Shown piece by piece: positions 1 through 64,000 of a stretch of 64,000 bases of DNA (position 1 is its first letter; each line of letters starts with the position of its first letter). The stretch spans positions 62,001-126,000 of the forward strand of contig JAFTQC010000032.1 of the NCBI GenBank assembly GCA_017462965.1. Reading direction: 5' to 3'. The notes under the pieces were generated by a model. It was not told the origin of the DNA, ran no database searches, and was given only the letters and a program-made list of their open reading frames with translations. A program made the translations under genes and the position numbers. Origin of the DNA: Clostridia bacterium. Lineage in GTDB: Bacteria; Bacillota; Clostridia; TANB77; UBA1234.

Positions 1-55
1 TTAAGAGAATAGTAATACAATATTCAATAAAATTATACGAAAGGAAAGATGCAAA

Positions 56-286
56 ATGAAAGAAGTCGAAATTAATAGAATTTATAAACACTACAAAGGT
101 GACTTATATCTTGTAGAAGATATCATTTATCATAGTGAAACATGCGAAAAGATGGTGGCATATAGGGCTTTATATGGAGAAAATAAATTATGGTGCAGAC
201 CATATGAAATGTTTTTCGATGAAGTAAATAAAAATGGACAAAAATATAGATTCGAATTATATGAGGTAAAAAGCGTGAAAGATTAG
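56..286 (+). CDS. DUF1653 family protein
   Basis: A 76-residue cytoplasmic protein that looks like a complete DUF1653 domain. The N-terminus has the family pattern YKHYKGDLYLVEDIIYHSET, followed by the usual YRALYG and a tryptophan-rich middle (LWCRPYEMFFDEV). DUF1653 proteins are small beta-rich domains of unknown biochemical role, often near accessory or phage genes. The start is an ATG behind an AAAGGA-like site in the AT-rich 5' end of the window. The next gene is unrelated and the following 300 bases are accessory. Family assignment is from the motif pattern only. Confidence 0.75.
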   Translation: MKEVEINRIYKHYKGDLYLVEDIIYHSETCEKMVAYRALYGENKLWCRPYEMFFDEVNKNGQKYRFELYEVKSVKD

Positions 287-341
287 TAGAAATTGGGACG
301 AGGCTTTTCGATTTAATCTAATTGCATTAGGAGGTGCGGAG

Positions 342-419
342 ATGTTGCGTGTTCTTTTGATTCCTTCCTCTATATTAGAAACAATTTTATTCATTTCAGC
401 TAAGATTAGAACATTTTGA
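342..419 (+). CDS. Possible 25-residue hydrophobic peptide
   Basis: A short ORF beginning ATG TTG CGT lies 4 to 5 bases behind a perfect AGGAGGTG ribosome binding site, which is unusually strong for a chance ORF. The product is MLRVLLIPSSILETILFISA followed by KIRTF: hydrophobic with a basic tail, the shape of a type I toxin or membrane micro-peptide. No family is recognised. It sits in the 330-base gap between the DUF1653 gene and the next ORF, downstream of a stub of the GGGAC repeat (about 292-305). The SD is the only positive evidence; it could be a decayed gene start. Confidence 0.3.
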   Translation: MLRVLLIPSSILETILFISAKIRTF

Positions 420-488
420 GGACCATAATAAAAGATATTATGCTATTAAAGTAAATATAACATTAAAACAAAAGTGAACATAATAAAA

Positions 489-517
489 TTGACATAACAT
501 AATGAAGGTGCTACAAT
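489..517 (+). promoter_or_regulatory. Consensus sigma-A promoter
   Basis: TTGACA (489-494), 17-base spacer, TACAAT (512-517), with TG one base before the -10. It lies 100 bases upstream of the 617 start. A small hairpin CTCCtttgGGAG (551-562) falls in the leader. Confidence 0.7.
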
Positions 518-616
518 GGTCAATGTCTTTAGTGAATTTTAAAGAATAATCTCCTTTGGGAGTTGACATATGGAAATTTCTGCATCTCGATTAATATTGA
601 AAGGGGAGTTACGACT

Positions 617-1165
617 GTGAAACATGGCGGTTTTTCGAGGGAACATTACGTGCAGACGTGGGGCTCGATTTTGAGCTCTTATCAGTGGTGGGGACATGAT
701 TTGAGACCATTGATGAACGGAATAAAAGAAACACATCCTGTTGCTTCTGATGTACTTAACAAGATGTACGAGAAGCGTGGCGACGTGTATTCATTGCGGA
801 CTTTTGATTCAATCACAAAATTCTATCAAAAGCTGAGTTCGTTGATACCAACTGCTGAACATCTATACACAAAACTGGAAGTTAAGGCTTTAAAGAAAGA
901 TAACGACAATGTTTCGATTAAAGAAACTACGAGGTTAAAACGGGTTGATTATATCATAGCTCTTCTTTGCTTCATGGAAGAATTTGCATTGCTTCCATTG
1001 AGTGATAAAAATGTATCATCGAACAAAAATATATTAACTGCGCACGCCGAAAATATCGATGTCTTCATTGAGCGCAATAGAAGCAGGGGACGGACTGTCG
1101 TGAGAATAACAATTCCGTGTGAACTGTGTATCGAGTATAGCTGCAGCGTAAAACCGTTTAATTAA
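617..1165 (+). CDS. Orphan hypothetical protein
   Basis: A 182-residue protein of no family I recognise. I place the start at the GTG at 617, eight bases after AAGGGGAG (601-608), rather than the in-frame ATG at 563, which has no ribosome binding site. It is soluble, mixed alpha/beta by appearance, with tryptophans near the N-terminus (YVQTWGS, YQWWGHD) and a C-terminal beta-like stretch ending in two close cysteines (IPCELCIEYSC). The base composition is visibly less AT-rich than neighbouring core genes (codons such as CGG, GGC, GCG occur), suggesting transfer. It has its own consensus promoter and is followed at once by a large inverted repeat. Confidence 0.65.
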   Translation: MKHGGFSREHYVQTWGSILSSYQWWGHDLRPLMNGIKETHPVASDVLNKMYEKRGDVYSLRTFDSITKFYQKLSSLIPTAEHLYTKLEVKALKKDNDNVSIKETTRLKRVDYIIALLCFMEEFALLPLSDKNVSSNKNILTAHAENIDVFIERNRSRGRTVVRITIPCELCIEYSCSVKPFN

Positions 1166-1174
1166 AATGGTTGT

Positions 1175-1332
1175 AAACTTGGAAATTTGGACAAGGTGAC
1201 GGACTCATCAAGAGGGACAGCCCTTTTTGATAAACGAGTAAAAATAATTTGTATTTTTATTAATGTTTACGTTTATCAAAAAGGGCTGTCCCTCTTGATG
1301 AGTCCATACCCACGTCCTAATTTTGTAAGTTT
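1175..1332. repeat. Nested palindrome of the GGGAC family
   Basis: The inner arms 1201-1236 and 1270-1305 are perfect reverse complements over 36 bases, separated by a 33-base AT-rich loop that itself contains AAAAATA/TATTTTT. Outer arms 1175-1192 (AAACTTGGAAATTTGGAC) and 1314-1332 match imperfectly. The core contains the CAAGAGGGAC...GTCCCTCTTG motif found elsewhere in the window. It could terminate transcription from the upstream ORF. An apparent 69-residue ORF across it is only a by-product of the repeat. Confidence 0.85.
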
Positions 1333-1385
1333 CTGTGAATATTATTTTTTTTATTGGAAATATTATCAATTAGAGGTGATAATAT

Positions 1386-1559
1386 ATGACAAATAAAGAG
1401 TTATTATATGTAGAGGATGCGTTAGGACATGAAACATTTATGAAAGCTTGTTCTAAGCAAACGGCAGGAGCACTAAAAGATCCTAATCTTTCAAATTATG
1501 TTTTTGAACTAGAAAAGAAACATTCAGAATTATACAACAAGTTTTTAAATTTATTATAA
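1386..1559 (+). CDS. Small spore coat-like protein
   Basis: A 57-residue ORF starting MTNKELLYVEDALGHETFMK behind GAGGTGATAAT, ending 12 bases before the next coat-like gene. It is an all-helical polypeptide typical of the short partner that precedes CotF-domain proteins in Clostridia (a four-helix, ferritin-like bundle). Helix cues include ALGHETFMKACSKQTAGALK and YVFELEKKHSELYNKFLNLL. Coat proteins of this group associate with the spore surface; the exact role is not known. It almost certainly forms an operon with the 1572 gene. Confidence 0.65.
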   Translation: MTNKELLYVEDALGHETFMKACSKQTAGALKDPNLSNYVFELEKKHSELYNKFLNLL

Positions 1560-1571
1560 GGAGAGTGCAAT

Positions 1572-1820
1572 ATGGAAGATAGAGAATTAATGGAAAAAGA
1601 GTTATTAGTTGTAAAAGGTGTTAGTGATTTATATCTTCACGGTGTGCTAGAAGCAACAACAGCTGAGGTGCATCAAGCGTTCAAAGAAGCATTAAATGAA
1701 TCAATCAATATACAAAATAAATTATATAATTTAATGGTTGAAAAGGGCTGGTATACAAAAGAATATGCAGACCAAAATAAGATAGACTGTACAAGAAAAA
1801 AATTTATGGCACAAAATTAA
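1572..1820 (+). CDS. CotF-like spore coat protein
   Basis: An 82-residue helical protein with the coat F signature: an N-terminal helix (ELLVVKGVSDLYLHGVLEAT), the junction TTAEVHQAFKEALNESINIQ and a C-terminal LYNLMVEKGWYTKEYAD. Full-length CotF is about twice this size, so this is the single-bundle form. The start follows GGAGAGTGCAAT. It lies 12 bases after a 57-residue partner, indicating co-transcription and perhaps a heteromeric complex. Expression would be expected in the mother cell late in sporulation; I see no clear sigma-E or sigma-K box. A GGGAC-family hairpin follows the stop. Confidence 0.75.
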   Translation: MEDRELMEKELLVVKGVSDLYLHGVLEATTAEVHQAFKEALNESINIQNKLYNLMVEKGWYTKEYADQNKIDCTRKKFMAQN

Positions 1821-1835
1821 AAATGGAATTTGGTG

Positions 1836-1917
1836 AAATTGGGACGCAGGAGTTTTCTCAAGAGGGACGCCCCTTTTTGTGAAAATTTTTTCGCAAAAAG
1901 GAGCGTCCCTCTTTGCT
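1836..1917. repeat. GGGAC-family hairpin
   Basis: Arms 1862-1879 and 1894-1911 pair over 18 bases with one mismatch around a 14-base loop, preceded by AATTGGGACGC. The 31 bases at 1855-1885 recur exactly in inverted orientation at 3185-3215. It lies between convergent genes and probably terminates both. Confidence 0.8.
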
Positions 1918-1922
1918 AATTT

Positions 1923-2555
1923 TTATTTTATATTGTTTATTTCTTTATATCTTCTTATGAACTGATTTTTATCCTTTGTAAATTCATCTACTGCGTTTAA
2001 AAAGTTTGTGTAGTCTTCGTCTTCTACATAGTGTTTAGCGTATCCGTTTTTTCCGTATTTTTTACACATATGAGTATAAGCTTCATCAATCATTTCATCT
2101 AAAGTATAAGAAGTTCTATGTTTTAAACTGTATGAGTGTGTTCTTTTTAGAACTGTGTCTATGTCAGTAGTTCTATCTGCTGAAGATACTATTTTTCCAT
2201 AATTGCTTCTTGGTGCTGTATCATTAGATGCACGGTGGTCTTCAATTGCCTCTTTGATAATTAAACGTTCTGAATCATTAAAGAATGATTTTAAATCTTC
2301 ATTTTCATAAAACATTTTTGCGGAAAGTATTTCATGTATGTCTTTATCAATGTGATGCCCGATATCGTGGAATGCAGCAATAGTGTATACCATGTTGATG
2401 TCAATATCTTCAAATTGGTTAGCAAACTTTAGACTGCGATCAATAACATATTGGATATGATTTAATCCATGACCTCCTTCATTTTTTTCGTAAATAGGGA
2501 ATATTTTGCTTTCTATACACTGTCTTAATTCAGGATTAATTGATAAATTATTCAT
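1923..2555 (-). CDS. HD-domain hydrolase
   Basis: A 210-residue HD-superfamily metal-dependent phosphohydrolase. Metal ligands are visible: H in GGHGLNHIQYVID (about residue 29-34), the HD doublet in AAFHDIGHH (about residue 62) and a distal D in VSSADRTTD. The family hydrolyses nucleotides or cyclic nucleotides; the substrate is not predictable. I start at MNNLSINPEL, four to five bases downstream of GGAGG; a longer reading to 2624 would run through the upstream terminator and lacks a ribosome binding site. It is monocistronic on the minus strand between two hairpins, and lies inside the pair of inverted 31-base repeats. Confidence 0.85.
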   Translation of the reverse strand: MNNLSINPELRQCIESKIFPIYEKNEGGHGLNHIQYVIDRSLKFANQFEDIDINMVYTIAAFHDIGHHIDKDIHEILSAKMFYENEDLKSFFNDSERLIIKEAIEDHRASNDTAPRSNYGKIVSSADRTTDIDTVLKRTHSYSLKHRTSYTLDEMIDEAYTHMCKKYGKNGYAKHYVEDEDYTNFLNAVDEFTKDKNQFIRRYKEINNIK

Positions 2556-2612
2556 AATAAACCTCCAAACTTTTATATTATAAGGAAATTCTAGCATATC
2601 TTTGAAATAACC

Positions 2613-2653
2613 AAAAGCCCCCAAGAAAGTTTTTATACTTTTTGGAGGCTTTT
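2613..2653 (-). terminator. Rho-independent terminator
   Basis: AAAAGCCCCCAAGAAAGT pairs with ACTTTTTGGAGGCTTTT around a short loop. It lies directly after the stop of the 2658-3047 minus-strand gene and ends in an A/T-rich run when read on that strand. Confidence 0.8.
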
Positions 2654-2657
2654 GATT

Positions 2658-3047
2658 TTACGGTTCTTCTTCGTAGCCTTGATAGATGGCGCAAGATACT
2701 ACGTGACAATCTCTACAATCGCCACGCTTGCAATTAGGATGGCCCGGAATGGTGTCATCGTCAGTAGATTTGGGAGCGGGTTCGCTTTTAACGGGGGAAG
2801 GCAGTTCGTAGAGGTCGGCGTTGCCCTGATTAACATTGCAGTAGTGAACTTGACAGGTGTTGCAATGAGAGGGACTACAATTACAGTTCACAGGAATGTC
2901 GCGAGCGGTAGACTTGTCGAGAAGGTCGACTTTAAGATAAACATCTTTGTCGGCGGGGACGGAAAGAGGAATTTCGATGGTCTTCTTGCTCAGGTCTTTC
3001 GGGATTCGAATGTATACGGTCTTTTCAATACCTACATGATAAGACAT
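2658..3047 (-). CDS. Cysteine-rich orphan protein
   Basis: A 129-residue protein of unknown function. The first half looks beta-rich (TVYIRIPKDLSKKTIEIPLS). The second half has two cysteine clusters: CNCSPSHCNTCQVHYC (about residues 54-69) and NCKRGDCRDCHVVSC (about 104-119), separated by a proline- and acid-rich linker. Each cluster reads like C-x5-C-x2-C-x4/5-C, suggesting paired zinc or Fe-S sites. The ATG follows AAGGAGG at ideal spacing and a good promoter lies upstream, so the minus strand is chosen over a longer plus-strand ORF in the same stretch. Composition is less AT-rich than core genes. Confidence 0.7.
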   Translation of the reverse strand: MSYHVGIEKTVYIRIPKDLSKKTIEIPLSVPADKDVYLKVDLLDKSTARDIPVNCNCSPSHCNTCQVHYCNVNQGNADLYELPSPVKSEPAPKSTDDDTIPGHPNCKRGDCRDCHVVSCAIYQGYEEEP

Positions 3048-3127
3048 TGTATTACCTCCTTCTTGGTCGTAGAAAATGAGAAAAGCTCTTTTCTGGTCAG
3101 TCGAGAAAGGTTTATTTGTTCAAGAGA

Positions 3128-3155
3128 ATAATATCACAACTTATAAAAAAAGCAA
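3128..3155 (-). promoter_or_regulatory. Promoter of the cysteine-rich gene
   Basis: Read on the minus strand: TTGCTT, 16-base spacer, TATTAT with an extended TGA before the -10. About 80 bases upstream of the start codon. Confidence 0.5.
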
Positions 3156-3180
3156 TAGCAAGAGTTGGAAAGGGGAATCA

Positions 3181-3236
3181 GGATTTTTCACAAAAAGGGG
3201 CGTCCCTCTTGAGAACTCTTGAGAAAAATTCTTCAT
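3181..3236. repeat. GGGAC-family repeat, inverted copy
   Basis: Bases 3185-3215 are the exact reverse complement of 1855-1885. The adjoining CTCTTGAGAA is repeated once more immediately downstream. Only half of the palindrome is present, so it is not itself a strong hairpin. Confidence 0.75.
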
Positions 3237-3336
3237 ATTTTTAGACAATTTTCACTGTTTTTTGTGACTGCTTATGATATAATAACTGCGAAAAGTTATG
3301 CTTTTTGAGATGCGTAACTGTGTGTTGGAGGAAGAA

Positions 3337-3930
3337 ATGGCGAATTATGAGTTTTTAACGGAAATTGAAAAATATGGAAGAGAAAATAAAATTCCAATTT
3401 TGCTTGATGAAACATTGGATTATATTACCAATAAATTGAGTGAGATTAAGCCTCATAGGATTTTAGAAATAGGAACAGCAATTGGTTTTTCGGCAATTAA
3501 TTTTTCTAAGTATTTAGATGAGGGTGGCAGAATTGATACAATTGAAATTGAAAGTTTGAGAGTTGAACAAGCTCTTGAAAATATAGAAAAAGTTGGAGTT
3601 CAAGATAAGATAAGAGTTCTTGAAGGTGACGCTTTAGATATATTACCGTATTTAAATGAAAAGTATGATGTAGTTTTTATTGATGCATCTAAAGGTAAAT
3701 ATAATGAATTTTTTGAACATGCTTTAAGGCTTGTTAAAGTCGGAGGATGGATAATTGCTGATAATGTTTTGTATAAAGGCATGGTTATGAGTGATTATAA
3801 TAAACACAAACAACGTACAGCTGTAAACAAGCTTAGAACTTTTATCGATTCAGTAATGGAAAATGAAAGACTTGAGTCAGAGCTTCTTGAAATTGGAGAT
3901 GGACTGACAGTGAGTCATGTTATTAAATAG
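3337..3930 (+). CDS. trmR: tRNA 5-hydroxyuridine methyltransferase TrmR
   Basis: A 197-residue class I SAM-dependent O-methyltransferase of the YrrM/TrmR type. It methylates 5-hydroxyuridine at tRNA position 34 to 5-methoxyuridine. Visible motifs are the SAM loop LEIGTAIGFSA (about residues 47-57), the acidic TIEIE strand end, YDVVFIDASKGKY with the metal-binding DASK, and ADNVLYKG. I start at MANYEFLT, six bases after TTGGAGGAAG; an upstream in-frame ATG at 3298 lacks a site. The next gene is a U32 peptidase-family protein, the same order as yrrM-yrrN-yrrO in Bacillus subtilis, which supports the tRNA role over generic catechol methylation. Confidence 0.8.
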   Translation: MANYEFLTEIEKYGRENKIPILLDETLDYITNKLSEIKPHRILEIGTAIGFSAINFSKYLDEGGRIDTIEIESLRVEQALENIEKVGVQDKIRVLEGDALDILPYLNEKYDVVFIDASKGKYNEFFEHALRLVKVGGWIIADNVLYKGMVMSDYNKHKQRTAVNKLRTFIDSVMENERLESELLEIGDGLTVSHVIK

Positions 3931-3950
3931 AAAAATAGGAGGAGATTTCT

Positions 3951-5183
3951 TTGAAGAAACCAGAATTGCTTGCGCCAGCAGGTTCGTATGAAAAAGCAAA
4001 AATTGCATTTTTATATGGAGCGGATGCTGTGTATGCAGGAACAACAAAACTTTCACTAAGGACAAGAACATCAATGGAGTTTGATGATTTGGTTGAAACA
4101 GTAAAACTTGCGCATTCACTTAATAAAAAAGTTTATGTTGCAATGAATATTTATGCTCGTGACAATGAGTATGATTTAATAAAAGAAGAGGCTAAATATT
4201 TAGATGGACTTGGCGTTGATGGAATTATAATTTCTGATGGTGGTATCGTAGATGTAGTTAAGGAATACGCTCCAAATACAGAAATACACATAAGCACACA
4301 AGCGAATGTTACAAGTCTTCATAATGCAATGTTTTGGTATAAGAATGGTGCAAAAAGAGTAATTCTTGCTAGAGAATTAAGTAAAGATGAAATTAAGTAT
4401 ATGACAGATAATAAACCAGAAGATTTAGATATAGAGATGTTTGTGCATGGAGCAATTTGTTATAGTTATTCTGGCAGATGTTATATGAGTGATTATATGG
4501 CAGGTCGTAGTGCAAATCATGGTGATTGTGCACAACCATGCAGATGGGCTTACAACATTTATGCTGAAGAGGTTAATAAACCTGGCGAATTTATGCCAGT
4601 TGAATATGATGAAAGAGGTACATATATCTTCTCATCTAAAGATATGTGCTTAGTTCATGATATCCCTTCGCTATTTGATATAAATGTTGATAGCTTGAAA
4701 ATTGAAGGAAGACTTAAAACAGAGTTTTATTTAGCAAATGTCGTTCATGCATATAGACATGCTCTTGATGATTATGAAAAAGATCCTGAAAATTGGAATA
4801 GTGAGAAATATTTTGTTGAACTAGATAAAGCTAGAACAAGAGGAATAACAGATTTCTTTTTCAACAATAAAGAAAATAAAGATACTCAAGATTTTTCTGG
4901 AAGACAATATAATCCTGATTATGAGTTTGCAGGAATTGTTGTTGATACAGATGAAGAAGGTATTACAACAATTGAAATTAGAAATAAGTTATCTGTTAAT
5001 GATAAGCTTGAAATAATGCTTCCAGAAGTTTTAGAGCCTGTAAATATGACTATTGATAAGTTATATGATTTTGAAACAGGTGAAGAAATAGAAACTGTAA
5101 ATCCAGGTGTTAAAGAACAAAAAGTAAAACTTGTTTTACCAGTAGCGGTGAAAAAAGGTTTTGTAATAAGAAGAGTTAAATAA
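3951..5183 (+). CDS. U32 peptidase-family tRNA hydroxylation protein (TrhP-like)
   Basis: A 410-residue U32 family protein. Members of this branch (TrhP, formerly YrrN/YrrO, YegQ) are needed for 5-hydroxyuridine at wobble position 34 of tRNA, using prephenate as a cofactor source. Diagnostic is the central motif EMFVHGAICYSYSGRCYMSD followed by HGDCAQPCRWAY: the four cysteines are spaced as in families that bind an Fe-S cluster. The N-terminus ELLAPAGSYEKAKIAFLYGA is standard, and the C-terminal beta barrel ends at about 410. It uses a TTG start with AGGAGGAG ahead. It lies 20 bases after trmR, so hydroxylation and methylation are encoded together. Confidence 0.85.
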   Translation: MKKPELLAPAGSYEKAKIAFLYGADAVYAGTTKLSLRTRTSMEFDDLVETVKLAHSLNKKVYVAMNIYARDNEYDLIKEEAKYLDGLGVDGIIISDGGIVDVVKEYAPNTEIHISTQANVTSLHNAMFWYKNGAKRVILARELSKDEIKYMTDNKPEDLDIEMFVHGAICYSYSGRCYMSDYMAGRSANHGDCAQPCRWAYNIYAEEVNKPGEFMPVEYDERGTYIFSSKDMCLVHDIPSLFDINVDSLKIEGRLKTEFYLANVVHAYRHALDDYEKDPENWNSEKYFVELDKARTRGITDFFFNNKENKDTQDFSGRQYNPDYEFAGIVVDTDEEGITTIEIRNKLSVNDKLEIMLPEVLEPVNMTIDKLYDFETGEEIETVNPGVKEQKVKLVLPVAVKKGFVIRRVK

Positions 5184-5216
5184 ATATTGAAATACATAAA
5201 TAAAGGAGAATTATAA

Positions 5217-6308
5217 ATGGAAATAGGTATCGTTGGTTTACCAAACGTAGGTAAGAGTACAATGTTTAATGCAATAACAAAAGCAGGTGCAGAATGCGCG
5301 AATTATCCATTCTGTACAATAGAGCCAAATGTAGGAATTGTTCCAGTTCCTGATGAAAGATTAGATAATTTAGCAAAGCTATATAATCCAGAAAAAATTA
5401 CTCATGCTGTTGTTAAATTTGTTGATATAGCGGGTATTGTTAAAGGTGCTTCTAAAGGTGAAGGTTTAGGAAACAAATTCTTATCACACATTAGAGAAGT
5501 TGATGCAATTGTTCAGGTTGTTAGATGTTTTGAAAATGGTAATATTACTCATGTTGATGGAAGTATAAATCCACTTCGTGATGTTGAAACAATTAATTTA
5601 GAGCTTATATTTGCAGATTTAGAAACGCTTGAAAAACGTATGGATAGAGCTGTGAAGATGGCTAGAACAGACAAGAAACATCAAGTTGAAGTTGATGCCT
5701 TAAATAAAATCAAAGCTTCTTTAGAAGCAGGAAAACTTGCTAGTTCAGTTACACTTACAGACGAAGAAAAAGAAATGCTATCTGATTTTTATCTTTTGAC
5801 GGCTAAGCCAATGATGTATGTTGGAAATCTTTCAGAAGATCAATTAAAAACATATGATACAGATGAAAATTTCTTGGCACTAAAAAAATATGCTGAAGAA
5901 AATGGAAGCGAAGCTATTCCTTTATGTGTAAAGGTTGAAGAGGAACTTGCTACTCTTGAAGATGATGAGAAAGCAGAGATGCTTGAGCTTATGGGAATCG
6001 AAGAACCAGGACTAGATAAATTAATTAAGGCTAGTTATAAATTATTAAATCTTATGTCTTTCTTAACAGCTGGTGAACCAGAAGTTAGAGCTTGGACAAT
6101 TACAATTGGAACAAAAGCTCCGGCTGCTGCGGGTAAGATTCACTCAGATATTGAGAGAGGATTTATCAAAGCAGAAGTTATAAGTTATTCAGATTTAATG
6201 GAATGTGGTTCAATGGTTAAGGCTAGAGAAAAAGGCTTAATAAGATTTGAAGGCAAAGAATATGTAATGCAAGATGGAGATGTAGTATTATTTAGATTTA
6301 ACGTGTAG
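5217..6308 (+). CDS. ychF: Ribosome-associated ATPase YchF
   Basis: A 363-residue Obg-family ATPase (OLA1/YchF). The P-loop GLPNVGKS is at residues 7-14, switch region [21 protein letters not shown] follows, G3 is [17 protein letters not shown], and the C-terminal TGS domain ends [19 protein letters not shown]. YchF binds the ribosome and prefers ATP because its G4 motif is altered. Length is normal. It starts with ATG after AAGGAGAATTATA and sits in a run of same-strand core genes with 30-base gaps. Confidence 0.95.
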
Positions 6309-6329
6309 ATTTAATTTTGGAGGAAACAA

Positions 6330-7394
6330 ATGAAGAAAATTTTTACCTTATTATTTTTTATAACAATGATTAATTCAATAGTTTTTGCTGGAAGAGGAAT
6401 TGATATACCAGAATATATTCTAGTAAAAACAGGAGACGGCAAAATTGAAGAAATAGAACTAGATACATATTTATATAGCGTGGTCCAAAGTGAAATGGGA
6501 ACTAAATATAAAGCTTCAGGAATGTCTAATTCAGATGATGTTCCACTAGAGGCTTTAAAGGCTCAGGCCGTAGCTTCAAGAAGTTATGCTGTTTATAATA
6601 TATTAAGAGCAGATGAAGATGCAGACTATCACGTTACATCTACTGTTACAAGTCAAGTTTATAATAAAAATGCTAATATAGCTGATATTGTAAAAGAAGC
6701 TGTAGATGAGACAACTGGACAAGTAATTACATATGATGATGAAGTTGCTTGTGCATACTTTTTCTCAACAAGTGGTGGCCATACTGAAGCTCCCGAAAAT
6801 GTTTGGTCATCGGCTATACCATATTTAAAAGGTGTAGAAGATGAATATGAAATTGAGGTGGATAACAAAACATCATGGACAGTTATTTATACGCAAAGTG
6901 ATTTAAAGAAGTTGTTTCCAAAACTTGGTGAAATTAAAGATATCATTATAGAAGAATATTCAGAAAATGATAGAGTTGTTGAACTTAAAATCGTTGGCAG
7001 TAAAGGAAAAGAAACTTTAACTAAAAACAACATAAGAATGAAAATGGGTACAGGAAAACTTAGAAGTCAATGGTTTGATGTTGAGTTTGATGGCAATGAA
7101 GCAGTTTTTGAAGGAAGAGGATTTGGACATGGAATTGGAATGAGTCAAAATGGTGCTATTGGTATGGCTTTGGAAGGATTCTCTTATGATGAAATTTTAG
7201 AATGGTATTATACAGACATTGAAATATATGGATTTGATGATTATTCATACAGATATGATGAAGATGACTATGATGAAGAATATTATATTCCTGAAGAAGA
7301 ACTTGAAGAGGTTGAATTACCAAAACCACTTCTAGAAAAAACTATTGAAATATGTACGACAAATTGGTTGGCTAACTACATAGGAAATAAATAA
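6330..7394 (+). CDS. spoIID: SpoIID/LytB-domain peptidoglycan hydrolase
   Basis: A 354-residue exported protein with a signal peptide (MKKIFTLLFFITMINSIVFA). The SpoIID domain is recognisable from EIELDTYLYSVVQSEMG, PLEALKAQAVASRSYA, YFFSTSGGHTE, WSSAIPYLKGVED and GRGFGHGIGMSQNGAIGMA. SpoIID is a lytic transglycosylase that cleaves denuded glycan strands during engulfment of the forespore. The conserved glutamate in SEMG is present. Odd is the acidic Y/D/E-rich stretch at about residues 300-330 before the end. It may be the sporulation enzyme itself or a housekeeping paralogue; the neighbourhood (ychF, murB) does not decide. The gene symbol is the family name. Confidence 0.8.
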   Translation: MKKIFTLLFFITMINSIVFAGRGIDIPEYILVKTGDGKIEEIELDTYLYSVVQSEMGTKYKASGMSNSDDVPLEALKAQAVASRSYAVYNILRADEDADYHVTSTVTSQVYNKNANIADIVKEAVDETTGQVITYDDEVACAYFFSTSGGHTEAPENVWSSAIPYLKGVEDEYEIEVDNKTSWTVIYTQSDLKKLFPKLGEIKDIIIEEYSENDRVVELKIVGSKGKETLTKNNIRMKMGTGKLRSQWFDVEFDGNEAVFEGRGFGHGIGMSQNGAIGMALEGFSYDEILEWYYTDIEIYGFDDYSYRYDEDDYDEEYYIPEEELEEVELPKPLLEKTIEICTTNWLANYIGNK

Positions 7395-7424
7395 TAAGGT
7401 GAATATAAATACTAAAGATATGAG

Positions 7425-8306
7425 GTGATTGATATTAATATAGGTGTTGATATCGGAGGAAATCATATAGGAATTGGAATTGTAAATGAGCAAGGTGAAA
7501 TTCTAAAAAAAGAAATAACAGATTATGATAATGAAACGATTAAAGCTGAAGAAATTTTTAGAATTTTAAATAGATTTTTAGAAACTAATAATACAAGTAA
7601 AGTTAAGAGTATAGGTATTGGAGTGCCGGGTATTGCAAGTGGTACACATATTGATTATACGTGTAATTTACCGCTTAGTAACATTGAAATACGTGATCTT
7701 GTAAAAACTAAATTACCTATTTATGTTTCGAATGATGCTAATTGCGCAGCGATAGCAGAGTATCAAGTTACAGATAACAAGTTTTACAATAATTATGGAT
7801 TTGTTACAATTGGTACAGGAATTGGAGCTGGTGTAATATTAAATGGAAATCTTCTTGAAGGATCTACTGGTGCTGCGGCAGAACTTGGACATATGATAAT
7901 TGAGAAAGATGGACTTAAATGTAGATGCGGCAGACAAGGCTGTTTCGAACAATACGCATCTGTTACAGCACTTAAGAGAAAGACAAATTTAGATTCATTA
8001 AAAGAAATTTTTTATATGCTTGAGAGAAATGAGAGTATACAAAAAGCTTTTGATGAATATTTGAATGATCTTGCAGAAGGTCTTACAAATTTTATAAATT
8101 TATACGATTTAGAAATGTTAGTCATAGGTGGAAGTCTTTCTGAGTATGGATATAAATACATAATGAAATTGAAAAGTATGATACTATCAAAAATATATAA
8201 TAAATTTACTTATGAGTTAAATATGAAACCTGCTGTGCTTGGTAATGATGCAGGAATCATAGGTGCATCTTTGTTAAAAGAATATAAAGGCAGTATTTAT
8301 GATTAG
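7425..8306 (+). CDS. ROK-family sugar kinase
   Basis: A roughly 290-residue ROK protein, probably glucokinase-like. The phosphate-binding loop DIGGNHIGIGI is at the N-terminus, the catalytic aspartate lies in VSNDANCAAIAEY, ATP binding in GFVTIGTGIGAGV, and the zinc motif CRCGRQGCFEQYAS has the family CxCGxxGCxE form. No N-terminal helix-turn-helix is present, so it is a kinase rather than a repressor. The start is uncertain: GTG at 7425 is in frame, but the GAGGTGA at 7423-7428 overlaps it and is better spaced for an ATT at 7434. It sits with murB, yvcK and glycogen debranching genes, consistent with sugar metabolism. Confidence 0.85.
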   Translation: MIDINIGVDIGGNHIGIGIVNEQGEILKKEITDYDNETIKAEEIFRILNRFLETNNTSKVKSIGIGVPGIASGTHIDYTCNLPLSNIEIRDLVKTKLPIYVSNDANCAAIAEYQVTDNKFYNNYGFVTIGTGIGAGVILNGNLLEGSTGAAAELGHMIIEKDGLKCRCGRQGCFEQYASVTALKRKTNLDSLKEIFYMLERNESIQKAFDEYLNDLAEGLTNFINLYDLEMLVIGGSLSEYGYKYIMKLKSMILSKIYNKFTYELNMKPAVLGNDAGIIGASLLKEYKGSIYD

Positions 8307-8332
8307 TAACCTGGTAGAAAGGTGGCGGTAGT

Positions 8333-9226
8333 ATGGAAAAAATTTTAGAAAAACTAAAGCAAATAACAAGTGAGGAAAATATTTATTGTAATGAACCAAT
8401 GAAAAATCACACAACGTTCAAAACTGGTGGAAATGCTGATATATTGGTTATTCCAACATCAAAAGAAGAGCTTGTTGAGTGTTTAAAACTTGATGTTCCT
8501 AAATTTATTATAGGAAATGGAAGTAATCTTGTCGTAAAAGATGGTGGACTTAGAGGACTTGTAATAAAAACAACGAAAGTAAATAATATGCATGTCGATG
8601 GTGAAGCAATAGAAGCGGAAACAGGTTGTTTTTTGGGAAAAATTGCAATGCTTGCTAGAGATAATTCGCTTACTGGTTTTGAGTTTGCTTCTGGAATCCC
8701 AGGGACTCTAGGTGGTGCAGTTTCAATGAACGCAGGTGCATATGGCGGTGAAATAAAAGATGTTGTAATAGAAAGTACATATGCTGATTTAAATGGAAAT
8801 ATCCATACTATTTTGAATGATGAACATGAATTTGGAAAGAGAAAAAGTTTTTTCACAGGAAAAGATTATGTGATTCTTTCTTCAAAAATTCAGTTAAAAC
8901 AAGGTAATTATGAAGAAATAAAAAGAAAAATGGATGAATTAAGAGAGGCTAGAAATACAAAACAACCTGTTACGATGCCAAGTGCAGGAAGTGTTTTCAA
9001 AAGACCAGAAGGTTTTTTTGCTGGAAAACTTATTGAAGACTCAGGACTTAAAGGATATAGAATTGGTGGCGCGGAAGTTTCAACATTACATGCAGGATTT
9101 ATTGTGAATGCAGGTGGTGCAACGTCTAAAGATATACTTGATTTAATAAAACATATTCAAGAAACGGTTCAAAAAAATTATGGAGTTATGTTGGAAACAG
9201 AAGTTAAAATTATTGGAGAAGACTAA
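8333..9226 (+). CDS. murB: UDP-N-acetylenolpyruvoylglucosamine reductase
   Basis: A 297-residue type II MurB, the flavoenzyme that reduces UDP-GlcNAc-enolpyruvate to UDP-MurNAc in peptidoglycan precursor synthesis. FAD-binding motifs are clear: NHTTFKTGGNADILVIP, IIGNGSNLVVKDGGLRG and GFEFASGIPGTLGGAVSMNAGAYGGEI. The catalytic serine lies in TMPSAGSVFKRP and the C-terminal part has LIEDSGLKGYRIGGAEVS with HAGFIVN. Length is typical. Start ATG follows AAAGGTGGCGG. It lies 26 bases after the ROK gene and 23 before yvcK, a gene order frequent in Firmicutes. Confidence 0.95.
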   Translation: MEKILEKLKQITSEENIYCNEPMKNHTTFKTGGNADILVIPTSKEELVECLKLDVPKFIIGNGSNLVVKDGGLRGLVIKTTKVNNMHVDGEAIEAETGCFLGKIAMLARDNSLTGFEFASGIPGTLGGAVSMNAGAYGGEIKDVVIESTYADLNGNIHTILNDEHEFGKRKSFFTGKDYVILSSKIQLKQGNYEEIKRKMDELREARNTKQPVTMPSAGSVFKRPEGFFAGKLIEDSGLKGYRIGGAEVSTLHAGFIVNAGGATSKDILDLIKHIQETVQKNYGVMLETEVKIIGED

Positions 9227-9249
9227 GTAATAAAAGGTGGAAGTAATTG

Positions 9250-10641
9250 ATGAATAATATTAATGAATGGTTTAGCTCGGGGCTTAAGTTAAAACGTTGG
9301 TTTTTTCTTATGGTAATAGGAATTTTATTTTTGAGTTTTAGCATAGCTAAATTCATGATAAGTGAAGAACTTGAAATTTTTCAATTAGTGGTATGCATTG
9401 CTATGTTTGTAGTTGGCTTTACATCTGTGATTATGAGCTTTGTAATGTCTCAAAGAAGAATTCTTCAAGCTATAGCTGAAGCAAATGCAAATCCAAATGG
9501 AAGAAATATTAATTTGAAAAAACTTTTATTTGATAAGAGAATGCTTGATAAGAATATAAAAATTGTTGCAATTGGTGGCGGTGAAGGATTAGTAGCACTG
9601 CTTAAAGCGTTAAAGATTTTTTCAAATAATGTTACAGCCGTTGTAAGTGTCGTTGACGATGAAAAAAATAGTTCTGAGAATTTATCAATCCAAGAAATCA
9701 AAAAAGCAATGGTTGCATTATCGAGCAAGGAATCGGCTTTGTCAGATTTCTTTACACATAGAATAGCTTCTGGAGAATTAAGAGGAAGAAATGCAGGCAA
9801 TGTGTTTTTTGAAACATTGAATGATATGTGTGATAATAATTTGTCTAAAACAGTTGAACATGCATCTAAAATGCTTGATATGAGAGGTAGTGTTATACCT
9901 GCTACTTTGGATAATGTTACTATTGGTGCTGTTCTTACTGATGGTTCTAGAGTCATTGGAAAGAAGAATATAGAAGAAAAGGTCGAAGAAAAAAGTGTTG
10001 GAATTGAAAAAGTATTTTTGGTTCCTGAAAGATGTGCTCCTGCTCCAGAAGTAATAAGGAGTATAAAAGAAGCTGATGTAATAATAATTGGACCTGGAAG
10101 TTTATATATGGGTATTATTCCTACCTTGCTAATAAAAGAAATATCAGATACAATAAGAAAGAGTGAAGCGACTAAAATATTTGTTTCAAATATTATGACG
10201 GAGAAGAACCAAACTGTTGATTATGCTTTATCAGATTATATCAATATGATTCATGAACATGCTGGAAAAGGTTTGTTTAATCATTGTATCTTTTCTGATA
10301 GTGATATAATGCCGGAATATATTCGTAGATACAACAAAGAAGGCGCAGATTTAATTGAATTTGATAAAAATAAACTTAAGGATATGAAGCTAAATATAGT
10401 GGTTGCAGATTTGGCTACTGTAGATGATAGAAATGGTATTAGACATGATCATATAAAGCTTGCACAAAGTATTTTTAAAATTGTTTGTGACAACATGGAT
10501 TTAGAGGATAATGATAAAGCAATCGAATATTATACTGCTAAATCAAAATTACAAAGAATGTCTAACAAGAATAAAAAGAAAAGTTTTTGGCTAAGTAATG
10601 TTAAAGTAATTAATCCAAACAAAAAGAGAAAGCGTAAATAA
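9250..10641 (+). CDS. yvcK: YvcK/CofD-like gluconeogenesis factor
   Basis: A 463-residue member of the YvcK family, which binds UDP-sugars and is needed for growth on gluconeogenic carbon and for proper localisation of wall synthesis. The family core runs from IVAIGGGEGLVALLKALK through FTHRIASGELRGRNAGNVF, VIPATLDNVTIGAVL and IGPGSLYMGIIPTLL. Unlike the B. subtilis protein it begins with two predicted membrane segments (about residues 17-38 and 45-68), a form common in Clostridia, so it is probably membrane anchored with the domain in the cytoplasm. A basic tail ends the protein. I prefer the ATG at 9250 over the adjoining TTG. Location next to murB matches known order. Confidence 0.88.
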   Translation: MNNINEWFSSGLKLKRWFFLMVIGILFLSFSIAKFMISEELEIFQLVVCIAMFVVGFTSVIMSFVMSQRRILQAIAEANANPNGRNINLKKLLFDKRMLDKNIKIVAIGGGEGLVALLKALKIFSNNVTAVVSVVDDEKNSSENLSIQEIKKAMVALSSKESALSDFFTHRIASGELRGRNAGNVFFETLNDMCDNNLSKTVEHASKMLDMRGSVIPATLDNVTIGAVLTDGSRVIGKKNIEEKVEEKSVGIEKVFLVPERCAPAPEVIRSIKEADVIIIGPGSLYMGIIPTLLIKEISDTIRKSEATKIFVSNIMTEKNQTVDYALSDYINMIHEHAGKGLFNHCIFSDSDIMPEYIRRYNKEGADLIEFDKNKLKDMKLNIVVADLATVDDRNGIRHDHIKLAQSIFKIVCDNMDLEDNDKAIEYYTAKSKLQRMSNKNKKKSFWLSNVKVINPNKKRKRK

Positions 10642-10666
10642 ACATCTAAAATAAGGGAGTGTATTT

Positions 10667-12556
10667 ATGAGAGTTACAAGAGATAAAATTCTAAATTTTG
10701 ATATTGCTTCAAGAAAGGAATGGATTGCAACAAACGGTATTGGTGGTTTTGCTTCAAGTACGATAATTGGACTTAATACACGAAAATATCATGCGTTATT
10801 AGTGGCTGCTTTAGGAGATACCGGTGATAGATATGTTGTTTTATCAAAACTAAATGAATCTATTGTAAAAGGAGATAAGTCATATACTATATCAACAAAT
10901 CAGTGTGGTAATTTTGTTGAGAATGGATATGTGTATCAGGAGTACTTCAGAAAAGCTCTAGTTCCGGAGTTCTATTATAAGGTTGACGATGTTGATATAC
11001 TTAAAAAGGTTGCGATGAAGCATGGTGAAAATAAGGTTGCGGTTTCATACACGATAAAAACAAGAGGTGAAGATATTACTTTTAGAATCCAACCACTTGT
11101 AAATTATAGAAAATTTCATGATACAAGAAACTGTTATGAACTTGATTACAATGCAAGAGAGAATGCGATAAACATTAGATTGAATTCGCATACAACTCTT
11201 CACATGATAACTTCGGAGGGTATTTTTGAGAGATATGATAGAACATATTATAGAAATATGTTTTATATGGTAGAGGAAGAGCGTGGTCTTGATGCATATG
11301 AAGATCATTTTATGCCAGGAGCTTATGCAGTTTTTGTTCCTAAAAATACGGAGATGACATTTGAGTTTGTTGCATCTGTTGATTTTAGTCAAGATTTTTT
11401 GAAGACTGCTAATGCAAGTGAAATTATAAGAAGTGAAAACACTCGTTTAGAAAAAGTTTGCAAAATAGCTGAAGCTAATACAGTAGTAGAAAAACAACTT
11501 GCTGTGGCAGCAGATAGTTTTATAGTTGATAGAGGAAATAGAAAAACGGTAATAGCAGGATATCCATGGTTTGGAGATTGGGGCAGAGATACTTTTATTG
11601 CTTTTGAAGGATTGCTATTACGTACGAATAGATTTAAAGATGCTAAAGAAATTTTGCTTGATTTTTCAAGATTTATAAGGGATGGATTGATTCCAAATTT
11701 GATTGATGAAACAGGTGGAAGTGCATACAATACGGTGGATGCTTCGCTTTGGTATATAGATGCAGCGTATAAATATTACAAATATACTCATGATGAGATT
11801 TTTGTGCAGAAAATTTATGAACATTTATTAAAGATAGTTGATGCTTATAAAAATGGAACTCGATATAACATTTGTATGGATGTAGATGGTCTTATTTCTG
11901 CTGGTGATGAAACAACTCAGCTTACGTGGATGGATGCTAAGGTGGGAGAAATAATACCAACACCAAGATTCGGAAAGTGTGTAGAAATAAATGCATTATG
12001 GTATAATGCACTTAACATAATGAGTGAATTCTCTAAAATTTTAGGAAAAAAATTCGATACTGATTTGATAGAAAAAGTAAAAGATTCATATACTAAGTTT
12101 TATGCGGATTATGGGCTTTTTGATGTTATTGAACCTACTAGTGTGAAGATAAGACCAAATCAAATTATTGCAATTGGACTTGAATTTTCGCCAGTGAATG
12201 AGCAAAAAGCAAAGGAAATCTTAAAAGTAGTGGAAGATGAGCTATATACTGATAAGGGGTTGAAAACCTTGGCAAGTGATGATCCAGAATACAGGGGATA
12301 CTATTTTGGAGATGTATATTGCAGAGATATGAGTTATCACCAAGGAACAGTTTGGCCATGGCTTTTACAACCATATTTTGAAGCTTCTAGAAAGTATGAC
12401 GGTAAATATAAATGGTTAGAAAATACAGAAGAATTGATAACAGATGATTGTTTTGGAAGTATTAATGAAATTTATGATGCAGATGAGCCAAGACATCCAA
12501 AGGGAGCTTTTTCACAAGCTTGGAGTGTGGCTATGGCAATTATTAATTCAAAATAA
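10667..12556 (+). CDS. Amylo-alpha-1,6-glucosidase (glycogen debranching enzyme)
   Basis: A 629-residue GDE family protein. The N-terminal GDE_N region starts RKEWIATNGIGGFASSTIIGLNTRKYHALLV, and the C-terminal (alpha/alpha)6 domain carries VIAGYPWFGDWGRDTFIAFEG, the family fingerprint, plus SLWYIDAAY, DAKVGEIIPTPRFGKCVEINALWYNAL and YHQGTVWPWL. Catalytic acids lie in the GDWGRD and C-terminal regions. It removes alpha-1,6 branches from glycogen or maltodextrin in the cytoplasm. No other glycogen genes are nearby; the upstream ROK kinase could phosphorylate released glucose. Start ATG follows AAGGGAGTG. Confidence 0.9.
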   Translation: MRVTRDKILNFDIASRKEWIATNGIGGFASSTIIGLNTRKYHALLVAALGDTGDRYVVLSKLNESIVKGDKSYTISTNQCGNFVENGYVYQEYFRKALVPEFYYKVDDVDILKKVAMKHGENKVAVSYTIKTRGEDITFRIQPLVNYRKFHDTRNCYELDYNARENAINIRLNSHTTLHMITSEGIFERYDRTYYRNMFYMVEEERGLDAYEDHFMPGAYAVFVPKNTEMTFEFVASVDFSQDFLKTANASEIIRSENTRLEKVCKIAEANTVVEKQLAVAADSFIVDRGNRKTVIAGYPWFGDWGRDTFIAFEGLLLRTNRFKDAKEILLDFSRFIRDGLIPNLIDETGGSAYNTVDASLWYIDAAYKYYKYTHDEIFVQKIYEHLLKIVDAYKNGTRYNICMDVDGLISAGDETTQLTWMDAKVGEIIPTPRFGKCVEINALWYNALNIMSEFSKILGKKFDTDLIEKVKDSYTKFYADYGLFDVIEPTSVKIRPNQIIAIGLEFSPVNEQKAKEILKVVEDELYTDKGLKTLASDDPEYRGYYFGDVYCRDMSYHQGTVWPWLLQPYFEASRKYDGKYKWLENTEELITDDCFGSINEIYDADEPRHPKGAFSQAWSVAMAIINSK

Positions 12557-12583
12557 GCATTTGTAGAAAGAATAAGGGGAAGT

Positions 12584-13072
12584 ATGAAAATAATAGGGAT
12601 AGATCCAGGATATGCAATAACTGGTTTTGGAGTCATAGAATACGAAGGGAACCACTTTAAATTAATTGAAAGTGGTTCTATTCAAACTAAGGCTGGAGTG
12701 CCTCTACCTACCAGAATTGCAAAGATTTATGATGATATGACTATGTTAATTGAGAAACATAAGCCAGATGCGATTGCGATAGAAGAATTGTTTTTTAATA
12801 GAAATACAACAACTGCTATTGGTGTTGCTCAAGGAAGAGGCTCGGTTTTGATTGCTGCCGCAAAGACGGCGACTCCAATATATGAATATACGCCACTTCA
12901 AGTAAAACAAGGGGTTACGGGCTATGGACGTGCCGATAAAAAACAAGTACAAATGATGGTGAAGACGGTGCTAGGACTTGAACAAGTTCCTAAATTGGAT
13001 GATACAACAGATGCGATAGCAATAGCGATTTGTCATGCACATAGTCATAGATTTGCAAAAACAATACAATAG
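12584..13072 (+). CDS. ruvC: Holliday junction resolvase RuvC
   Basis: A 162-residue RuvC endonuclease that cuts four-way DNA junctions during recombination. The catalytic acids are all visible: D7 in IIGIDPGYAITGFG, E in AIAIEELFF, and the C-terminal D pair in LDDTTDAIAIAICH. KQVKQGVTGYGRADKKQVQMM-type sequence is the conserved basic element. Length is at the lower end of normal. ruvA and ruvB are not adjacent, so the three genes are split in this organism unless they lie elsewhere. Start follows AAGGGGAAGT; holA follows 16 bases later. Confidence 0.95.
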   Translation: MKIIGIDPGYAITGFGVIEYEGNHFKLIESGSIQTKAGVPLPTRIAKIYDDMTMLIEKHKPDAIAIEELFFNRNTTTAIGVAQGRGSVLIAAAKTATPIYEYTPLQVKQGVTGYGRADKKQVQMMVKTVLGLEQVPKLDDTTDAIAIAICHAHSHRFAKTIQ

Positions 13073-13088
13073 AAATTAGGAGATTTAA

Positions 13089-14072
13089 ATGAGTTCGAAT
13101 TTATATTTAATTACTGGTGAAGATGCTTATGAAAAACAAGAAAAACTAGAACAAATAAAAGCAGATTTTGGTGAATGTGTAAAAGGAATAAATTATATTG
13201 TTTTGGATAAAACAAATATGAATAAGCTTGAAGATGAGATAAATACATATCCTTTCGGTTTTTCGAGTAAACTTATAATTGTAAAAGTTGATAAGAAAGA
13301 AAAAGTGTCCGAAGCGACAGAAGTTGCAAATGAGGGTGAAGCATCAGAAAATGTGGAAGATAAAAATGATTGGTTAACGCCAAGTTTAGAGGAAACACTT
13401 AAGAATTTAGAAGGTGTTACGGTTGTTTTATTTGGCGATATCAAGAAGACAACTAGAATATATAAATTAGTTCAAAAACATGGAGAATGCTTGGTATGTG
13501 ACAAAAAGAAAGAATATGATTTATTATCTTGGAGTTCTAAAATTTTTAAGGAAAATAGTGTTGATATAAATAATGCAGATATCAACTATTTGATAAATCT
13601 TTGCGGAACAGACAAATTGATGCTTAAAAATGAAATTGACAAACTAATTGATTTTTCATTTGAATCTAAAAGAATTACAAAGGAAGATATTGATGCTATA
13701 TGCATTAGAACTTCAGATGTAATTATTTTTGATTTAACAGACAGCATCGGTAATAAAAATACGAAAGCAGCACTTAATTCATTAAGCGAATTGCTTGAAA
13801 ATAAAGAGCCAATTCAAAAAATTGTTATCATGATAGCGAAACATTTTAAATCTTTGCTAGTAGCTAAGGTAGCGATGCTAGAAAACAGAAATGTTTTAGA
13901 TGAACTTGCTACAAAATCTACATTTGCTGCTAATAAATATAAATCACAGGCAAAATATTTTACGCTAGAAGAATTAAAAGCGAAAGTTTTGGAATTTTCA
14001 AAGCTTGATGTGGATTCAAAAACAGGAAAAATTGATTTAAAGATAGGACTTGAAAAAATAATTTGTTCTTAA
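13089..14072 (+). CDS. holA: DNA polymerase III subunit delta
   Basis: A 327-residue clamp-loader delta subunit. The N-terminus NLYLITGEDAYEKQEKLEQI is the degenerate P-loop-like start of HolA, INTYPFGFSSKLIIVKVDK the next conserved piece, and LINLCGTDKLMLKNEIDKLIDF the domain II helix; the C-terminal domain has ENKEPIQKIVIMIAKHFKSLL. It opens the sliding clamp in the replisome. A low-complexity acidic insertion sits around residues 70-95 (EKVSEATEVANEGEASENVE). It ends inside the left foot of a palindromic terminator, its stop codon being part of the arm. Confidence 0.9.
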   Translation: MSSNLYLITGEDAYEKQEKLEQIKADFGECVKGINYIVLDKTNMNKLEDEINTYPFGFSSKLIIVKVDKKEKVSEATEVANEGEASENVEDKNDWLTPSLEETLKNLEGVTVVLFGDIKKTTRIYKLVQKHGECLVCDKKKEYDLLSWSSKIFKENSVDINNADINYLINLCGTDKLMLKNEIDKLIDFSFESKRITKEDIDAICIRTSDVIIFDLTDSIGNKNTKAALNSLSELLENKEPIQKIVIMIAKHFKSLLVAKVAMLENRNVLDELATKSTFAANKYKSQAKYFTLEELKAKVLEFSKLDVDSKTGKIDLKIGLEKIICS

Positions 14073-14131
14073 AATTTGGAAATTGGGACGGAGTCATCAA
14101 GGTGGAGAGCGCGTCCCAATTTCCAAATTTT
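14071..14131. terminator. Bidirectional terminator of the GGGAC family
   Basis: Perfect 20-base arms: AAAATTTGGAAATTGGGACG (14071-14090) and its reverse complement at 14112-14131, loop 21 bases. The holA stop overlaps the left foot and the gpr stop the right foot, so one palindrome closes two convergent genes, with T-runs on both strands. Confidence 0.88.
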
Positions 14132-14949
14132 TATGAAAAGGCTTGGTTGATTCCTTCGGAGATTATTCGCGAAAGGTTTGTGACGATGTCGTCAATGGTG
14201 TTTGGAGTAACCATAAAGTTGTCGCTTACCATTGAGGGGATTCCTATGACAGTTGGAACGCCGACTGCTATAACGGGGATTCCAAGGGATTCTTGGTTTA
14301 TTGCGTTTCTATCGTTTTTTACGCCTGAACCGGGGGTTATACCGGTGTTGCTTATTTGTATGGTGTGACTAATTCTGTGCATCTCTTTGGCTGCTAAGGC
14401 ATCGACTACTATAATGGCGTTTGGAGAAGTTTTTTCTGATATTCCCCTAATGATATCGCGGGTATCTATGCCTGTTGTTCCAAGAACGCCAGGGATGATA
14501 GCGCTTATAGAAATAGTCGGTTTATCGAGAAGCTCGGGATGATATTTTACAAGATGCCTTGTGACAGTAAGATTTTCGATGACTTTTGGTCCAAGGGCGT
14601 CTGGCGTAATATTTGAATTTCCAAGACCAACGACAAGAACAGAAAAATTAGTATTTTGAGCGGGGATTAGTTTTTTTAGAGTGTTAGAGAGACTATTAAT
14701 AATTTTTTCGTCTATTCTTGCAACTTCATCGTTCATATATTGTGATTCAATTGTAATATATTCTCCAATAGGCCTGCCTAAGGCGTTTGAAGCTTCATCG
14801 GTATTTACTTTCACGGTTGTAATTTTAAATTCATTGTCAGAATCTTCGACTATCGTTTCAATTCCAGGGATTTCGTCGTCTAAATTCATTGCTTTTTTAT
14901 AAAATTCTCTATTTTCAATAGCTAAATCTGTACGTATTTTTGAATACAT
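14131..14949 (-). CDS. gpr: Germination protease GPR
   Basis: A 272-residue aspartic-like protease of family A25. GPR degrades the small acid-soluble proteins that coat spore DNA, when the spore germinates. The N-terminus SKIRTDLAIENREF contains the site where the pro-protein is processed and whose relatives occur in SASP substrates. The body has VVGLGNSNITPDALGPKVI, ISAIIPGVLGTTGIDTRDII and IVVDALAAKEMHRISHTIQI, all diagnostic, and GSGVKNDRNAI. Shorter than the B. subtilis enzyme (about 370) but the usual size for compact Clostridia. Start ATG follows GAGGTGAGTTT. Forespore expression would be expected; no clear sigma-G box was identified. Confidence 0.93.
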   Translation of the reverse strand: MYSKIRTDLAIENREFYKKAMNLDDEIPGIETIVEDSDNEFKITTVKVNTDEASNALGRPIGEYITIESQYMNDEVARIDEKIINSLSNTLKKLIPAQNTNFSVLVVGLGNSNITPDALGPKVIENLTVTRHLVKYHPELLDKPTISISAIIPGVLGTTGIDTRDIIRGISEKTSPNAIIVVDALAAKEMHRISHTIQISNTGITPGSGVKNDRNAINQESLGIPVIAVGVPTVIGIPSMVSDNFMVTPNTIDDIVTNLSRIISEGINQAFS

Positions 14950-15033
14950 AAACTCACCTCAAATTTAATATTCCCAAAATCATCAAAACAATACAAATAA
15001 AGCCAAAAACTGTAAGAAAATTGGTGTAAATTG

Positions 15034-15062
15034 TTGAATCTTCACGCTATTTAAGGTAAAAT
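15034..15062 (+). promoter_or_regulatory. Promoter of the giant hydrolase operon
   Basis: TTGAAT (15034-15039), 17-base spacer, TAAAAT (15057-15062), 31 bases before the start codon, whose ribosome binding site is GAGGAGG. Confidence 0.65.
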
Positions 15063-15093
15063 TATATTAGGACTGTGCGAGGAGGATGATGTT

Positions 15094-18000
15094 ATGGGCA
15101 ATTTCCTAGAAAAAATAAAGAAAATGAAGAATGGGTTTAAAAAATTTTTAGACTTTATTATAGACAAAGTTAAGTTTTTTATGACTCAAATAGGTATGAT
15201 TGTTGCGATATTTATTATTATTGTGTTCTTTATTATAGCGCTAGCTGTTTTGATAAGAACAGCGGAGCATGCCTTGGGTCAGTGGCTTGACGCGGATTAT
15301 GCTGGTATTTCAACAGAAGGAGACTATGAATATTTAGTTTCTAGCTTGGGGTATGCAGGATATGATTCGCTAATAACTGAGAAAGTATGGCAAGAATTTA
15401 TGGCGTATGAATATGCTGTTTTGATGGATGTTGCTGAATACTTATATCAAGGTCAAGAAGAATATTATGGGGATCCAAACAATACTAAAGATGCGTATGG
15501 TCCATTTTCACAAAATTACTATAATGATAGTGATGAAACAGACTTAAGAGACCGTGAAAAAGGCGGTAGAAGTGATGAAAAAATTGCAGGTCCGGCGTAT
15601 TTACCATATTTGGAAGTAAAGGGTGAATATGATATTTCTAAAATGTCATTTAAAGATTGGCAAAAGTGTGTAATAGAAGGTCAAGGTTCAGCCAGATTTG
15701 GTATAACGAGTGTAGGCCAACTTACAGAGTCTCCGGGGATCGAAAATGGAAAAGTTTCTTATGGTGGAAATAGAGATGTAGTGCCACCAATGATTATGTA
15801 TGAATTCAAGATGAATCCATATGAACCAGATGCTCAAGGTTCACTTGTTCCATACATTACTGTGTTAAAAGAACAACTAAAATATTATTACTTTACTATT
15901 GGTGGAAGGGAAGAATTTAAAAATGGACCGTTAAATGATAAAAACGGTGGTGTTGTAATTGATACGAACAATATTGATCTTATCGATTTAATGGAAATAA
16001 GTACTTTGCTTAATATAGGAAATGGTTATTTGCCAAAAGCAAAGGCAGTGACAAATTATATTACACAAAATCCTGGAGCAGACCCAAGATCTAATTCGGA
16101 TGCATGGCCTGTTGCAGATTCCGCGTTTGAACAACAACTATATTATACAAATGATTATAGCTCTGTTGTTTATAAAACTGCGTTAGAAATAATAATTAAT
16201 AGATATTTACCTAAAGCTAGTATATTAACGGCTTGGTATTATGTAAAAGATACCGACTTGGCGGATCCAGAAACTCAAGGAAGAGAAACGTTAGATAATG
16301 GTGAATATAACAAATTTAATATTGATGATTTAATGAGAGATATTAAAGCTATATATAACTATTATTGTTGGGAAAATGCCGGTGAAACGTATGAAGATGA
16401 AGATATAAAAGCGATTTTGTATGATTCAGGAGATGGAACGGTCGTAAGAGAAGATGGATTGGGAAGCCCTGCTAAGAGATATGATTCTACTCAAAAGGTA
16501 GCTACGTCAAACAAAGACACATTTATTCATTTTGGACAAGCTGGCCTTGAAACGAATAAATTTGGTGTATTTAACGTGTATGAGCCAAAAGGCTCAAAAG
16601 GAAAACCGAAGGCGCCGGAAGCAATTACACAAGATCCAGAAGAAGCGACGGTTCCAGTTGTTACTGATTTAGTTTCTAAGCATGCATATTTCATGGATAG
16701 ATTTGGATTAGATGCCACATATGAATATACGTATTCGTATAGATATAAGGAAGAAATACCTCCTGAAACTACGCCTGCAACATATGTACAAGGCATTCCA
16801 ATAAAAAAACCAACAGTTCCTGCAGGACATACTTGCAACTTTGGAAGTAAAGGAGGTTATATAAGAATACCAGGCACTGCTTGTACAAGTTGTGCTAGTA
16901 AATTTGATGATTATGAAGGCTGGAAAATATGTGGAAAAGGAAAAACGAGTGCTGGAGTAACTGTATATCTTGTTCAAGATTTAAGAAATGTTACAGGACC
17001 ACTTACAGAAGTTAGTGCAAGTCTGTATATAACAGAAAAAGGTGTGAGTGATTGGATATATGACACTGCTCAAGATAGTGATGATATAGTTATACCTTAT
17101 GAAGCTACTAAAGATATAGAGCCTAGAGGCAAAATTGGTATAGATGAGAATGACAAGATTTCAAAATATATAAACGAAAAAGTTGTGAAAAAAGCAGAAG
17201 TAGATTTCGTTGAAAATACTAAAGCAATAAAAGATGCAGGGGAGTATACTATAGAACATCAAGATAAAAAATTTGTAAATTATATGCATTTGTATCCAGA
17301 ACTTACAGAAACGCCTGAAGGTGGACCTGCAGATGCGGTTGCAGCTTCAGTATTACAAGGAAATATATTTGATTATAAACATGAGTTACCTTTTTATGAT
17401 GCAGGAGCACAATCAGGAGATCCATCGTTGACTCCGGAAAAGGTTTTAGAGTTATTTAGTGGAGAAATATCTGATGAATCTAAGGGATTAAGTGGCACAA
17501 GTACAACGGGAGATACAGAGTTTTTCGGATTATTTTCGGATTTTGTTAATAGTAATAGTGAAAATCCTGATCCTAAACCAGACGAACCTAGTGGTGTAGT
17601 GGAGTATGAATTTTTAGGTATAGATAGTATAGATAGTTTGGATGTTAAAGGTTTTGCAGATAATAAACAAGATCCTAAATATAACGTTCCAAAATTTACA
17701 TCAGTTAGTTCACAATCATCGCCATTCAATGCGATTTATGCTATAGACGAATACCAATTAGCGCTTATGTTAGATATAAAGCAAAAGAGAATTTCAACAA
17801 TGATTGTTATGGACGTTGAAACTTGGGCAAAGAGTGCTACATATGATATAGAAATAATTCAAAACTCATTTGATTACACAAATTATAGATACGTAGTTCC
17901 ACATTCATACTTCAGCTTCGGTGTTAGAGTGTTCAAAATAGATGAAAAACCTTTATATAGAGTTGAATATTATAAAGATTATTTCTCGAAATATGAGAAT

Positions 18001-20922
18001 AGTGAACCGGGAATAAAAGAAGCTGATGTATTGAGCATGATGATGAAATGGGAAGAGTTTGCGAAGAGTGGAAACGATACTGCGTATGCGTTTATGAGAG
18101 ATTTGTATAAACTTATAATGTATATACGCCAAAAAGGTATTGATGAAGATAATATAGATGATTATATCTTGTCTACAGCATATAGTTATTTATATGTACC
18201 GGATACAATTTGGGAATTTAGAGAAGGTATATCGCAAGAAGCTTTCTGGACAGAGCGACTGGCAGCAGAAATGTATGGAGATGACGCAATGTCTAAAGAA
18301 GAATTAAAGAAGGTGCTTGTAAAGAAAGAAGAAATAGCATGGCAAATTTTAGATTATGATGAGTATGAAGAGTGCCAGTATGAAGAAGATGGAGAGGCGA
18401 AGACTAAGATTTATGCATTGTTCCCATTTGGAGCGCCTTATACAAGAACGTGGTTTATGGAAGATGCACTTGAAAAAGGTGTATTCTATGATGGAAACTA
18501 TACAGATGGACATGGTGGCGCAGACTGGACGTCAAGAGCTAAAATGTCGGCGATGTTATCTGGTAAAGATGAGCTAGCAAAGAGAATTTATGATTATGAA
18601 CTTCGTTCAAGAACTTTGAGAAATATAATGAACGGCACTGAAAAATATGAGGACAAAATTGAGAAAGCATTAGATTTCATCGAAGGAGGAACTGGTGGAA
18701 CTGCATATACAAAGGCGGAAAGTGAACTTAGAGCTGAACTTCGTGAATATGAAATAAGATCGCCTGAAGTTGCTGTTGCAGGTGGTGTAGTATATAAAGC
18801 GGACTACAATTGTTATAGTGGTTTTGCGGTAGGTGTTGATCACACGAAAGATGATGCTTCAACTCCAGCAAGAACATCATATGTTCATATGAGAAGATGG
18901 CCAGTGGTTCAAACAGGTGATATTGTTGGACCAGGTACGATACTTGGATATGAAGGAACAACAGGTAATAGTGGTGGAAATCATTTACACCAAAACGTAT
19001 GGGTTGGTAATGCAAAAGATAGTCCAGCGGAATATATGGGACCGATATTTGCACCTTTCTATAATCAAGAAAAGGTATTTGAAATTTCGCAAGAATTATC
19101 GAAGTATTCAGATAATGAAGAATTGATATTAGGAACAGATTATTATACGCTTATAAGAACAGTTTTGATGCAGGAGTTTGAAAATGGAAAAGCAAAATAT
19201 TCAGCAGAAATTGCTCCGGAAGGACAAGCGACGTATTTAAAATCAGCATCATTTGTAATGCTTGAAGGAAATGATGGGGAAACTCATGAATATATAGATT
19301 TTTACGGTGCAAGCACAACGTTTGATGAATTAGGAAATCCTGTTGGCGGAGCAACTGGAGTAGTAAGTGGTGATAAGATAATTGTTAAAGTAGGAATTAC
19401 TTCTCCTGAATATTATCTGTGTGGATATAAAACAGAAGTTATAAGAAATGCTACAGCAAGTGACGATTCTTTATCTGGAGATGATTTCGCTTCATCAAAT
19501 GGAGTTACGCTTTTAAGAGTAATTTCAAAAGAAAAAATAGATGATTTTTCTGAAGAAGTATTGGCTAATTCAATACAAGTTGAGACTGACGTGGATATAA
19601 CAAGTTCTACAAGGGTTATATGGGGAAATAATGTTCCATTTTCTCCGATTGTGGCTGATATGGAGGATGCTATTGATATAACGTCTCTGAATGTAGAAAA
19701 AAGCTTCAAGGCTTCGGAACATAAAAGTGAATATGATGGAAAACCTAATGATCCTCCTAAAAAAGAGGAAGGATATGATGATGTAAAGGCTACAAAAGAT
19801 TTCTTTGATGCTGGTAAGGTTGAAGATAGACTTAAAGTACCTGCTTTGTATTTAATACATATGTCAGACTTAGAGTCAGAATATTCAATTCCGTTTTATG
19901 AAGGACCAGTATCAGTAGAACATCAAAATTCAGGTATAGTACTTGGATATTCTGGTTCGATAAGTGGAGATTTATTAAAATTCCAACAAGCGCTTATCTC
20001 AAATGGTTTAGATCCAGATAGAACAATAACTCCGAATGGTGTGTTTGATGAAAATACAAAAAATATTATAAAACAAAATGTTACTTCTATGGTTTCAAGT
20101 ACATCTATCAATAATGGTGCTGTCGGAGAATATCCTGGTCATAGCATAGAAGGTATGGTTCGTTGGAATGCTACTGTTACATGGGGAAGTGTTGATGAGT
20201 CGATAAAAGTTGGTCGCGAGGCAACAATGCAAGCAGGAATGATGGTACCTAATGTTACTTCGTCGTTTGTGGCAGGTGTTGCATCTTGTGAATCAAGCTT
20301 TATACCAACAAATGAATCAAATCAATTTTGCGGTGGTGCAGATGCGGTGTCATGGCTTACTCAACCAGTATTCCCTGATGAAACATCAACTGCAGATACG
20401 GGAAATATTACAATTGTTTATAGAGGTGTGAAGAGAACAATCAGAAGAGCACAAGGGTTAATGCAACTTGCACCAGGAGTAGGCTTCCCAAGAGCTAGAG
20501 CAAAAGTTGGCGACGATATCGATCAAATCGTTTCACAAGTAAGAACTCCGGCTACTAATGCAATACTAGGTGCTGAGTATTTATCAGAAAACATAGTATC
20601 TTTGATAGGAAATGAAACACATTTTAATCGTTTAAAGGAACTAGTTAATTCAAATCCAGCGTTTGCTGCAATGACAGCAGATTGTGGAATTTCAGGCATG
20701 GAACTTGCACTTTCAGGATGTTCGGCATACATGTATAATAAAGGTCCGGGTAATGGAAATACAGAAAGAATTATAGAAGCAATGGGGACTATCATGTATG
20801 ATCCTGTAGAGAAGCAAGCGTATTATCCAGGTCTAGCTCCTGGTGCTAAAGATGAGGAACACGGATATTCACATAAGGTTATAACATTTATGGTTAGAAA
20901 TGGTCCAAAAATGGATAAATAA
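15094..20922 (+). CDS. Giant membrane-anchored wall hydrolase, M23 plus lytic transglycosylase
   Basis: A 1942-residue protein. A basic N-terminus precedes one membrane segment (about residues 33-54); the rest is probably extracellular. About 1050 residues of unrecognised sequence follow, including a four-cysteine patch near 581-620. An M23 endopeptidase is split: HGGAD (metal H and D) near 1140-1144, then an insertion of about 70 residues, then VAGGVVYKADY, SYVHMRRWPVV and GNHLH near 1296-1299. Near 1628-1665 is a peptidoglycan-binding-like repeat. The C-terminus is an SLT-type transglycosylase with the catalytic E of CESSF near 1733, RAQGLMQLAPG near 1785 and YNKGPGN. Both sites look intact. 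M23 cuts stem peptides and SLT cuts glycan. Such pairs occur in conjugation and phage proteins, but no secretion genes are nearby. Two exported partners follow. Confidence 0.8.
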   Translation: MGNFLEKIKKMKNGFKKFLDFIIDKVKFFMTQIGMIVAIFIIIVFFIIALAVLIRTAEHALGQWLDADYAGISTEGDYEYLVSSLGYAGYDSLITEKVWQEFMAYEYAVLMDVAEYLYQGQEEYYGDPNNTKDAYGPFSQNYYNDSDETDLRDREKGGRSDEKIAGPAYLPYLEVKGEYDISKMSFKDWQKCVIEGQGSARFGITSVGQLTESPGIENGKVSYGGNRDVVPPMIMYEFKMNPYEPDAQGSLVPYITVLKEQLKYYYFTIGGREEFKNGPLNDKNGGVVIDTNNIDLIDLMEISTLLNIGNGYLPKAKAVTNYITQNPGADPRSNSDAWPVADSAFEQQLYYTNDYSSVVYKTALEIIINRYLPKASILTAWYYVKDTDLADPETQGRETLDNGEYNKFNIDDLMRDIKAIYNYYCWENAGETYEDEDIKAILYDSGDGTVVREDGLGSPAKRYDSTQKVATSNKDTFIHFGQAGLETNKFGVFNVYEPKGSKGKPKAPEAITQDPEEATVPVVTDLVSKHAYFMDRFGLDATYEYTYSYRYKEEIPPETTPATYVQGIPIKKPTVPAGHTCNFGSKGGYIRIPGTACTSCASKFDDYEGWKICGKGKTSAGVTVYLVQDLRNVTGPLTEVSASLYITEKGVSDWIYDTAQDSDDIVIPYEATKDIEPRGKIGIDENDKISKYINEKVVKKAEVDFVENTKAIKDAGEYTIEHQDKKFVNYMHLYPELTETPEGGPADAVAASVLQGNIFDYKHELPFYDAGAQSGDPSLTPEKVLELFSGEISDESKGLSGTSTTGDTEFFGLFSDFVNSNSENPDPKPDEPSGVVEYEFLGIDSIDSLDVKGFADNKQDPKYNVPKFTSVSSQSSPFNAIYAIDEYQLALMLDIKQKRISTMIVMDVETWAKSATYDIEIIQNSFDYTNYRYVVPHSYFSFGVRVFKIDEKPLYRVEYYKDYFSKYENSEPGIKEADVLSMMMKWEEFAKSGNDTAYAFMRDLYKLIMYIRQKGIDEDNIDDYILSTAYSYLYVPDTIWEFREGISQEAFWTERLAAEMYGDDAMSKEELKKVLVKKEEIAWQILDYDEYEECQYEEDGEAKTKIYALFPFGAPYTRTWFMEDALEKGVFYDGNYTDGHGGADWTSRAKMSAMLSGKDELAKRIYDYELRSRTLRNIMNGTEKYEDKIEKALDFIEGGTGGTAYTKAESELRAELREYEIRSPEVAVAGGVVYKADYNCYSGFAVGVDHTKDDASTPARTSYVHMRRWPVVQTGDIVGPGTILGYEGTTGNSGGNHLHQNVWVGNAKDSPAEYMGPIFAPFYNQEKVFEISQELSKYSDNEELILGTDYYTLIRTVLMQEFENGKAKYSAEIAPEGQATYLKSASFVMLEGNDGETHEYIDFYGASTTFDELGNPVGGATGVVSGDKIIVKVGITSPEYYLCGYKTEVIRNATASDDSLSGDDFASSNGVTLLRVISKEKIDDFSEEVLANSIQVETDVDITSSTRVIWGNNVPFSPIVADMEDAIDITSLNVEKSFKASEHKSEYDGKPNDPPKKEEGYDDVKATKDFFDAGKVEDRLKVPALYLIHMSDLESEYSIPFYEGPVSVEHQNSGIVLGYSGSISGDLLKFQQALISNGLDPDRTITPNGVFDENTKNIIKQNVTSMVSSTSINNGAVGEYPGHSIEGMVRWNATVTWGSVDESIKVGREATMQAGMMVPNVTSSFVAGVASCESSFIPTNESNQFCGGADAVSWLTQPVFPDETSTADTGNITIVYRGVKRTIRRAQGLMQLAPGVGFPRARAKVGDDIDQIVSQVRTPATNAILGAEYLSENIVSLIGNETHFNRLKELVNSNPAFAAMTADCGISGMELALSGCSAYMYNKGPGNGNTERIIEAMGTIMYDPVEKQAYYPGLAPGAKDEEHGYSHKVITFMVRNGPKMDK

Positions 20923-20935
20923 TAAAATTAGTGGA

Positions 20936-20976
20936 TAAAACTTGGAAATTGGGGCGGTCCCTTTTTCCAAGTTTTA
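20936..20976 (+). terminator. GGGAC-family hairpin after the giant gene
   Basis: TAAAACTTGGAAA (20936-20948) pairs perfectly with TTTCCAAGTTTTA (20964-20976); loop TTGGGGCGGTCCCTT is the family core. It may attenuate transcription into the next two genes. Confidence 0.7.
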
Positions 20977-21024
20977 TACCAATAGTTTATATTTGAAAGT
21001 ATGCGAATGAAGGGAGAAGCGCTT

Positions 21025-21897
21025 ATGGAAGGTAGAGAGTTAAAACCTCAAGTAAAGATATTGCTGATAATTATACTTATAATACTTGGTGCGATTGTAA
21101 TTGAAAATGTTATAAATTTGTTTTTTAATGTAACGGAAGAAATTAAGACTAAACATGAAATAAAAAAAGAACAAGAAATATATATGTCGACTCCTGAATA
21201 CGCAGAAGAACAAAAGATAGAGGCATGTGTTAAAACGGCAATCGAATACTTGAGTTCAGGTGATTATGAAGCTTTATATAATGTTATAGATCCTGATTAT
21301 AAAGAGTATATGCAAATAGATTCTGTTGATAAATTTAAGGAAGTTTTGGCTACATATATGAATGGTGCTGATTCGGTAAAATTATTAGATTATGGAAAAC
21401 AAAATGATAGATACCTTTGCGATGTTATTTTTACATCAGGAGACAATGTTTTTAGTAAGAGATTGCTAGTAAAACAGCTTGAAAATGAAGAGTTTTACAT
21501 TATTTTAGATGATATATACAATATAGAAAAATTTAATGGAAGATTCAGAGTTTTTGATGATACGATTGATTACAATTTGGTTTATAGGGTAAATAGAGGC
21601 TCGACAAACACATATGTAATGGATGTTACAAATTATACTAATAAAGACATGGTTGGCTCATATAAAAACACATATTTGATGAAAACTGATAGAAAAACGT
21701 ATGAACCACAAAATAAAGAAGAACTTGAAAATATAACTATTCCTGCCGGTGGAACAGTGAGAGTATATTTTACAATAAGTAATGGTAGCGTGAATTCATA
21801 TACATTCCCAGATGATATGTTATATTTGAATTTTGATTTTGCGGATGGAACTAGAAGAAGTGACAACATGATATTACAATGGGAATATTGGGAATAG
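21025..21897 (+). CDS. Single-pass envelope protein, partner A
   Basis: A 290-residue protein with a short cytoplasmic N-terminus, one membrane segment (ILLIIILIILGAIVIENVIN), a charged coil and an extracellular domain. Residues about 70-160 (KIEACVKTAIEYLSSGDYEA through LLVKQLENEEFYIILDDIY) have the helix-strand order of NTF2-like or DUF4878-type domains; the C-terminal 120 residues look immunoglobulin-like (VYRVNRGSTNTYVMDVTNYT, ITIPAGGTVRVYFTISNGS). I start at MEGRELKP, since GGGAG precedes it and the upstream ATG at 21001 has none. The same two-domain plan occurs in the next gene. No family name is certain; it probably assists the giant hydrolase. Confidence 0.65.
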   Translation: MEGRELKPQVKILLIIILIILGAIVIENVINLFFNVTEEIKTKHEIKKEQEIYMSTPEYAEEQKIEACVKTAIEYLSSGDYEALYNVIDPDYKEYMQIDSVDKFKEVLATYMNGADSVKLLDYGKQNDRYLCDVIFTSGDNVFSKRLLVKQLENEEFYIILDDIYNIEKFNGRFRVFDDTIDYNLVYRVNRGSTNTYVMDVTNYTNKDMVGSYKNTYLMKTDRKTYEPQNKEELENITIPAGGTVRVYFTISNGSVNSYTFPDDMLYLNFDFADGTRRSDNMILQWEYWE

Positions 21898-21910
21898 GAG
21901 GTGCAACATT

Positions 21911-22690
21911 ATGAAAAACATGGCAAAAAAGTTTTTGGCAGTATGCTTTACCGCCCTTTGTGTTGTGCTATTTTTGATATACACGCTGAAGGATTTTAAT
22001 GAAGAAAAGAGCAGCGGAATACGCAGTATGATAGGAGAAGAGTTTGGTGGAGTTACATCGTTATCTGTTAGAGAAAACGTTATTTTGACAAATGCTGTTG
22101 AACTGTATTTGCAAAGTTTAAGAAGTGGTGATTTTGATAAGGCTTATGGATATATTTCTGCTCAATACAAAGAAATTGTTCCTAAAGATGTTTATATTCA
22201 AAAAATGAATGAAATAGGTTTAGAAAACTTTAAAACTTCTGGTTTATTGGAAATTAGGCAAGCAACAACTAATATGTTTATTGTACAATTTGATCTAGCA
22301 AATGGCTTAAAACAAAAAATTTTGCTTATATTAGATGATAAAAACTATTATATTGTACCTGAACCATTCCTAGAATATAGGGTAGTTGATGATGGAATAA
22401 AGAAGGATGGTATCACATATCATTTGAATGGTTATGAGATTGATTTGGAAAGATGCGTATTTGATTTTACGATAACAAATGAATCGAATGATGAAGTTAA
22501 AATTGTTGATGCACAAATGTTGTATGAGACGGGTGGATCTTCAAAAGCTGTAAATAGTGAATTTGTGATTCCGGCGAAGGAGACAAAAAATGTTTCTATA
22601 GAAGTTGAAACTTATCTTGATTTCCCGGCTGGTTTTAAATTAACAAGGCAAGATGGCGAAAAACAGAGAATATATACCTTTGATTTATAA
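21911..22690 (+). CDS. Single-pass envelope protein, partner B
   Basis: A 259-residue protein resembling the preceding gene: N-terminal anchor (KKFLAVCFTALCVVLFLIYT), an NTF2-like region (ILTNAVELYLQSLRSGDFDK ... ILLILDDKNYYIVPEPF) and a C-terminal beta domain (FDFTITNESNDEVKIVDAQM ... ETKNVSIEVETYLDFPAGF). The shared AVELYLQSLRSGDFDKAYG and AIEYLSSGDYEALYN helices argue for an ancient duplication. It begins 13 bases after partner A behind AGGAGGTGC, so the two are translated together. A strong terminator follows. Function unknown; a role in positioning or gating the giant hydrolase is inference from the operon. Confidence 0.65.
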   Translation: MKNMAKKFLAVCFTALCVVLFLIYTLKDFNEEKSSGIRSMIGEEFGGVTSLSVRENVILTNAVELYLQSLRSGDFDKAYGYISAQYKEIVPKDVYIQKMNEIGLENFKTSGLLEIRQATTNMFIVQFDLANGLKQKILLILDDKNYYIVPEPFLEYRVVDDGIKKDGITYHLNGYEIDLERCVFDFTITNESNDEVKIVDAQMLYETGGSSKAVNSEFVIPAKETKNVSIEVETYLDFPAGFKLTRQDGEKQRIYTFDL

Positions 22691-22703
22691 TTTGTAAAAA
22701 TAT

Positions 22704-22757
22704 GGATATAACAACCGAAAATATTATGATTTTTGTGTTGCTATATCCTTTTTTTTG
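22704..22757 (+). terminator. Rho-independent terminator
   Basis: GGATATAACAAC (22704-22715) pairs with GTTGCTATATCC (22737-22748), one G-U, followed by eight T. Confidence 0.85.
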
Positions 22758-22857
22758 TAATATAATATAGCCGAACCTTAACTTGGACGCGAGAAACAAT
22801 TATCTCCTCTTGCGACCTAAGCTAATGGCGATTATTGAAAGATAGGAGGTTAAAATC
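22758..22857 (+). promoter_or_regulatory. rpsO leader
   Basis: A 100-base leader between the terminator and the S15 gene. It contains GAGAAACAATTATCTC-like and GACGCGAG/CTTGCGACC segments that could fold just ahead of GATAGGAGG. S15 autoregulates through its leader in several bacteria; here that is inference from position. Confidence 0.35.
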
Positions 22858-23112
22858 ATGGATAAGAGTCAAATCATAAAAGAATATCAAACTCATGAAG
22901 GCGACACTGGTTCACCAGAAGTTCAAATCGCTTTATTAACAAACAGAATTTCTGAATTAACAGAGCATTTGAAAGTTCATAAAAAAGACAATCATTCAAG
23001 AAGAGGTCTTTTCAAAATGGTTGGACAAAGAAGAGGCTTACTTAAATATCTTGAGAAGACAGATGTTGAAAGATATCGTTCTTTAATCGAGAGATTAGGT
23101 TTGAGAAAATAA
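22858..23112 (+). CDS. rpsO: 30S ribosomal protein S15
   Basis: An 84-residue S15. The body [42 protein letters not shown] and the LRK end are standard; it lacks the usual four or five N-terminal residues. S15 binds 16S rRNA early in assembly of the small-subunit platform. It is followed by its own terminator and then pnp, the order conserved from E. coli to Bacillus. Start ATG follows TAGGAGG. Confidence 0.97.
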
Positions 23113-23118
23113 TTAAAT

Positions 23119-23147
23119 TGAGGGGTAATGATGTTACCCCTCTTTTT
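23119..23147 (+). terminator. Rho-independent terminator after rpsO
   Basis: GAGGGGTAA pairs with TTACCCCTC around TGATG, followed by five T. Confidence 0.92.
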
Positions 23148-23164
23148 AAAATCACTAAGAAATT

Positions 23165-23256
23165 AATTCAGGAATTTTGCTAAAGATGTAGGTGTAATGT
23201 GTGTGTATTTTGAACAAATGCATAGACACTACAGCTACATGGTAAATTCCTGGATT
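23165..23256 (+). promoter_or_regulatory. pnp leader: Long hairpin in the pnp leader
   Basis: Outer arms 23165-23177 and 23244-23256 pair over 13 bases with one G-U; inner arms 23186-23208 and 23218-23240 pair over 23 positions with three mismatches and two wobbles, loop nine bases. The stem ends about 50 bases before the pnp start. In E. coli a pnp leader stem is cut by RNase III and then attacked by PNPase, giving autoregulation; a similar role here is inferred. Confidence 0.65.
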
Positions 23257-23309
23257 AAAATATATTTAAAGTGGACATGCTAAAAATATCCACAGAAAAG
23301 GAGTTTATT

Positions 23310-25403
23310 ATGTTTAAAAGTTATTCAATGGAACTTGCTGGTAGAACATTAACACTTGAAACAGGTAAAATGGCCGGCCTTGCAAATGGTAGTGTTTTAG
23401 TTAAGTATGGTGATACGGTTGTAATAGTTAACGTTACAGCTTCTAAGGCACCAAGAGAGGGAATCGATTTCTTCCCATTATCAGTTGATTATGAAGAAAG
23501 ATTATACGCTGCAGGAAGAATACCAGGAAGCTTTATGAAAAGAGAAGGAAAGCCTTCTGACAAAGCAATATTAGTTTCAAGAGCAATTGACAGACCAATT
23601 AGACCATTATTTCCAAAAGATTTAAGAAATGATGTTTGTGTTAATGCTTTAGTTTTAAGTGTTGATTTAGATTGTTCTCCAGAAGTTGCTGCACAAATTG
23701 GTACATCTGCTGCATTATCAATATCAGATATACCATTTAACGGACCAACAGCTGCAGTTAGTGTTGGATATGTAGATGGAGAAATCGTAATTAACCCAAC
23801 ACTTGCACAAAGAGAAAAAAATAGATTAAACCTTACAGTTGCAGGAACAAAAGATAAGGTGTCAATGATTGAAGCTGGTGCTGATGAAATACCAGAAGAT
23901 ATTATGTTAGAAGCAATAATCAAAGGACATGAAGAAATTAGAAGAATTGCTGAATTTATCGAAAATATTCAAAGTGAAATTGGTAAACCAAAATTTGACT
24001 ACACACATTGCGTAGTTGATGAAAACTTATTTGATGTTATTTATGACTTTGCTAGTGAAAAGATTAGAACAGCATTAACAGAAGTTGATAAAGATACTAG
24101 AGATGCTAATATAGATGCTGTTACAGCTGAAATAGAAGAATATTTAAAAGGGAAATATAGCGAAGAAGAATTTGAAGAAATCAAACCACAAATAGGTGAA
24201 GCTGTATACAAACTTCAAAAGAAAACAGTTAGACACATGATTCTTGAAGAGAAGAAGAGAGTTGATGGAAGATCAATTGATGAAATTAGACCATTAAGCA
24301 GTGAAGTTGATATTCTTCCAAGAACACATGGAAGTGCTTTATTTACAAGAGGTCAAACTCAAGTTCTATCAGTTGCTACACTTGGTACAATTGGTGACGA
24401 ACAAGAACTTGATGGATTAGATGAAGAAAAATCAAAGAGATATATTCATCACTATAACTTCCCACCATATAGTGTTGGTGAAGCTAGACCTTCAAGAGGT
24501 CCTGGAAGAAGAGAAGTTGGACATGGTGCACTTGCTGAAAGAGCTTTAGTTCCTGTAATACCTTCACAAGATGTATTCCCATACACAATAAGAGTTGTAT
24601 CAGAAGTTTTATCTTCAAATGGTTCTACATCACAAGGAAGTATTTGTGGAAGTACATTAGCGCTTATGGCAGCTGGTGTTCCAATTAAAGAGCCAGTAGC
24701 TGGTATCTCAACAGGTCTTGTTACAGATGACAATGATAGAAGCAGATATGTTATGATTACTGATATCCAAGGATTAGAAGATTTCTTCGGAGATATGGAC
24801 TTTAAAGTTGCTGGAACAAAAAACGGAATAACAGCAATTCAAGTAGATATAAAAATTGATGGACTAACATATGATATTATTAAAGAAGCGTTCGAAAGAA
24901 CAAGAGTTGCTAGAATGTATATTTTAAACGAAGTAATGCTTAAAGCAATTCCTGCTCCAAGAACAGAAATTTCAAAATATGCTCCAAAGATTATCACAAT
25001 GACAATAAATCCTGATAAAATCAAAGATGTAATCGGTTCGGGCGGAAAGGTAATTAACAAAATTATTGCAGATACAGGCGTTAAGATTGATATCGAAGAT
25101 GATGGTAGAGTGTTTATAGCAGGTGAAGATGCAGAAATGGCAAACAGAGCAAAAGAAATCATTGAAACAATAACAATGGATCTTGAAGTTGGAAAAATAT
25201 ATACAGGTACAGTTGTTAGAATAATGAATTTCGGTGCGTTTGTAGAAATCGTTCCAGGAAAAGAAGGAATGATACACATTTCAAAACTTGCTAAAGAAAG
25301 AGTAGAAAAAGTTGAAGACGTTGTTCAAATTGGTGATACAGTTGCTGTTAAAGTAATTGAAATTGATGACCAAGGAAGAGTTAACATGATGAGAATCGTG
25401 TAA
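23310..25403 (+). CDS. pnp: Polyribonucleotide nucleotidyltransferase
   Basis: A 697-residue PNPase, the phosphorolytic 3'-5' exoribonuclease of RNA turnover. Two RNase PH domains are visible ([39 protein letters not shown] with [15 protein letters not shown]), then KH ([17 protein letters not shown]) and S1 ([20 protein letters not shown]). The protein stops soon after S1 without the long variable tail of some homologues. I start at [11 protein letters not shown], seven bases after AAGGAG, not at the ATG 39 bases upstream, which lies within the leader. Its leader carries a long hairpin. Confidence 0.96.
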
Positions 25404-25516
25404 AATGAACTAGATAAAGAAATACAAAATATAACAAGAGATAATGGATAAATGATACCAATGTGAAATATCTTTTATCTATTATCTCTTTATTATATGA
25501 AAAAGAGGTGTGTGAT

Positions 25517-26365
25517 TTGGCAAAAGATAAGGAAATACATGTAGTTGCGTTTGTTGGCCCTAGTGGTACTGGTAAAAGTCATCGTGCTCATATGGTTGCT
25601 AAAAATAAGGGCATTGAATACATAATAGATGATGCTATTTTAATTCATAATAACAAACTTGTTGCTGGAACATCGGCAAAACGTGCAAGTACAAAGATTG
25701 AATCAGTAAAAAGAGCTTTGTTTTCTGTAGAAGGGCAAGCTGATGAAATGAAAGCAGCGATAAAGTCTAAAAAACCGAAATCGATATTGATACTTGGAAC
25801 ATCAGATGAAATGGTTCAGAAAATTGTTACGAATTTAGCATTACCGCCAATTTCTGAGACTATTTATATTCAAGATGTATCTTCTCCACAAGAAATAGAA
25901 CTTGCGAGAAGTGTTAGAATGTCAGAGGGAAAGCATGTAATACCTGTTCCGACATTTGAAATAAAAAAGGATTTTTCAGGGTATTTATTAGATCCATTGC
26001 AGATATTTAGATGGAGAGGGAAAGGAACAACTCCGTTTATGACTGAAAAATCAATAATTAGACCAACATTTAGTTATTTAGGAAATTATACAATTTCAGA
26101 TAATGTTTTGAGAACGATAATTGAATATATTAGTAAGGATATAGAAGGAATTTATAAAATTCAAAAAATAAAAATAGAGAATTATCCAGACGGAATGGTG
26201 GCTTATATAGAGGTAATGTTGGAATATGGACATAATCTACGTGTGATAATGAAAGAATTAAAGGAAAAAGCTAAGAAAGAAATTGATAAATTAACGGCGA
26301 TGAACGTGCTAGATATACAAATAACAGCAAAAGGTTTGCATATCCCAGGTGAAGATAATGAGTAG
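25517..26365 (+). CDS. P-loop ATPase fused to an Asp23/Gls24-like domain
   Basis: A 282-residue two-part protein. The N-terminal half is a P-loop domain: VVAFVGPSGTGKSHRAHMVA (Walker A, about residues 9-28), IIDDAILI, and a later strand ILILGTSDEMVQKI. The C-terminal 90 residues (FSYLGNYTISDNVLRTIIEY, IQKIKIENYPDGMVAYIEVM, LDIQITAKGLHI) resemble the Asp23/Gls24 (DUF322) fold found in envelope-stress and lipid-synthesis proteins. The start is a TTG seven bases after AGAGGTG; a longer reading from 25463 has no site. It is monocistronic after pnp. Role unknown; membrane-associated sensing is only a guess from Asp23 relatives. Confidence 0.7.
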   Translation: MAKDKEIHVVAFVGPSGTGKSHRAHMVAKNKGIEYIIDDAILIHNNKLVAGTSAKRASTKIESVKRALFSVEGQADEMKAAIKSKKPKSILILGTSDEMVQKIVTNLALPPISETIYIQDVSSPQEIELARSVRMSEGKHVIPVPTFEIKKDFSGYLLDPLQIFRWRGKGTTPFMTEKSIIRPTFSYLGNYTISDNVLRTIIEYISKDIEGIYKIQKIKIENYPDGMVAYIEVMLEYGHNLRVIMKELKEKAKKEIDKLTAMNVLDIQITAKGLHIPGEDNE

Positions 26366-26477
26366 TGCACAATTTTACATATAATTTACAATTTATTAAA
26401 AGGTAATTAACAGATTCGTAATATTATGTAGGCGGTATAGTAATGGTACATTATTGTTGATAATACGTTGTTCATAA

Positions 26478-26510
26478 TTTGACTTTTTTTACTGCTCTAA
26501 AAAGGTCAAA
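26478..26510. terminator. Probable terminator hairpin
   Basis: TTTGACTTTTTTT pairs with AAAAAGGTCAAA; symmetrical, with T-rich and A-rich flanks. Lies 110 bases after the P-loop/Asp23 gene, so part of the 3' region remains unexplained. Confidence 0.5.
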
Positions 26511-26550
26511 AATGATTTGTATGTGTTGACTAAATAATTTCGCACGTTAT

Positions 26551-26683
26551 TTGTGTCAGAGACGATAATGTATTTATACTATTATCTGTTTCGGATTTTT
26601 TGATGGGGGATTCGAAAGTATAATGCGGTGCCTAGGGGTGCTAAACACCCCTTGCGCGATGCATTTATATCTGGCATTTTTTT
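26551..26683 (+). ncRNA. Candidate structured RNA or leader
   Basis: A possible promoter TTGTGT (26551), 18-base spacer, TATACT (26575-26580) precedes a GC-rich island in otherwise AT-rich sequence. The core AGGGGTG (26634-26640) pairs with CACCCCT (26646-26652), extended outward by partial pairing to AATGC/GCATT (26622-26665), and a run of seven T follows at 26677-26683, just before the response regulator gene. I do not match it to a known riboswitch or to 6S, SRP or RNase P RNA. The rest of 26366-26698 is AT-rich without an ORF. Confidence 0.35.
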
Positions 26684-26698
26684 CGTTTATAGAAGGAT

Positions 26699-27409
26699 GT
26701 GAGAACAATAAAAAAGATATTAGTTGTAGATGATGACAAAAATATATGTGAGTTGTTGAACTTATATTTAAAGAAGGAAGGATTTGAAGTTGTTTTTGCT
26801 TATGATGGAAGCGAAGCTGTTACTAAGGCAAAAAATGAAAATCCTAATTTAATAGTATTAGATGTAATGATGCCAGTTATAAATGGGTGGGAAGCTTGTA
26901 AATTAATTAGACAATTTACACAGGTTCCTATAATTATGCTTACAGCTCTTGATACTACTGAAAATAAAGTGCAAGGGCTAAACATTGGTGCAGATGATTA
27001 TATTGTTAAACCATTTGAACCAGTCGAGGTAATTGCTAGAATTAATGCACATTTAAGAAGAGAAGAAAATAAAGAGACGACAGAAAATGTACAAAATTCT
27101 TCTGAAATAACTGTAGATAATATTTCAATAAATCTTGAAAAATATGAAGTAAAATTAGATGGAAATATTGTTGAGGATTTAAAACCAAAAGAGATTCAAT
27201 TATTGTATTTCTTTTTGACGAATAAAAATCAAGTTTTTACTCGTGAACAGCTGTTAGATAAAGTTTGGGGCTATGAATATTTTGGTGGGACAAGAACTGT
27301 TGATGTTCATATAAAAAGTGTTAGAGAAAAATTAAGTAGTTCTAATAACAAGTGGGAAATTAAGACGATTTGGAATGTTGGTTATAAATTTGAAACAAAA
27401 GAAAATTAA
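26699..27409 (+). CDS. OmpR/PhoB-family response regulator
   Basis: A 236-residue regulator with a receiver domain (KKILVVDDDKNICELLNLYL; phospho-acceptor D in NLIVLDVMMP; switch T in IIMLTALDT; K in DDYIVKPFEP) and a winged-helix DNA-binding domain (LKPKEIQLLYFFLTN, FTREQLLDKVWGYEYFGGTR, VDVHIKSVREKL). The in-frame GTG at 26699 sits too close to its AAGGA site; spacing would better suit the ATA at 26708 (giving MKKILVVDD), so the exact start is unresolved. The histidine kinase gene follows after 31 bases. The neighbourhood of two exported proteins suggests envelope control. Confidence 0.9.
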   Translation: MRTIKKILVVDDDKNICELLNLYLKKEGFEVVFAYDGSEAVTKAKNENPNLIVLDVMMPVINGWEACKLIRQFTQVPIIMLTALDTTENKVQGLNIGADDYIVKPFEPVEVIARINAHLRREENKETTENVQNSSEITVDNISINLEKYEVKLDGNIVEDLKPKEIQLLYFFLTNKNQVFTREQLLDKVWGYEYFGGTRTVDVHIKSVREKLSSSNNKWEIKTIWNVGYKFETKEN

Positions 27410-27440
27410 ATAATAGAAGCGTTGAATCGTAGGAGTATAT

Positions 27441-28835
27441 ATGTTTAAAAGTATTTATTTTAGATTAGTTGCAACTTATCTAACTTTGTTTTTAGTAATT
27501 GTCGTAGTAATTTCATTTTTTAGTACAACGTTATTTTATAAAGAATTTACTAATCAAATTGAAGATAATTTGCTTAATGCAGGTATTAAAACTAATAGCC
27601 TTATGGAAAGATATTATAATAATGACATAACTAAAACAGAGCTTACTGCATGGATAGATGCTATGGGTTATATTTCTAATATTAGAATATATATATTGAA
27701 TCCAGATGCATCAATACTTCAACAAATTTCGGCGAATGATACGCTTAGTGTTAATGATCAGTTAAAGACAGACATAAGAAGTGCTATGAATGGAGAAAAG
27801 GTTATAAGAATGACCTCTGTGTCGTTAGAACCTGATTCAGAAGAGGTTGTGTATATTGCAATGCCTCTTGAATATAACAAAAATATTAGTGGTGTAATAA
27901 TGATATTTACACCATTTACAGAAGTAAATCAGTTAATAAGAGAAGCTATAATAACAATAATTACAGTTGTAATAATTGTTATATTGATTGGTACAATTGC
28001 TATTTTAAGGGTTTCGATAAATATATCAAATCCTATTAAACAGATTAGTGAATATGCGAAGAGTATTGGTAAAGGAATTAATGTTCCAGATGTTGTGATT
28101 GATACTGATGATGAAATTGCAATGCTTGGAAATTCTTTTAACGAGATGAAAAAAGAAATTCTTGCAACAGAGCAAATGAGAAAAGAAATTGTTGCAAATG
28201 TTTCTCATGAGCTTAGAACACCGCTTACTTCAATAATTGGCTTTATTAAAGGAATTCTTGATGGTGTCATATCTAAAGAAGATGAGAGTAAGTATTTGAA
28301 AATAGCGTATGATGAGGCTAATAGATTAAAAGATTTGACTAAAGATATAGTAGATGTTGCTAAACTTGAGTCAGGTAGTGTTACATTAAATAAAGAAAAA
28401 TTTGTGTTAAATGAGCTAGTTCAAGATGTATATATTGAGCTAGAAGAAATGGTTAAAGAAAAAAATCTTGATTTTATTTTAAATGAAAAAAGTAAAAAAA
28501 TAGTAGTAAATGCAGATAAAGCTAAAATAAGACAAGTTCTAATAAATATATTAAATAATTCTTTGAAATATACAGATAAAGGTTCAATATCTATTTATGT
28601 TGAGCAATTTCAAGGAAAAGCGAAAATGAAAATTGTGGATACTGGAGCTGGTATTCAAAAAGATAAGATACAATATTTATTTAATAAATTTTTTACAGCA
28701 AATGACTATGGCGATGCTACAACAGGAGCTGGTTTAGGATTAAATATTGTTAAGACAATAGTTGATATGCATGAAGGAAAAGTTGAAATTGATAGTGAAA
28801 TAGGTAAAGGTACAACTGTTACAATTATTTTATAA
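27441..28835 (+). CDS. Membrane sensor histidine kinase
   Basis: A 464-residue kinase. A first membrane segment (LVATYLTLFLVIVVVISFFS), an extracytoplasmic sensor of about 125 residues (cache/PAS-like, VVYIAMPLEYNKNISGVIMI), a second segment (TIITVVIIVILIGTIAIL), HAMP, HisKA with VANVSHELRTPLTSIIGFI, then HATPase with NILNNSLKYTD, DTGAGIQKD and GAGLGLNIVKTI. The architecture resembles PhoR/ResE/VicK-type kinases. The partner regulator is immediately upstream. Two exported proteins follow in the same operon and may supply or modulate the signal. Confidence 0.93.
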   Translation: MFKSIYFRLVATYLTLFLVIVVVISFFSTTLFYKEFTNQIEDNLLNAGIKTNSLMERYYNNDITKTELTAWIDAMGYISNIRIYILNPDASILQQISANDTLSVNDQLKTDIRSAMNGEKVIRMTSVSLEPDSEEVVYIAMPLEYNKNISGVIMIFTPFTEVNQLIREAIITIITVVIIVILIGTIAILRVSINISNPIKQISEYAKSIGKGINVPDVVIDTDDEIAMLGNSFNEMKKEILATEQMRKEIVANVSHELRTPLTSIIGFIKGILDGVISKEDESKYLKIAYDEANRLKDLTKDIVDVAKLESGSVTLNKEKFVLNELVQDVYIELEEMVKEKNLDFILNEKSKKIVVNADKAKIRQVLINILNNSLKYTDKGSISIYVEQFQGKAKMKIVDTGAGIQKDKIQYLFNKFFTANDYGDATTGAGLGLNIVKTIVDMHEGKVEIDSEIGKGTTVTIIL

Positions 28836-28859
28836 GTAAAGGAAGAGAGGTGAATTGGT

Positions 28860-29402
28860 ATGAGTAAAAAATTTGATATTGTTACTATTATATTAATGAT
28901 TGCGTTAATCGTATTATTGTTTTTTGTTGTTTTTAATTATTTTACTCATTCAAATAGCCTTGATACTGTTACTAATTCGAATCTTCATATGATTGATGCT
29001 GTTGAAGGACTTCAAAATGTAAGTGGTTCTAATACGGTTTTAAAAAACAATGTTTTTGAATTATCTGGAGATAGTTCAAATCAAACTTCGATTATTGATG
29101 AGAATGTGAATTCTGGAGATGTAAGTAATCTTTCTGGTGATGGTGTTATAGATACGGTTTATATAGACAAAACTGTTGAAAAAGACAATGAGTCTATGAA
29201 TGAACCGGCTCAAAATGATGTTACGCCAAAAGATTCTACAGCGCTTATTATTACATCAAATGATAATATTTCTGATAAAGAAAAAAAGGAAGTTCTAAAG
29301 GAATTAGATGAAACATTAATGGATCTTTTAGATGTAATAGATAGTGTTCAAATTATTGATGAATCTCGCTTGGAGACTTCTGAGAGTGAGGTGCAACAAT
29401 GA
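28860..29402 (+). CDS. Single-pass hypothetical envelope protein
   Basis: A 180-residue protein with an N-terminal membrane segment (IVTIILMIALIVLLFFVVFN) and a polar extracellular part rich in S, N, D and T, including repeated SGD motifs (ELSGDSSN, NSGDVSNLSGDG). A short C-terminal helix (DKEKKEVLKELDETLMDLLD) could pair with the coiled coil encoded next door. It begins 24 bases after the kinase and its stop overlaps the next start by four bases, so the four genes form one operon. No family recognised; an accessory to the sensor kinase is plausible. Confidence 0.65.
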   Translation: MSKKFDIVTIILMIALIVLLFFVVFNYFTHSNSLDTVTNSNLHMIDAVEGLQNVSGSNTVLKNNVFELSGDSSNQTSIIDENVNSGDVSNLSGDGVIDTVYIDKTVEKDNESMNEPAQNDVTPKDSTALIITSNDNISDKEKKEVLKELDETLMDLLDVIDSVQIIDESRLETSESEVQQ

Positions 29403-29905
29403 AGAAATTTTTAGTATTTACGTTAATGATAATAGGTATGACTTCTTTTCCCGTTTATGCTACTGAAATAGAAAATAGCGGAGATTCGACTAATATTCCT
29501 ATAATGAGTATTGAGGAATTTGCGATGATGATGCAGGCAAAACAAGGAAAAGTTGATATAATTAAGAAAAATAATATAGAAATAACAGAGCTAAAAGAGT
29601 CGTTAAAAATTGAGATTTTAGAGGCTGCCAAAAAAGTTAATAATCTTAGAATAGATATTTCAGCAGATAAAATTGAAATTGATGATGAAACTATACTCGA
29701 GCTTAAAGAATTGTTGGAGTTCTTACAAGATGCAAAAACAACCTTAGAAATCGATGCAGAAAAAATCTCAAATGAAATTGAAGAAATTCTCGATTTAATT
29801 TCTACAAAGGGTATGCAGCTTGAACAGTATGATTTGCTTATTGAGAAACAAAATACAGTTATTGTAAAAATGAAAGAAATCCTAGAAACAGTTAATAAAA
29901 TATAA
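29399..29905 (+). CDS. Exported coiled-coil protein
   Basis: A 168-residue protein with a cleavable-looking signal peptide (MKKFLVFTLMIIGMTSFPVYA) followed by ENSGDSTN and about 120 residues of almost unbroken heptad-like helix (KVDIIKKNNIEITELKESLK ... LLEFLQDAKTTLEIDAEKIS). It overlaps the previous gene at ATGA, so it is translationally coupled, and is followed by a strong terminator. No enzyme motif is present. It is likely an extracytoplasmic structural or signalling partner of the upstream membrane protein. Confidence 0.65.
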   Translation: MKKFLVFTLMIIGMTSFPVYATEIENSGDSTNIPIMSIEEFAMMMQAKQGKVDIIKKNNIEITELKESLKIEILEAAKKVNNLRIDISADKIEIDDETILELKELLEFLQDAKTTLEIDAEKISNEIEEILDLISTKGMQLEQYDLLIEKQNTVIVKMKEILETVNKI

Positions 29906-29939
29906 AACTGACTAATTTGTAATTAGTCAGTTTTTTTAT
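29905..29939 (+). terminator. Rho-independent terminator
   Basis: AAACTGACTAATTT and AATTAGTCAGTTT pair around GT, followed by a T run. The stem begins at the last base of the stop codon. Confidence 0.93.
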
Positions 29940-29943
29940 CCAT

Positions 29944-29980
29944 TTTCATCAAGAGGGGCGTCCCTCCTGATGAGAATTTT
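29944..29980. repeat. GGGAC-family hairpin
   Basis: TTCATCAAGAGGGGCGTCCC TCCTGATGAGAA: outer CATCA/TGATG and inner GAGGG/CCCTC pair. It follows a complete terminator, so it is an insertion rather than a needed terminator. Confidence 0.7.
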
Positions 29981-30079
29981 TTTAAAAAGTCAATCTTCAA
30001 ATCATAAAAAAAGGTTGTTTTGGCATGCTTTTACAGATATAATATTAGTTGGATTTATGATTTAAAGGAGAGAAGTAAG

Positions 30080-31027
30080 ATGTCATTTTTTGAAAAGTTA
30101 AAGAAAGGTTTGTCTAAGACAAAAGCATCGTTTGATGAAAAAATAAATAATGTTTTTAAGCACTTTAGAAAGGTTGATGAAGAGCTTTTAGAAGAATTAG
30201 AAGAAGCATTGATTCTTTCTGATGTTGGATTTGAAACTACCAATAAGATAATAGAGCAATTGAGAGATAAGATTAAAACTAATAAAATTGAGGATGCAGA
30301 TTTGGTTAAAGATGCATTGTGTGAGATTATTTCAGGGATTTTAAATGAAAATGATAGTTCATTAAAGCTTGAGACTAATCCTTCGGTTATTCTAGTTGTT
30401 GGTGTTAATGGTGCTGGCAAGACTACTTCTATTGGAAAGCTTGCTGCTAATTTTAAAGCTGATGGAAAAAAAGTTTTAGTTGCTGCTGCAGATACTTTTA
30501 GAGCTGCTGCTATTGAACAATTAGAGGAATGGACTAATAGAGCTGGTGTTGATATTTTGAAAAGACCGGAAGGTGCAGATCCTGCATCGGTTGCATTTGA
30601 TGCTTCTAGAAAAGCAAAAGTAGAAGGTTATGATATAGTTATTATTGATACTGCGGGAAGATTACATACAAAAAAGAATTTAATGGATGAACTTGGTAAG
30701 ATTCAACGTACTATTAGAAAAGAATTACCTGATGCTTCTCAAGAGGTTTTAATTGTTCTTGATGGTACATCTGGTCAAAATGCTGTAATTCAAGCTAAAG
30801 AATTTTCTGAAGTTACTGAGATGACGGGAATTATTTTGACAAAACTTGATGGTACTGCTAAAGGTGGTGTCGTAATTAGTATTTGTTCAGAATTAAATAT
30901 TCCAGTTAAATTTATTGGTGTTGGCGAGAAGATTGAAGATTTACAAGTGTTTAATTCTGCAGATTTTGCAAAAGCTTTACTTGAAACTACTGAAGATGAT
31001 GAGGAAAAAGAAGAGATTGAAGAGTAG
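30080..31027 (+). CDS. ftsY: Signal recognition particle receptor FtsY
   Basis: A 315-residue SRP GTPase receptor that docks ribosome-SRP complexes at the membrane for co-translational insertion. The N domain begins SFFEKLKKGLSKTKASFDEK; the G domain carries VVGVNGAGKTTSIGKLAA (G1), DTFRAAAIEQLEEW, DTAGRLHTKKNLMDEL (G3), ILTKLDGTAKGG (G4) and FIGVGEKIEDLQVF. The acidic A domain of the E. coli protein is missing, as is common in Firmicutes. I start at MSFFEKL after AAAGGAGAG; a longer reading from 30020 lacks a site. ffh is not adjacent. Confidence 0.95.
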   Translation: MSFFEKLKKGLSKTKASFDEKINNVFKHFRKVDEELLEELEEALILSDVGFETTNKIIEQLRDKIKTNKIEDADLVKDALCEIISGILNENDSSLKLETNPSVILVVGVNGAGKTTSIGKLAANFKADGKKVLVAAADTFRAAAIEQLEEWTNRAGVDILKRPEGADPASVAFDASRKAKVEGYDIVIIDTAGRLHTKKNLMDELGKIQRTIRKELPDASQEVLIVLDGTSGQNAVIQAKEFSEVTEMTGIILTKLDGTAKGGVVISICSELNIPVKFIGVGEKIEDLQVFNSADFAKALLETTEDDEEKEEIEE

Positions 31028-31041
31028 ATAGAGGTGTAATG

Positions 31042-32298
31042 ATGAAAATCGGTTTTGTGTCACTTGGATGTAGTAAGAATTTAGTTGATACTGAGATGAT
31101 GATTGGTTATTATAAATCGAGAAATTATGAAATAGTTAGTGATCCTGCGGATGCTGAAGTAATAGTTATAAACACATGCGGATTTATTGAGTCTGCTAAG
31201 CAGGAAGCTATTGATACTATTTTAGAAATGGCGGATTATAAGAACCATAATTGTGAAAAATTGATTGTTACAGGTTGTTTGGTTGAAAGATATTTGGAAG
31301 AACTTAAGGCAGAACTTCCTGAAGTTGATTTGTTTATTCCTATTCGTGATTACGATAAAATTTTTGATGTTTTAGATTATCACAATAGAGTTATTTCAAC
31401 TGGAAATAATTTTGCTTATTTGAGAATTGCTGATGGATGTAGTAATAATTGTACATATTGCGCAATTCCCAAAATAAGAGGTCCACTTTTAAGTAGAGAA
31501 CTTGATGATATTGTAAAAGAGGCTAAAGAGCTTGAGACACAAGGGTATAAAGAATTAATTTTGATTGCGCAAGATACAAGTCGTTATGGTTTGGATTTAT
31601 ATGGTGAACCTAGGCTTGTTGAACTTTTAACAGAGCTTTGTAAACTCGATTTTAAATGGATTAGATTCTTGTATACATATCCTGAGATGATTTCTGATGA
31701 ACTTATTGATTTTGTAAAAGAAAACAAAAAAGTTTGTAGATATTTTGATATGCCTATACAACATATTTCAGATCCTGTTTTAAAGAGAATGGGAAGAAAA
31801 GGCAATTCAGAGTCTATAAGAAGTGTCATTGCTAAGATTAAGGCGGCAATGCCTGATGCTATTCTTAGAACTTCTTTGATTGTTGGATTCCCTGGAGAGT
31901 CTGAAGATGATTTTAATGCCTTGAAAGAATTTGTTCGAGAAACGAAGTTTAACAGATTAGGAGTGTTTAGATATTCGATGGAAGATGGGACTCCGGCTGT
32001 AAAGCTTGATGGTCATATGGATGAAGCTATAAAACAAGAAAGATATGAAGCAATAATGGAGATACAACAAGAAATATCAGAGGATTTTAACAACACATTA
32101 ATAAACAAGAAACTGACTTGTATAATTGACGAAGTTACAGATGATGGTGAATACTATGTCACACGTTCTTATATGGATGTGCCAGATATTGATGGATTGG
32201 TATTTGTTAAGAGAACTTCAGAGCATAAAGTTGGCGAATTTATTGATGTTGTTGTAAATGAAGCTGCAGAATATGATTTGATTGGAACAGAACTTTAA
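31042..32298 (+). CDS. rimO: Ribosomal protein S12 methylthiotransferase RimO
   Basis: A 418-residue radical SAM methylthiotransferase that modifies an aspartate of ribosomal protein S12. Three domains are visible: N-terminal MTTase with the first cluster cysteines (SLGCSKNLVDTE, NTCGFIES, VTGCLVERY), the radical SAM core with CSNNCTYCAIPKIRGP, and a TRAM domain at the C-terminus (INKKLTCIIDEVTDDGEYYV ... DLIGTEL). DGCSNNCTYC with SLGCSKN separates RimO from MiaB. I prefer the second of two tandem ATGs, 5 bases after GAGGTG. Twelve bases after ftsY and 27 before pgsA, a common Clostridia arrangement. Confidence 0.94.
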   Translation: MKIGFVSLGCSKNLVDTEMMIGYYKSRNYEIVSDPADAEVIVINTCGFIESAKQEAIDTILEMADYKNHNCEKLIVTGCLVERYLEELKAELPEVDLFIPIRDYDKIFDVLDYHNRVISTGNNFAYLRIADGCSNNCTYCAIPKIRGPLLSRELDDIVKEAKELETQGYKELILIAQDTSRYGLDLYGEPRLVELLTELCKLDFKWIRFLYTYPEMISDELIDFVKENKKVCRYFDMPIQHISDPVLKRMGRKGNSESIRSVIAKIKAAMPDAILRTSLIVGFPGESEDDFNALKEFVRETKFNRLGVFRYSMEDGTPAVKLDGHMDEAIKQERYEAIMEIQQEISEDFNNTLINKKLTCIIDEVTDDGEYYVTRSYMDVPDIDGLVFVKRTSEHKVGEFIDVVVNEAAEYDLIGTEL

Positions 32299-32324
32299 TA
32301 AAATTTATATGAGGAGATGGGTGT

Positions 32325-32924
32325 ATGAATTTACCAAACAAAATTACATTGGCAAGAATGATTTTAGTTCCTTTTATGTTGATAGTGCCTCTATTTGGTA
32401 TAACATCAACAATTTTAGGTGGTATTACTGTTGAAAATATAATAATTCTTGCAATATTTTTAATTGCGTCGATTACAGATTTTTTAGATGGACACTTAGC
32501 TAGAAAGAATAATATGGTTACAACATTCGGAAAATTTTTAGATCCGATTGCAGATAAACTTTTAGTAATTACTGCTTTAATGATGTTAGTGGAATCTGGT
32601 ATAATTCCAGCTTGGATTCCAATAATAACTGTAGCAAGAGAATTTTTAGTTTCAGGTGTTAGAATGCTTGCTGCTGGAGAAGGAACTGTTATTGCAGCTA
32701 GCATGCTTGGAAAAATAAAAACAGTATCACAGATGGTTGCTATTTCACTTGCTTTCGTTTCAATTAATCCTTTTATGGACTTTATTGGCGGAGAATTGCA
32801 AGGACTTCATTTAATTATTAATATACTTATGTCTATTGCAATGGTTGTTTCAGTGATAGCAACAATTTGGTCTGGTACAGACTACTTAGTAAAGTCAAAA
32901 AATGTAATTTTGAAGAGCAAATAA
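32325..32924 (+). CDS. pgsA: Phosphatidylglycerophosphate synthase
   Basis: A 199-residue integral membrane CDP-alcohol phosphatidyltransferase. It makes phosphatidylglycerol phosphate from CDP-diacylglycerol and glycerol-3-phosphate. The catalytic motif runs DFLDGHLARKNNMVTTFGKF then LDPIADK, fitting D-x2-DG-x2-AR-x8-G-x3-D-x3-D. About five or six membrane helices are seen, and NLPNKITLARMILVPFML is the usual N-terminus. Start ATG follows GAGGAGATGG. A bidirectional GGGAC-type terminator ends the ftsY-rimO-pgsA operon. Confidence 0.95.
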   Translation: MNLPNKITLARMILVPFMLIVPLFGITSTILGGITVENIIILAIFLIASITDFLDGHLARKNNMVTTFGKFLDPIADKLLVITALMMLVESGIIPAWIPIITVAREFLVSGVRMLAAGEGTVIAASMLGKIKTVSQMVAISLAFVSINPFMDFIGGELQGLHLIINILMSIAMVVSVIATIWSGTDYLVKSKNVILKSK

Positions 32925-34970
<2,046 letters not shown>

Positions 34971-35050
34971 TGAATAGATGTTATATAAAATGTTATATGA
35001 AAAATTTAGGTTTTTTCGGAACTATAATTATTTACAAGGAGAGAAAAAAA

Positions 35051-35770
35051 ATGAAAAAATTTTTATCAATTGTTTTAGTAGCGGCAGCTGTTTTAGCGGT
35101 TTGCCTAGTAGGATGCAAAGATAATGAAGTTGCACAAGGAACAGCAACAGGTGATGTTAGTGGAGATATGATATCTTTAGTATCAACAGCTAAACTTGAA
35201 GTTAATGCACCATACCAAGATTATATCACAGCTGAAATGGCTTATAATTTTGTTGGTTTAACAGAAGAAGAGTTTACAGCTAACGTTGAAGAAGGTGTAT
35301 TCTATGAATCAATGATGTCACCAGCTAACCAATCATATTGCCTACTTAAAGTTAAAGAAGGCGCTGATGTTGCAGCTTTAAAACAAAAAGTATTTGATAA
35401 TGCAAACCCAAGAAAATGGATTTGTATGTCAGCTGATAGAGTTTTAGTTATGGCTGATAGTGAATATGTTATGTTAGCAATGGGACCTGTTGCAACATTA
35501 GATACTTTAAAAACTGAATTTACAACACTTGCTGGTGGAGATGTTACAGAAGCTTTAGACAAAACTGTAAATGCTGGTGAAGAGCTTCCAGAAGGTGCAC
35601 TTCCAGGTATGGATGACAATTATTTCTTCGAAGAAGATGAAGATCCACTTCTAGTAGATCCAGAAAATGAAGATGAAGTTTTAGATGAAGTTTTATCTGG
35701 AGACGAAACAGAAAACGAAGAAGTTTCTGGTGAAGTTTCAGGAGAAGTTGAAGAAGTTCCAGCTGCTTAA
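35051..35770 (+). CDS. Lipoprotein, probably DUF4358-like
   Basis: A 239-residue lipoprotein with a lipobox (signal MKKFLSIVLVAAAVLAVCLV, then GCKDN). The folded middle (SLVSTAKLEVNAPYQDYITA ... CLLKVKEGADVAALKQKVFD ... VLVMADSEYVMLAMGPV) resembles DUF4358 proteins, often found near MBOAT acyltransferases; this is a tentative match. The C-terminal 60 residues are acidic and contain SGD/SGE repeats (LSGDETENEEVSGEVSGEV). The start follows AAGGAGAG; the 81-base in-frame extension upstream has no site. A terminator separates it from the MBOAT gene. Confidence 0.65.
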   Translation: MKKFLSIVLVAAAVLAVCLVGCKDNEVAQGTATGDVSGDMISLVSTAKLEVNAPYQDYITAEMAYNFVGLTEEEFTANVEEGVFYESMMSPANQSYCLLKVKEGADVAALKQKVFDNANPRKWICMSADRVLVMADSEYVMLAMGPVATLDTLKTEFTTLAGGDVTEALDKTVNAGEELPEGALPGMDDNYFFEEDEDPLLVDPENEDEVLDEVLSGDETENEEVSGEVSGEVEEVPAA

Positions 35771-35796
35771 GTTTAATTATAGAAATGATTTTCACG

Positions 35797-35826
35797 AAGT
35801 CGTATGTTATAACAACATGCGACTTT
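35797..35826 (+). terminator. Rho-independent terminator
   Basis: AAGTCGTATGTT pairs with AACATGCGACTT (one G-U) around ATAAC-type loop, then TTGTTAAT. Confidence 0.7.
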
Positions 35827-35863
35827 GTTAATATTTATAGAATATTTGTATAGGAGTGAGAAA

Positions 35864-37270
35864 ATGCTTTTTTCTAGTATTCCATTTTTATATTATTTTT
35901 TACCAATTGTAATTCTTCTTTACTTTGTGGTTCCGTTTAAATATAAAAACTTTATATTGATGTTTGTAAGTTTATTCTTTTATTTTTGGGGAGAGTCGAC
36001 ATATGTACTTCTTATGATAGGTGTTACATTATGTGGATATATTTTTGGATTATTAATTGATAAGTATCGTGACAATAAGAAATTATCTAAAACTTTTATG
36101 CTGATATCACTTCTTAGTTCTTTTTCGATTTTGGCTGTATTTAAATATGCAGACTTTTTTATAGAAAATGTTAATGCGATTTTTAATTCGAATTTGAAAT
36201 TATTAAAACTTGCTCTTCCTATAGGTATAAGTTTTTATACTTTCCAAATTGCAAGCTATACGATTGATTTATATTGGGAAAATATTAAGGTTCAAAAAAG
36301 TTTTATTAAGTTTATGACGTATGTTTCAATGTTTCCACAACTTATTGCTGGACCTATTGTTAGATATTCTGACATTGAGAAAGAAATTGATGAAAGAACA
36401 ATAAGAAGAGAAGATGTTGCACATGGTATTCGTAGATTTACTTTAGGATTATCTAAAAAAATTCTTTTAGCTAATGTTCTTGGTGAGTTTGTAGATATTG
36501 CAAAAACTTCAAATGAAATGTCTGTTTTATATATGTGGCTTTATGTAATTGCATATGCACTTCATATCTATTTTGACTTTTCTGGTTATAGTGATATGGC
36601 GATTGGTCTTGGAAAAGCGTTTGGATTCGCTTTCCCAGAAAACTTTAATTACCCATATATATCAAAGAGTATAACGGAATTTTGGAGAAGATGGCATTTA
36701 ACGCTTAGTACATGGTTTAGGGATTATATTTATATTCCACTTGGTGGTAATAGAGTTTCGAAAATTAAATGGTATAGAAATATTCTTGTTGTATGGGCAT
36801 TTACAGGTTTATGGCATGGTGCAAGTTGGAACTTTGTTATTTGGGGATTAATGTTTGCAGCAATACTTGTACTTGAAAAATTGTTCCTTGGAAAGCTTCT
36901 TGAAAAGATGCCACAAATAATACGTAGAATATATACTTTAGTTATAATTGCAATAAGCTGGGTTGTGTTTGATGCAACAAGTTTTGCGGATATAACTAAT
37001 AGACTTGCTGTTATGTTTGGCTTTGGAGGCGTTCCTTTAGTTACAGCAGAGACGTTGTATTATTTAAAAAGTTATCTAATTATATTTATAATTGGAATTA
37101 TTGGTGCAACACCACTTCCATCTATGCTTGCTAAAAAGCTAAGTGATAAAGAGTCTTTGCATAAGTTAGTAAATGTTGCTGAAGTAATAGCTTTACCACT
37201 TCTTGTAGTGGTTTCAACGGCATATTTAGTAGATGGTTCTTTTAATCCATTTTTATACTTTAGATTTTAG
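35864..37270 (+). CDS. MBOAT-family membrane O-acyltransferase
   Basis: A 468-residue polytopic protein of the AlgI/DltB/PatA group. Conserved pieces are PIGISFYTFQIASYTIDLYW, PQLIAGPIVRY, FDFSGYSDMAIGLGKAFGF, the loop FWRRWHLTLSTWFRDYIYIP LGGNR and the catalytic histidine in GLWHGASWNFVIWG. Such proteins pass acyl groups, usually acetyl, across the membrane to an extracellular acceptor. The next gene encodes a DHHW/AlgX-type partner, so the pair most likely O-acetylates a surface glycan. I start at MLFSSIPFLYYF behind AGGAGTGAG; the longer reading from 35825 has no site. The acceptor polymer cannot be told from this window. Confidence 0.9.
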   Translation: MLFSSIPFLYYFLPIVILLYFVVPFKYKNFILMFVSLFFYFWGESTYVLLMIGVTLCGYIFGLLIDKYRDNKKLSKTFMLISLLSSFSILAVFKYADFFIENVNAIFNSNLKLLKLALPIGISFYTFQIASYTIDLYWENIKVQKSFIKFMTYVSMFPQLIAGPIVRYSDIEKEIDERTIRREDVAHGIRRFTLGLSKKILLANVLGEFVDIAKTSNEMSVLYMWLYVIAYALHIYFDFSGYSDMAIGLGKAFGFAFPENFNYPYISKSITEFWRRWHLTLSTWFRDYIYIPLGGNRVSKIKWYRNILVVWAFTGLWHGASWNFVIWGLMFAAILVLEKLFLGKLLEKMPQIIRRIYTLVIIAISWVVFDATSFADITNRLAVMFGFGGVPLVTAETLYYLKSYLIIFIIGIIGATPLPSMLAKKLSDKESLHKLVNVAEVIALPLLVVVSTAYLVDGSFNPFLYFRF

Positions 37271-37284
37271 AAGGGGGAAGAATT

Positions 37285-38445
37285 ATGAGTGATAAAATAA
37301 AAGATTATAGTTTGATAATAATTTTTGCTATCATAATATTTGGAACTTTTCTAATGAATATTGTGGTAGAAGATTCGGCAGTGTCAAAATCAGAAAGAAA
37401 GGCGTTGCAACAGTTCCCAGAAATATCTGCGAAGACAATAAAAGATAAATCATTTATGACAAAATTTGAGACGTATACATCTGATCAGTTTGTAGGAAGA
37501 GATGCATATAGAAAGTTAAAGGCTTTCGTCGTTTTCAATATATTTAGACATAGCGATAATAATGATATTTATATAGCTGATGGACATGCATCTAAGTATG
37601 TTGGCAAAACAAACGAAAATGCAGTTAATACTGTAATCAAAGGCTATAATCATGTTTATGATACGTTGCTTAAAAATAATGATAATGTTTATTTTTCAAT
37701 AATTCCTGATAAGAATTATTTTATTGCTGAAGAAAATGGATATCCATCAATTAATTACGAGGAGTTAGTTAAGGAGTTTAATAAAAATTTAAATTCTGAG
37801 ATTAAGTATATAGATTTATTTGATTCATTATCAATTGACGATTACTATACTACCGATATTCACTGGAGACAAGAGAAGATTAATGATGTTGTAAAGAAAC
37901 TAGCCGAAGAGATGAATTTTGATACAGGAAACATTAATTATACGGAAAACGTTTTAGAAGGATTTTATGGAGTATATTATGGTCAAAGTGCATTGCCTCT
38001 TGACTCAGAAGATTTGATTTATTATACAGCTGAAGAATTTGATGGTGTAACTGTAAAAGTTCTAGATGAAACAGTTAGTGCTCAAGGTGTTGCAAAATTT
38101 GATAAAGCGGATATGTATAATCTTCAAAAATATACAGGAGCAGATCCTTATGATGTATATTTACATGGTCCAAAACAATTGATTGTTATAGAAAATAAGA
38201 ATGCAAGTAGTAATAGAGAATTAGTAATCTTTAGAGATTCATTTACAAGCAGTTTAGCTCCGCTATTAGTAGAAAGCTATGCCAAAATAACATTAATTGA
38301 TTTAAGATATATTGCTAATACTTTTATAACTAAAGAAATGGTTGATTTTAATAAAAATCAAGATGTACTAATATTAAATTCTATAGATGTATTGAATTCA
38401 GGAAGTATAAAATTCTTTGATGAAAATAATATGTTGATAAAATAA
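37285..38445 (+). CDS. DHHW/AlgX-like acetyltransferase partner
   Basis: A 386-residue protein with an N-terminal membrane anchor (LIIIFAIIIFGTFLMNIVV) and an extracellular SGNH-type domain. The signature YTTDIHWRQEK supplies the catalytic D-x-H pair, and ELVIFRDSFTSSLAPLL the nucleophile serine block. Proteins of this DHHW group work with MBOAT proteins to place acetyl groups on exopolysaccharide, as AlgJ/AlgX do with AlgI. It starts 14 bases after the MBOAT gene with GGGGGAAG ahead, so the two are one operon. Confidence 0.85.
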   Translation: MSDKIKDYSLIIIFAIIIFGTFLMNIVVEDSAVSKSERKALQQFPEISAKTIKDKSFMTKFETYTSDQFVGRDAYRKLKAFVVFNIFRHSDNNDIYIADGHASKYVGKTNENAVNTVIKGYNHVYDTLLKNNDNVYFSIIPDKNYFIAEENGYPSINYEELVKEFNKNLNSEIKYIDLFDSLSIDDYYTTDIHWRQEKINDVVKKLAEEMNFDTGNINYTENVLEGFYGVYYGQSALPLDSEDLIYYTAEEFDGVTVKVLDETVSAQGVAKFDKADMYNLQKYTGADPYDVYLHGPKQLIVIENKNASSNRELVIFRDSFTSSLAPLLVESYAKITLIDLRYIANTFITKEMVDFNKNQDVLILNSIDVLNSGSIKFFDENNMLIK

Positions 38446-38466
38446 ACGAGGGAATGGATGGGGGTT

Positions 38467-40584
38467 ATGAAAAAGTTTAGATATATTATTAATAATTTGG
38501 ATTGTGCGAATTGTGCTAGGAAAATAGAAGAGGCTTTGAATAAAGATTCTAGATTCGAAAATGTTGTGGTTAATTTCAATACTTCAAAGATTTCCCTTGA
38601 GGCCAGTGATACTGTCGATGTGTCTGTGTTAAATGAAATTGCAAAAAAAGTTGAACCAGAGGTTGATATTTTAGAAATAAAAACGAGTGCAACTGATGAA
38701 AAGTTGCACTCAAAAGAATATTCATTAGGTTCTCTTGTAATAGCTGTTATTTGTGGAATTATAGCGATTAAAGTTAAATTTCCTAATGATATCATAAATC
38801 TGGCTTTATTAGTAATTTCTTATGTTTTATTAATATATAAACATTTAATAAATTCTTTGAAAGTCTTGATTAAAAATAAAACTATAAATGAAAATTTGCT
38901 TATTGTAATTTCCTCTTTAGGAGCTTTTGTAATTGGTGAAGTTTTTGAAGGTATAATGGTTGTGGCACTGTATACTTTTGGTAAATTCCTTGAGGAAAAA
39001 GCAATAAATAGAACTAGAAGTTCGGTTAAAGAGTTACTTGATATAAGACAAAACTATGCAAATCTTAAGTTAGATAATGATGTAAAAGAAATTGATGTAA
39101 ACGATATAAAAATAGGTGATATTTTAGTAGTAAAAAAGGGTGAAAGAATTCCTGTTGATGGAGTTATCATAGAAGGAATTACAAAGCTTGATACATCAGC
39201 ATTAACGGGCGAGTCTGAACTTGTAGATGTTAAACTAAATTCGAAAATTTTGTCTGGCAGTATAAATGTTGGAGATGTTATTGAGATTAAGGCAACAGAA
39301 GTTTATGAAAATTCTACGGTTTCAAGAATTTTGACTTTGATGGAAGAAGCAACTGATAAGAAATCTAAAACTGAAACTACGGTATCTAAAATAAGCAAGG
39401 TATATACACCGGTAGTGTTGATTCTTGCAACGTTGGTTGCAGTTTTTATGCCTAAATTATTTGATGTAACGTATGCAGAAAGTTTGTACAGAGGCCTTAC
39501 GTTTTTAGTAATTTCATGCCCGTGTGCTATAGCAATATCAGTTCCTCTATCATATTTTGTAGGTATTGGAATTGCTTCAAAAAATAATATTCTTGTAAAA
39601 GGCAGTAATTATCTAGACAATTTGATGCATATAAAGAAAATTATTTTTGATAAAACTGGAACGTTAACAACGGGTGCGTTTCAAGTTACTAATATTGAAA
39701 TTTTTGATGACGCATATTCAAAAGAAGAGGTTATTGATGTTTTAACTAAAGGCGAATCTTTGTCCAATCATCCAATTGCGAAGTCTATTATGAAGCTTGC
39801 AAAGGGTGATGTAAACAATGAAGATGTAGAAGAATACAAGGAAATAGCTGGAAGAGGAATTTCATTTGAGTTACAAGATAAGAAAGTCAAGATTGGTACA
39901 GACGAACTTTGTGGAGATTGTGTGTTAGAAGCTAATGTTCATTTGAACATTGATGGTAAGCATGTTGCGTCAGTAATTATTGATGATGGAATTAAACGTA
40001 ACGCAAAAGAAGCTATAGAACAATTACATAAATCTGGTGTGAAAACATATATGTTTACTGGTGACCAAAAAGAAGTTGCGTTGGAAATAGGAAATGAGCT
40101 TGGAATTAATGAAATTAGATATGAAATGTTGCCAGCTGATAAGTTTGCTGGATATGAAGAGTTATCAAAATCAGATCCTCGTATAGCGTTTGTTGGAGAC
40201 GGAATCAATGATGCTCCTGTACTTAGAAGAGCGTTTATAGGAATGTCGATGGGTGAAATTGGCTCGGCAGCAGCAATTGAAGCTTCAGATGTTGTGCTTA
40301 TGAAAGATGATCTGCTAAAAATTCCTGAAGCCATAAAAATATCGAAAACTACTAATAGAATAATAAAACAAAATTTAATATTTGCATTTACAGTTAAAAT
40401 TTTGTTTTTAACGCTAAGTATATTAGGAAAAGCATCAATGTGGATGGCTGTTTTTGCAGATACAGGAGTTACAGTGCTTACAATATTTAATACCTTAAGA
40501 TTAAAAAATAAATTTAAGAAAAAGCATGAATCACATAGTCATGCTTGTGAGTGTCATGAGCATCATCATCATCACGAGTGTTAA
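38467..40584 (+). CDS. P1B-type heavy metal-transporting ATPase
   Basis: A 705-residue metal pump. An N-terminal metal-binding domain has CANCARKIEEAL; the transmembrane metal site is CPCAIAISVP; phosphorylation is at DKTGTLTTG; ATP-binding and hinge motifs are SNHPIAKS (HP) and FVGDGINDAPVL; SMGEIGSAAAIEASDVVLM is also present. The segment order fits the Zn/Cd/Pb branch rather than copper. The last 25 residues are a histidine- and cysteine-rich tail (HSHACECHEHHHHHEC), a likely metal buffer. Two starts are possible nine bases apart (38458, 38467); the second has GGGGG placed ahead. It follows the DHHW gene closely but its role looks separate. Confidence 0.92.
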   Translation: MKKFRYIINNLDCANCARKIEEALNKDSRFENVVVNFNTSKISLEASDTVDVSVLNEIAKKVEPEVDILEIKTSATDEKLHSKEYSLGSLVIAVICGIIAIKVKFPNDIINLALLVISYVLLIYKHLINSLKVLIKNKTINENLLIVISSLGAFVIGEVFEGIMVVALYTFGKFLEEKAINRTRSSVKELLDIRQNYANLKLDNDVKEIDVNDIKIGDILVVKKGERIPVDGVIIEGITKLDTSALTGESELVDVKLNSKILSGSINVGDVIEIKATEVYENSTVSRILTLMEEATDKKSKTETTVSKISKVYTPVVLILATLVAVFMPKLFDVTYAESLYRGLTFLVISCPCAIAISVPLSYFVGIGIASKNNILVKGSNYLDNLMHIKKIIFDKTGTLTTGAFQVTNIEIFDDAYSKEEVIDVLTKGESLSNHPIAKSIMKLAKGDVNNEDVEEYKEIAGRGISFELQDKKVKIGTDELCGDCVLEANVHLNIDGKHVASVIIDDGIKRNAKEAIEQLHKSGVKTYMFTGDQKEVALEIGNELGINEIRYEMLPADKFAGYEELSKSDPRIAFVGDGINDAPVLRRAFIGMSMGEIGSAAAIEASDVVLMKDDLLKIPEAIKISKTTNRIIKQNLIFAFTVKILFLTLSILGKASMWMAVFADTGVTVLTIFNTLRLKNKFKKKHESHSHACECHEHHHHHEC

Positions 40585-40607
40585 AATTTTGTTTAAAGGG
40601 GAGAAAA

Positions 40608-41018
40608 ATGAAGGAATTAATAAAAAAATATAGAGGAATAATATCTTACTTATTTTTCGGTGTTTGTTCGACCTTGATAAATATTATCACATATTATTTA
40701 GCAGCACACATTCTTGAATTATCAACAATAGTAAGTACAGTGATTGCTTGGATTGTTGCAGTTATTTTTGCTTATATAACAAACAAAATTTGGGTTTTTG
40801 AATGTAAATCGTGGAAGCTGGAAGTATTGATAAAAGAAGCAACATCATTTTTTGCATGTCGAATACTTACAGGATTACTTGATGTTATAATTATGACAGT
40901 TTTTGTAGACGTGTTATTGTTTAATGATATGCTAATAAAAATAATTTCTAATGTAATAGTTATTATATTGAATTATATAGCAAGCAAATTAATAGTATTT
41001 AAGAAAAATTTATATTAA
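40608..41018 (+). CDS. GtrA-family membrane protein
   Basis: A 136-residue protein with four predicted membrane helices and the GtrA pattern: FFGVCSTLINIITYYLAAH near the start, IAWIVAVIFAYITNKIWVFE in the middle and a C-terminal NVIVIILNYIASKLIVFKK. GtrA proteins are thought to flip or assist undecaprenyl-linked sugars in surface glycan glycosylation. The start follows AAAGGGGAG; the 30-base upstream extension overlaps the ATPase stop and lacks a site. It lies near the O-acetylation pair, so a shared surface polymer is possible. A large repeat/terminator follows directly. Confidence 0.88.
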   Translation: MKELIKKYRGIISYLFFGVCSTLINIITYYLAAHILELSTIVSTVIAWIVAVIFAYITNKIWVFECKSWKLEVLIKEATSFFACRILTGLLDVIIMTVFVDVLLFNDMLIKIISNVIVIILNYIASKLIVFKKNLY

Positions 41019-41108
41019 TTTGGAAATTAGGACGAAAGCTTTTTGGGACAAAAGCCCCGTCCCTTTGTCCCAAAAAAGCGAGTGCTTGTTAGGCACTCGC
41101 TTTTTTAT
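41018..41108. terminator. Tandem GGGAC-family and terminator hairpins
   Basis: First hairpin: GCTTTTTGGGACAAA pairs with TTTGTCCCAAAAAAGC around AGCCCCGTCCC (41037-41081). Second: AGCGAGTGC pairs with GCACTCGCT around TTGTTAG (about 41080-41102), followed by TTTTTT. They close the plus-strand operon and the minus-strand gene at 41115. Confidence 0.88.
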
Positions 41109-41114
41109 GCGAAA

Positions 41115-42044
41115 TTACTTTTCGCTATTTTTGTGATTGACAATCGGAAGTTGATCACCAATGTCGTTGACGTGAATCGGGGCAATGAACCGCAATTCTT
41201 TTCGCTGTTGGCCTCTAGGGCCGACCCAATAAGTGTGCCAGTGTGCTTTCCGCCAATGTTCCCTGGGGCGATTGTGTCCAGACTGGGACTTGCCTGCAGA
41301 AATAGGCGGAGTGGTCGAAGTCATTTTGACTTCTTTAGCTATGCGATAGCCGACATCCCATTTCCTAATCTCAGAGAATTTGTCTTTGATGCTCTTACTC
41401 GGCTTATAGACTTTCTGCTGGTTGGGATTTTCTGCAACATCGCAATTCTTGGCGCATAGGTATACCGATGCCTGAAATGCAAAAAGAATGCATTTCCTTA
41501 GGCCGTCTCGATACTTTGCTTCTTCGAATTCGTCAGCATACTTCTTGGTCATAGTGTAGAAGGTAGAAGAGCCTTCGAGATCGAAGATGTTGTAACAGAA
41601 CGTGCCATCGTTACATATTACCACAAAGATAATGTGGTGATTGGCTGCGTCGCTTATATACTTGACAAACACTCCATGGATGTCTGCAACATCCTTAACT
41701 TCCAGGTAGAAGCAAGGATAGGGCAGGTATTCGAAGATATTGCTGTCAAGCAATGCTTCTTCACTGTCGCAAATCATATCGGTCAGTTCCTTGGAGAAGG
41801 AGTAGACTTGCTTGGATTTTCTCCATTCTCCAACAACAGTAAGGAGCAATGCGCAGACTTCGGCTGCTTCTTGATACTTACTGTCTGGGAAGAAATGCAG
41901 ACTCACAGCAGAGGCAATGTCGAAAGGCAATTCATCTTCAGCCTTGTGAGAGAGCCGTTCTTCATAGATTTCGAATCCTTTGGGATAGTTCAGTTCCATG
42001 CTCCGAATAAGCTTAAGCGGTGGGTAGAGACTTTTGCTTGACAT
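41115..42044 (-). CDS. Orphan protein with AcrVA2-like C-terminal signature
   Basis: A 309-residue soluble protein. The N-terminal two thirds are mixed alpha/beta (FDIASAVSLHFFPDSKYQEA, FVVICNDGTFCYNIFDLEGS). The C-terminus holds REHWRKAHWHTYWVGPR followed by LRFIAPIHVND, a signature I recall from plasmid and phage proteins that include homologues of the anti-Cas12a protein AcrVA2 (about 320 residues, similar length). That identity is from memory and unverified. The gene has a near-perfect promoter and AAGGAGG site. Its composition is less AT-rich than core genes, and it abuts a GGGAC repeat, pointing to transfer. No cas gene lies in the window. Confidence 0.6.
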   Translation of the reverse strand: MSSKSLYPPLKLIRSMELNYPKGFEIYEERLSHKAEDELPFDIASAVSLHFFPDSKYQEAAEVCALLLTVVGEWRKSKQVYSFSKELTDMICDSEEALLDSNIFEYLPYPCFYLEVKDVADIHGVFVKYISDAANHHIIFVVICNDGTFCYNIFDLEGSSTFYTMTKKYADEFEEAKYRDGLRKCILFAFQASVYLCAKNCDVAENPNQQKVYKPSKSIKDKFSEIRKWDVGYRIAKEVKMTSTTPPISAGKSQSGHNRPREHWRKAHWHTYWVGPRGQQRKELRFIAPIHVNDIGDQLPIVNHKNSEK

Positions 42045-42150
42045 CGTTTTTTTCCTCCTTGAATAGATGTTGGATACAAAAGTTGTGGCGAGGTTGGTGG
42101 ATAAAACTGTTTATATTCACTCCTTTACAAGCTACTTTGTTGACATAACG

Positions 42151-42178
42151 ATTATAACATCTTTTTTTATTTCGTCAA
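42151..42178 (-). promoter_or_regulatory. Promoter of the AcrVA2-like gene
   Basis: Minus strand: TTGACG (42178-42173), 16-base spacer, TATAAT (42156-42151) with extended TGT. The -35 lies inside the last codons of the pdaB-like gene. Confidence 0.75.
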
Positions 42179-42940
42179 TATTTGTCTACCTTCATGATTA
42201 ATTTCATAATTTTCCCAGTATATAAGTTCATCTAAAGGAACAATTTGATATCCTAAATTAGTTATAGTATCAATAATTTGTTGCAATCCATCGGCCGTAT
42301 GCTTAGTGTCATTATGCATCAAAATAATAGAACCATTTCTAATTTTCTTTTTTATTCGTTCACACATTTCACCTGCTGTTTTTCCTTCGTAATCAAGTGT
42401 ATCAACATCCCATTGAATTACTTTCATACCAAGCTCTTCAGCAACATTAATGACAGTATTATTATACTCACCATAAGGACCTCTATAAAACTTTACGTTT
42501 TTTCCTGTTATTGCTGCTATTTTATCATTACATTTAGTCATATCTTTGAGGTTTGCTTCATGAGAAAGCATATTTACATGCGCATGAGAATCAGAATGAT
42601 TGCCTATTTCCATTCCTGCATCATTTAAAATTTTCACTGCACCAGGATGTTTTTGAATCCAGTCGCCAACAGCAAAAAATGTAGCTTTTACATTGTTAGC
42701 ATTTAAAGTATTAACAATATCAGAAATATCGTCAGCCCCCCAAGCACAATCAAAAGTAAGAGCTACTTTATTTTCAGTGGTTTCTACGCTATATATTGGA
42801 AGTAATCTATTTCCGCTAGCAGTTTCAACTAGATTATTAGCTATATTTAGACTAACAATGCATGCGATTAGTAACATGAAAATTATTAACATATTATCTA
42901 ATAAATTTTTAACACTAAACACAACAAACCTTGAGCGCAT
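42167..42940 (-). CDS. pdaB: PdaB-like polysaccharide deacetylase
   Basis: A 257-residue CE4 deacetylase with an N-terminal membrane anchor (MLIIFMLLIACIVSLNIANN). Catalytic motifs are ALTFDCAWGADD (metal D), GNHSDSHAHVNM (metal H pair), FYRGPYGEYN, VIQWDVDTLDYEG and SIILMHNDTKHTADGL. It removes N-acetyl groups from peptidoglycan, and the PdaB subgroup is needed for spore cortex maintenance. Length and order fit PdaB rather than PdaA. The gene is monocistronic and divergent from the coiled-coil pair. It would be expected under sporulation control, though no sigma-E box was identified with confidence. Confidence 0.82.
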   Translation of the reverse strand: MRSRFVVFSVKNLLDNMLIIFMLLIACIVSLNIANNLVETASGNRLLPIYSVETTENKVALTFDCAWGADDISDIVNTLNANNVKATFFAVGDWIQKHPGAVKILNDAGMEIGNHSDSHAHVNMLSHEANLKDMTKCNDKIAAITGKNVKFYRGPYGEYNNTVINVAEELGMKVIQWDVDTLDYEGKTAGEMCERIKKKIRNGSIILMHNDTKHTADGLQQIIDTITNLGYQIVPLDELIYWENYEINHEGRQILTK

Positions 42941-42985
42941 AAAAAAATCCTCCTATATAGATAATTATATGTGGGGCATTTTTAG

Positions 42986-43037
42986 ATATGCATTATCGTC
43001 CATTGGGGATGTCCGTCAAATGGACGAAGATGCATAT
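42986..43037. promoter_or_regulatory. Imperfect palindrome in divergent promoter region
   Basis: ATATGCATTATCGTCCATT (from 42986) pairs with AATGGACGAAGATGCATAT (ending 43037): 19 positions with two mismatches, 14-base loop. The right end touches the -35 box at 43037, so it may be a repressor site rather than an RNA hairpin. Confidence 0.55.
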
Positions 43038-43065
43038 TGATGAAAAAAAGAGATGGTGGTATAAT
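43037..43065 (+). promoter_or_regulatory. Consensus extended -10 promoter
   Basis: TTGATG (43037-43042), 17-base spacer, TATAAT (43060-43065), preceded by TGG (GGTGGTATAAT). It drives the coiled-coil gene pair. Confidence 0.8.
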
Positions 43066-43119
43066 CAGGTTGTTTGATGGTACACTTGGTATGATGACTA
43101 GAAAATGGGAGGTCGAAGT

Positions 43120-43578
43120 ATGAAAGTACGTAAAATAAGGATGCTTGAGAGTGACATGGATCTCATTAAGGATGTCATGCAGGATCGGATTAGAGCCAAT
43201 AAGCAAAAGTGTTTTCGACTGCTGAGTGAATTCTTTGGCGTGGAAATGGAATTTTCTGATGAGAACTTCAATAAGCTCTATCAACGTTTCGAAACGCATG
43301 TCGATGACATGAAGAAACTCAATCAAAAAAAGCGTGAACTTTACATGCTTGAACGCGGAATTAAAACAGATGACGAGAATTCTATTAAGTTCCTTGATGC
43401 AATTAAGGGACTTGAAAACGCTTACGGAGAAGTACATCGACCTTTGTGGGAAAACGGAGATTTAGAGCGCATCGCTAAAAATGCGGCAGCGCACACTCAT
43501 TTTTACACTGAAGAGTATGAGCCGGATGAACCTGACCCTGAAGCAGAAGCAAGATTTTGGGATGCGGTGATGTATTAA
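43120..43578 (+). CDS. Orphan coiled-coil protein 1
   Basis: A 152-residue, highly charged, mainly helical protein. It starts at MKVRKIRMLE, behind GGGAGGT; the ATG 15 bases upstream overlaps that site. The first 100 residues look like an antiparallel coiled coil (DMDLIKDVMQDRIRANKQKC, NKLYQRFETHVDDMKKLNQK) and the tail is acidic (EEYEPDEPDPEAEARFWDAV). It resembles the next gene in layout and in the FRLLSEFFG/LSKIDEYFG region, suggesting a duplicated pair. No family known to me. Composition is less AT-rich than core genes, and the pair has its own palindrome-flanked promoter. Confidence 0.65.
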   Translation: MKVRKIRMLESDMDLIKDVMQDRIRANKQKCFRLLSEFFGVEMEFSDENFNKLYQRFETHVDDMKKLNQKKRELYMLERGIKTDDENSIKFLDAIKGLENAYGEVHRPLWENGDLERIAKNAAAHTHFYTEEYEPDEPDPEAEARFWDAVMY

Positions 43579-43593
43579 AGGAGGCGCTTTTGA

Positions 43594-43998
43594 GTGTATA
43601 AGATTTGGCTATTTGAGCGGCAATATGCTCTCATATATAGGCTACTTTCAAATGATGTTGACGAAGTAAAGGACCAACTATTAAGCAAGATAGACGAGTA
43701 TTTTGGAGAACGTAGCGAGCATGACTTCTCAAAGCTTGATTCGAGAGTACAGTACTTCAATGACGAAATCAGCAAAGCACGTAGAGTGGTTGACCTACAA
43801 ATTGATATTTTTAAACTTGAGCATAAGAACGAGGATATAGATGCAAGTGAGGAATATCAGAAATTGGTTGCCGAGGATGAGCGTTTAAGAAAATATTACT
43901 GGGATGTTGATGCTCTGCGCACGAATTTGAGTGATTTACAAGATGCGATTCGGGATATATACAGTTTGTTAAAGAAAAAAGCACCACATTTGTTATAA
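43594..43998 (+). CDS. Orphan coiled-coil protein 2
   Basis: A 134-residue helical protein starting at a GTG nine bases after AAAGGAGG. It shares with the preceding protein a start of the type KIWLFERQYALIYRLLS, a YFGE/FFGV turn near residue 40, and long charged helices (DSRVQYFNDEISKARRVVDL, DERLRKYYWDVDALRTNLSD). It ends KKKAPHLL without the acidic tail. It lies 15 bases after its partner, so the two are co-expressed and may form a heterodimer. A GGGAC-family terminator ends the unit. Function unknown. Confidence 0.65.
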   Translation: MYKIWLFERQYALIYRLLSNDVDEVKDQLLSKIDEYFGERSEHDFSKLDSRVQYFNDEISKARRVVDLQIDIFKLEHKNEDIDASEEYQKLVAEDERLRKYYWDVDALRTNLSDLQDAIRDIYSLLKKKAPHLL

Positions 43999-44064
43999 AT
44001 GGAATGCAAGAAGAGGTGGGGACGATTCTTTTTTGGAAAAAGGAACCGTCCCCATTTCCATTTT
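43997..44064. terminator. GGGAC-family terminator
   Basis: TGGGGACGATTC (44017-44028) pairs with GAACCGTCCCCA (44043-44054) around TTTTTTGGAAAAAG; outer AAATGGAA pairs with TTTCCATTT, followed by T-rich sequence. Confidence 0.88.
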
Positions 44065-44333
44065 TGATATTAATATTTTAAATGAAAAGGTGATAAAAAA
44101 TTAAAAATACTTATTTATATAAATTGATGGAAATTAATTTTATTAATTATAAAAAATAGAATTTTATGGAAAAATTGTTCAAAGAAACGCTTAGGGAAAT
44201 AAAGAATTGAAGTTTAACATAATTTTTGATTTGAATATGAAACAAAATTGAAGTTTACAAATAATTACTCTACATAAAACATGAAATTTCTTGCAAACGC
44301 GTACGAATACGGCGTTACACGAAATTACAATAA
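44065..44333. other. AT-rich gap with no gene seen
   Basis: About 270 bases upstream of the flotillin promoter. No ORF with a ribosome binding site, RNA or clear hairpin is visible. A short GC-richer patch (ACGCGTACGAATACGGCGTT near 44297) directly precedes the promoter and could be an operator. Confidence 0.5.
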
Positions 44334-44362
44334 TTGACATTAAACATAATCGGTGTTAAAAT
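44334..44362 (+). promoter_or_regulatory. Flotillin promoter
   Basis: TTGACA (44334-44339), 17-base spacer, TAAAAT (44357-44362) with extended TG (GGTGTTAAAAT). Confidence 0.8.
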
Positions 44363-44416
44363 AATACTTGTGAAATAGAAATGAGAAAAAAAACCAATGA
44401 GAAGGAGTGGATTTTT

Positions 44417-45901
44417 ATGGGAATAGGTATATCTATTGCAATAGCATTTATTATATTCTTGTGCATGGGGTATGTTAAGGCTCCACCTGATACAGCGATT
44501 ATTATTTCAGGTATACGTAGAAAACCAAGAGTATTAATAGGTAAGGCTGGTGTTAAGTTACCATTCTTCGAAAGAAAAGACGTACTTACACTTGCTCCAA
44601 TTACAATCGACGTAAATACAGATGAACACATTCCAACATTAGACTTCATTAACGTAAAAGTTGATGCTGTTGCGAAAGTTCAAGTAAATACTGTAGATCC
44701 TGGAGCAATCCAATTAGCTATGAGAAACTTCTTAAATAAGAGACAACCTGAAATTATGAGAGAACTTCAAGACAGCTTACAAGGTAACATGCGTGAGATT
44801 ATTGGTACACTTACACTTAAAGATATTTGTAATAACCGTGATGAATTTGGTAAACAAGTTCAATCAAAAGCTGATGAAGATATGAGAAAATTAGGTATGA
44901 CAATTATATCTTGTAATATCCAAAATATTCGAGATAGAAGTGGTCTTATCGAAGACATGGGTATGGATAATACCTCTAAGATTAAGAAAGAAGCTGCTAT
45001 TGCTAAAGCACAAGCTGAAAGAGATATCGCTATTGCCCAAGCAGAAGCAGATAAAGATGCTAACGACGCAAGAGTTGTAGCACAAACAGAAATTGCAAAG
45101 AGAAATAACGAGCTTGCAATCAAACAAGCTGAACTTCAAATTATATCTGACCAAAAGCAAGCTGAAGCTGACGTTGCATATAAGATTGAAGCAGAATTAA
45201 GACGTAAAGATGTTGAAGTTAACAAAGTTAATGCCGACATTGCTGAACAAGAAAGAATAATCGAACTTAAAAAGAGAGAAGCAGAAGTTGCTGAGCAATC
45301 ACTTAATGCTGAGATTAAGAAACAAGCCGAAGCTAAGAGATATGCTATGGAGCAAGCTGCTGAAGTTGAATTATATAAGCAAAAGAAAGAAGCTGAAGCT
45401 AAACGTTATTTAGAAGAGCAAGAAGCTGAAGCATTAAAGAAGAAAGCTGAAGCTGAAAAATTTGCTGCTGAACAAAAAGCTGAAGGAATAAAACTTGTCG
45501 GTGAAGCTGAGGCTGAAGCTATAAAAGCTAAAGGTCTTGCTGAAGCTGAAGGTATTGATAAAAAAGCCGAAGCCATGAAGAAAATGGGAGAAGCATCAGT
45601 TCTTGAAATGTTCTTCAATGCTTATCCATCAATTATGGCTGCTGCTGCTAAACCACTTGAGAATGTTGACCAAATCATGATGTTTGGTGAAGGAAATTCT
45701 GCAAAAATGGTTGGCGACATAGTAAATTCTACAAGACAAGTAATGTCTGGTATTGAAGCATCAACAGGTATAGATCTTCAAGCCTTAATAAGCGGATTTA
45801 TGGGCGGAAAATTAAGTGACAATGGAAAGCCATTACCACCAGTTCCTCCACATGAAAAAGAATTAAAAAAACCAGAAGTTAAAGATGATAAAGTAGAATA
45901 A
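44417..45901 (+). CDS. Flotillin-like SPFH-domain protein
   Basis: A 494-residue scaffold of membrane microdomains. An N-terminal membrane hairpin (GIGISIAIAFIIFLCMGYVK) leads into the SPFH/band 7 domain (PPDTAIIISGIRRKPRVLIG ... FINVKVDAVAKVQVNTVDPG). A long alanine/glutamate-rich coiled coil follows (AIAKAQAERDIAIAQAEADK onward, with many EAEA repeats) and then the flotillin C-terminus (ASVLEMFFNAYPSIMAAAAK). Size and order match B. subtilis FloT. I start at MGIGISIAIA after AAGGAGTGG; the 36-base extension upstream overlaps the leader. The gene stands alone, without an NfeD partner. Before the island arrived it was probably followed directly by the M14 peptidase gene. Confidence 0.92.
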   Translation: MGIGISIAIAFIIFLCMGYVKAPPDTAIIISGIRRKPRVLIGKAGVKLPFFERKDVLTLAPITIDVNTDEHIPTLDFINVKVDAVAKVQVNTVDPGAIQLAMRNFLNKRQPEIMRELQDSLQGNMREIIGTLTLKDICNNRDEFGKQVQSKADEDMRKLGMTIISCNIQNIRDRSGLIEDMGMDNTSKIKKEAAIAKAQAERDIAIAQAEADKDANDARVVAQTEIAKRNNELAIKQAELQIISDQKQAEADVAYKIEAELRRKDVEVNKVNADIAEQERIIELKKREAEVAEQSLNAEIKKQAEAKRYAMEQAAEVELYKQKKEAEAKRYLEEQEAEALKKKAEAEKFAAEQKAEGIKLVGEAEAEAIKAKGLAEAEGIDKKAEAMKKMGEASVLEMFFNAYPSIMAAAAKPLENVDQIMMFGEGNSAKMVGDIVNSTRQVMSGIEASTGIDLQALISGFMGGKLSDNGKPLPPVPPHEKELKKPEVKDDKVE

Positions 45902-45910
45902 TAATACATA

Positions 45911-46003
45911 AAAGGTAAAATCACCTCTAAATATTCATAAGATATTTAGAGGTGATTTTTTATGCCAATTTTACGATTTTGCTCATGTGGAATATAATTT
46001 GAA
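45911..46003 (+). repeat. Direct repeat, left copy
   Basis: About 90 bases matching 60898-60987 at roughly 90% identity. It consists of the perfect hairpin ATCACCTCTAAATAT/ATATTTAGAGGTGAT (loop TCATAAG) and then the first codons of the M14 peptidase gene. The hairpin and T-run also terminate the flotillin gene. Confidence 0.9.
45962..45997 (+). pseudogene. Decayed 5' stub of the M14 carboxypeptidase gene
   Basis: ATG CCA ATT TTA CGA TTT TGC TCA TGT GGA ATA TAA encodes MPILRFCSCGI and stops. The intact gene at 60947 begins MPTLRFGSRGIYVE, so five or so point changes separate them and homology fades just beyond. The stub has lost function. Confidence 0.85.
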
Positions 46004-46086
46004 AAACTATAACTAGAATGTTAAAATATAATAATCAATCCAACAAAATTATATGTCTAATATAAAGATAATCAGGGGGGATTTTA

Positions 46087-47670
46087 TTGAGTAAACAAAT
46101 AAAAATAGTATTGATAGTTTTAATAATATTTACGTTAGTGTCAGTCGGTTTTACATACACACTAATTAAAAATAGTACATCAAATGTTTATAAAGAAAAT
46201 ACCAATAATCAAGAAATAAACGTAGAAAGAGGTATTGATTTATATGATACATATAATGAAAATGATTTACTGATAAAAGACTTACTCGAAACTTTTAGTG
46301 GCGAAGAAATAAAGATTCCTCAAATAGAAGGTCTTAAAAATAAACAAATAGAGGAAAAAATAAATAAAGATATTTACAATAGGTGTTTTGATTATATAGA
46401 AGGAAATGTTAAAAATATCGCTGAATTTACTCAAATGTATACCTCTTACAATGTAATGTCTAATTTTTCAAACATTATTTCTATAAATTATTATATGAAC
46501 ATAAATACACATCTTCACTTAAATTATAACCTGCTTACGGGAGAAAGACTAAAATTAGAAGATATTTTTGTAAAAGATGCAGATATACTTGAAATTGTAA
46601 GGGATGCATATAGAGAAAGATTATCAAATTATAGCTATTCTTTTGAATTTATAGATGATGATGGTGTTGCAATATTTGACGAAAATGAATTATATAAAAT
46701 TGTAAAAGGATATATGAATACTTCTGAAAAAGACTTTATGCTTTCTCCATCAGAAATTTATTTTTACTTTAATAATTCTGGTGCGAGTGTAAAACTAATA
46801 GAAATTGCTGATGAAATTTCAATATATACAAAATATTTAACAGATGAAAGTATTTATGAGCGTAATGACATAGGAAGAAAAAATATTTTTACTTTGGTAG
46901 AAACCAATTATGATTTATTTGATATTATTGACTATGGATACTTAGAAGATAATTTTTGGTATGACGTAACAGTTAATAAAATGTATTTCCCGGATGGACA
47001 AGTTCCTAATGAAAAAATGGAGAAGTTTAATGCTTATGCTAAAACTTTGACAAATGAAGCTTATGAAAAAGTAAATGAGTATAGAGAAAAAGCAAAAGAC
47101 AATCCAGATAAATTTTATATTCTAATTTGTACACCAAACGTATCAATGTATAATGATGGAAAATATGAAAGTGGCGAATGGTTTTATACATATTCAAATA
47201 TGGCGATTTCCAATTTAAACACTAAAGTATATGAAATGCCGATAGAAATGTATATAAGCGAATATAAAGATAAAATAATCGATGGATATAGAAATAACTA
47301 TTTTGTAATGCGTGGAGGTATGTATTATGTAATAGAAGAACCTGAATCTGGAGATAGTGTAACGTATGAAAAAGTAGAAGAACAAAGAAAATATAATTAT
47401 ATGACCAATAAAGAAATAACAAGTTTATCTGAAATATTTAACGAAGATATTAATTATATAGAAGTATTAGAAAAAATGGTAAAAAGAGAGTTAATACAAT
47501 ATTATGAACGTGCTGAAAATGAAGTAGAAGAATTAATAAAATCAGCAAAATATGATTTTAATGGTTGGGATATAAAAGTAGATATACCACAACTAGAGAA
47601 TTTCCGTTATACAATGCATTTAAGTACATTCGATAAGTCAATGTTAAATATATTTGATAAGGAGGAATAG
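46087..47670 (+). CDS. Anchored DUF3298/DUF4163-like envelope protein
   Basis: A 527-residue protein with an N-terminal membrane segment (IKIVLIVLIIFTLVSVGFTY) and an extracellular region of two similar halves. The first carries the PdaC/RsiV-type pattern: IPQIEGLKNKQIEEKINKDI, then INTHLHLNYNLLTGERLKLEDIF. The second repeats it with YMTNKEITSLSEIFNEDINY near the end. Such domains occur in anti-sigma factor RsiV, which binds lysozyme, and in deacetylase PdaC. No enzyme motif is visible. It uses a TTG start after AGGGGGG and is two bases from the next gene, so the pair is co-translated. Confidence 0.7.
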   Translation: MSKQIKIVLIVLIIFTLVSVGFTYTLIKNSTSNVYKENTNNQEINVERGIDLYDTYNENDLLIKDLLETFSGEEIKIPQIEGLKNKQIEEKINKDIYNRCFDYIEGNVKNIAEFTQMYTSYNVMSNFSNIISINYYMNINTHLHLNYNLLTGERLKLEDIFVKDADILEIVRDAYRERLSNYSYSFEFIDDDGVAIFDENELYKIVKGYMNTSEKDFMLSPSEIYFYFNNSGASVKLIEIADEISIYTKYLTDESIYERNDIGRKNIFTLVETNYDLFDIIDYGYLEDNFWYDVTVNKMYFPDGQVPNEKMEKFNAYAKTLTNEAYEKVNEYREKAKDNPDKFYILICTPNVSMYNDGKYESGEWFYTYSNMAISNLNTKVYEMPIEMYISEYKDKIIDGYRNNYFVMRGGMYYVIEEPESGDSVTYEKVEEQRKYNYMTNKEITSLSEIFNEDINYIEVLEKMVKRELIQYYERAENEVEELIKSAKYDFNGWDIKVDIPQLENFRYTMHLSTFDKSMLNIFDKEE

Positions 47671-47672
47671 GT

Positions 47673-49076
47673 ATGAAAAAAGTTATAGTATGGGTAGTCG
47701 CAATAGTTGTAATGATAGTTGTAGTTATAGGATGTATACATTGGTATAACTCATCAGTAAATAATGTAATAGAAAATCCTAATAATGATATAAATTCTGG
47801 AGATATTGAAATAAATAGTGGAGAGGAAAATAAAAAAGAAGAAGCTTTATTTACATTAGAAAATTATCCGAAAGTAGATGCTTCACTTGCAATTCATCCA
47901 TTAGTAGATAGTATTGCAGCAGACTTTTTAGGAGTTAATGAAAGTGAACTTGATTTTGAATATACAAAAACAAGAACAAGTGAAGTTTATAGAAATTTGA
48001 TAGATGGAAAAGTTGATGTAATATTTGCAGCAGAAATATCAAAAGAAGATGAAGAATATGCAAGACAAAAAGGTGTAGAACTAAAAATAATACCTGCAAC
48101 AAGTAGTGCCTTTGTGTTTATAGTAAATACAGAAAATCCAGTAGAAAATTTAACTTTTGAACAAATACAGAAAATATATACTGGAGAAATAACAAATTGG
48201 AAAGATGTTGGTGGAAAAAGTGGAGATATAATTGCATATCAAAGACCAACAGGATCTGGAAGTCAAACAGCAATGTTATCTTTAGTAATGAAAGATAAAG
48301 AAATAATGACACCACCACTAACACAAATAGAGCAAGAAATGGGTGGTTTGATAGATGCAATAGCAGAATATGATAATTCAAAATATGCTTTAGGTTATTC
48401 TTATTTTTACTATGTAAATACAATGTATAAAAAAGATACAATAAAAATGATTTCAGTAGATGGAGTAATGCCAACAATAGAAACAATAAAAAATGGTACA
48501 TATCCAATTTATACAAATGCTTTTATAGTAACAAGAGCAAATGAAGAAAACGAAAATGTAGATAAATGGGTGGATGCTGTATTATCTGAAAGAGGAAGTA
48601 AGATAATTGAAGATGCTGGATATGTTCCAGACCAAAAGAAAGAGGGAATTAATACGGAATATGCTTTAATAACAGATGATGATAAAAAGGTAATTTTAAT
48701 GGAAAATATAAAATTGTTTAATAAAGAACCAATTTCCGAACAAGAAAATAGAAGCGATGGCTTTCATTGGATAGATTATACTTATGATGATATAGAAGTG
48801 AGAGCAATGTTTGACGAGAGAGATATTGATCAATATGTTAATAAGATTATAACAACATCTCCAAATTACAAAACACCAAGAAATATAAAAGTAGGAGATT
48901 CTTTATTAAAATTACAAGAAGTATATTCGGAACATTTAGAAAAAAGTTCAAATAATTCGAAAAAAAGCTTGTATATTTTTGACAATGAAGATGAACCTGG
49001 TTTTTATAGAATATTTTTTGAATTAGAAAATGATATTATAACAAAGATAACTATTGAAAATGGAATAGATGGATAA
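47673..49076 (+). CDS. PstS-like substrate-binding protein with extra C-terminal domain
   Basis: A 467-residue protein with an N-terminal hydrophobic segment and a possible lipobox (VVVIGC). A PstS-type periplasmic binding fold follows: VDASLAIHPLVDSIAADFLG, DVIFAAEISKEDEEYA, the hinge LTFEQIQKIYTGEITNWKDV, and the ligand loop QRPTGSGSQTAML. It ends at about residue 325, and 140 more residues (HWIDYTYDDIEVRAMFDERD ... IFFELENDIITKITIENGI) form an additional unknown domain. No permease or ATPase genes are nearby, so it probably serves as a sensor or scavenger, not a transporter. Its NSGD/NSGEE linker lies after the anchor. Co-transcribed with the upstream gene. Confidence 0.75.
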   Translation: MKKVIVWVVAIVVMIVVVIGCIHWYNSSVNNVIENPNNDINSGDIEINSGEENKKEEALFTLENYPKVDASLAIHPLVDSIAADFLGVNESELDFEYTKTRTSEVYRNLIDGKVDVIFAAEISKEDEEYARQKGVELKIIPATSSAFVFIVNTENPVENLTFEQIQKIYTGEITNWKDVGGKSGDIIAYQRPTGSGSQTAMLSLVMKDKEIMTPPLTQIEQEMGGLIDAIAEYDNSKYALGYSYFYYVNTMYKKDTIKMISVDGVMPTIETIKNGTYPIYTNAFIVTRANEENENVDKWVDAVLSERGSKIIEDAGYVPDQKKEGINTEYALITDDDKKVILMENIKLFNKEPISEQENRSDGFHWIDYTYDDIEVRAMFDERDIDQYVNKIITTSPNYKTPRNIKVGDSLLKLQEVYSEHLEKSSNNSKKSLYIFDNEDEPGFYRIFFELENDIITKITIENGIDG

Positions 49077-49100
49077 CTTCATGTTAAGGAGGCAATAAAT

Positions 49101-49766
49101 ATGAATGAGAAGAGGAATTCTTTATATTTGATTTTTATGGTTATTGCATGTTGTGTTTTAATGGCAATAGTTGAAATATTTATTGAACCAGTATATTTTT
49201 TAAAATCTGCAATAAAGTTCATTTTATTCTTTATAATTCCATTTATAATTATGAAAAAATTAAATGGAATTGTATTTAACAATTTTAAATTAGATAAAAA
49301 AAGTACTAAAAAACTATTATTACTAGGTTTTGTCATATATGGAGTGATAATGGTTGCATATTTTATCACAAAGAATATCTTTGATTATCCTAAACTAATA
49401 GAATCTCTTGCAAGTGATCAACATGTAACGAGTAATAGTTTTATATGGATTGCTTTGTACATCTCTTTTATAAATTCGTTTTTAGAAGAATTTTTATTTA
49501 GATTGATTTCTTTTGTGAAATTATCAAAATATACAAAAAGAATTGTTGCATATTTATTTAGCTCAATGGTATTTGCTATATATCATATTGCGATGATTGG
49601 TGAGGCTTTTCCACCTTTATTAACTATTTTATCGATTATTGGATTAATAATTGGTGGATGTATATTTAACTTTGTTGATGAAAAGAATAGTAATATTTAT
49701 AATTCATGGATTGTTCATATGTTTGCGGATTTTGCGATTATGACTATTTGGTATATATATATTTAA
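49101..49766 (+). CDS. CPBP-family intramembrane metalloprotease
   Basis: A 221-residue membrane protein with about six helices. Active-site motifs of the CPBP/Abi (bacterial CAAX protease-like) family are present: EEFLFRLISF (EExxxR, about residue 133) and FAIYHIAMIG (FxxxH). A third, weaker motif falls in SWIVHMFADF, supplying the last histidine. Members process membrane peptides or give immunity to bacteriocins. It starts after AAGGAGG, 24 bases behind the PstS-like gene. Its substrate here is unknown. Confidence 0.83.
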   Translation: MNEKRNSLYLIFMVIACCVLMAIVEIFIEPVYFLKSAIKFILFFIIPFIIMKKLNGIVFNNFKLDKKSTKKLLLLGFVIYGVIMVAYFITKNIFDYPKLIESLASDQHVTSNSFIWIALYISFINSFLEEFLFRLISFVKLSKYTKRIVAYLFSSMVFAIYHIAMIGEAFPPLLTILSIIGLIIGGCIFNFVDEKNSNIYNSWIVHMFADFAIMTIWYIYI

Positions 49767-49862
49767 AAGCGGTTTCTAATGGTGTTTTTAGTTATGTTAA
49801 TTAAATTTAACTGAAACTTTTTTGCATATAGACTGTCTAATAGATGTATGGAGGCGATAAAT

Positions 49863-51065
49863 ATGAAAAAGAAAATTATAATAATTGTGTCAATAATAGT
49901 AGTTTTAACATTAGCAGTTGGAGGAGCATACCTTATAGATAAAAACCGTATGAATAATAATAAACCAGTTATATTTAGTACTTGGGGATATCAATACGCC
50001 CCACCAGAAGTAATTGGAGAAATAGTTAAAATTACAGATAGAACTGTAACTGAGAATTTAGAGAAGAATAATACTATTACAATAAAATATAAATCATCAG
50101 ATAATATCAATAGATTATTTGAATTTGTTGAAAATACGAAAGTAGATAGTTTGAATCGTATAGAAGATGAAATTAGAGTAATTACACACACTATTGAGGG
50201 CGATCCAATAACAAAAGATATAAAATTTGTTATGAATGATGAAGAATCTTATTATGAGATAACAACAGATAATACTAGGGATAAATTTGGAATACCACAA
50301 GTAATAACTAGAAAATATGATGCTAGTTTATATACAATAGAGGCTACAAATAATAACGAATTTAGCGAGGTTTGTTTGGTTGGATTGGCAGAAGCAAATA
50401 AACCACTTGAACTAGTAAGTATATGTCCAGTATATTATATGATTGAAGAAAGAAGTTTCATTGCAACAATTATTGAAGAGGAACCTACATATTTAATAGT
50501 TGAACCAAATGATGGAGAGTTAGAAAAATTACAATCAGATACTAGAAAGATTCTTATTGAAAATGGCGAAAATAGAGATTATTTTTATGGTGTTGGTAGA
50601 AAAGTTATAATAACATACGATAACATAATTCAATCTGATACCAATACAATTATTGGTGCAACAATAGATGTGGATGGGTATAATAAATTTGAATTAGAAG
50701 TTTTAGAATCAGAAAAATTAGAGAAAAGAAAAATTTTAAGCAACAAAGATTTAGATAGTTTAAATAGTGATTATGACTTATATTACTATGGTTTAGAAGA
50801 AGTTAATGTAAAGGTAAATAATAAAGTGATGACATTGGAAAATGCTTTAAAAGATGGATACTTAACTTTAAGTGGCATATTATCAAAAGCAAATAAAGAT
50901 AGAGGAGATAACGTTGTTTCTTATGATGATGGTGGTTCAAGAGAATATCAATATGAAACATTTGTAATAATAAAATGTCATAAACTTGATGGTAATCGAG
51001 ATATGTATATATGTAAAGCAGGGACAACACTAAATGATTTAAATAAAAATCCTTATGTTGATTGA
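49863..51065 (+). CDS. Anchored hypothetical envelope protein
   Basis: A 400-residue protein with an N-terminal membrane segment (IIIIVSIIVVLTLAVGGAYL) and an otherwise polar extracellular sequence. The central part is beta-rich; the C-terminus (LEEVNVKVNNKVMTLENALK, YQYETFVIIKCHKLDGNRDM YICKAGT) resembles the tail of DUF4362-like lipoproteins, a weak match. Two cysteines are near the end. I start at MKKKIIIIVS behind GGAGGCG. ACTGTCTAA, the half-site of the BlaI promoter palindrome, occurs 25 bases upstream at 49832. Function unknown. Confidence 0.6.
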   Translation: MKKKIIIIVSIIVVLTLAVGGAYLIDKNRMNNNKPVIFSTWGYQYAPPEVIGEIVKITDRTVTENLEKNNTITIKYKSSDNINRLFEFVENTKVDSLNRIEDEIRVITHTIEGDPITKDIKFVMNDEESYYEITTDNTRDKFGIPQVITRKYDASLYTIEATNNNEFSEVCLVGLAEANKPLELVSICPVYYMIEERSFIATIIEEEPTYLIVEPNDGELEKLQSDTRKILIENGENRDYFYGVGRKVIITYDNIIQSDTNTIIGATIDVDGYNKFELEVLESEKLEKRKILSNKDLDSLNSDYDLYYYGLEEVNVKVNNKVMTLENALKDGYLTLSGILSKANKDRGDNVVSYDDGGSREYQYETFVIIKCHKLDGNRDMYICKAGTTLNDLNKNPYVD

Positions 51066-51092
51066 ATGAAGTGAATAGGAGTTGAAGTAGAT

Positions 51093-51913
51093 ATGAAAAA
51101 AACTATGTTCTTATTATTAATATCAGTGTTACTACTAACACTTTGTGGTTGTGATAATGAAAAAAACAAAGAGAATATAACTAATATGTATATAGATGTA
51201 GCAAAACTTACTGAAGAAGAAAAAGATATTATTGAGTTAACTGGTGGAAAAAATGCAGGGCATATTTTTGACTTCTCTTTAGATGAAAATGTTAAAAGTA
51301 TGTATATAAATACATATCAGTTAGTTAATGGAGAATGGAAACCAATAAACAATCGTAGTAGTATGGCTTTTTCGGACATTAAAGGTCGCTTGGCTGTTGA
51401 CTTTGAAAATGGATTTGATAATCTGAGAATTGCAATTCAAAGTGGGAATTCAAATGGTTCTTTTTCTAATACATCAGATGTAGAAAAAGATAAATATAAA
51501 GGAATGGGAGTATCTACATCGTTACTTGCTAATAAAACTGAAGTTGTATATGAGAAAGAAATACCATTAGCGATTCAAATTATAACTTCTAAAAATGAAG
51601 TAAGCTCATATATAGTTGAATATTTTGAAAAACCAGAAGAATATGCTAAATTTGACTATGAATATGTATATGCAATAACAGTAATGTTTAGTGAAAAAGA
51701 ACTTAATCACGAAGATGAGGAAGCTTTATATTTGACTAGAGAGAATGAAAAAGATATTTATCTACTTGGAAATGGGATTCAGATGTAAAAACACTTTGGT
51801 ATATAGATGCAAATGATGGCACTTATTTTATTGAAGAACATTATTTCTTTGAATCAACAGAAGGATGGGGAGCAAGATTAAATCAAATGATAAATACGTT
51901 AAAAATAAAATAG
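51093..51913 (+). pseudogene. Lipoprotein gene with an apparent -1 frameshift
   Basis: The in-frame ORF (51093-51788, 231 residues) is a lipoprotein (LLLISVLLLTLCGCDNEKNK) that ends abruptly in YLLGNGIQM. A second frame, open from 51749 to the TAG at 51911, continues with WDSDVKTLWYIDANDGTYFI and ends LNQMINTLKIK, which reads like a genuine protein end. Restoring one A to the five-A run at about 51748-51752 joins the two into 273 residues. This is either a real mutation or a sequencing slip in a homopolymer. No family is recognised. It follows the 49863 gene by 27 bases, in the same operon. Confidence 0.6.
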
Positions 51914-51957
51914 TGAGTATATCTTATGAAAATATAGTTGATTAATTTTGAAAAAAC

Positions 51958-51989
51958 AAGAAACTACATCATAAAAGAAGTAGTTTCTT
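51958..51989. terminator. Bidirectional terminator
   Basis: AAGAAACTAC (51958-51967) pairs with GTAGTTTCTT (51980-51989), with A and T runs on either side, between convergent genes. Confidence 0.9.
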
Positions 51990-51997
51990 ATTTTTTA

Positions 51998-53197
51998 TCA
52001 CATATTTAAAAGTATATAAAAAACATTTTTATTATCGAAACTTTCACACCAAATTTTTCCGTTATGTTCTTTTATAATATCTTTAGCGATAGCAAGTCCT
52101 AAACCATAACTATTATCCTTATTTCTAGCTTCGTTTGTTTGATAAAAACGTTCAAATATATTAGTACATTCTTCTTTTGTAAGAGGTGTTCCTGTACTGG
52201 TTATTGAAAATAAACATTGTTTGCCATTTTTCTTTAAAGTTAGCGGTATATCATTACCAGCAAGTGAATATTTAGAAGCATTATCTAACAATATATCAAT
52301 AACTTGTTGCAAATATTCGGAATTGCCGGTTACATGTATATTATCTTCAATATTTGTAACTAGAGGTTTGTTGTTTTCAAATAGTATAGGTTCAAAAGGA
52401 TAAGTACATTTTTTAACTAAAGAACTAAAATCAACTTCCGTCATTGTAGATTTAATAAAACCATTTTCTATTTTTGTAAGTTCGAGTAATCCTGATACAA
52501 GATTTTTCATCTTATGTGTCATAGTCAAGATATTATCTGCAAATTGCTTTTTAGAATCTTGATTGTAATTTGTATCTTGAAGCAATTCAGCATTAGTGTG
52601 TATAACGGTAAGTGGCGTTTTTAATTCGTGAGATGCATCTTGTATAAATTGTTTTTGTTTCTTCCAAGCAATATCTACAGGGTTAATAGCCCATTTAGCA
52701 AGTATAATGCTAATTGCTAGAAATGAAATGAAACTAATAATACCAATGAAAGCACAGCTTTTATAAAGATTATTAATTGTTGAAATTTCACTTGATATAT
52801 CCGAATAAATTATGACATTTGATTTAGGAGTAGGAAAATGATAATAACGTAGGCTATAGTCTTTTATTACTCCTATTTCTGATGTACTCGAAGTCTTTTT
52901 CAATAAATCTTCAATAAAATTTTCATCAGATAAATCATAATATCCACCAGAGGTATTTTTTAAATTTCCTTTATGGTCAAAGTGTAGGCAAAAGTAAGGA
53001 AGTCTCACATGATTTGGAGGAGCCGATGGACTATTTAATAGCATTGGATTAGATGCAATTCCTTTCATCATTTGGATATTTTCTATTTCAAGATTTTTAC
53101 TAGTAAAAAATGTTACCAAACCTAATATAACTACAAGCATTATAGTGATGAAACTCATAGTTATACATATAAATTTTATTTTTAACTTCTTAATCAT
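51998..53197 (-). CDS. Sensor histidine kinase
   Basis: A 399-residue kinase with two membrane segments (about residues 7-30 and 147-168) around a 110-residue extracytoplasmic sensor (PPNHVRLPYFCLHFDHKGNL ... YHFPTPKSNVIIYSDISSEI). HisKA has FIQDASHELKTPLTVIHTNA, and HATPase has DILLDNASKYS, SITSTGTPLTKEEC and YGLGLAIAKDIIKEH. No clear HAMP is seen between the second helix and the phospho-acceptor. Its start overlaps the regulator stop by eight bases. The sensor has no family I know; control of the facing VTC-DUF4956-CotH operon is likely. Confidence 0.92.
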   Translation of the reverse strand: MIKKLKIKFICITMSFITIMLVVILGLVTFFTSKNLEIENIQMMKGIASNPMLLNSPSAPPNHVRLPYFCLHFDHKGNLKNTSGGYYDLSDENFIEDLLKKTSSTSEIGVIKDYSLRYYHFPTPKSNVIIYSDISSEISTINNLYKSCAFIGIISFISFLAISIILAKWAINPVDIAWKKQKQFIQDASHELKTPLTVIHTNAELLQDTNYNQDSKKQFADNILTMTHKMKNLVSGLLELTKIENGFIKSTMTEVDFSSLVKKCTYPFEPILFENNKPLVTNIEDNIHVTGNSEYLQQVIDILLDNASKYSLAGNDIPLTLKKNGKQCLFSITSTGTPLTKEECTNIFERFYQTNEARNKDNSYGLGLAIAKDIIKEHNGKIWCESFDNKNVFYILLNM

Positions 53198-53864
53198 TTG
53201 CCACCTCTAAATGATAACCTAAATTTCTAAGTGCAACGATATTAATATTTGAATTTATGCTATTTAATTTTTTTCTTAAAAATCCTACATAGACTTCAAC
53301 ATGATTTTCAACAGCATTGGAGTCATATCCCCAAACATAAGCTAAAATACTTTCTTTTGAAATATTATGCATAGGTGATTGTAACAATAAGCGCATTACA
53401 TCGAATTCCTTTGCTGAAAGTCTTACATTTTCTTTTCCACAAATAAGCATACTTGTATCTAAATCAAGAATAGTATTACCGAAAGATAGTTCATTAATTT
53501 GATTTCCTTGTCTACGAAGTAGAGCATTGATACAGGCTAAAAGTTCTCTTTTATCAAAAGGTTTAGTTAAGTAATAATCTGCACCTGCATTTAAACCTTC
53601 AATTCTGTCTTCAAGAGCTGATTTAGCAGTTAGCATTAGTATTGGTGTACCAATTCTTTTACTTCTAACATTTTGTGCTAATTTATATCCGTTAATAGAT
53701 GGTAGCATTATGTCAAGAATTAATAGGTCATAGATACCAAGTAATGCATATTCTTCACCTTCTTTACCATCATATATAGTTTCTACTTCAAAGCCTTTAG
53801 ATTCAAGCATTGTTTTTAGGGATTCTGCAAGAAGAACTTCATCTTCTATAATTAATATTTTCAT
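53190..53864 (-). CDS. OmpR-family response regulator
   Basis: A 224-residue regulator: receiver (MKILIIEDEVLLAESLKTML; D in LLILDIMLPSINGYKLA; T in ILMLTAKSAL; K in DYYLTKPFDKRE) and winged helix (LSAKEFDVMRLLLQSP, SKESILAYVWGYDSNAVENH VEVYVGFLRKKL). It resembles VanR/CroR-like regulators in layout. I start at MKILIIED, six bases after GGAGGTTT; the longer reading has no site. Direct repeats with 11-base period in the divergent region are likely binding sites. The kinase gene overlaps its 3' end. Confidence 0.93.
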   Translation of the reverse strand: MKILIIEDEVLLAESLKTMLESKGFEVETIYDGKEGEEYALLGIYDLLILDIMLPSINGYKLAQNVRSKRIGTPILMLTAKSALEDRIEGLNAGADYYLTKPFDKRELLACINALLRRQGNQINELSFGNTILDLDTSMLICGKENVRLSAKEFDVMRLLLQSPMHNISKESILAYVWGYDSNAVENHVEVYVGFLRKKLNSINSNINIVALRNLGYHLEVAND

Positions 53865-53930
53865 ATTCCAAACCTCCATCAAGATTATATTATTATTCTT
53901 TCCTTAAATAAAGCTGAAAATCTGTTTTTA

Positions 53931-54022
53931 TATGAATAAAATATGAATTAAACATGTTTATTTGATGAAGTAAAAAAAATACAAGCTTTTTTCAGTTTGG
54001 TTTCAGTAAAGCTTGTTACTAT
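53931..54022. promoter_or_regulatory. Direct repeats in divergent region, probable regulator binding sites
   Basis: Two pairs of repeats, each with 11-base period. TATGAAT at 53931 and 53942 faces the regulator operon. TTTCAG at 53990 and 54001 lies ten bases ahead of TACTAT (54017-54022), taking the place of a -35 box, the arrangement used by OmpR-family activators. A further TTTTCAG occurs on the minus strand near 53911-53920. The likely target is the 54051 operon. Confidence 0.6.
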
Positions 54023-54050
54023 TGTTTTGTGTCAGAGGGAGGTGATGCTA

Positions 54051-54728
54051 ATGAAAATGCGTCATGAAATAAAGCATGAAATAACTTATCACGATATGAT
54101 TATTCTGAGAAAACGTTTACAGACAGTAATGAAAAGAGATAGTTATGCGAAAGATGGTATATACAAAATAAGAAGTTTATATTTTGATAATATATCAGAT
54201 AAAGCGTTACGTGAAAAAATAGATGGCGTAAATCATAGAGAAAAGTTTCGTATAAGATATTATAACGATGATACAAGTTTTATTAGATTAGAAAAGAAAA
54301 GTAAAAAGTCTGGTCTTGGAAATAAGCAAATGGCACTTTTAACTTTAGAAGAAGCACAAAAAATTATAGATGGAGATTACGAATGGATGAAATCTTGTAA
54401 AGACAGACCTCTTATTTTGGAACTATATATCAAAATGGTATTACAAGGATTGAGACCAAAAACCATTGTGGATTATACAAGAGAACCATTTACATTTGAT
54501 GCGGGAAATGTGCGTGTAACTTTAGATTACAATATAAGAACTGGCTTAAAGTGTACGGATTTTCTTAATGGTAATTGTATTACAATTCCAGCAGGTGACA
54601 CAAACACAATAATCCTCGAAGTAAAATGGGATAATTATCTACCAGAAATCATAAAGGATATAGTTCAGCTAGAAGGTAGAAGAGGTGCTGCTTTTTCAAA
54701 ATATGCAGTAAGTAGAATTTATGGATAA
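54051..54728 (+). CDS. VTC-domain protein
   Basis: A 225-residue protein consisting of one VTC (triphosphate-tunnel) domain, related to the polyphosphate polymerase core of yeast Vtc4. Basic and acidic tunnel strands are visible: RHEIKHEITYHDMIILRKRL, YKIRSLYFDN, REKFRIRYYN, FIRLEKKSKKSGLGNK, VDYTREPFTF, RVTLDYNIRTG and IILEVKWDNYLPEIIKDIV. Bacterial VTC proteins next to DUF4956 and CotH genes are a recurring set of unknown product, perhaps polyphosphate or a phosphorylated surface compound. I start at MKMRHEIKHE after GGGAGGTGA. It opens the operon behind the regulator direct repeats. Confidence 0.87.
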   Translation: MKMRHEIKHEITYHDMIILRKRLQTVMKRDSYAKDGIYKIRSLYFDNISDKALREKIDGVNHREKFRIRYYNDDTSFIRLEKKSKKSGLGNKQMALLTLEEAQKIIDGDYEWMKSCKDRPLILELYIKMVLQGLRPKTIVDYTREPFTFDAGNVRVTLDYNIRTGLKCTDFLNGNCITIPAGDTNTIILEVKWDNYLPEIIKDIVQLEGRRGAAFSKYAVSRIYG

Positions 54729-54742
54729 AAAGGAGAATGAAA

Positions 54743-55414
54743 ATGAGTTTTAATGATATTTTTAAATCAAGTTATTTAGAAAATGTAACAAGTGTAGGTA
54801 TTATAGATATGTCTATTGCACTTATACTAGCATTTTGCTTAGGAATGTTTATTTTTTACACATATAAAAAGACATATTCAGGAGTAATGTATTCATCAAA
54901 TTTTGGTGTTACTTTAGTAGCATTAACAATGATTTCTACATTAGTAATTATGGCAGTAACATCTAATGTTGTACTTTCTTTAGGTATGGTTGGTGCTTTG
55001 TCTATTGTTCGTTTTAGAACAGCAATAAAAGAACCTTTAGATATAGCATTTTTATTTTGGTCGATAGCCGTTGGTATTGTACTTGCTGCTGGAATGATTC
55101 CACTTGCTGTAATTGGTAGTGTTGCAATAGGTGTAATTTTAGTTATATTTGCGAATAAAAAATCACATAACAATCCATATATTATAGTTTTACAATGCGA
55201 TAATCAAAATAGTGAGAAGAAAGCAATAGAGTATTTAGAAAAGCAAGTTGAAAGAAGTGTAATAAAAAGTAAAACAGTTCAAAAAGATTTGATTGAATTA
55301 AATATAGATATAAGAATGAAAGAAGATAATACAGATTTTGTTAATACTTTAGCAGATATGCAAGGAGTAAAAAGTGCTGTTTTAGTAAGTTATAATGGAG
55401 ATTATATGGGTTAG
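54743..55414 (+). CDS. DUF4956 membrane protein
   Basis: A 223-residue protein with four membrane helices (about residues 20-38, 50-70, 78-95, 103-122) then a cytoplasmic alpha/beta domain of about 90 residues (YIIVLQCDNQNSEKKAIEYL, LIELNIDIRMKEDNTDFVNT). The helical part with SLGMVGALSIVRFRTAIKEP LDIAFLFW is the DUF4956 fingerprint. The family is almost always beside VTC-domain genes, so a channel or partner of that enzyme is inferred. It starts eight to fifteen bases after the VTC stop, second of two close ATGs, behind AAGGAG. Confidence 0.87.
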   Translation: MSFNDIFKSSYLENVTSVGIIDMSIALILAFCLGMFIFYTYKKTYSGVMYSSNFGVTLVALTMISTLVIMAVTSNVVLSLGMVGALSIVRFRTAIKEPLDIAFLFWSIAVGIVLAAGMIPLAVIGSVAIGVILVIFANKKSHNNPYIIVLQCDNQNSEKKAIEYLEKQVERSVIKSKTVQKDLIELNIDIRMKEDNTDFVNTLADMQGVKSAVLVSYNGDYMG

Positions 55415-55426
55415 GAGGTAGCTTAA

Positions 55427-57406
55427 ATGGCGACTCACAAAAAAATAGATATGATATGTATAATAATTATTATATTTGCTTTAATTCTAACTGCTTTAAT
55501 TGGATGTACTAATACTGATGATACTGAAAAAACAATAAAAATGGGATATGAAAATAGACTGTTTGATACAAGTAGAGTTCATACTATTGATATTGTAATA
55601 GATGATTGGGACACATTTATAGAAAATTGTGAAAATGAAGAATATGTAAATTGTGCAGTAGTTATTGATAATGAAGCATATAAAAATGTTGGGATAAGAG
55701 CAAAAGGTAATACTTCACTTAGTAGTGTTTCAAAAACAGGCGGAGAAAGATATAGTTTTAAAATTGAATTTGACCAATATCAAGATGGTAATACATATCA
55801 TGGGTTAGATAAACTTTGTTTAAATAATGTTATTCAAGATAATACTTATATGAAAGATTATCTTGTGTATCAAATGATGAATGAATTTGGGGTTGCAAGT
55901 CCTCTTTCTAGTTATGCATATATAACAGTTAATGGTGAAGATTTTGGACTTTATTTAGCTGTTGAAGCTGTTGAAGAAAGTTTCTTAACACGTAATTATG
56001 GTAGTAACTATGGTGAGCTTTATAAACCAGATGGTATGAATATGGGTAAAAAGGACGATGGAAATACTGGAGATAGACTAGAAGGTGGTATGCCTCAAAT
56101 GCCAGATATTGGTGACGGCGGAAACTTTGATAAGAATGCTATGCCAAACTTTGGAGATTTTGACTTTAGCCAAATGGATAGTAACATTTTTAATCAAACA
56201 GAAAGTGGCGAAAGCTTTAATAAAGGTATGACAAGAGAAAATATAAATAAAAATTTTGAAATACCAGATATGTCGAGTGGAGATATACCAAACATAGGCG
56301 AATTCGATTTTGGTAATATGCGTGGTGGTATGGGTAGTAGTGATGTAAAATTACAATATATCGATGATAATCCAGAAAGTTATTCTAATATATTTGATAG
56401 TGCTAAAACAGATGTAACTACAGCAGATCAAAACAGATTAATTGAAAGCTTAAAGAATTTAAGTGAAAATAAAGATATTGAAAATGTTGTAGATGTAGAA
56501 GAAGTAATAAAATATTTTGTAGTTCATAATTTTGTTTGTAATGGTGATAGTTATACAGGAAACATGGTACACAACTATTATCTTTACGAAAAAGATGGCA
56601 AGATGTCAATGATACCGTGGGATTACAATTTAGCTTTTGGTAGTTTTGGAGGTTCTTCAAATGCAAGTAGTACAATAAATGAACCTATTGATAGTTTTTC
56701 ATCAGATAGACCAATGATTAATTGGATATTTGAAAATAAAGAATATACAAAACTATATCATGAGTATTTCGAGAAATTTATAGAAGAATTTTATACAAAT
56801 GGTAGAATGACACAAATTATTGATAATGCCTATGAACTTATAGATTCTTATGTAGAAAAAGATCCAACAAAATTCTGTACCTATGAAGAATTTGAAGAAG
56901 GTGTAAAAACTTTAAAAGAATTTTGTTTGTTAAGAAGCCAAAGTGTTGAAGGACAACTAAAAGGAACTATTGGAGCTACAACTGAAGAACAAAAAGAAAT
57001 ACAAAATGAATTGATTGATACCTCCTCTCTTGAACTTTCAAATTTAGGAAGTATGGGTAAAGGTATGGGAGGCTTTGGCGATAAAGGAAATTTTAGAGAT
57101 AACACAAAAACAGATAATATTCCAACTAAAGATGAGGAAACAAGTGAATCAGGTGATAAAGAAGAAATTATCCCAGTAGATGCAAAATTGCCAGCTAACA
57201 GTTTTGATATGAATAATTTTAAGGAATCTGGTGATGGCAGACAAAATTTTGACTTTGGTAATATGAATAACAGAGAAAATCCACGTAACATGGGACAGAT
57301 GCAACAAGGAACAGCCACAAATACATCAGAAAATATAATTTTAATAGTAGTTTCTTTTGTTATTTTAATTGGTGGAATAGTGTTTGTGAAGAAATTTAAA
57401 ATTTAA
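55427..57406 (+). CDS. CotH-family protein with C-terminal anchor
   Basis: A 659-residue exported CotH protein. The N-terminus has a lipobox-like stretch (IIIFALILTALIGCTN). The CotH kinase-like fold runs from VHTIDIVIDDWDTFIENCEN through NVGIRAKGNTSLSSV, SFKIEFDQY, LDKLCLNNVIQDNTYMKDYL, ITVNGEDFGLYLAVEAVEES and YYLYEKDGKMSMIPWDYNLA. B. subtilis CotH is an atypical secretory kinase acting on coat proteins. Two G/M/F/D-rich inserts (about residues 225-305 and 535-620) look disordered, and a C-terminal helix (ENIILIVVSFVILIGGIVFV) may anchor it. It ends the VTC operon, 12 bases after DUF4956. Its substrate here is unknown. Confidence 0.88.
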   Translation: MATHKKIDMICIIIIIFALILTALIGCTNTDDTEKTIKMGYENRLFDTSRVHTIDIVIDDWDTFIENCENEEYVNCAVVIDNEAYKNVGIRAKGNTSLSSVSKTGGERYSFKIEFDQYQDGNTYHGLDKLCLNNVIQDNTYMKDYLVYQMMNEFGVASPLSSYAYITVNGEDFGLYLAVEAVEESFLTRNYGSNYGELYKPDGMNMGKKDDGNTGDRLEGGMPQMPDIGDGGNFDKNAMPNFGDFDFSQMDSNIFNQTESGESFNKGMTRENINKNFEIPDMSSGDIPNIGEFDFGNMRGGMGSSDVKLQYIDDNPESYSNIFDSAKTDVTTADQNRLIESLKNLSENKDIENVVDVEEVIKYFVVHNFVCNGDSYTGNMVHNYYLYEKDGKMSMIPWDYNLAFGSFGGSSNASSTINEPIDSFSSDRPMINWIFENKEYTKLYHEYFEKFIEEFYTNGRMTQIIDNAYELIDSYVEKDPTKFCTYEEFEEGVKTLKEFCLLRSQSVEGQLKGTIGATTEEQKEIQNELIDTSSLELSNLGSMGKGMGGFGDKGNFRDNTKTDNIPTKDEETSESGDKEEIIPVDAKLPANSFDMNNFKESGDGRQNFDFGNMNNRENPRNMGQMQQGTATNTSENIILIVVSFVILIGGIVFVKKFKI

Positions 57407-57440
57407 TATCATAAAAGTTAAGAATAGACAAGGTATAAGG

Positions 57441-57475
57441 AGATTGAAAAATAAAATTCAATCTTCTTTTATTTT
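57441..57475 (+). terminator. Rho-independent terminator
   Basis: AGATTGAA pairs with TTCAATCT around AAATAAAA, then a T-rich run; ends the CotH operon. Confidence 0.85.
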
Positions 57476-57478
57476 TTC

Positions 57479-57507
57479 TTGACAATTACTGTCTAACGCG
57501 TTAGAAT
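57479..57507 (+). promoter_or_regulatory. blaI promoter with palindromic operator
   Basis: TTGACA (57479-57484), 17-base spacer, TAGAAT (57502-57507). The perfect palindrome TCTAACGCGTTAGA (57492-57505) covers the spacer and -10, well placed for autorepression by BlaI. Confidence 0.8.
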
Positions 57508-57547
57508 GATGTTGTCGAATCGAATAGACAAATTAGGGGGATAAATT

Positions 57548-57907
57548 ATGGAATATGTAAAATTATTTGATGCAGAGTATAGAGTTATGCAAATTATATG
57601 GGAGAATGAACCGTTTTCATCACGAGAACTTGCTGAAATATGCGCGAAAGAGCTAGATTGGAAAAGAACAACTACATATACAATGCTTAAAAGATTAATT
57701 GATAAGGGATATGCTAAAAATGAAAATACAATGGTTACTAGTTTAATAAGTAAAGAAGAAGTACAAAAAAGAGAAAGTAAAGATTTTGTAGAGAAAAACT
57801 TTGAGGGGTCTTTATATTCTTTTATTGCTGCATTCACAAGTGATAATAATTTAAGTGATGAAGAAATAAAGAAAATTCAAAAATTAATTAGAGACTCCAA
57901 GAAGTAA
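57548..57907 (+). CDS. BlaI/MecI-family repressor
   Basis: A 119-residue winged-helix repressor. The N-terminal HTH has YRVMQIIWENEPFSSRELAEICAKELDWKRTTTYTMLKRL, in which TTTYTMLKRL is the recognition helix; a C-terminal dimer helix follows (SDEEIKKIQKLIRD). The family blocks its own promoter and is cut or inactivated when the partner membrane protease senses its ligand. The gene has a promoter with an embedded palindrome and is followed after 21 bases by the M56 receptor gene. The start follows AGGGGGATAAATT. Confidence 0.92.
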   Translation: MEYVKLFDAEYRVMQIIWENEPFSSRELAEICAKELDWKRTTTYTMLKRLIDKGYAKNENTMVTSLISKEEVQKRESKDFVEKNFEGSLYSFIAAFTSDNNLSDEEIKKIQKLIRDSKK

Positions 57908-57928
57908 TTATAATAAAGGAGGAATAAT

Positions 57929-60898
57929 ATGCTTTCAAATTTGTTTGTTACGTTATTAAGAATAAATGTAATGGCAACAATAGTTGCAGTAATTGTTTTA
58001 ACACTAAAATATATATTAAAAAAATGTGGTGCTTCGAGAAAGCTATTATTTTCTTTATGGATTATTATTGCTTTAAGATTCGTATGTCCTAATTTTATAG
58101 AAAGTAATTTTAGTTTGTTTAATGTTTTTGATAATCCGATTATCGAGGAAAATCAAATTGCAATTAATAATCAGACAAATAACTTTATACCTAATGATAT
58201 CGATTTTAATACTGATAATGCAATTATAGATAATTCGGTTGTAAATACTAAAATAAATGAAATTCAAACAATAATACCAAGTGAATCAATAGTAAAAGAA
58301 CAATCTAATAAGCTTGAAATAACAGAGATTTTGATGCTGGTTTGGATAGCAGGAAGTTCAGGTATGATTTTATATGCTTTACTTTCATATTTTAAATTAA
58401 AGAAAACAGTAAGGTTTGCTGTAAAAGGCGATGGAAATTATTACGAAACTGATATGATTTCAACACCATGTGTTTTAGGAATCATAAAACCAAAGATTTA
58501 CCTAACTTTGAATTTAACAGAAAATGAGAAGAAATATATACTTACACACGAAAATACACATATCAAAAGAAAAGATTATTTTACAAAGCTAATAGCATAT
58601 ACGATTTTGGCAATACATTGGGTAAATCCTATTTCTTGGGTTTTGTTTAAGATGTTTGTTAATGATTTGGAAATGCTTTGCGATGAAGAATCATTAAAGA
58701 AGCTTGGCGAAAAAAACAAAGTGGGATATATGGAAAGTTTAGTTAATTTGGCTTCAAAAAATAGAAACAATATACTTCCTTGCCCAATAGCTTTTAGTGA
58801 AAACAATACGGAAAAGAGAGTTAAAAATATGATTAAATATAAAAATAGTGGAATTATAATTTCAGTCGTTGCGCTTATTGTTTGTATAATTATTGCTGCA
58901 ATTTGTTTAACAAATAAAAATAAACATGAAATAACAAATCTTGCAGAAGATATATATACTTATAATAATGCTTTGCTAGGTGATGCTCCTAAAATGAGAA
59001 GTTTGGTTTCTTTAATTCCTTTTTATAATAAAGACATATATATTTCTACTATTGAATTAGATACTGAAACTTCTACAACCAAAGAGATGGGTATAATTGT
59101 TAATATAGACAACTTAACAAGTGAAGAAATTACTGAAATGAATGATGTTATAAAACATTCAAAAATATTTTTATCACTTGTAAAGAATGCTGACTTTATA
59201 CAATATAATTATATTTCAAATGAAAAGAATTCATCATTACAAATACCTAGAATGTATTTTAATGAAGATTTAGGTGTTTATACTGAAAGTTATGAAACAT
59301 TTAAAAATTTTATAGAGAATAAAGAAAATACTTTAAATACTAGAAATGAAAAAGTAGATTTAGAAGAATGGAGTAATATACAAGAAAAAGTAATCTATGG
59401 TGAGTTAATTTACAATGAATTTAACTCGAATATAACTTATACCGATATATTAACGGAACAAAGTAAATTACAAGAATTAAATGATTATCTATTTATATAT
59501 ACAAAAGCTATAAAAGGAGGAACTGCTTGTCCTTTTACTGCAACATTAATATTAAGAACGGAAAAAGGTAAAGAAATAGAAATACAATTAGCAACAGATA
59601 GTTGTACGGTATTTAAAATTGGCGAACAATATTATGAATATACAGAAGATAAAGGCGAAGATGATTCGGATGAAGCAGGTTTTTATAAGTATTTTGATAA
59701 AATAAATGCATATGTGAATGGTGAGCCGATCCGTTCAACACTTTATAATAAAATAATGGGATATAATGCTTATTACAAAGATACAATAGAGCCAACTTTT
59801 ATTACTAGAAATTACTATACTAAAATTAATAATGTAGAATATTGCATTGCTGAGAGTTTTGGCTTTGGAAAAGAAAGAGATGATATATCATTAGATTTTG
59901 ATGGAGATGGTATAGAAGAACTTATATGTAATTGTACTTATGGTGGAGATGGACATCAAGAAGTATATATTTTTAAAAGAAATATGAATACTAATATGGA
60001 AATTCCATCAATACTTATTGGTAAGATTGATTCTAAAAAAGTTAAATTACCAGAATTACACGATTGGGGTGTAAATGCTATTCTTACAGGATATGATAAA
60101 GCTACTAATAGATTTTGGATTAATTATAGCAAAGGAAATGAAATAAAGAATGAATATTCAACTGTTTATTTAGATTTGAATGATGCTATGAATATATTTA
60201 CTTTTGAAGAATTTAATAGCATTACTTCTAAAACCAAAGGATTTGAAAACAATAGCATAACTAGTACGGTATATATAGATGCGATAAAAAGCTTGTATTA
60301 TAATTGCAAATTACCAGATGGTACAGAATTAGAAGATCCTAAATATGTAGATGATTATAATATGTCTGAAAATCAGTTTGCTATTTGTGATGTTGATATG
60401 GATGGAAAAGAAGAATTATTAATAGCACTTACACATTATCCAATGGCTGCAATGAGAACAATAATATATGATTATGATTCAAACACAAATAAATTTAGAG
60501 AACAATTTACAGGATTTAATTGGATGAATTTCTATAATAATGGAAGTTTAGAAGTAATGTGGTCGCATAATCAAGGAAGTGCAGGAGATTCTTTATGGCC
60601 TTATACTTTGTATAAGTACAATAAAGAATTAGATTCTTATGATGCGATAGCTGAGGTTGATGCTTGGGACAAATCTTTTAGTGAAAAAAGTTATATTGCA
60701 GAAACTTTTCCAACAGAAGTTGATAAAGATAATGATGGAGTTTTGTATTATATAATACCTGGAGGAAATTATGAACGTGCCCAAATAGTAGATTCAAAGG
60801 AATATAACGAATGGAAAGAACAGTATATAATTGATGAAATTTTTGAAATTATAGTTCCTTATATGAATTTAACGGAAGAAAATATAAAGAATATATAA
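57929..60898 (+). CDS. BlaR1-like M56 membrane peptidase with long unusual extension
   Basis: A 989-residue receptor. The N-terminal 330 residues are the M56 module: several membrane helices and the zinc motif LTHENTH (HExxH, about residue 210) with CDEESLKKLGE downstream (distal E). A last helix (SGIIISVVALIVCIIIAAIC) leads to some 660 extracellular residues. In true BlaR1 this part is a penicillin-binding domain; here no SxxK or KTG context is seen. Instead it contains D-rich EF-hand-like loops DFDGDGIEE, DVDMDGKEE and DKDNDGVLY in beta-rich repeats like FG-GAP/VCBS. The ligand is unknown, perhaps calcium or a wall product. Adjacent BlaI is the expected target. Confidence 0.85.
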   Translation: MLSNLFVTLLRINVMATIVAVIVLTLKYILKKCGASRKLLFSLWIIIALRFVCPNFIESNFSLFNVFDNPIIEENQIAINNQTNNFIPNDIDFNTDNAIIDNSVVNTKINEIQTIIPSESIVKEQSNKLEITEILMLVWIAGSSGMILYALLSYFKLKKTVRFAVKGDGNYYETDMISTPCVLGIIKPKIYLTLNLTENEKKYILTHENTHIKRKDYFTKLIAYTILAIHWVNPISWVLFKMFVNDLEMLCDEESLKKLGEKNKVGYMESLVNLASKNRNNILPCPIAFSENNTEKRVKNMIKYKNSGIIISVVALIVCIIIAAICLTNKNKHEITNLAEDIYTYNNALLGDAPKMRSLVSLIPFYNKDIYISTIELDTETSTTKEMGIIVNIDNLTSEEITEMNDVIKHSKIFLSLVKNADFIQYNYISNEKNSSLQIPRMYFNEDLGVYTESYETFKNFIENKENTLNTRNEKVDLEEWSNIQEKVIYGELIYNEFNSNITYTDILTEQSKLQELNDYLFIYTKAIKGGTACPFTATLILRTEKGKEIEIQLATDSCTVFKIGEQYYEYTEDKGEDDSDEAGFYKYFDKINAYVNGEPIRSTLYNKIMGYNAYYKDTIEPTFITRNYYTKINNVEYCIAESFGFGKERDDISLDFDGDGIEELICNCTYGGDGHQEVYIFKRNMNTNMEIPSILIGKIDSKKVKLPELHDWGVNAILTGYDKATNRFWINYSKGNEIKNEYSTVYLDLNDAMNIFTFEEFNSITSKTKGFENNSITSTVYIDAIKSLYYNCKLPDGTELEDPKYVDDYNMSENQFAICDVDMDGKEELLIALTHYPMAAMRTIIYDYDSNTNKFREQFTGFNWMNFYNNGSLEVMWSHNQGSAGDSLWPYTLYKYNKELDSYDAIAEVDAWDKSFSEKSYIAETFPTEVDKDNDGVLYYIIPGGNYERAQIVDSKEYNEWKEQYIIDEIFEIIVPYMNLTEENIKNI

Positions 60899-60987
60899 AA
60901 GTAACATCACCTCTAAATATTCATAAGATATTTAGAGGTGATTTTTATGCCAACTTTACGATTTGGCTCACGTGGAATATATGTTGA
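60898..60987 (+). repeat. Direct repeat, right copy, with RBS hairpin
   Basis: The partner of 45911-46003. The hairpin ATCACCTCTAAATAT/ATATTTAGAGGTGAT terminates the BlaR1-like gene, and its right arm contains GAGGTGA, the ribosome binding site of the M14 gene, so the stem would block translation when folded. Confidence 0.88.
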
Positions 60988-62080
60988 ACTTTTGCAGAGC
61001 ACTTTGAAAAAACTTGGTTTTTATTTTGGAGAAGTTGACGGAATTTTTGGCTCACAAACTCGAGACGCGGTTTATAGATTCCAAAGAGAATTTGGATTAG
61101 TTGTTGATGGAATTGTGGGTCCTAGGACTTGGGAAAAACTAATGCCATATATTAATGGAATTGTGGGAAGTATTGTTCCTACAGACATGACTTATCCATA
61201 TAGAATTTTAATTATGAATCTTGAAGCTTTACAGCGAAAATATCCATTTTTAGAGACTTTCTATTATGGCGAAAGCGTTTTAGGTAAGAGACTTCCATAC
61301 ATTAAATTAGGAAATGGTTCTAATACCGTATTTTATAGTGCTACTATTCATGCAAATGAATGGATTAATTCTGTTGTGTTCATGAAATTTATAGAAGATT
61401 TTTGTGATGCATATGCAAATAATCGAAATTTAAGGGGATACAATGTAAGAGAAATTTTTGAAAATAGTACTATTTATCTTGCACCAATGCTAAATCCGGA
61501 TGGAGTTGATTTGGTTACAGGTGTGATATCGCAATCGATACCTGCATATAGGGATGCTGTGGAAATATCGAGAAATTATCCAAGAATTCCTTTTCCGGGC
61601 GGCTGGAAAGCCAATATAAGAGGAGTGGATTTAAACCTTCAATTTCCTGCAGAATGGGAAGAAGCACGAAGAGTTAAATTTGCCCAAGGCTTTACAATTC
61701 CTGCTCCACGAGATTTTGTGGGATTTGGTCCTTTGACGGAGCCAGAAGCATTGAGTGCTTATAATTTTACACTTGAAAATAATTTTAGACTTATATTAAC
61801 TTATCATACTCAAGGAGAAGTAATATTTTGGAGATATTTAAATTATGAACCTGAAGAGGCTGAAAGAATAGGACAACAATTTGCAAATGTGAGCGGATAT
61901 CAGCTGATTAATGAAGTAGAAACGAATAGTTATGCTGGCTATAGGGATTGGTTTATAAGCGCATATAGGAGACCTGGATATACTGTAGAAACTGGTTTGG
62001 GAGTAAATCCACTACCAATATCTCAATTTAATACAATATACGAAGACAATATTGAAATCTTGCTATTGGGAGCGATGTAG
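60947..62080 (+). CDS. M14 carboxypeptidase with peptidoglycan-binding domain
   Basis: A 377-residue zinc carboxypeptidase. Residues about 8-68 are a PG_binding_1 domain (VELLQSTLKKLGFYFGEVDG, FGSQTRDAVYRFQREFG). The M14 domain has the zinc site HANEW (HxxE), NPDGVDLVTG, RGVDLNLQFPAEW, the second zinc histidine in LTYHTQGEVIFW and the catalytic glutamate in YTVETGLG. Relatives are gamma-D-glutamyl-diaminopimelate peptidases that cut wall stem peptides, often in sporulation. No signal peptide is seen, as for the B. subtilis YqgT/ENP1 type. I start at MPTLRFGSRG, six bases from GAGGTGA. This gene's 5' end is duplicated at 45962. Confidence 0.9.
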   Translation: MPTLRFGSRGIYVELLQSTLKKLGFYFGEVDGIFGSQTRDAVYRFQREFGLVVDGIVGPRTWEKLMPYINGIVGSIVPTDMTYPYRILIMNLEALQRKYPFLETFYYGESVLGKRLPYIKLGNGSNTVFYSATIHANEWINSVVFMKFIEDFCDAYANNRNLRGYNVREIFENSTIYLAPMLNPDGVDLVTGVISQSIPAYRDAVEISRNYPRIPFPGGWKANIRGVDLNLQFPAEWEEARRVKFAQGFTIPAPRDFVGFGPLTEPEALSAYNFTLENNFRLILTYHTQGEVIFWRYLNYEPEEAERIGQQFANVSGYQLINEVETNSYAGYRDWFISAYRRPGYTVETGLGVNPLPISQFNTIYEDNIEILLLGAM

Positions 62081-62100
62081 CAAGAGGGACGCCCCTCTTG
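62081..62100. repeat. GGGAC-family short hairpin
   Basis: CAAGAGG and CCTCTTG pair around GACGCC, immediately after the M14 stop codon. Confidence 0.65.
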
Positions 62101-62107
62101 TTGAAAC

Positions 62108-62136
62108 TTGACATAATGCGAATATGGTGTTAACAT
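62108..62136 (+). promoter_or_regulatory. Extended -10 promoter
   Basis: TTGACA (62108-62113), 17-base spacer, TAACAT (62131-62136), preceded by GGTGT. It drives the 62168 orphan gene. Confidence 0.7.
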
Positions 62137-62167
62137 AAATGTGGCAACAAAATGATAAGGAGTGGTT

Positions 62168-62557
62168 ATGTTGAGCGACTGGTCACGTAGAACAACCCAA
62201 GATTATCCCACGAATGAGCTTACAGTGAGACGCCGTCGTCGGCCCAGGATTCCGATTGTAAGAAAATTGCAACTTGGAATTGCTTCGGAAGAAGAATGGC
62301 GAGCGTATTACTGGCTAAGGAATGAGTTTATTACGAAAAGAGCTCATTTCCTAAGCGGAAAAAGCATTTTTGGGGTTGTCGGCTTTGAGGTACCTGTGTA
62401 TAAGTGTGATCCTGCGATTGTTGAACAGATCATGGCAGAACTTGGAACAGTGTTACTTGATAAGGAAACCTACTATAATGCGAGGACAGGAAACGTCTAT
62501 AGCGTATATCTGACGTATGACACACCTGAAATTGGCGTAATAAACATGCCGATTTGA
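62168..62557 (+). CDS. Orphan basic hypothetical protein
   Basis: A 129-residue protein with an arginine-rich N-terminus (VRRRRRPRIPIVRK, about residues 21-34) and a compact alpha/beta remainder (SEEEWRAYYWLRNEFITKRA, IFGVVGFEVPVYKCDPAIVE). The basic stretch suggests nucleic-acid or membrane contact; nothing more can be assigned. I start at MLSDWSRRTT, the ATG five bases after AAGGAG. Composition is less AT-rich than core genes. It has its own promoter and terminator and sits beside a GGGAC hairpin, like the other orphan ORFs in the window. Confidence 0.65.
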   Translation: MLSDWSRRTTQDYPTNELTVRRRRRPRIPIVRKLQLGIASEEEWRAYYWLRNEFITKRAHFLSGKSIFGVVGFEVPVYKCDPAIVEQIMAELGTVLLDKETYYNARTGNVYSVYLTYDTPEIGVINMPI

Positions 62558-62573
62558 TTTCGCAAAGAAAGAG

Positions 62574-62607
62574 GCATCCTAATCTGAAAAGATTGGGATG
62601 CTTTTTA
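62574..62607 (+). terminator. Rho-independent terminator
   Basis: GCATCCTAATCT pairs with AGATTGGGATGC (one G-U) around GAAA, then five T. Confidence 0.92.
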
Positions 62608-62664
62608 TTTAAATAAATATTTGATATAATCATAGGTAATTTGATGAATAAAAGGTGATAATGT

Positions 62665-63765
62665 ATGATTTCTAAAGATAAAATGGAAAAGATTAAAGAA
62701 TTTAAAAATGATGATTCTGATTTGATATGCAAAATTGAAAAATATTTAAATCAAGAATATTTTTATGATAGTAACGAAAATATTTATGAAAGTGCGGATG
62801 AACTTAAAAATTATTTAGAAAATATGACTAATAACGATAAGATAGCTTTCTTTTTGTTTTCGAATGATGAAAGTATTTTTGGTGAAAAAATTAATAAGAT
62901 AAGTAAAACTGAATTTGAGAGTATTGTTGATTTATCAACAATAGATTCATACTATGCCGGAAAAAGATATGAACTAAAATTAAAAAAGTACAATGAAATT
63001 GCTGACAAATATAATAAGTTTATTGAGGCAAAAGAAAAGGTAATTTTTATAATTGATATAGCGTCGATATCTTCATTTCCTCTTTGGAATACAGCAATGC
63101 GCAGAAAATTGTTAAGTATTGAAAAAAATATAGAGACTACACTGCTTGAGGATTTATCGCCAGATAGACTTCATAAGATAATAAAGACTTCAGAACCTAT
63201 AAAATATACTAAAGAAGAGAAGTATGATATAGACATTTTAATAAATATAATGAATGAAATGAGCGATAAAGTTCCAATAGAAATGTACTTTATAGATAAA
63301 GTTAAGTCTTCAGAGAGCATATATTTGGTTAATGCGTTGAAGAAATTTAGTCATGCATTGGCTCTTGACAAAGCGAAAAGATACGATTATATATATGATA
63401 CTGTTTGCAAAGATATAGACGATATGTTTTTGATATATGGTTTTTGCAATTTCAAAGAAAATAAATGTATTTCACAGCGTCATAAGAGTTTGTTTAATAG
63501 ATATCCAGTGCCTAAAACAGATGGATGCTGCTTTAAGGTTGTCAGAAAATGTGAACATAACAACAAAGATGGAACATGCAAAGTAAAATGTCTTCCATGT
63601 AAACTTTTTACATGTCCATATCTATGGAAAATGTCGATTGGAATAAGGATAAATGAATTAATTTTATTGAGGTGTTTCTTTAATAATAAACAAAAGAAGA
63701 CATCTTTATATGAATTTTATAATTCTAAAGAGTTTTTACTTGGGAAAATTATTAGTGAAGAATAA
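62665..63765 (+). CDS. Hypothetical protein with cysteine-rich C-terminal domain
   Basis: A 366-residue protein. The first 250 residues are charged and helical with AT-rich codons typical of this genome. The last 110 hold about eleven cysteines: YGFCNFKENKCISQRH, DGCCFKVVRKCEHNNKDGTC, KVKCLPCKLFTCPYL. The pattern recalls metal-cluster or zinc-binding domains of uncharacterised Clostridia proteins; no catalytic family is assigned. Start ATG follows AAAGGTGA; the -10 is TATAAT at 62625. It is monocistronic. No nearby gene points to a function. Confidence 0.65.
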   Translation: MISKDKMEKIKEFKNDDSDLICKIEKYLNQEYFYDSNENIYESADELKNYLENMTNNDKIAFFLFSNDESIFGEKINKISKTEFESIVDLSTIDSYYAGKRYELKLKKYNEIADKYNKFIEAKEKVIFIIDIASISSFPLWNTAMRRKLLSIEKNIETTLLEDLSPDRLHKIIKTSEPIKYTKEEKYDIDILINIMNEMSDKVPIEMYFIDKVKSSESIYLVNALKKFSHALALDKAKRYDYIYDTVCKDIDDMFLIYGFCNFKENKCISQRHKSLFNRYPVPKTDGCCFKVVRKCEHNNKDGTCKVKCLPCKLFTCPYLWKMSIGIRINELILLRCFFNNKQKKTSLYEFYNSKEFLLGKIISEE

Positions 63766-63850
63766 AAGGTAAAAAATGGTAAAACAACCACTAAAACATG
63801 TATTTTTAGTAAAAATATGTAAAAATAGTATACATTTTTGGAAAATTATG

Positions 63851-63879
63851 TAGACAAAGCTGGAAGTTTATGTTACAAT
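63851..63879 (+). promoter_or_regulatory. Promoter of the partial 3' gene
   Basis: TAGACA (63851-63856), 17-base spacer, TACAAT (63874-63879) with extended TGT. A small hairpin TGGGAAT/ATTCCCA (63892-63908) lies in the 90-base leader. Confidence 0.7.
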
Positions 63880-63969
63880 AGGACATGTGCTTGGGAATAA
63901 AATTCCCATTTTGAGAATAAAGATACATAAAGAAAGAAATTTTAATTAGCAAATGAGGGGGATAAAAAA

Positions 63970-64000
63970 GTGATAAATTATAGTGAAAACAACGTAATTA
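63970..64000 (+). CDS. Start of a gene cut by the window end
   Basis: GTG ATA AAT TAT AGT GAA follows GAGGGGG at good spacing and reads MINYSENNVI before the window ends. Too short to identify. Confidence 0.6.
   Translation, partial: MINYSENNVI

Follow-up and report, generated by a model that had tools for sequence, protein, structure and literature searches.

A three-gene wall hydrolase operon as the probable detached VirB1/VirB8-like module of an order-specific T4SS in Clostridia

A three-gene operon in the window (the whole stretch of DNA analyzed in this study, 64,000 nucleotides long) probably represents the VirB1/VirB8-like wall module, now detached, of a chromosomally fixed T4SS that is specific to an order of uncultured Clostridia and encoded elsewhere in the genome. 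The operon encodes a giant single-pass wall hydrolase and two smaller single-pass proteins with an NTF2-like and an Ig-like domain. We propose a detached module because the operon supplies exactly the wall parts that are missing from the T4SS clusters of the window's family (family f1). The operon looked like an orphan since the wall module of this family sits away from the other T4SS genes. From homology and complementarity we infer that module and T4SS work together; the VirB1 and VirB8 roles are likewise proposed. All genomes are draft assemblies; the one containing the window has a size of 2.07 Mb in 76 contigs.

Organization of the operon and its proteins

The three open reading frames on the plus strand encode proteins of 1942, 298 and 259 aa, as the initial annotation had described, and are separated by gaps of 78 and 13 bp. 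Each protein has one N-terminal transmembrane (TM) helix. The features of the operon and its direct neighbors are as follows.

14131 to 14949, minus strand: gpr germination protease, divergent neighbor, outside the system (Pfam, E 6.4e-74)
15094 to 20922, plus strand: giant single-pass wall hydrolase, proposed to be VirB1-like (ORF; conserved in 13/13 f1 genomes)
15199 to 15255, plus strand: TM helix of the giant, residues 36-54 (hydropathy; one N-terminal TM helix in 10/10 aligned homologues)
15256 to 18405, plus strand: ectodomain of about 1050 residues, conserved in islands (alignment)
18406 to 19038, plus strand: M23 endopeptidase domain in which an insertion separates H1140xxxD from the remainder (Pfam, E 2.8e-10; motifs)
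20248 to 20604, plus strand: SLT transglycosylase-like domain, residues 1719-1837 (Pfam, E 1.2e-3, below the cut-off; ESSF and GLMQL motifs)
21001 to 21897, plus strand: single-pass NTF2+Ig protein 1, 298 aa, proposed to be VirB8-like (AF2, fold matches, homology to T4SS-cluster proteins)
21211 to 21513, plus strand: NTF2-like domain of protein 1 (AF2)
21532 to 21885, plus strand: Ig-like domain of protein 1 (AF2)
21911 to 22690, plus strand: single-pass NTF2+Ig protein 2, 259 aa, paralogue of protein 1 (profile comparison)
22858 to 23112, plus strand: 84-aa ORF, read by eye as rpsO (S15) (ORF list)

The upstream flank consists of ruvC, holA and the divergent gpr. Downstream, rpsO is followed by a pnp-like ORF (read from the sequence), again a core-chromosome flank, and a terminator-like site is found at 23120.

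The giant combines an N-terminal anchor with putative extracellular wall hydrolase domains, the architecture expected of a VirB1-type protein. The membrane anchor and the M23 domain named in the initial annotation were both recovered, the latter with the metal/catalytic motifs HxxxD (H1140) and HLH. The SLT domain of that annotation retains its two motifs but scores below the Pfam cut-off, and the claimed peptidoglycan-binding repeat has no Pfam match in the window protein and a weak one (E 0.013) in the homologue of genome G002. The motifs thus present predict a wall hydrolase activity for M23 and SLT. Conservation of the ectodomain is concentrated in islands at residues ~70-130, ~236-266, ~364-425 and ~872-1098 of the giant. 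A PDB sequence search with the N-terminus gave no match, and the structure prediction that had been suggested for this part (AF2 on residues 1-1098, using an alignment with 10 homologues) reached a pLDDT of 32, from which no fold is claimed.

Homologues of the module are present in 13 out of 13 f1 genomes, which excludes chance ORFs. The giants of this family share the TM helix, the ectodomain islands and M23, while the C-terminal enzyme differs and can be SLT, glucosaminidase with CHAP, NlpC/CHAP, or none that is recognized. The giant of G002 (L033, 5467-11664) has Asp where the others have His as first metal ligand of M23, and this copy may be inactive. The gpr gene of the same genome is split in two frames. 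In the drafts of G003 and G004 the giant gene itself is split by frame breaks (L034:7853-13182, L035:9048-15012), either through sequencing error or in reality. The profile of the giant's N-terminal part has no match among 178 further genomes of the order or among the remaining 387 of a class-wide sample.

The two small proteins are paralogous single-pass proteins, as initially annotated (hhalign, 98.7% to each other). AF2 predicts a TM helix, an NTF2-like domain (residues 71-171) and an Ig-like domain (178-295) for protein 1 with a mean pLDDT of 82, which agrees with the earlier reading of NTF2-like and beta domains. The matches of the NTF2 domain have VIA-align Z-scores of 8.5-9.5 with ~92-99 residues aligned at an rmsd of ~3 (Z ~9 for the NTF2 domain of PBP2a), and protein 1 matches YjhA with a Z-score of 9.9. 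Protein 1 is therefore predicted to have the single TM helix and extracellular NTF2-like domain of a VirB8 protein. No VirB8 or TcpC chain is among the fold matches listed for it, and a sequence-profile search of the small proteins revealed no VirB8, TcpC, TraM or PrgL homologue. Since homology to VirB8 was not detected, 'VirB8-like' is used here as a statement on role and fold.

Core genes flank the operon in the f1 genomes seen. It adjoins gpr in g1-g3, sometimes co-directionally, while in G011 (genus g4) the giant is located beside obgE, with nusG, rplK and rplA further along. The NTF2 genes of f1 sit at the giant's operon; the exceptions are a single unlinked copy in each of three g4 genomes and, in G001, a weak fragment. 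In G006, two NTF2 genes flank rpsO-pnp, one on each side. Among the f1 loci surveyed, none showed a T4SS gene close to the operon, and the inheritance of the module looks vertical.

The T4SS of the order and its wall proteins

The T4SS cluster encodes several VirB2-like proteins of ~115 aa (TrbC/VirB2, E 3e-11; T4SS_pilin, E 1e-10), a PrgI/VirB3-like protein (PrgI, E 3e-5), and a VirB4 that is split into an N-terminal VirB4-like gene and VirB4 (TraG P-loop, E 2e-15). It also encodes large polytopic proteins, labelled VirB6-like by topology and position. The VirB2 arrays suggest a pilus. In the window's genome, contig G000:C23 carries the VirB2-like array, VirB3/PrgI, the split VirB4 and several VirB6-like genes, with a VirD4-like ATPase on G000:C50. 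A VirD4-family protein (E <= 1e-34) is encoded in 55 of 57 genomes, usually distant from virB4. HMMs built from the f3 clusters confirmed the VirB2-like arrays and several VirB6-like genes in f1. These HMM results were used for protein identity because the cluster group k0, formed by single linkage, mixes VirB2-like proteins, VirB6-like proteins and giants.

Searching for VirB4 with the generic AAA_10 family lacked specificity but led to the distinction of two VirB4 types. The type encoded in the T4SS cluster occurs in 15 out of 18 genomes of the order versus none of 373 other genomes of the class (E <= 1e-120). Type-2 VirB4 was confirmed in nine of the 13 f1 genomes, with G002, G004 and G010 outside the specific-profile search; a search of G006 (98% complete) found none. 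In a tree of 36 VirB4 proteins, f1 and f5 come out as a single group each (100/100), and f3 as one with weak support. The neighbors of the cluster are core genes, such as rsmG and parA in an f3 genome and ftsX and pcsB in an f1 genome. Judged by sequence, the T4SS is specific to the order, fixed in the chromosome and vertically inherited, and not mobile.

The nine T4SS clusters found in f1 contain VirB2-, VirB3-, VirB4- and VirB6-like genes, and none of them contains an NTF2 gene. By contrast, NTF2 genes are present in 17 of 20 clusters of the other families that were chosen by virB4 alone; their distance to virB4 is 3.6-13.7 kb over all loci seen. The three remaining clusters are L186, truncated by a contig end, L192, truncated by the edge of the region analyzed, and that of G022 (f3), where an NTF2-giant-NTF2 block lies on a different contig from virB4. 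Across 57 genomes, an NTF2 match is missing in nine. In the f3 and f5 clusters, the VirB6-like gene is followed by genes for a single-pass protein of ~300 aa and a giant that is also single-pass, and often by one more gene for a single-pass protein. The f4 order (VirB6-giant-x-NTF2-NTF2) is close to that of the window.

Both small proteins of the window are homologous to proteins of these clusters. With hhalign, comparing ectodomains only, they match the f3 and f5 cluster proteins at 96.9-98.6% (E 1.7e-10 to 6e-16), specifically at 98.6% (f3 group, E 6e-16) and 98.0% (f5 group, E 1.5e-13) for protein 1, and at 98.1% (f3) and 96.9% (f5) for protein 2. Column-shuffled decoys and unrelated families gave at most ~4%, except for the group k12 (short single-pass proteins of f5 clusters) with 65-94%, which is probably also NTF2-like. 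Hmmsearch agrees with this homology (E down to 7.5e-15). The suggestion in the initial annotation of a dedicated wall-piercing machine is supported. Its remark that no conjugation genes are near holds at the window and fails in other families of the order, where the small-protein homologues and an anchored giant lie a few kb from virB4.

In most clusters outside f1, a single-pass protein of 0.7-1.7 kaa adjoins the NTF2 genes; L185 has NTF2 genes without an adjoining giant. Among 14 scanned giants of other families we found NlpC/P60 (five), M23 (four), phage-type lysozyme, M15 and CHAP (three each), and amidase or glucosaminidase in others; some giants have no recognized hydrolase domain. One f3 giant of 1480 aa (L175:12947-17389) unites a TM anchor, a beta-lactamase-like domain and CHAP, and also matches GDSL lipase weakly. 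Of the f1 giant, only the M23 domain aligns with the giants of f4 (98.0%) and f2; for its N-terminal ~1050 residues, no homology to giants of other families was detected. The giants are therefore equated by their position, their architecture and their partners. The giants of other families are encoded within the T4SS locus. As the f1 giant lies outside it, we call this protein VirB1-like by role and do not file it as VirB1.

Proposed function and alternative explanations

In the proposed mechanism, the giant would be anchored in the membrane and cut peptidoglycan locally, with M23 cutting the peptides and SLT the glycan. As VirB8 subunits do in Gram-positive systems, the two NTF2-Ig proteins would surround and line the channel, where they would hold and position the hydrolase. 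Giant and NTF2-Ig proteins would together form a passage for the T4SS channel or pilus across the thick wall. More tentatively, and with somewhat less weight than we would give an even chance, the order, whose members have small genomes, may depend for contact with other cells on a vertically inherited pilin-array T4SS of a similar kind to that of Patescibacteria. From this system, f1 would have split off the module into a scaffold-hydrolase of ~2000 residues whose ~1050-residue ectodomain would add a novel structural element to the wall conduit.

An unlikely, yet the most serious, alternative is that the module derives from a T4SS and now serves ordinary wall remodelling in f1 (growth or division) independently of it. 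The module's presence in all 13 f1 genomes, physically apart and among core genes, would fit such a co-option, as would the f1-specific N-terminal part of the giant and G006, which keeps the operon without a detectable type-2 VirB4. However, the partner proteins have been kept together with the giant, and nine f1 genomes keep a T4SS cluster that lacks exactly these parts, so that co-option would leave the T4SS without a wall module. A remnant of an integrated conjugative element or a phage lysis/tail module is very improbable. Similar hydrolase domains do occur in conjugation systems and phage tails, but the PHROG matches of the giant are limited to the M23 domain, apart from one row at chance level, and in place of the sporadic occurrence and variable non-core sites of an ICE we found core-gene flanks in the genomes seen and an order-specific VirB4 whose groups follow the families. 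Given the core-gene neighborhoods and the apparently vertical inheritance, the operon is very probably not a conjugation remnant. A location beside VirB4/VirD4 in relatives, which the initial annotation would have read as the sign of such a remnant, is largely what the other families show, but the system concerned is a fixed T4SS.

Least probable of all is a wall machine for sporulation or engulfment, as the gpr neighbor in g1-g3 might suggest; the spore-related machine of the initial annotation is not supported. The giant does not co-occur with core spore genes: all four g4 genomes keep it, and none of the four has gpr or spoIIP, which largely refutes this reading already. A frame break disrupts spoIIP, but not the giant, in the genome of the window and in its sister. 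In f3 and f5 genomes that retain both gpr and spoIIP, the counterparts of the operon's genes belong to the T4SS cluster. The spoIIP gene is split at about the same place in G000:C21:50458-51163 and G005:C13:8180-8939, and the G044 copy is also split. The frame break suggests sporulation decay.

Comparison with known systems and further loci

Gram-positive VirB1-type hydrolases are membrane-anchored and interact with VirB8 (PMC12857230, PMC11753425), and LytM and SLT are among their known domains (PMC12857230). Like PrgK (pCF10), TraG (pIP501) and Orf14 (Tn916), the giant is membrane-anchored with more than one extracellular wall hydrolase domain. It differs from them in its far larger size (1942 aa), owing to the ~1050-residue ectodomain, in a C-terminal enzyme that is swapped between relatives, and in being unlinked to T4SS genes, chromosomal and family-wide. 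VirB8-type NTF2 proteins of Gram-positive bacteria assemble into multimers, which bind VirB1 and constitute the wall complex (PMC11753425, PMC12857230). The small proteins resemble TcpC, OrfG, Orf13, TraM and PrgL in their N-terminal TM helix and extracellular NTF2-like domain and in being encoded with a wall hydrolase, but their second domain is Ig-like and not a second NTF2 domain. The closest solved folds listed for protein 1 are the NTF2 domains of PBP2a/PBP3 and the YjhA-type Ig domain, not VirB8.

The closest comparison for the system of this order is the T4SS of Patescibacteria (TM7x, Southlakia), which is likewise chromosomal and clade-wide, with arrays of VirB2-like pilins, a VirB4-N (TrsD-like) gene next to VirB4 and hydrolases near virB4 or dispersed; in one strain it is essential for epibiotic growth (PMC12102498). 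Here, the host is instead an order of Clostridia, the VirB6-like paralogues are large, and NTF2+Ig subunits are found in most genomes of the order, whereas VirB8 is scarcely detected in Patescibacteria. A recent review states that no Gram-positive T4SS other than that of Patescibacteria has VirB2 pilins (PMC12857230). An order of Clostridia with a chromosomally fixed VirB2-array T4SS would be a second case, of which we found no account in the open-licence literature, to which our search was limited. Such a case would make testable what role a fixed system has (cell contact, protein delivery, DNA exchange) and by what means a thick wall is crossed by a T4SS. The apparent orphan would also be explained: searches restricted to the surroundings of virB4 miss the f1 wall module.

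The rvh T4SS of Rickettsia is a diderm system with VirB7/9/10, and the likeness to it is a resemblance alone. It has several VirB6-like and VirB2-like paralogues, and its genes are dispersed (PMC2653234, PMC12102498). Several f1 T4SS clusters (L169, L170, L171, L173, L174, L254) contain at least three tandem large VirB6-like proteins, some of which match T4SS_pilin weakly, recalling the expanded VirB6 set of Rickettsia.

A second fixed chromosomal cluster lies beside gyrA. In G000:C12:24001-44000 (L091) it encodes a split VirB4-like ATPase and CpaE/MinD-like, CpaF/T2SSE and TadB/T2SSF-like proteins, and it is an unusual T4SS/Tad-like hybrid with relatives in L092, L094-L097 and L099-L102. The f3 version is located between gyrB and gyrA, without T2SSE/T2SSF. 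We considered the giant as part of this VirB4-CpaE-CpaF-TadB cluster and dropped the link, as TadB-like genes occur in f2, f4 and f5 without an f1-type giant and the cluster of the window's genome has no NTF2 gene. L093 (G005:C16:188001-202644) and L104 (G041:C2:94001-114000) carry a further VirB4-like gene set as a block shared across families, probably a mobile conjugative element. Finally, L205:77-7636 (G006:C24) encodes a single-pass protein of 2519 aa with BspA-type leucine-rich repeats and an Ig domain, ~3.4 kb from a VirD4-like gene, which is a probable surface adhesin.
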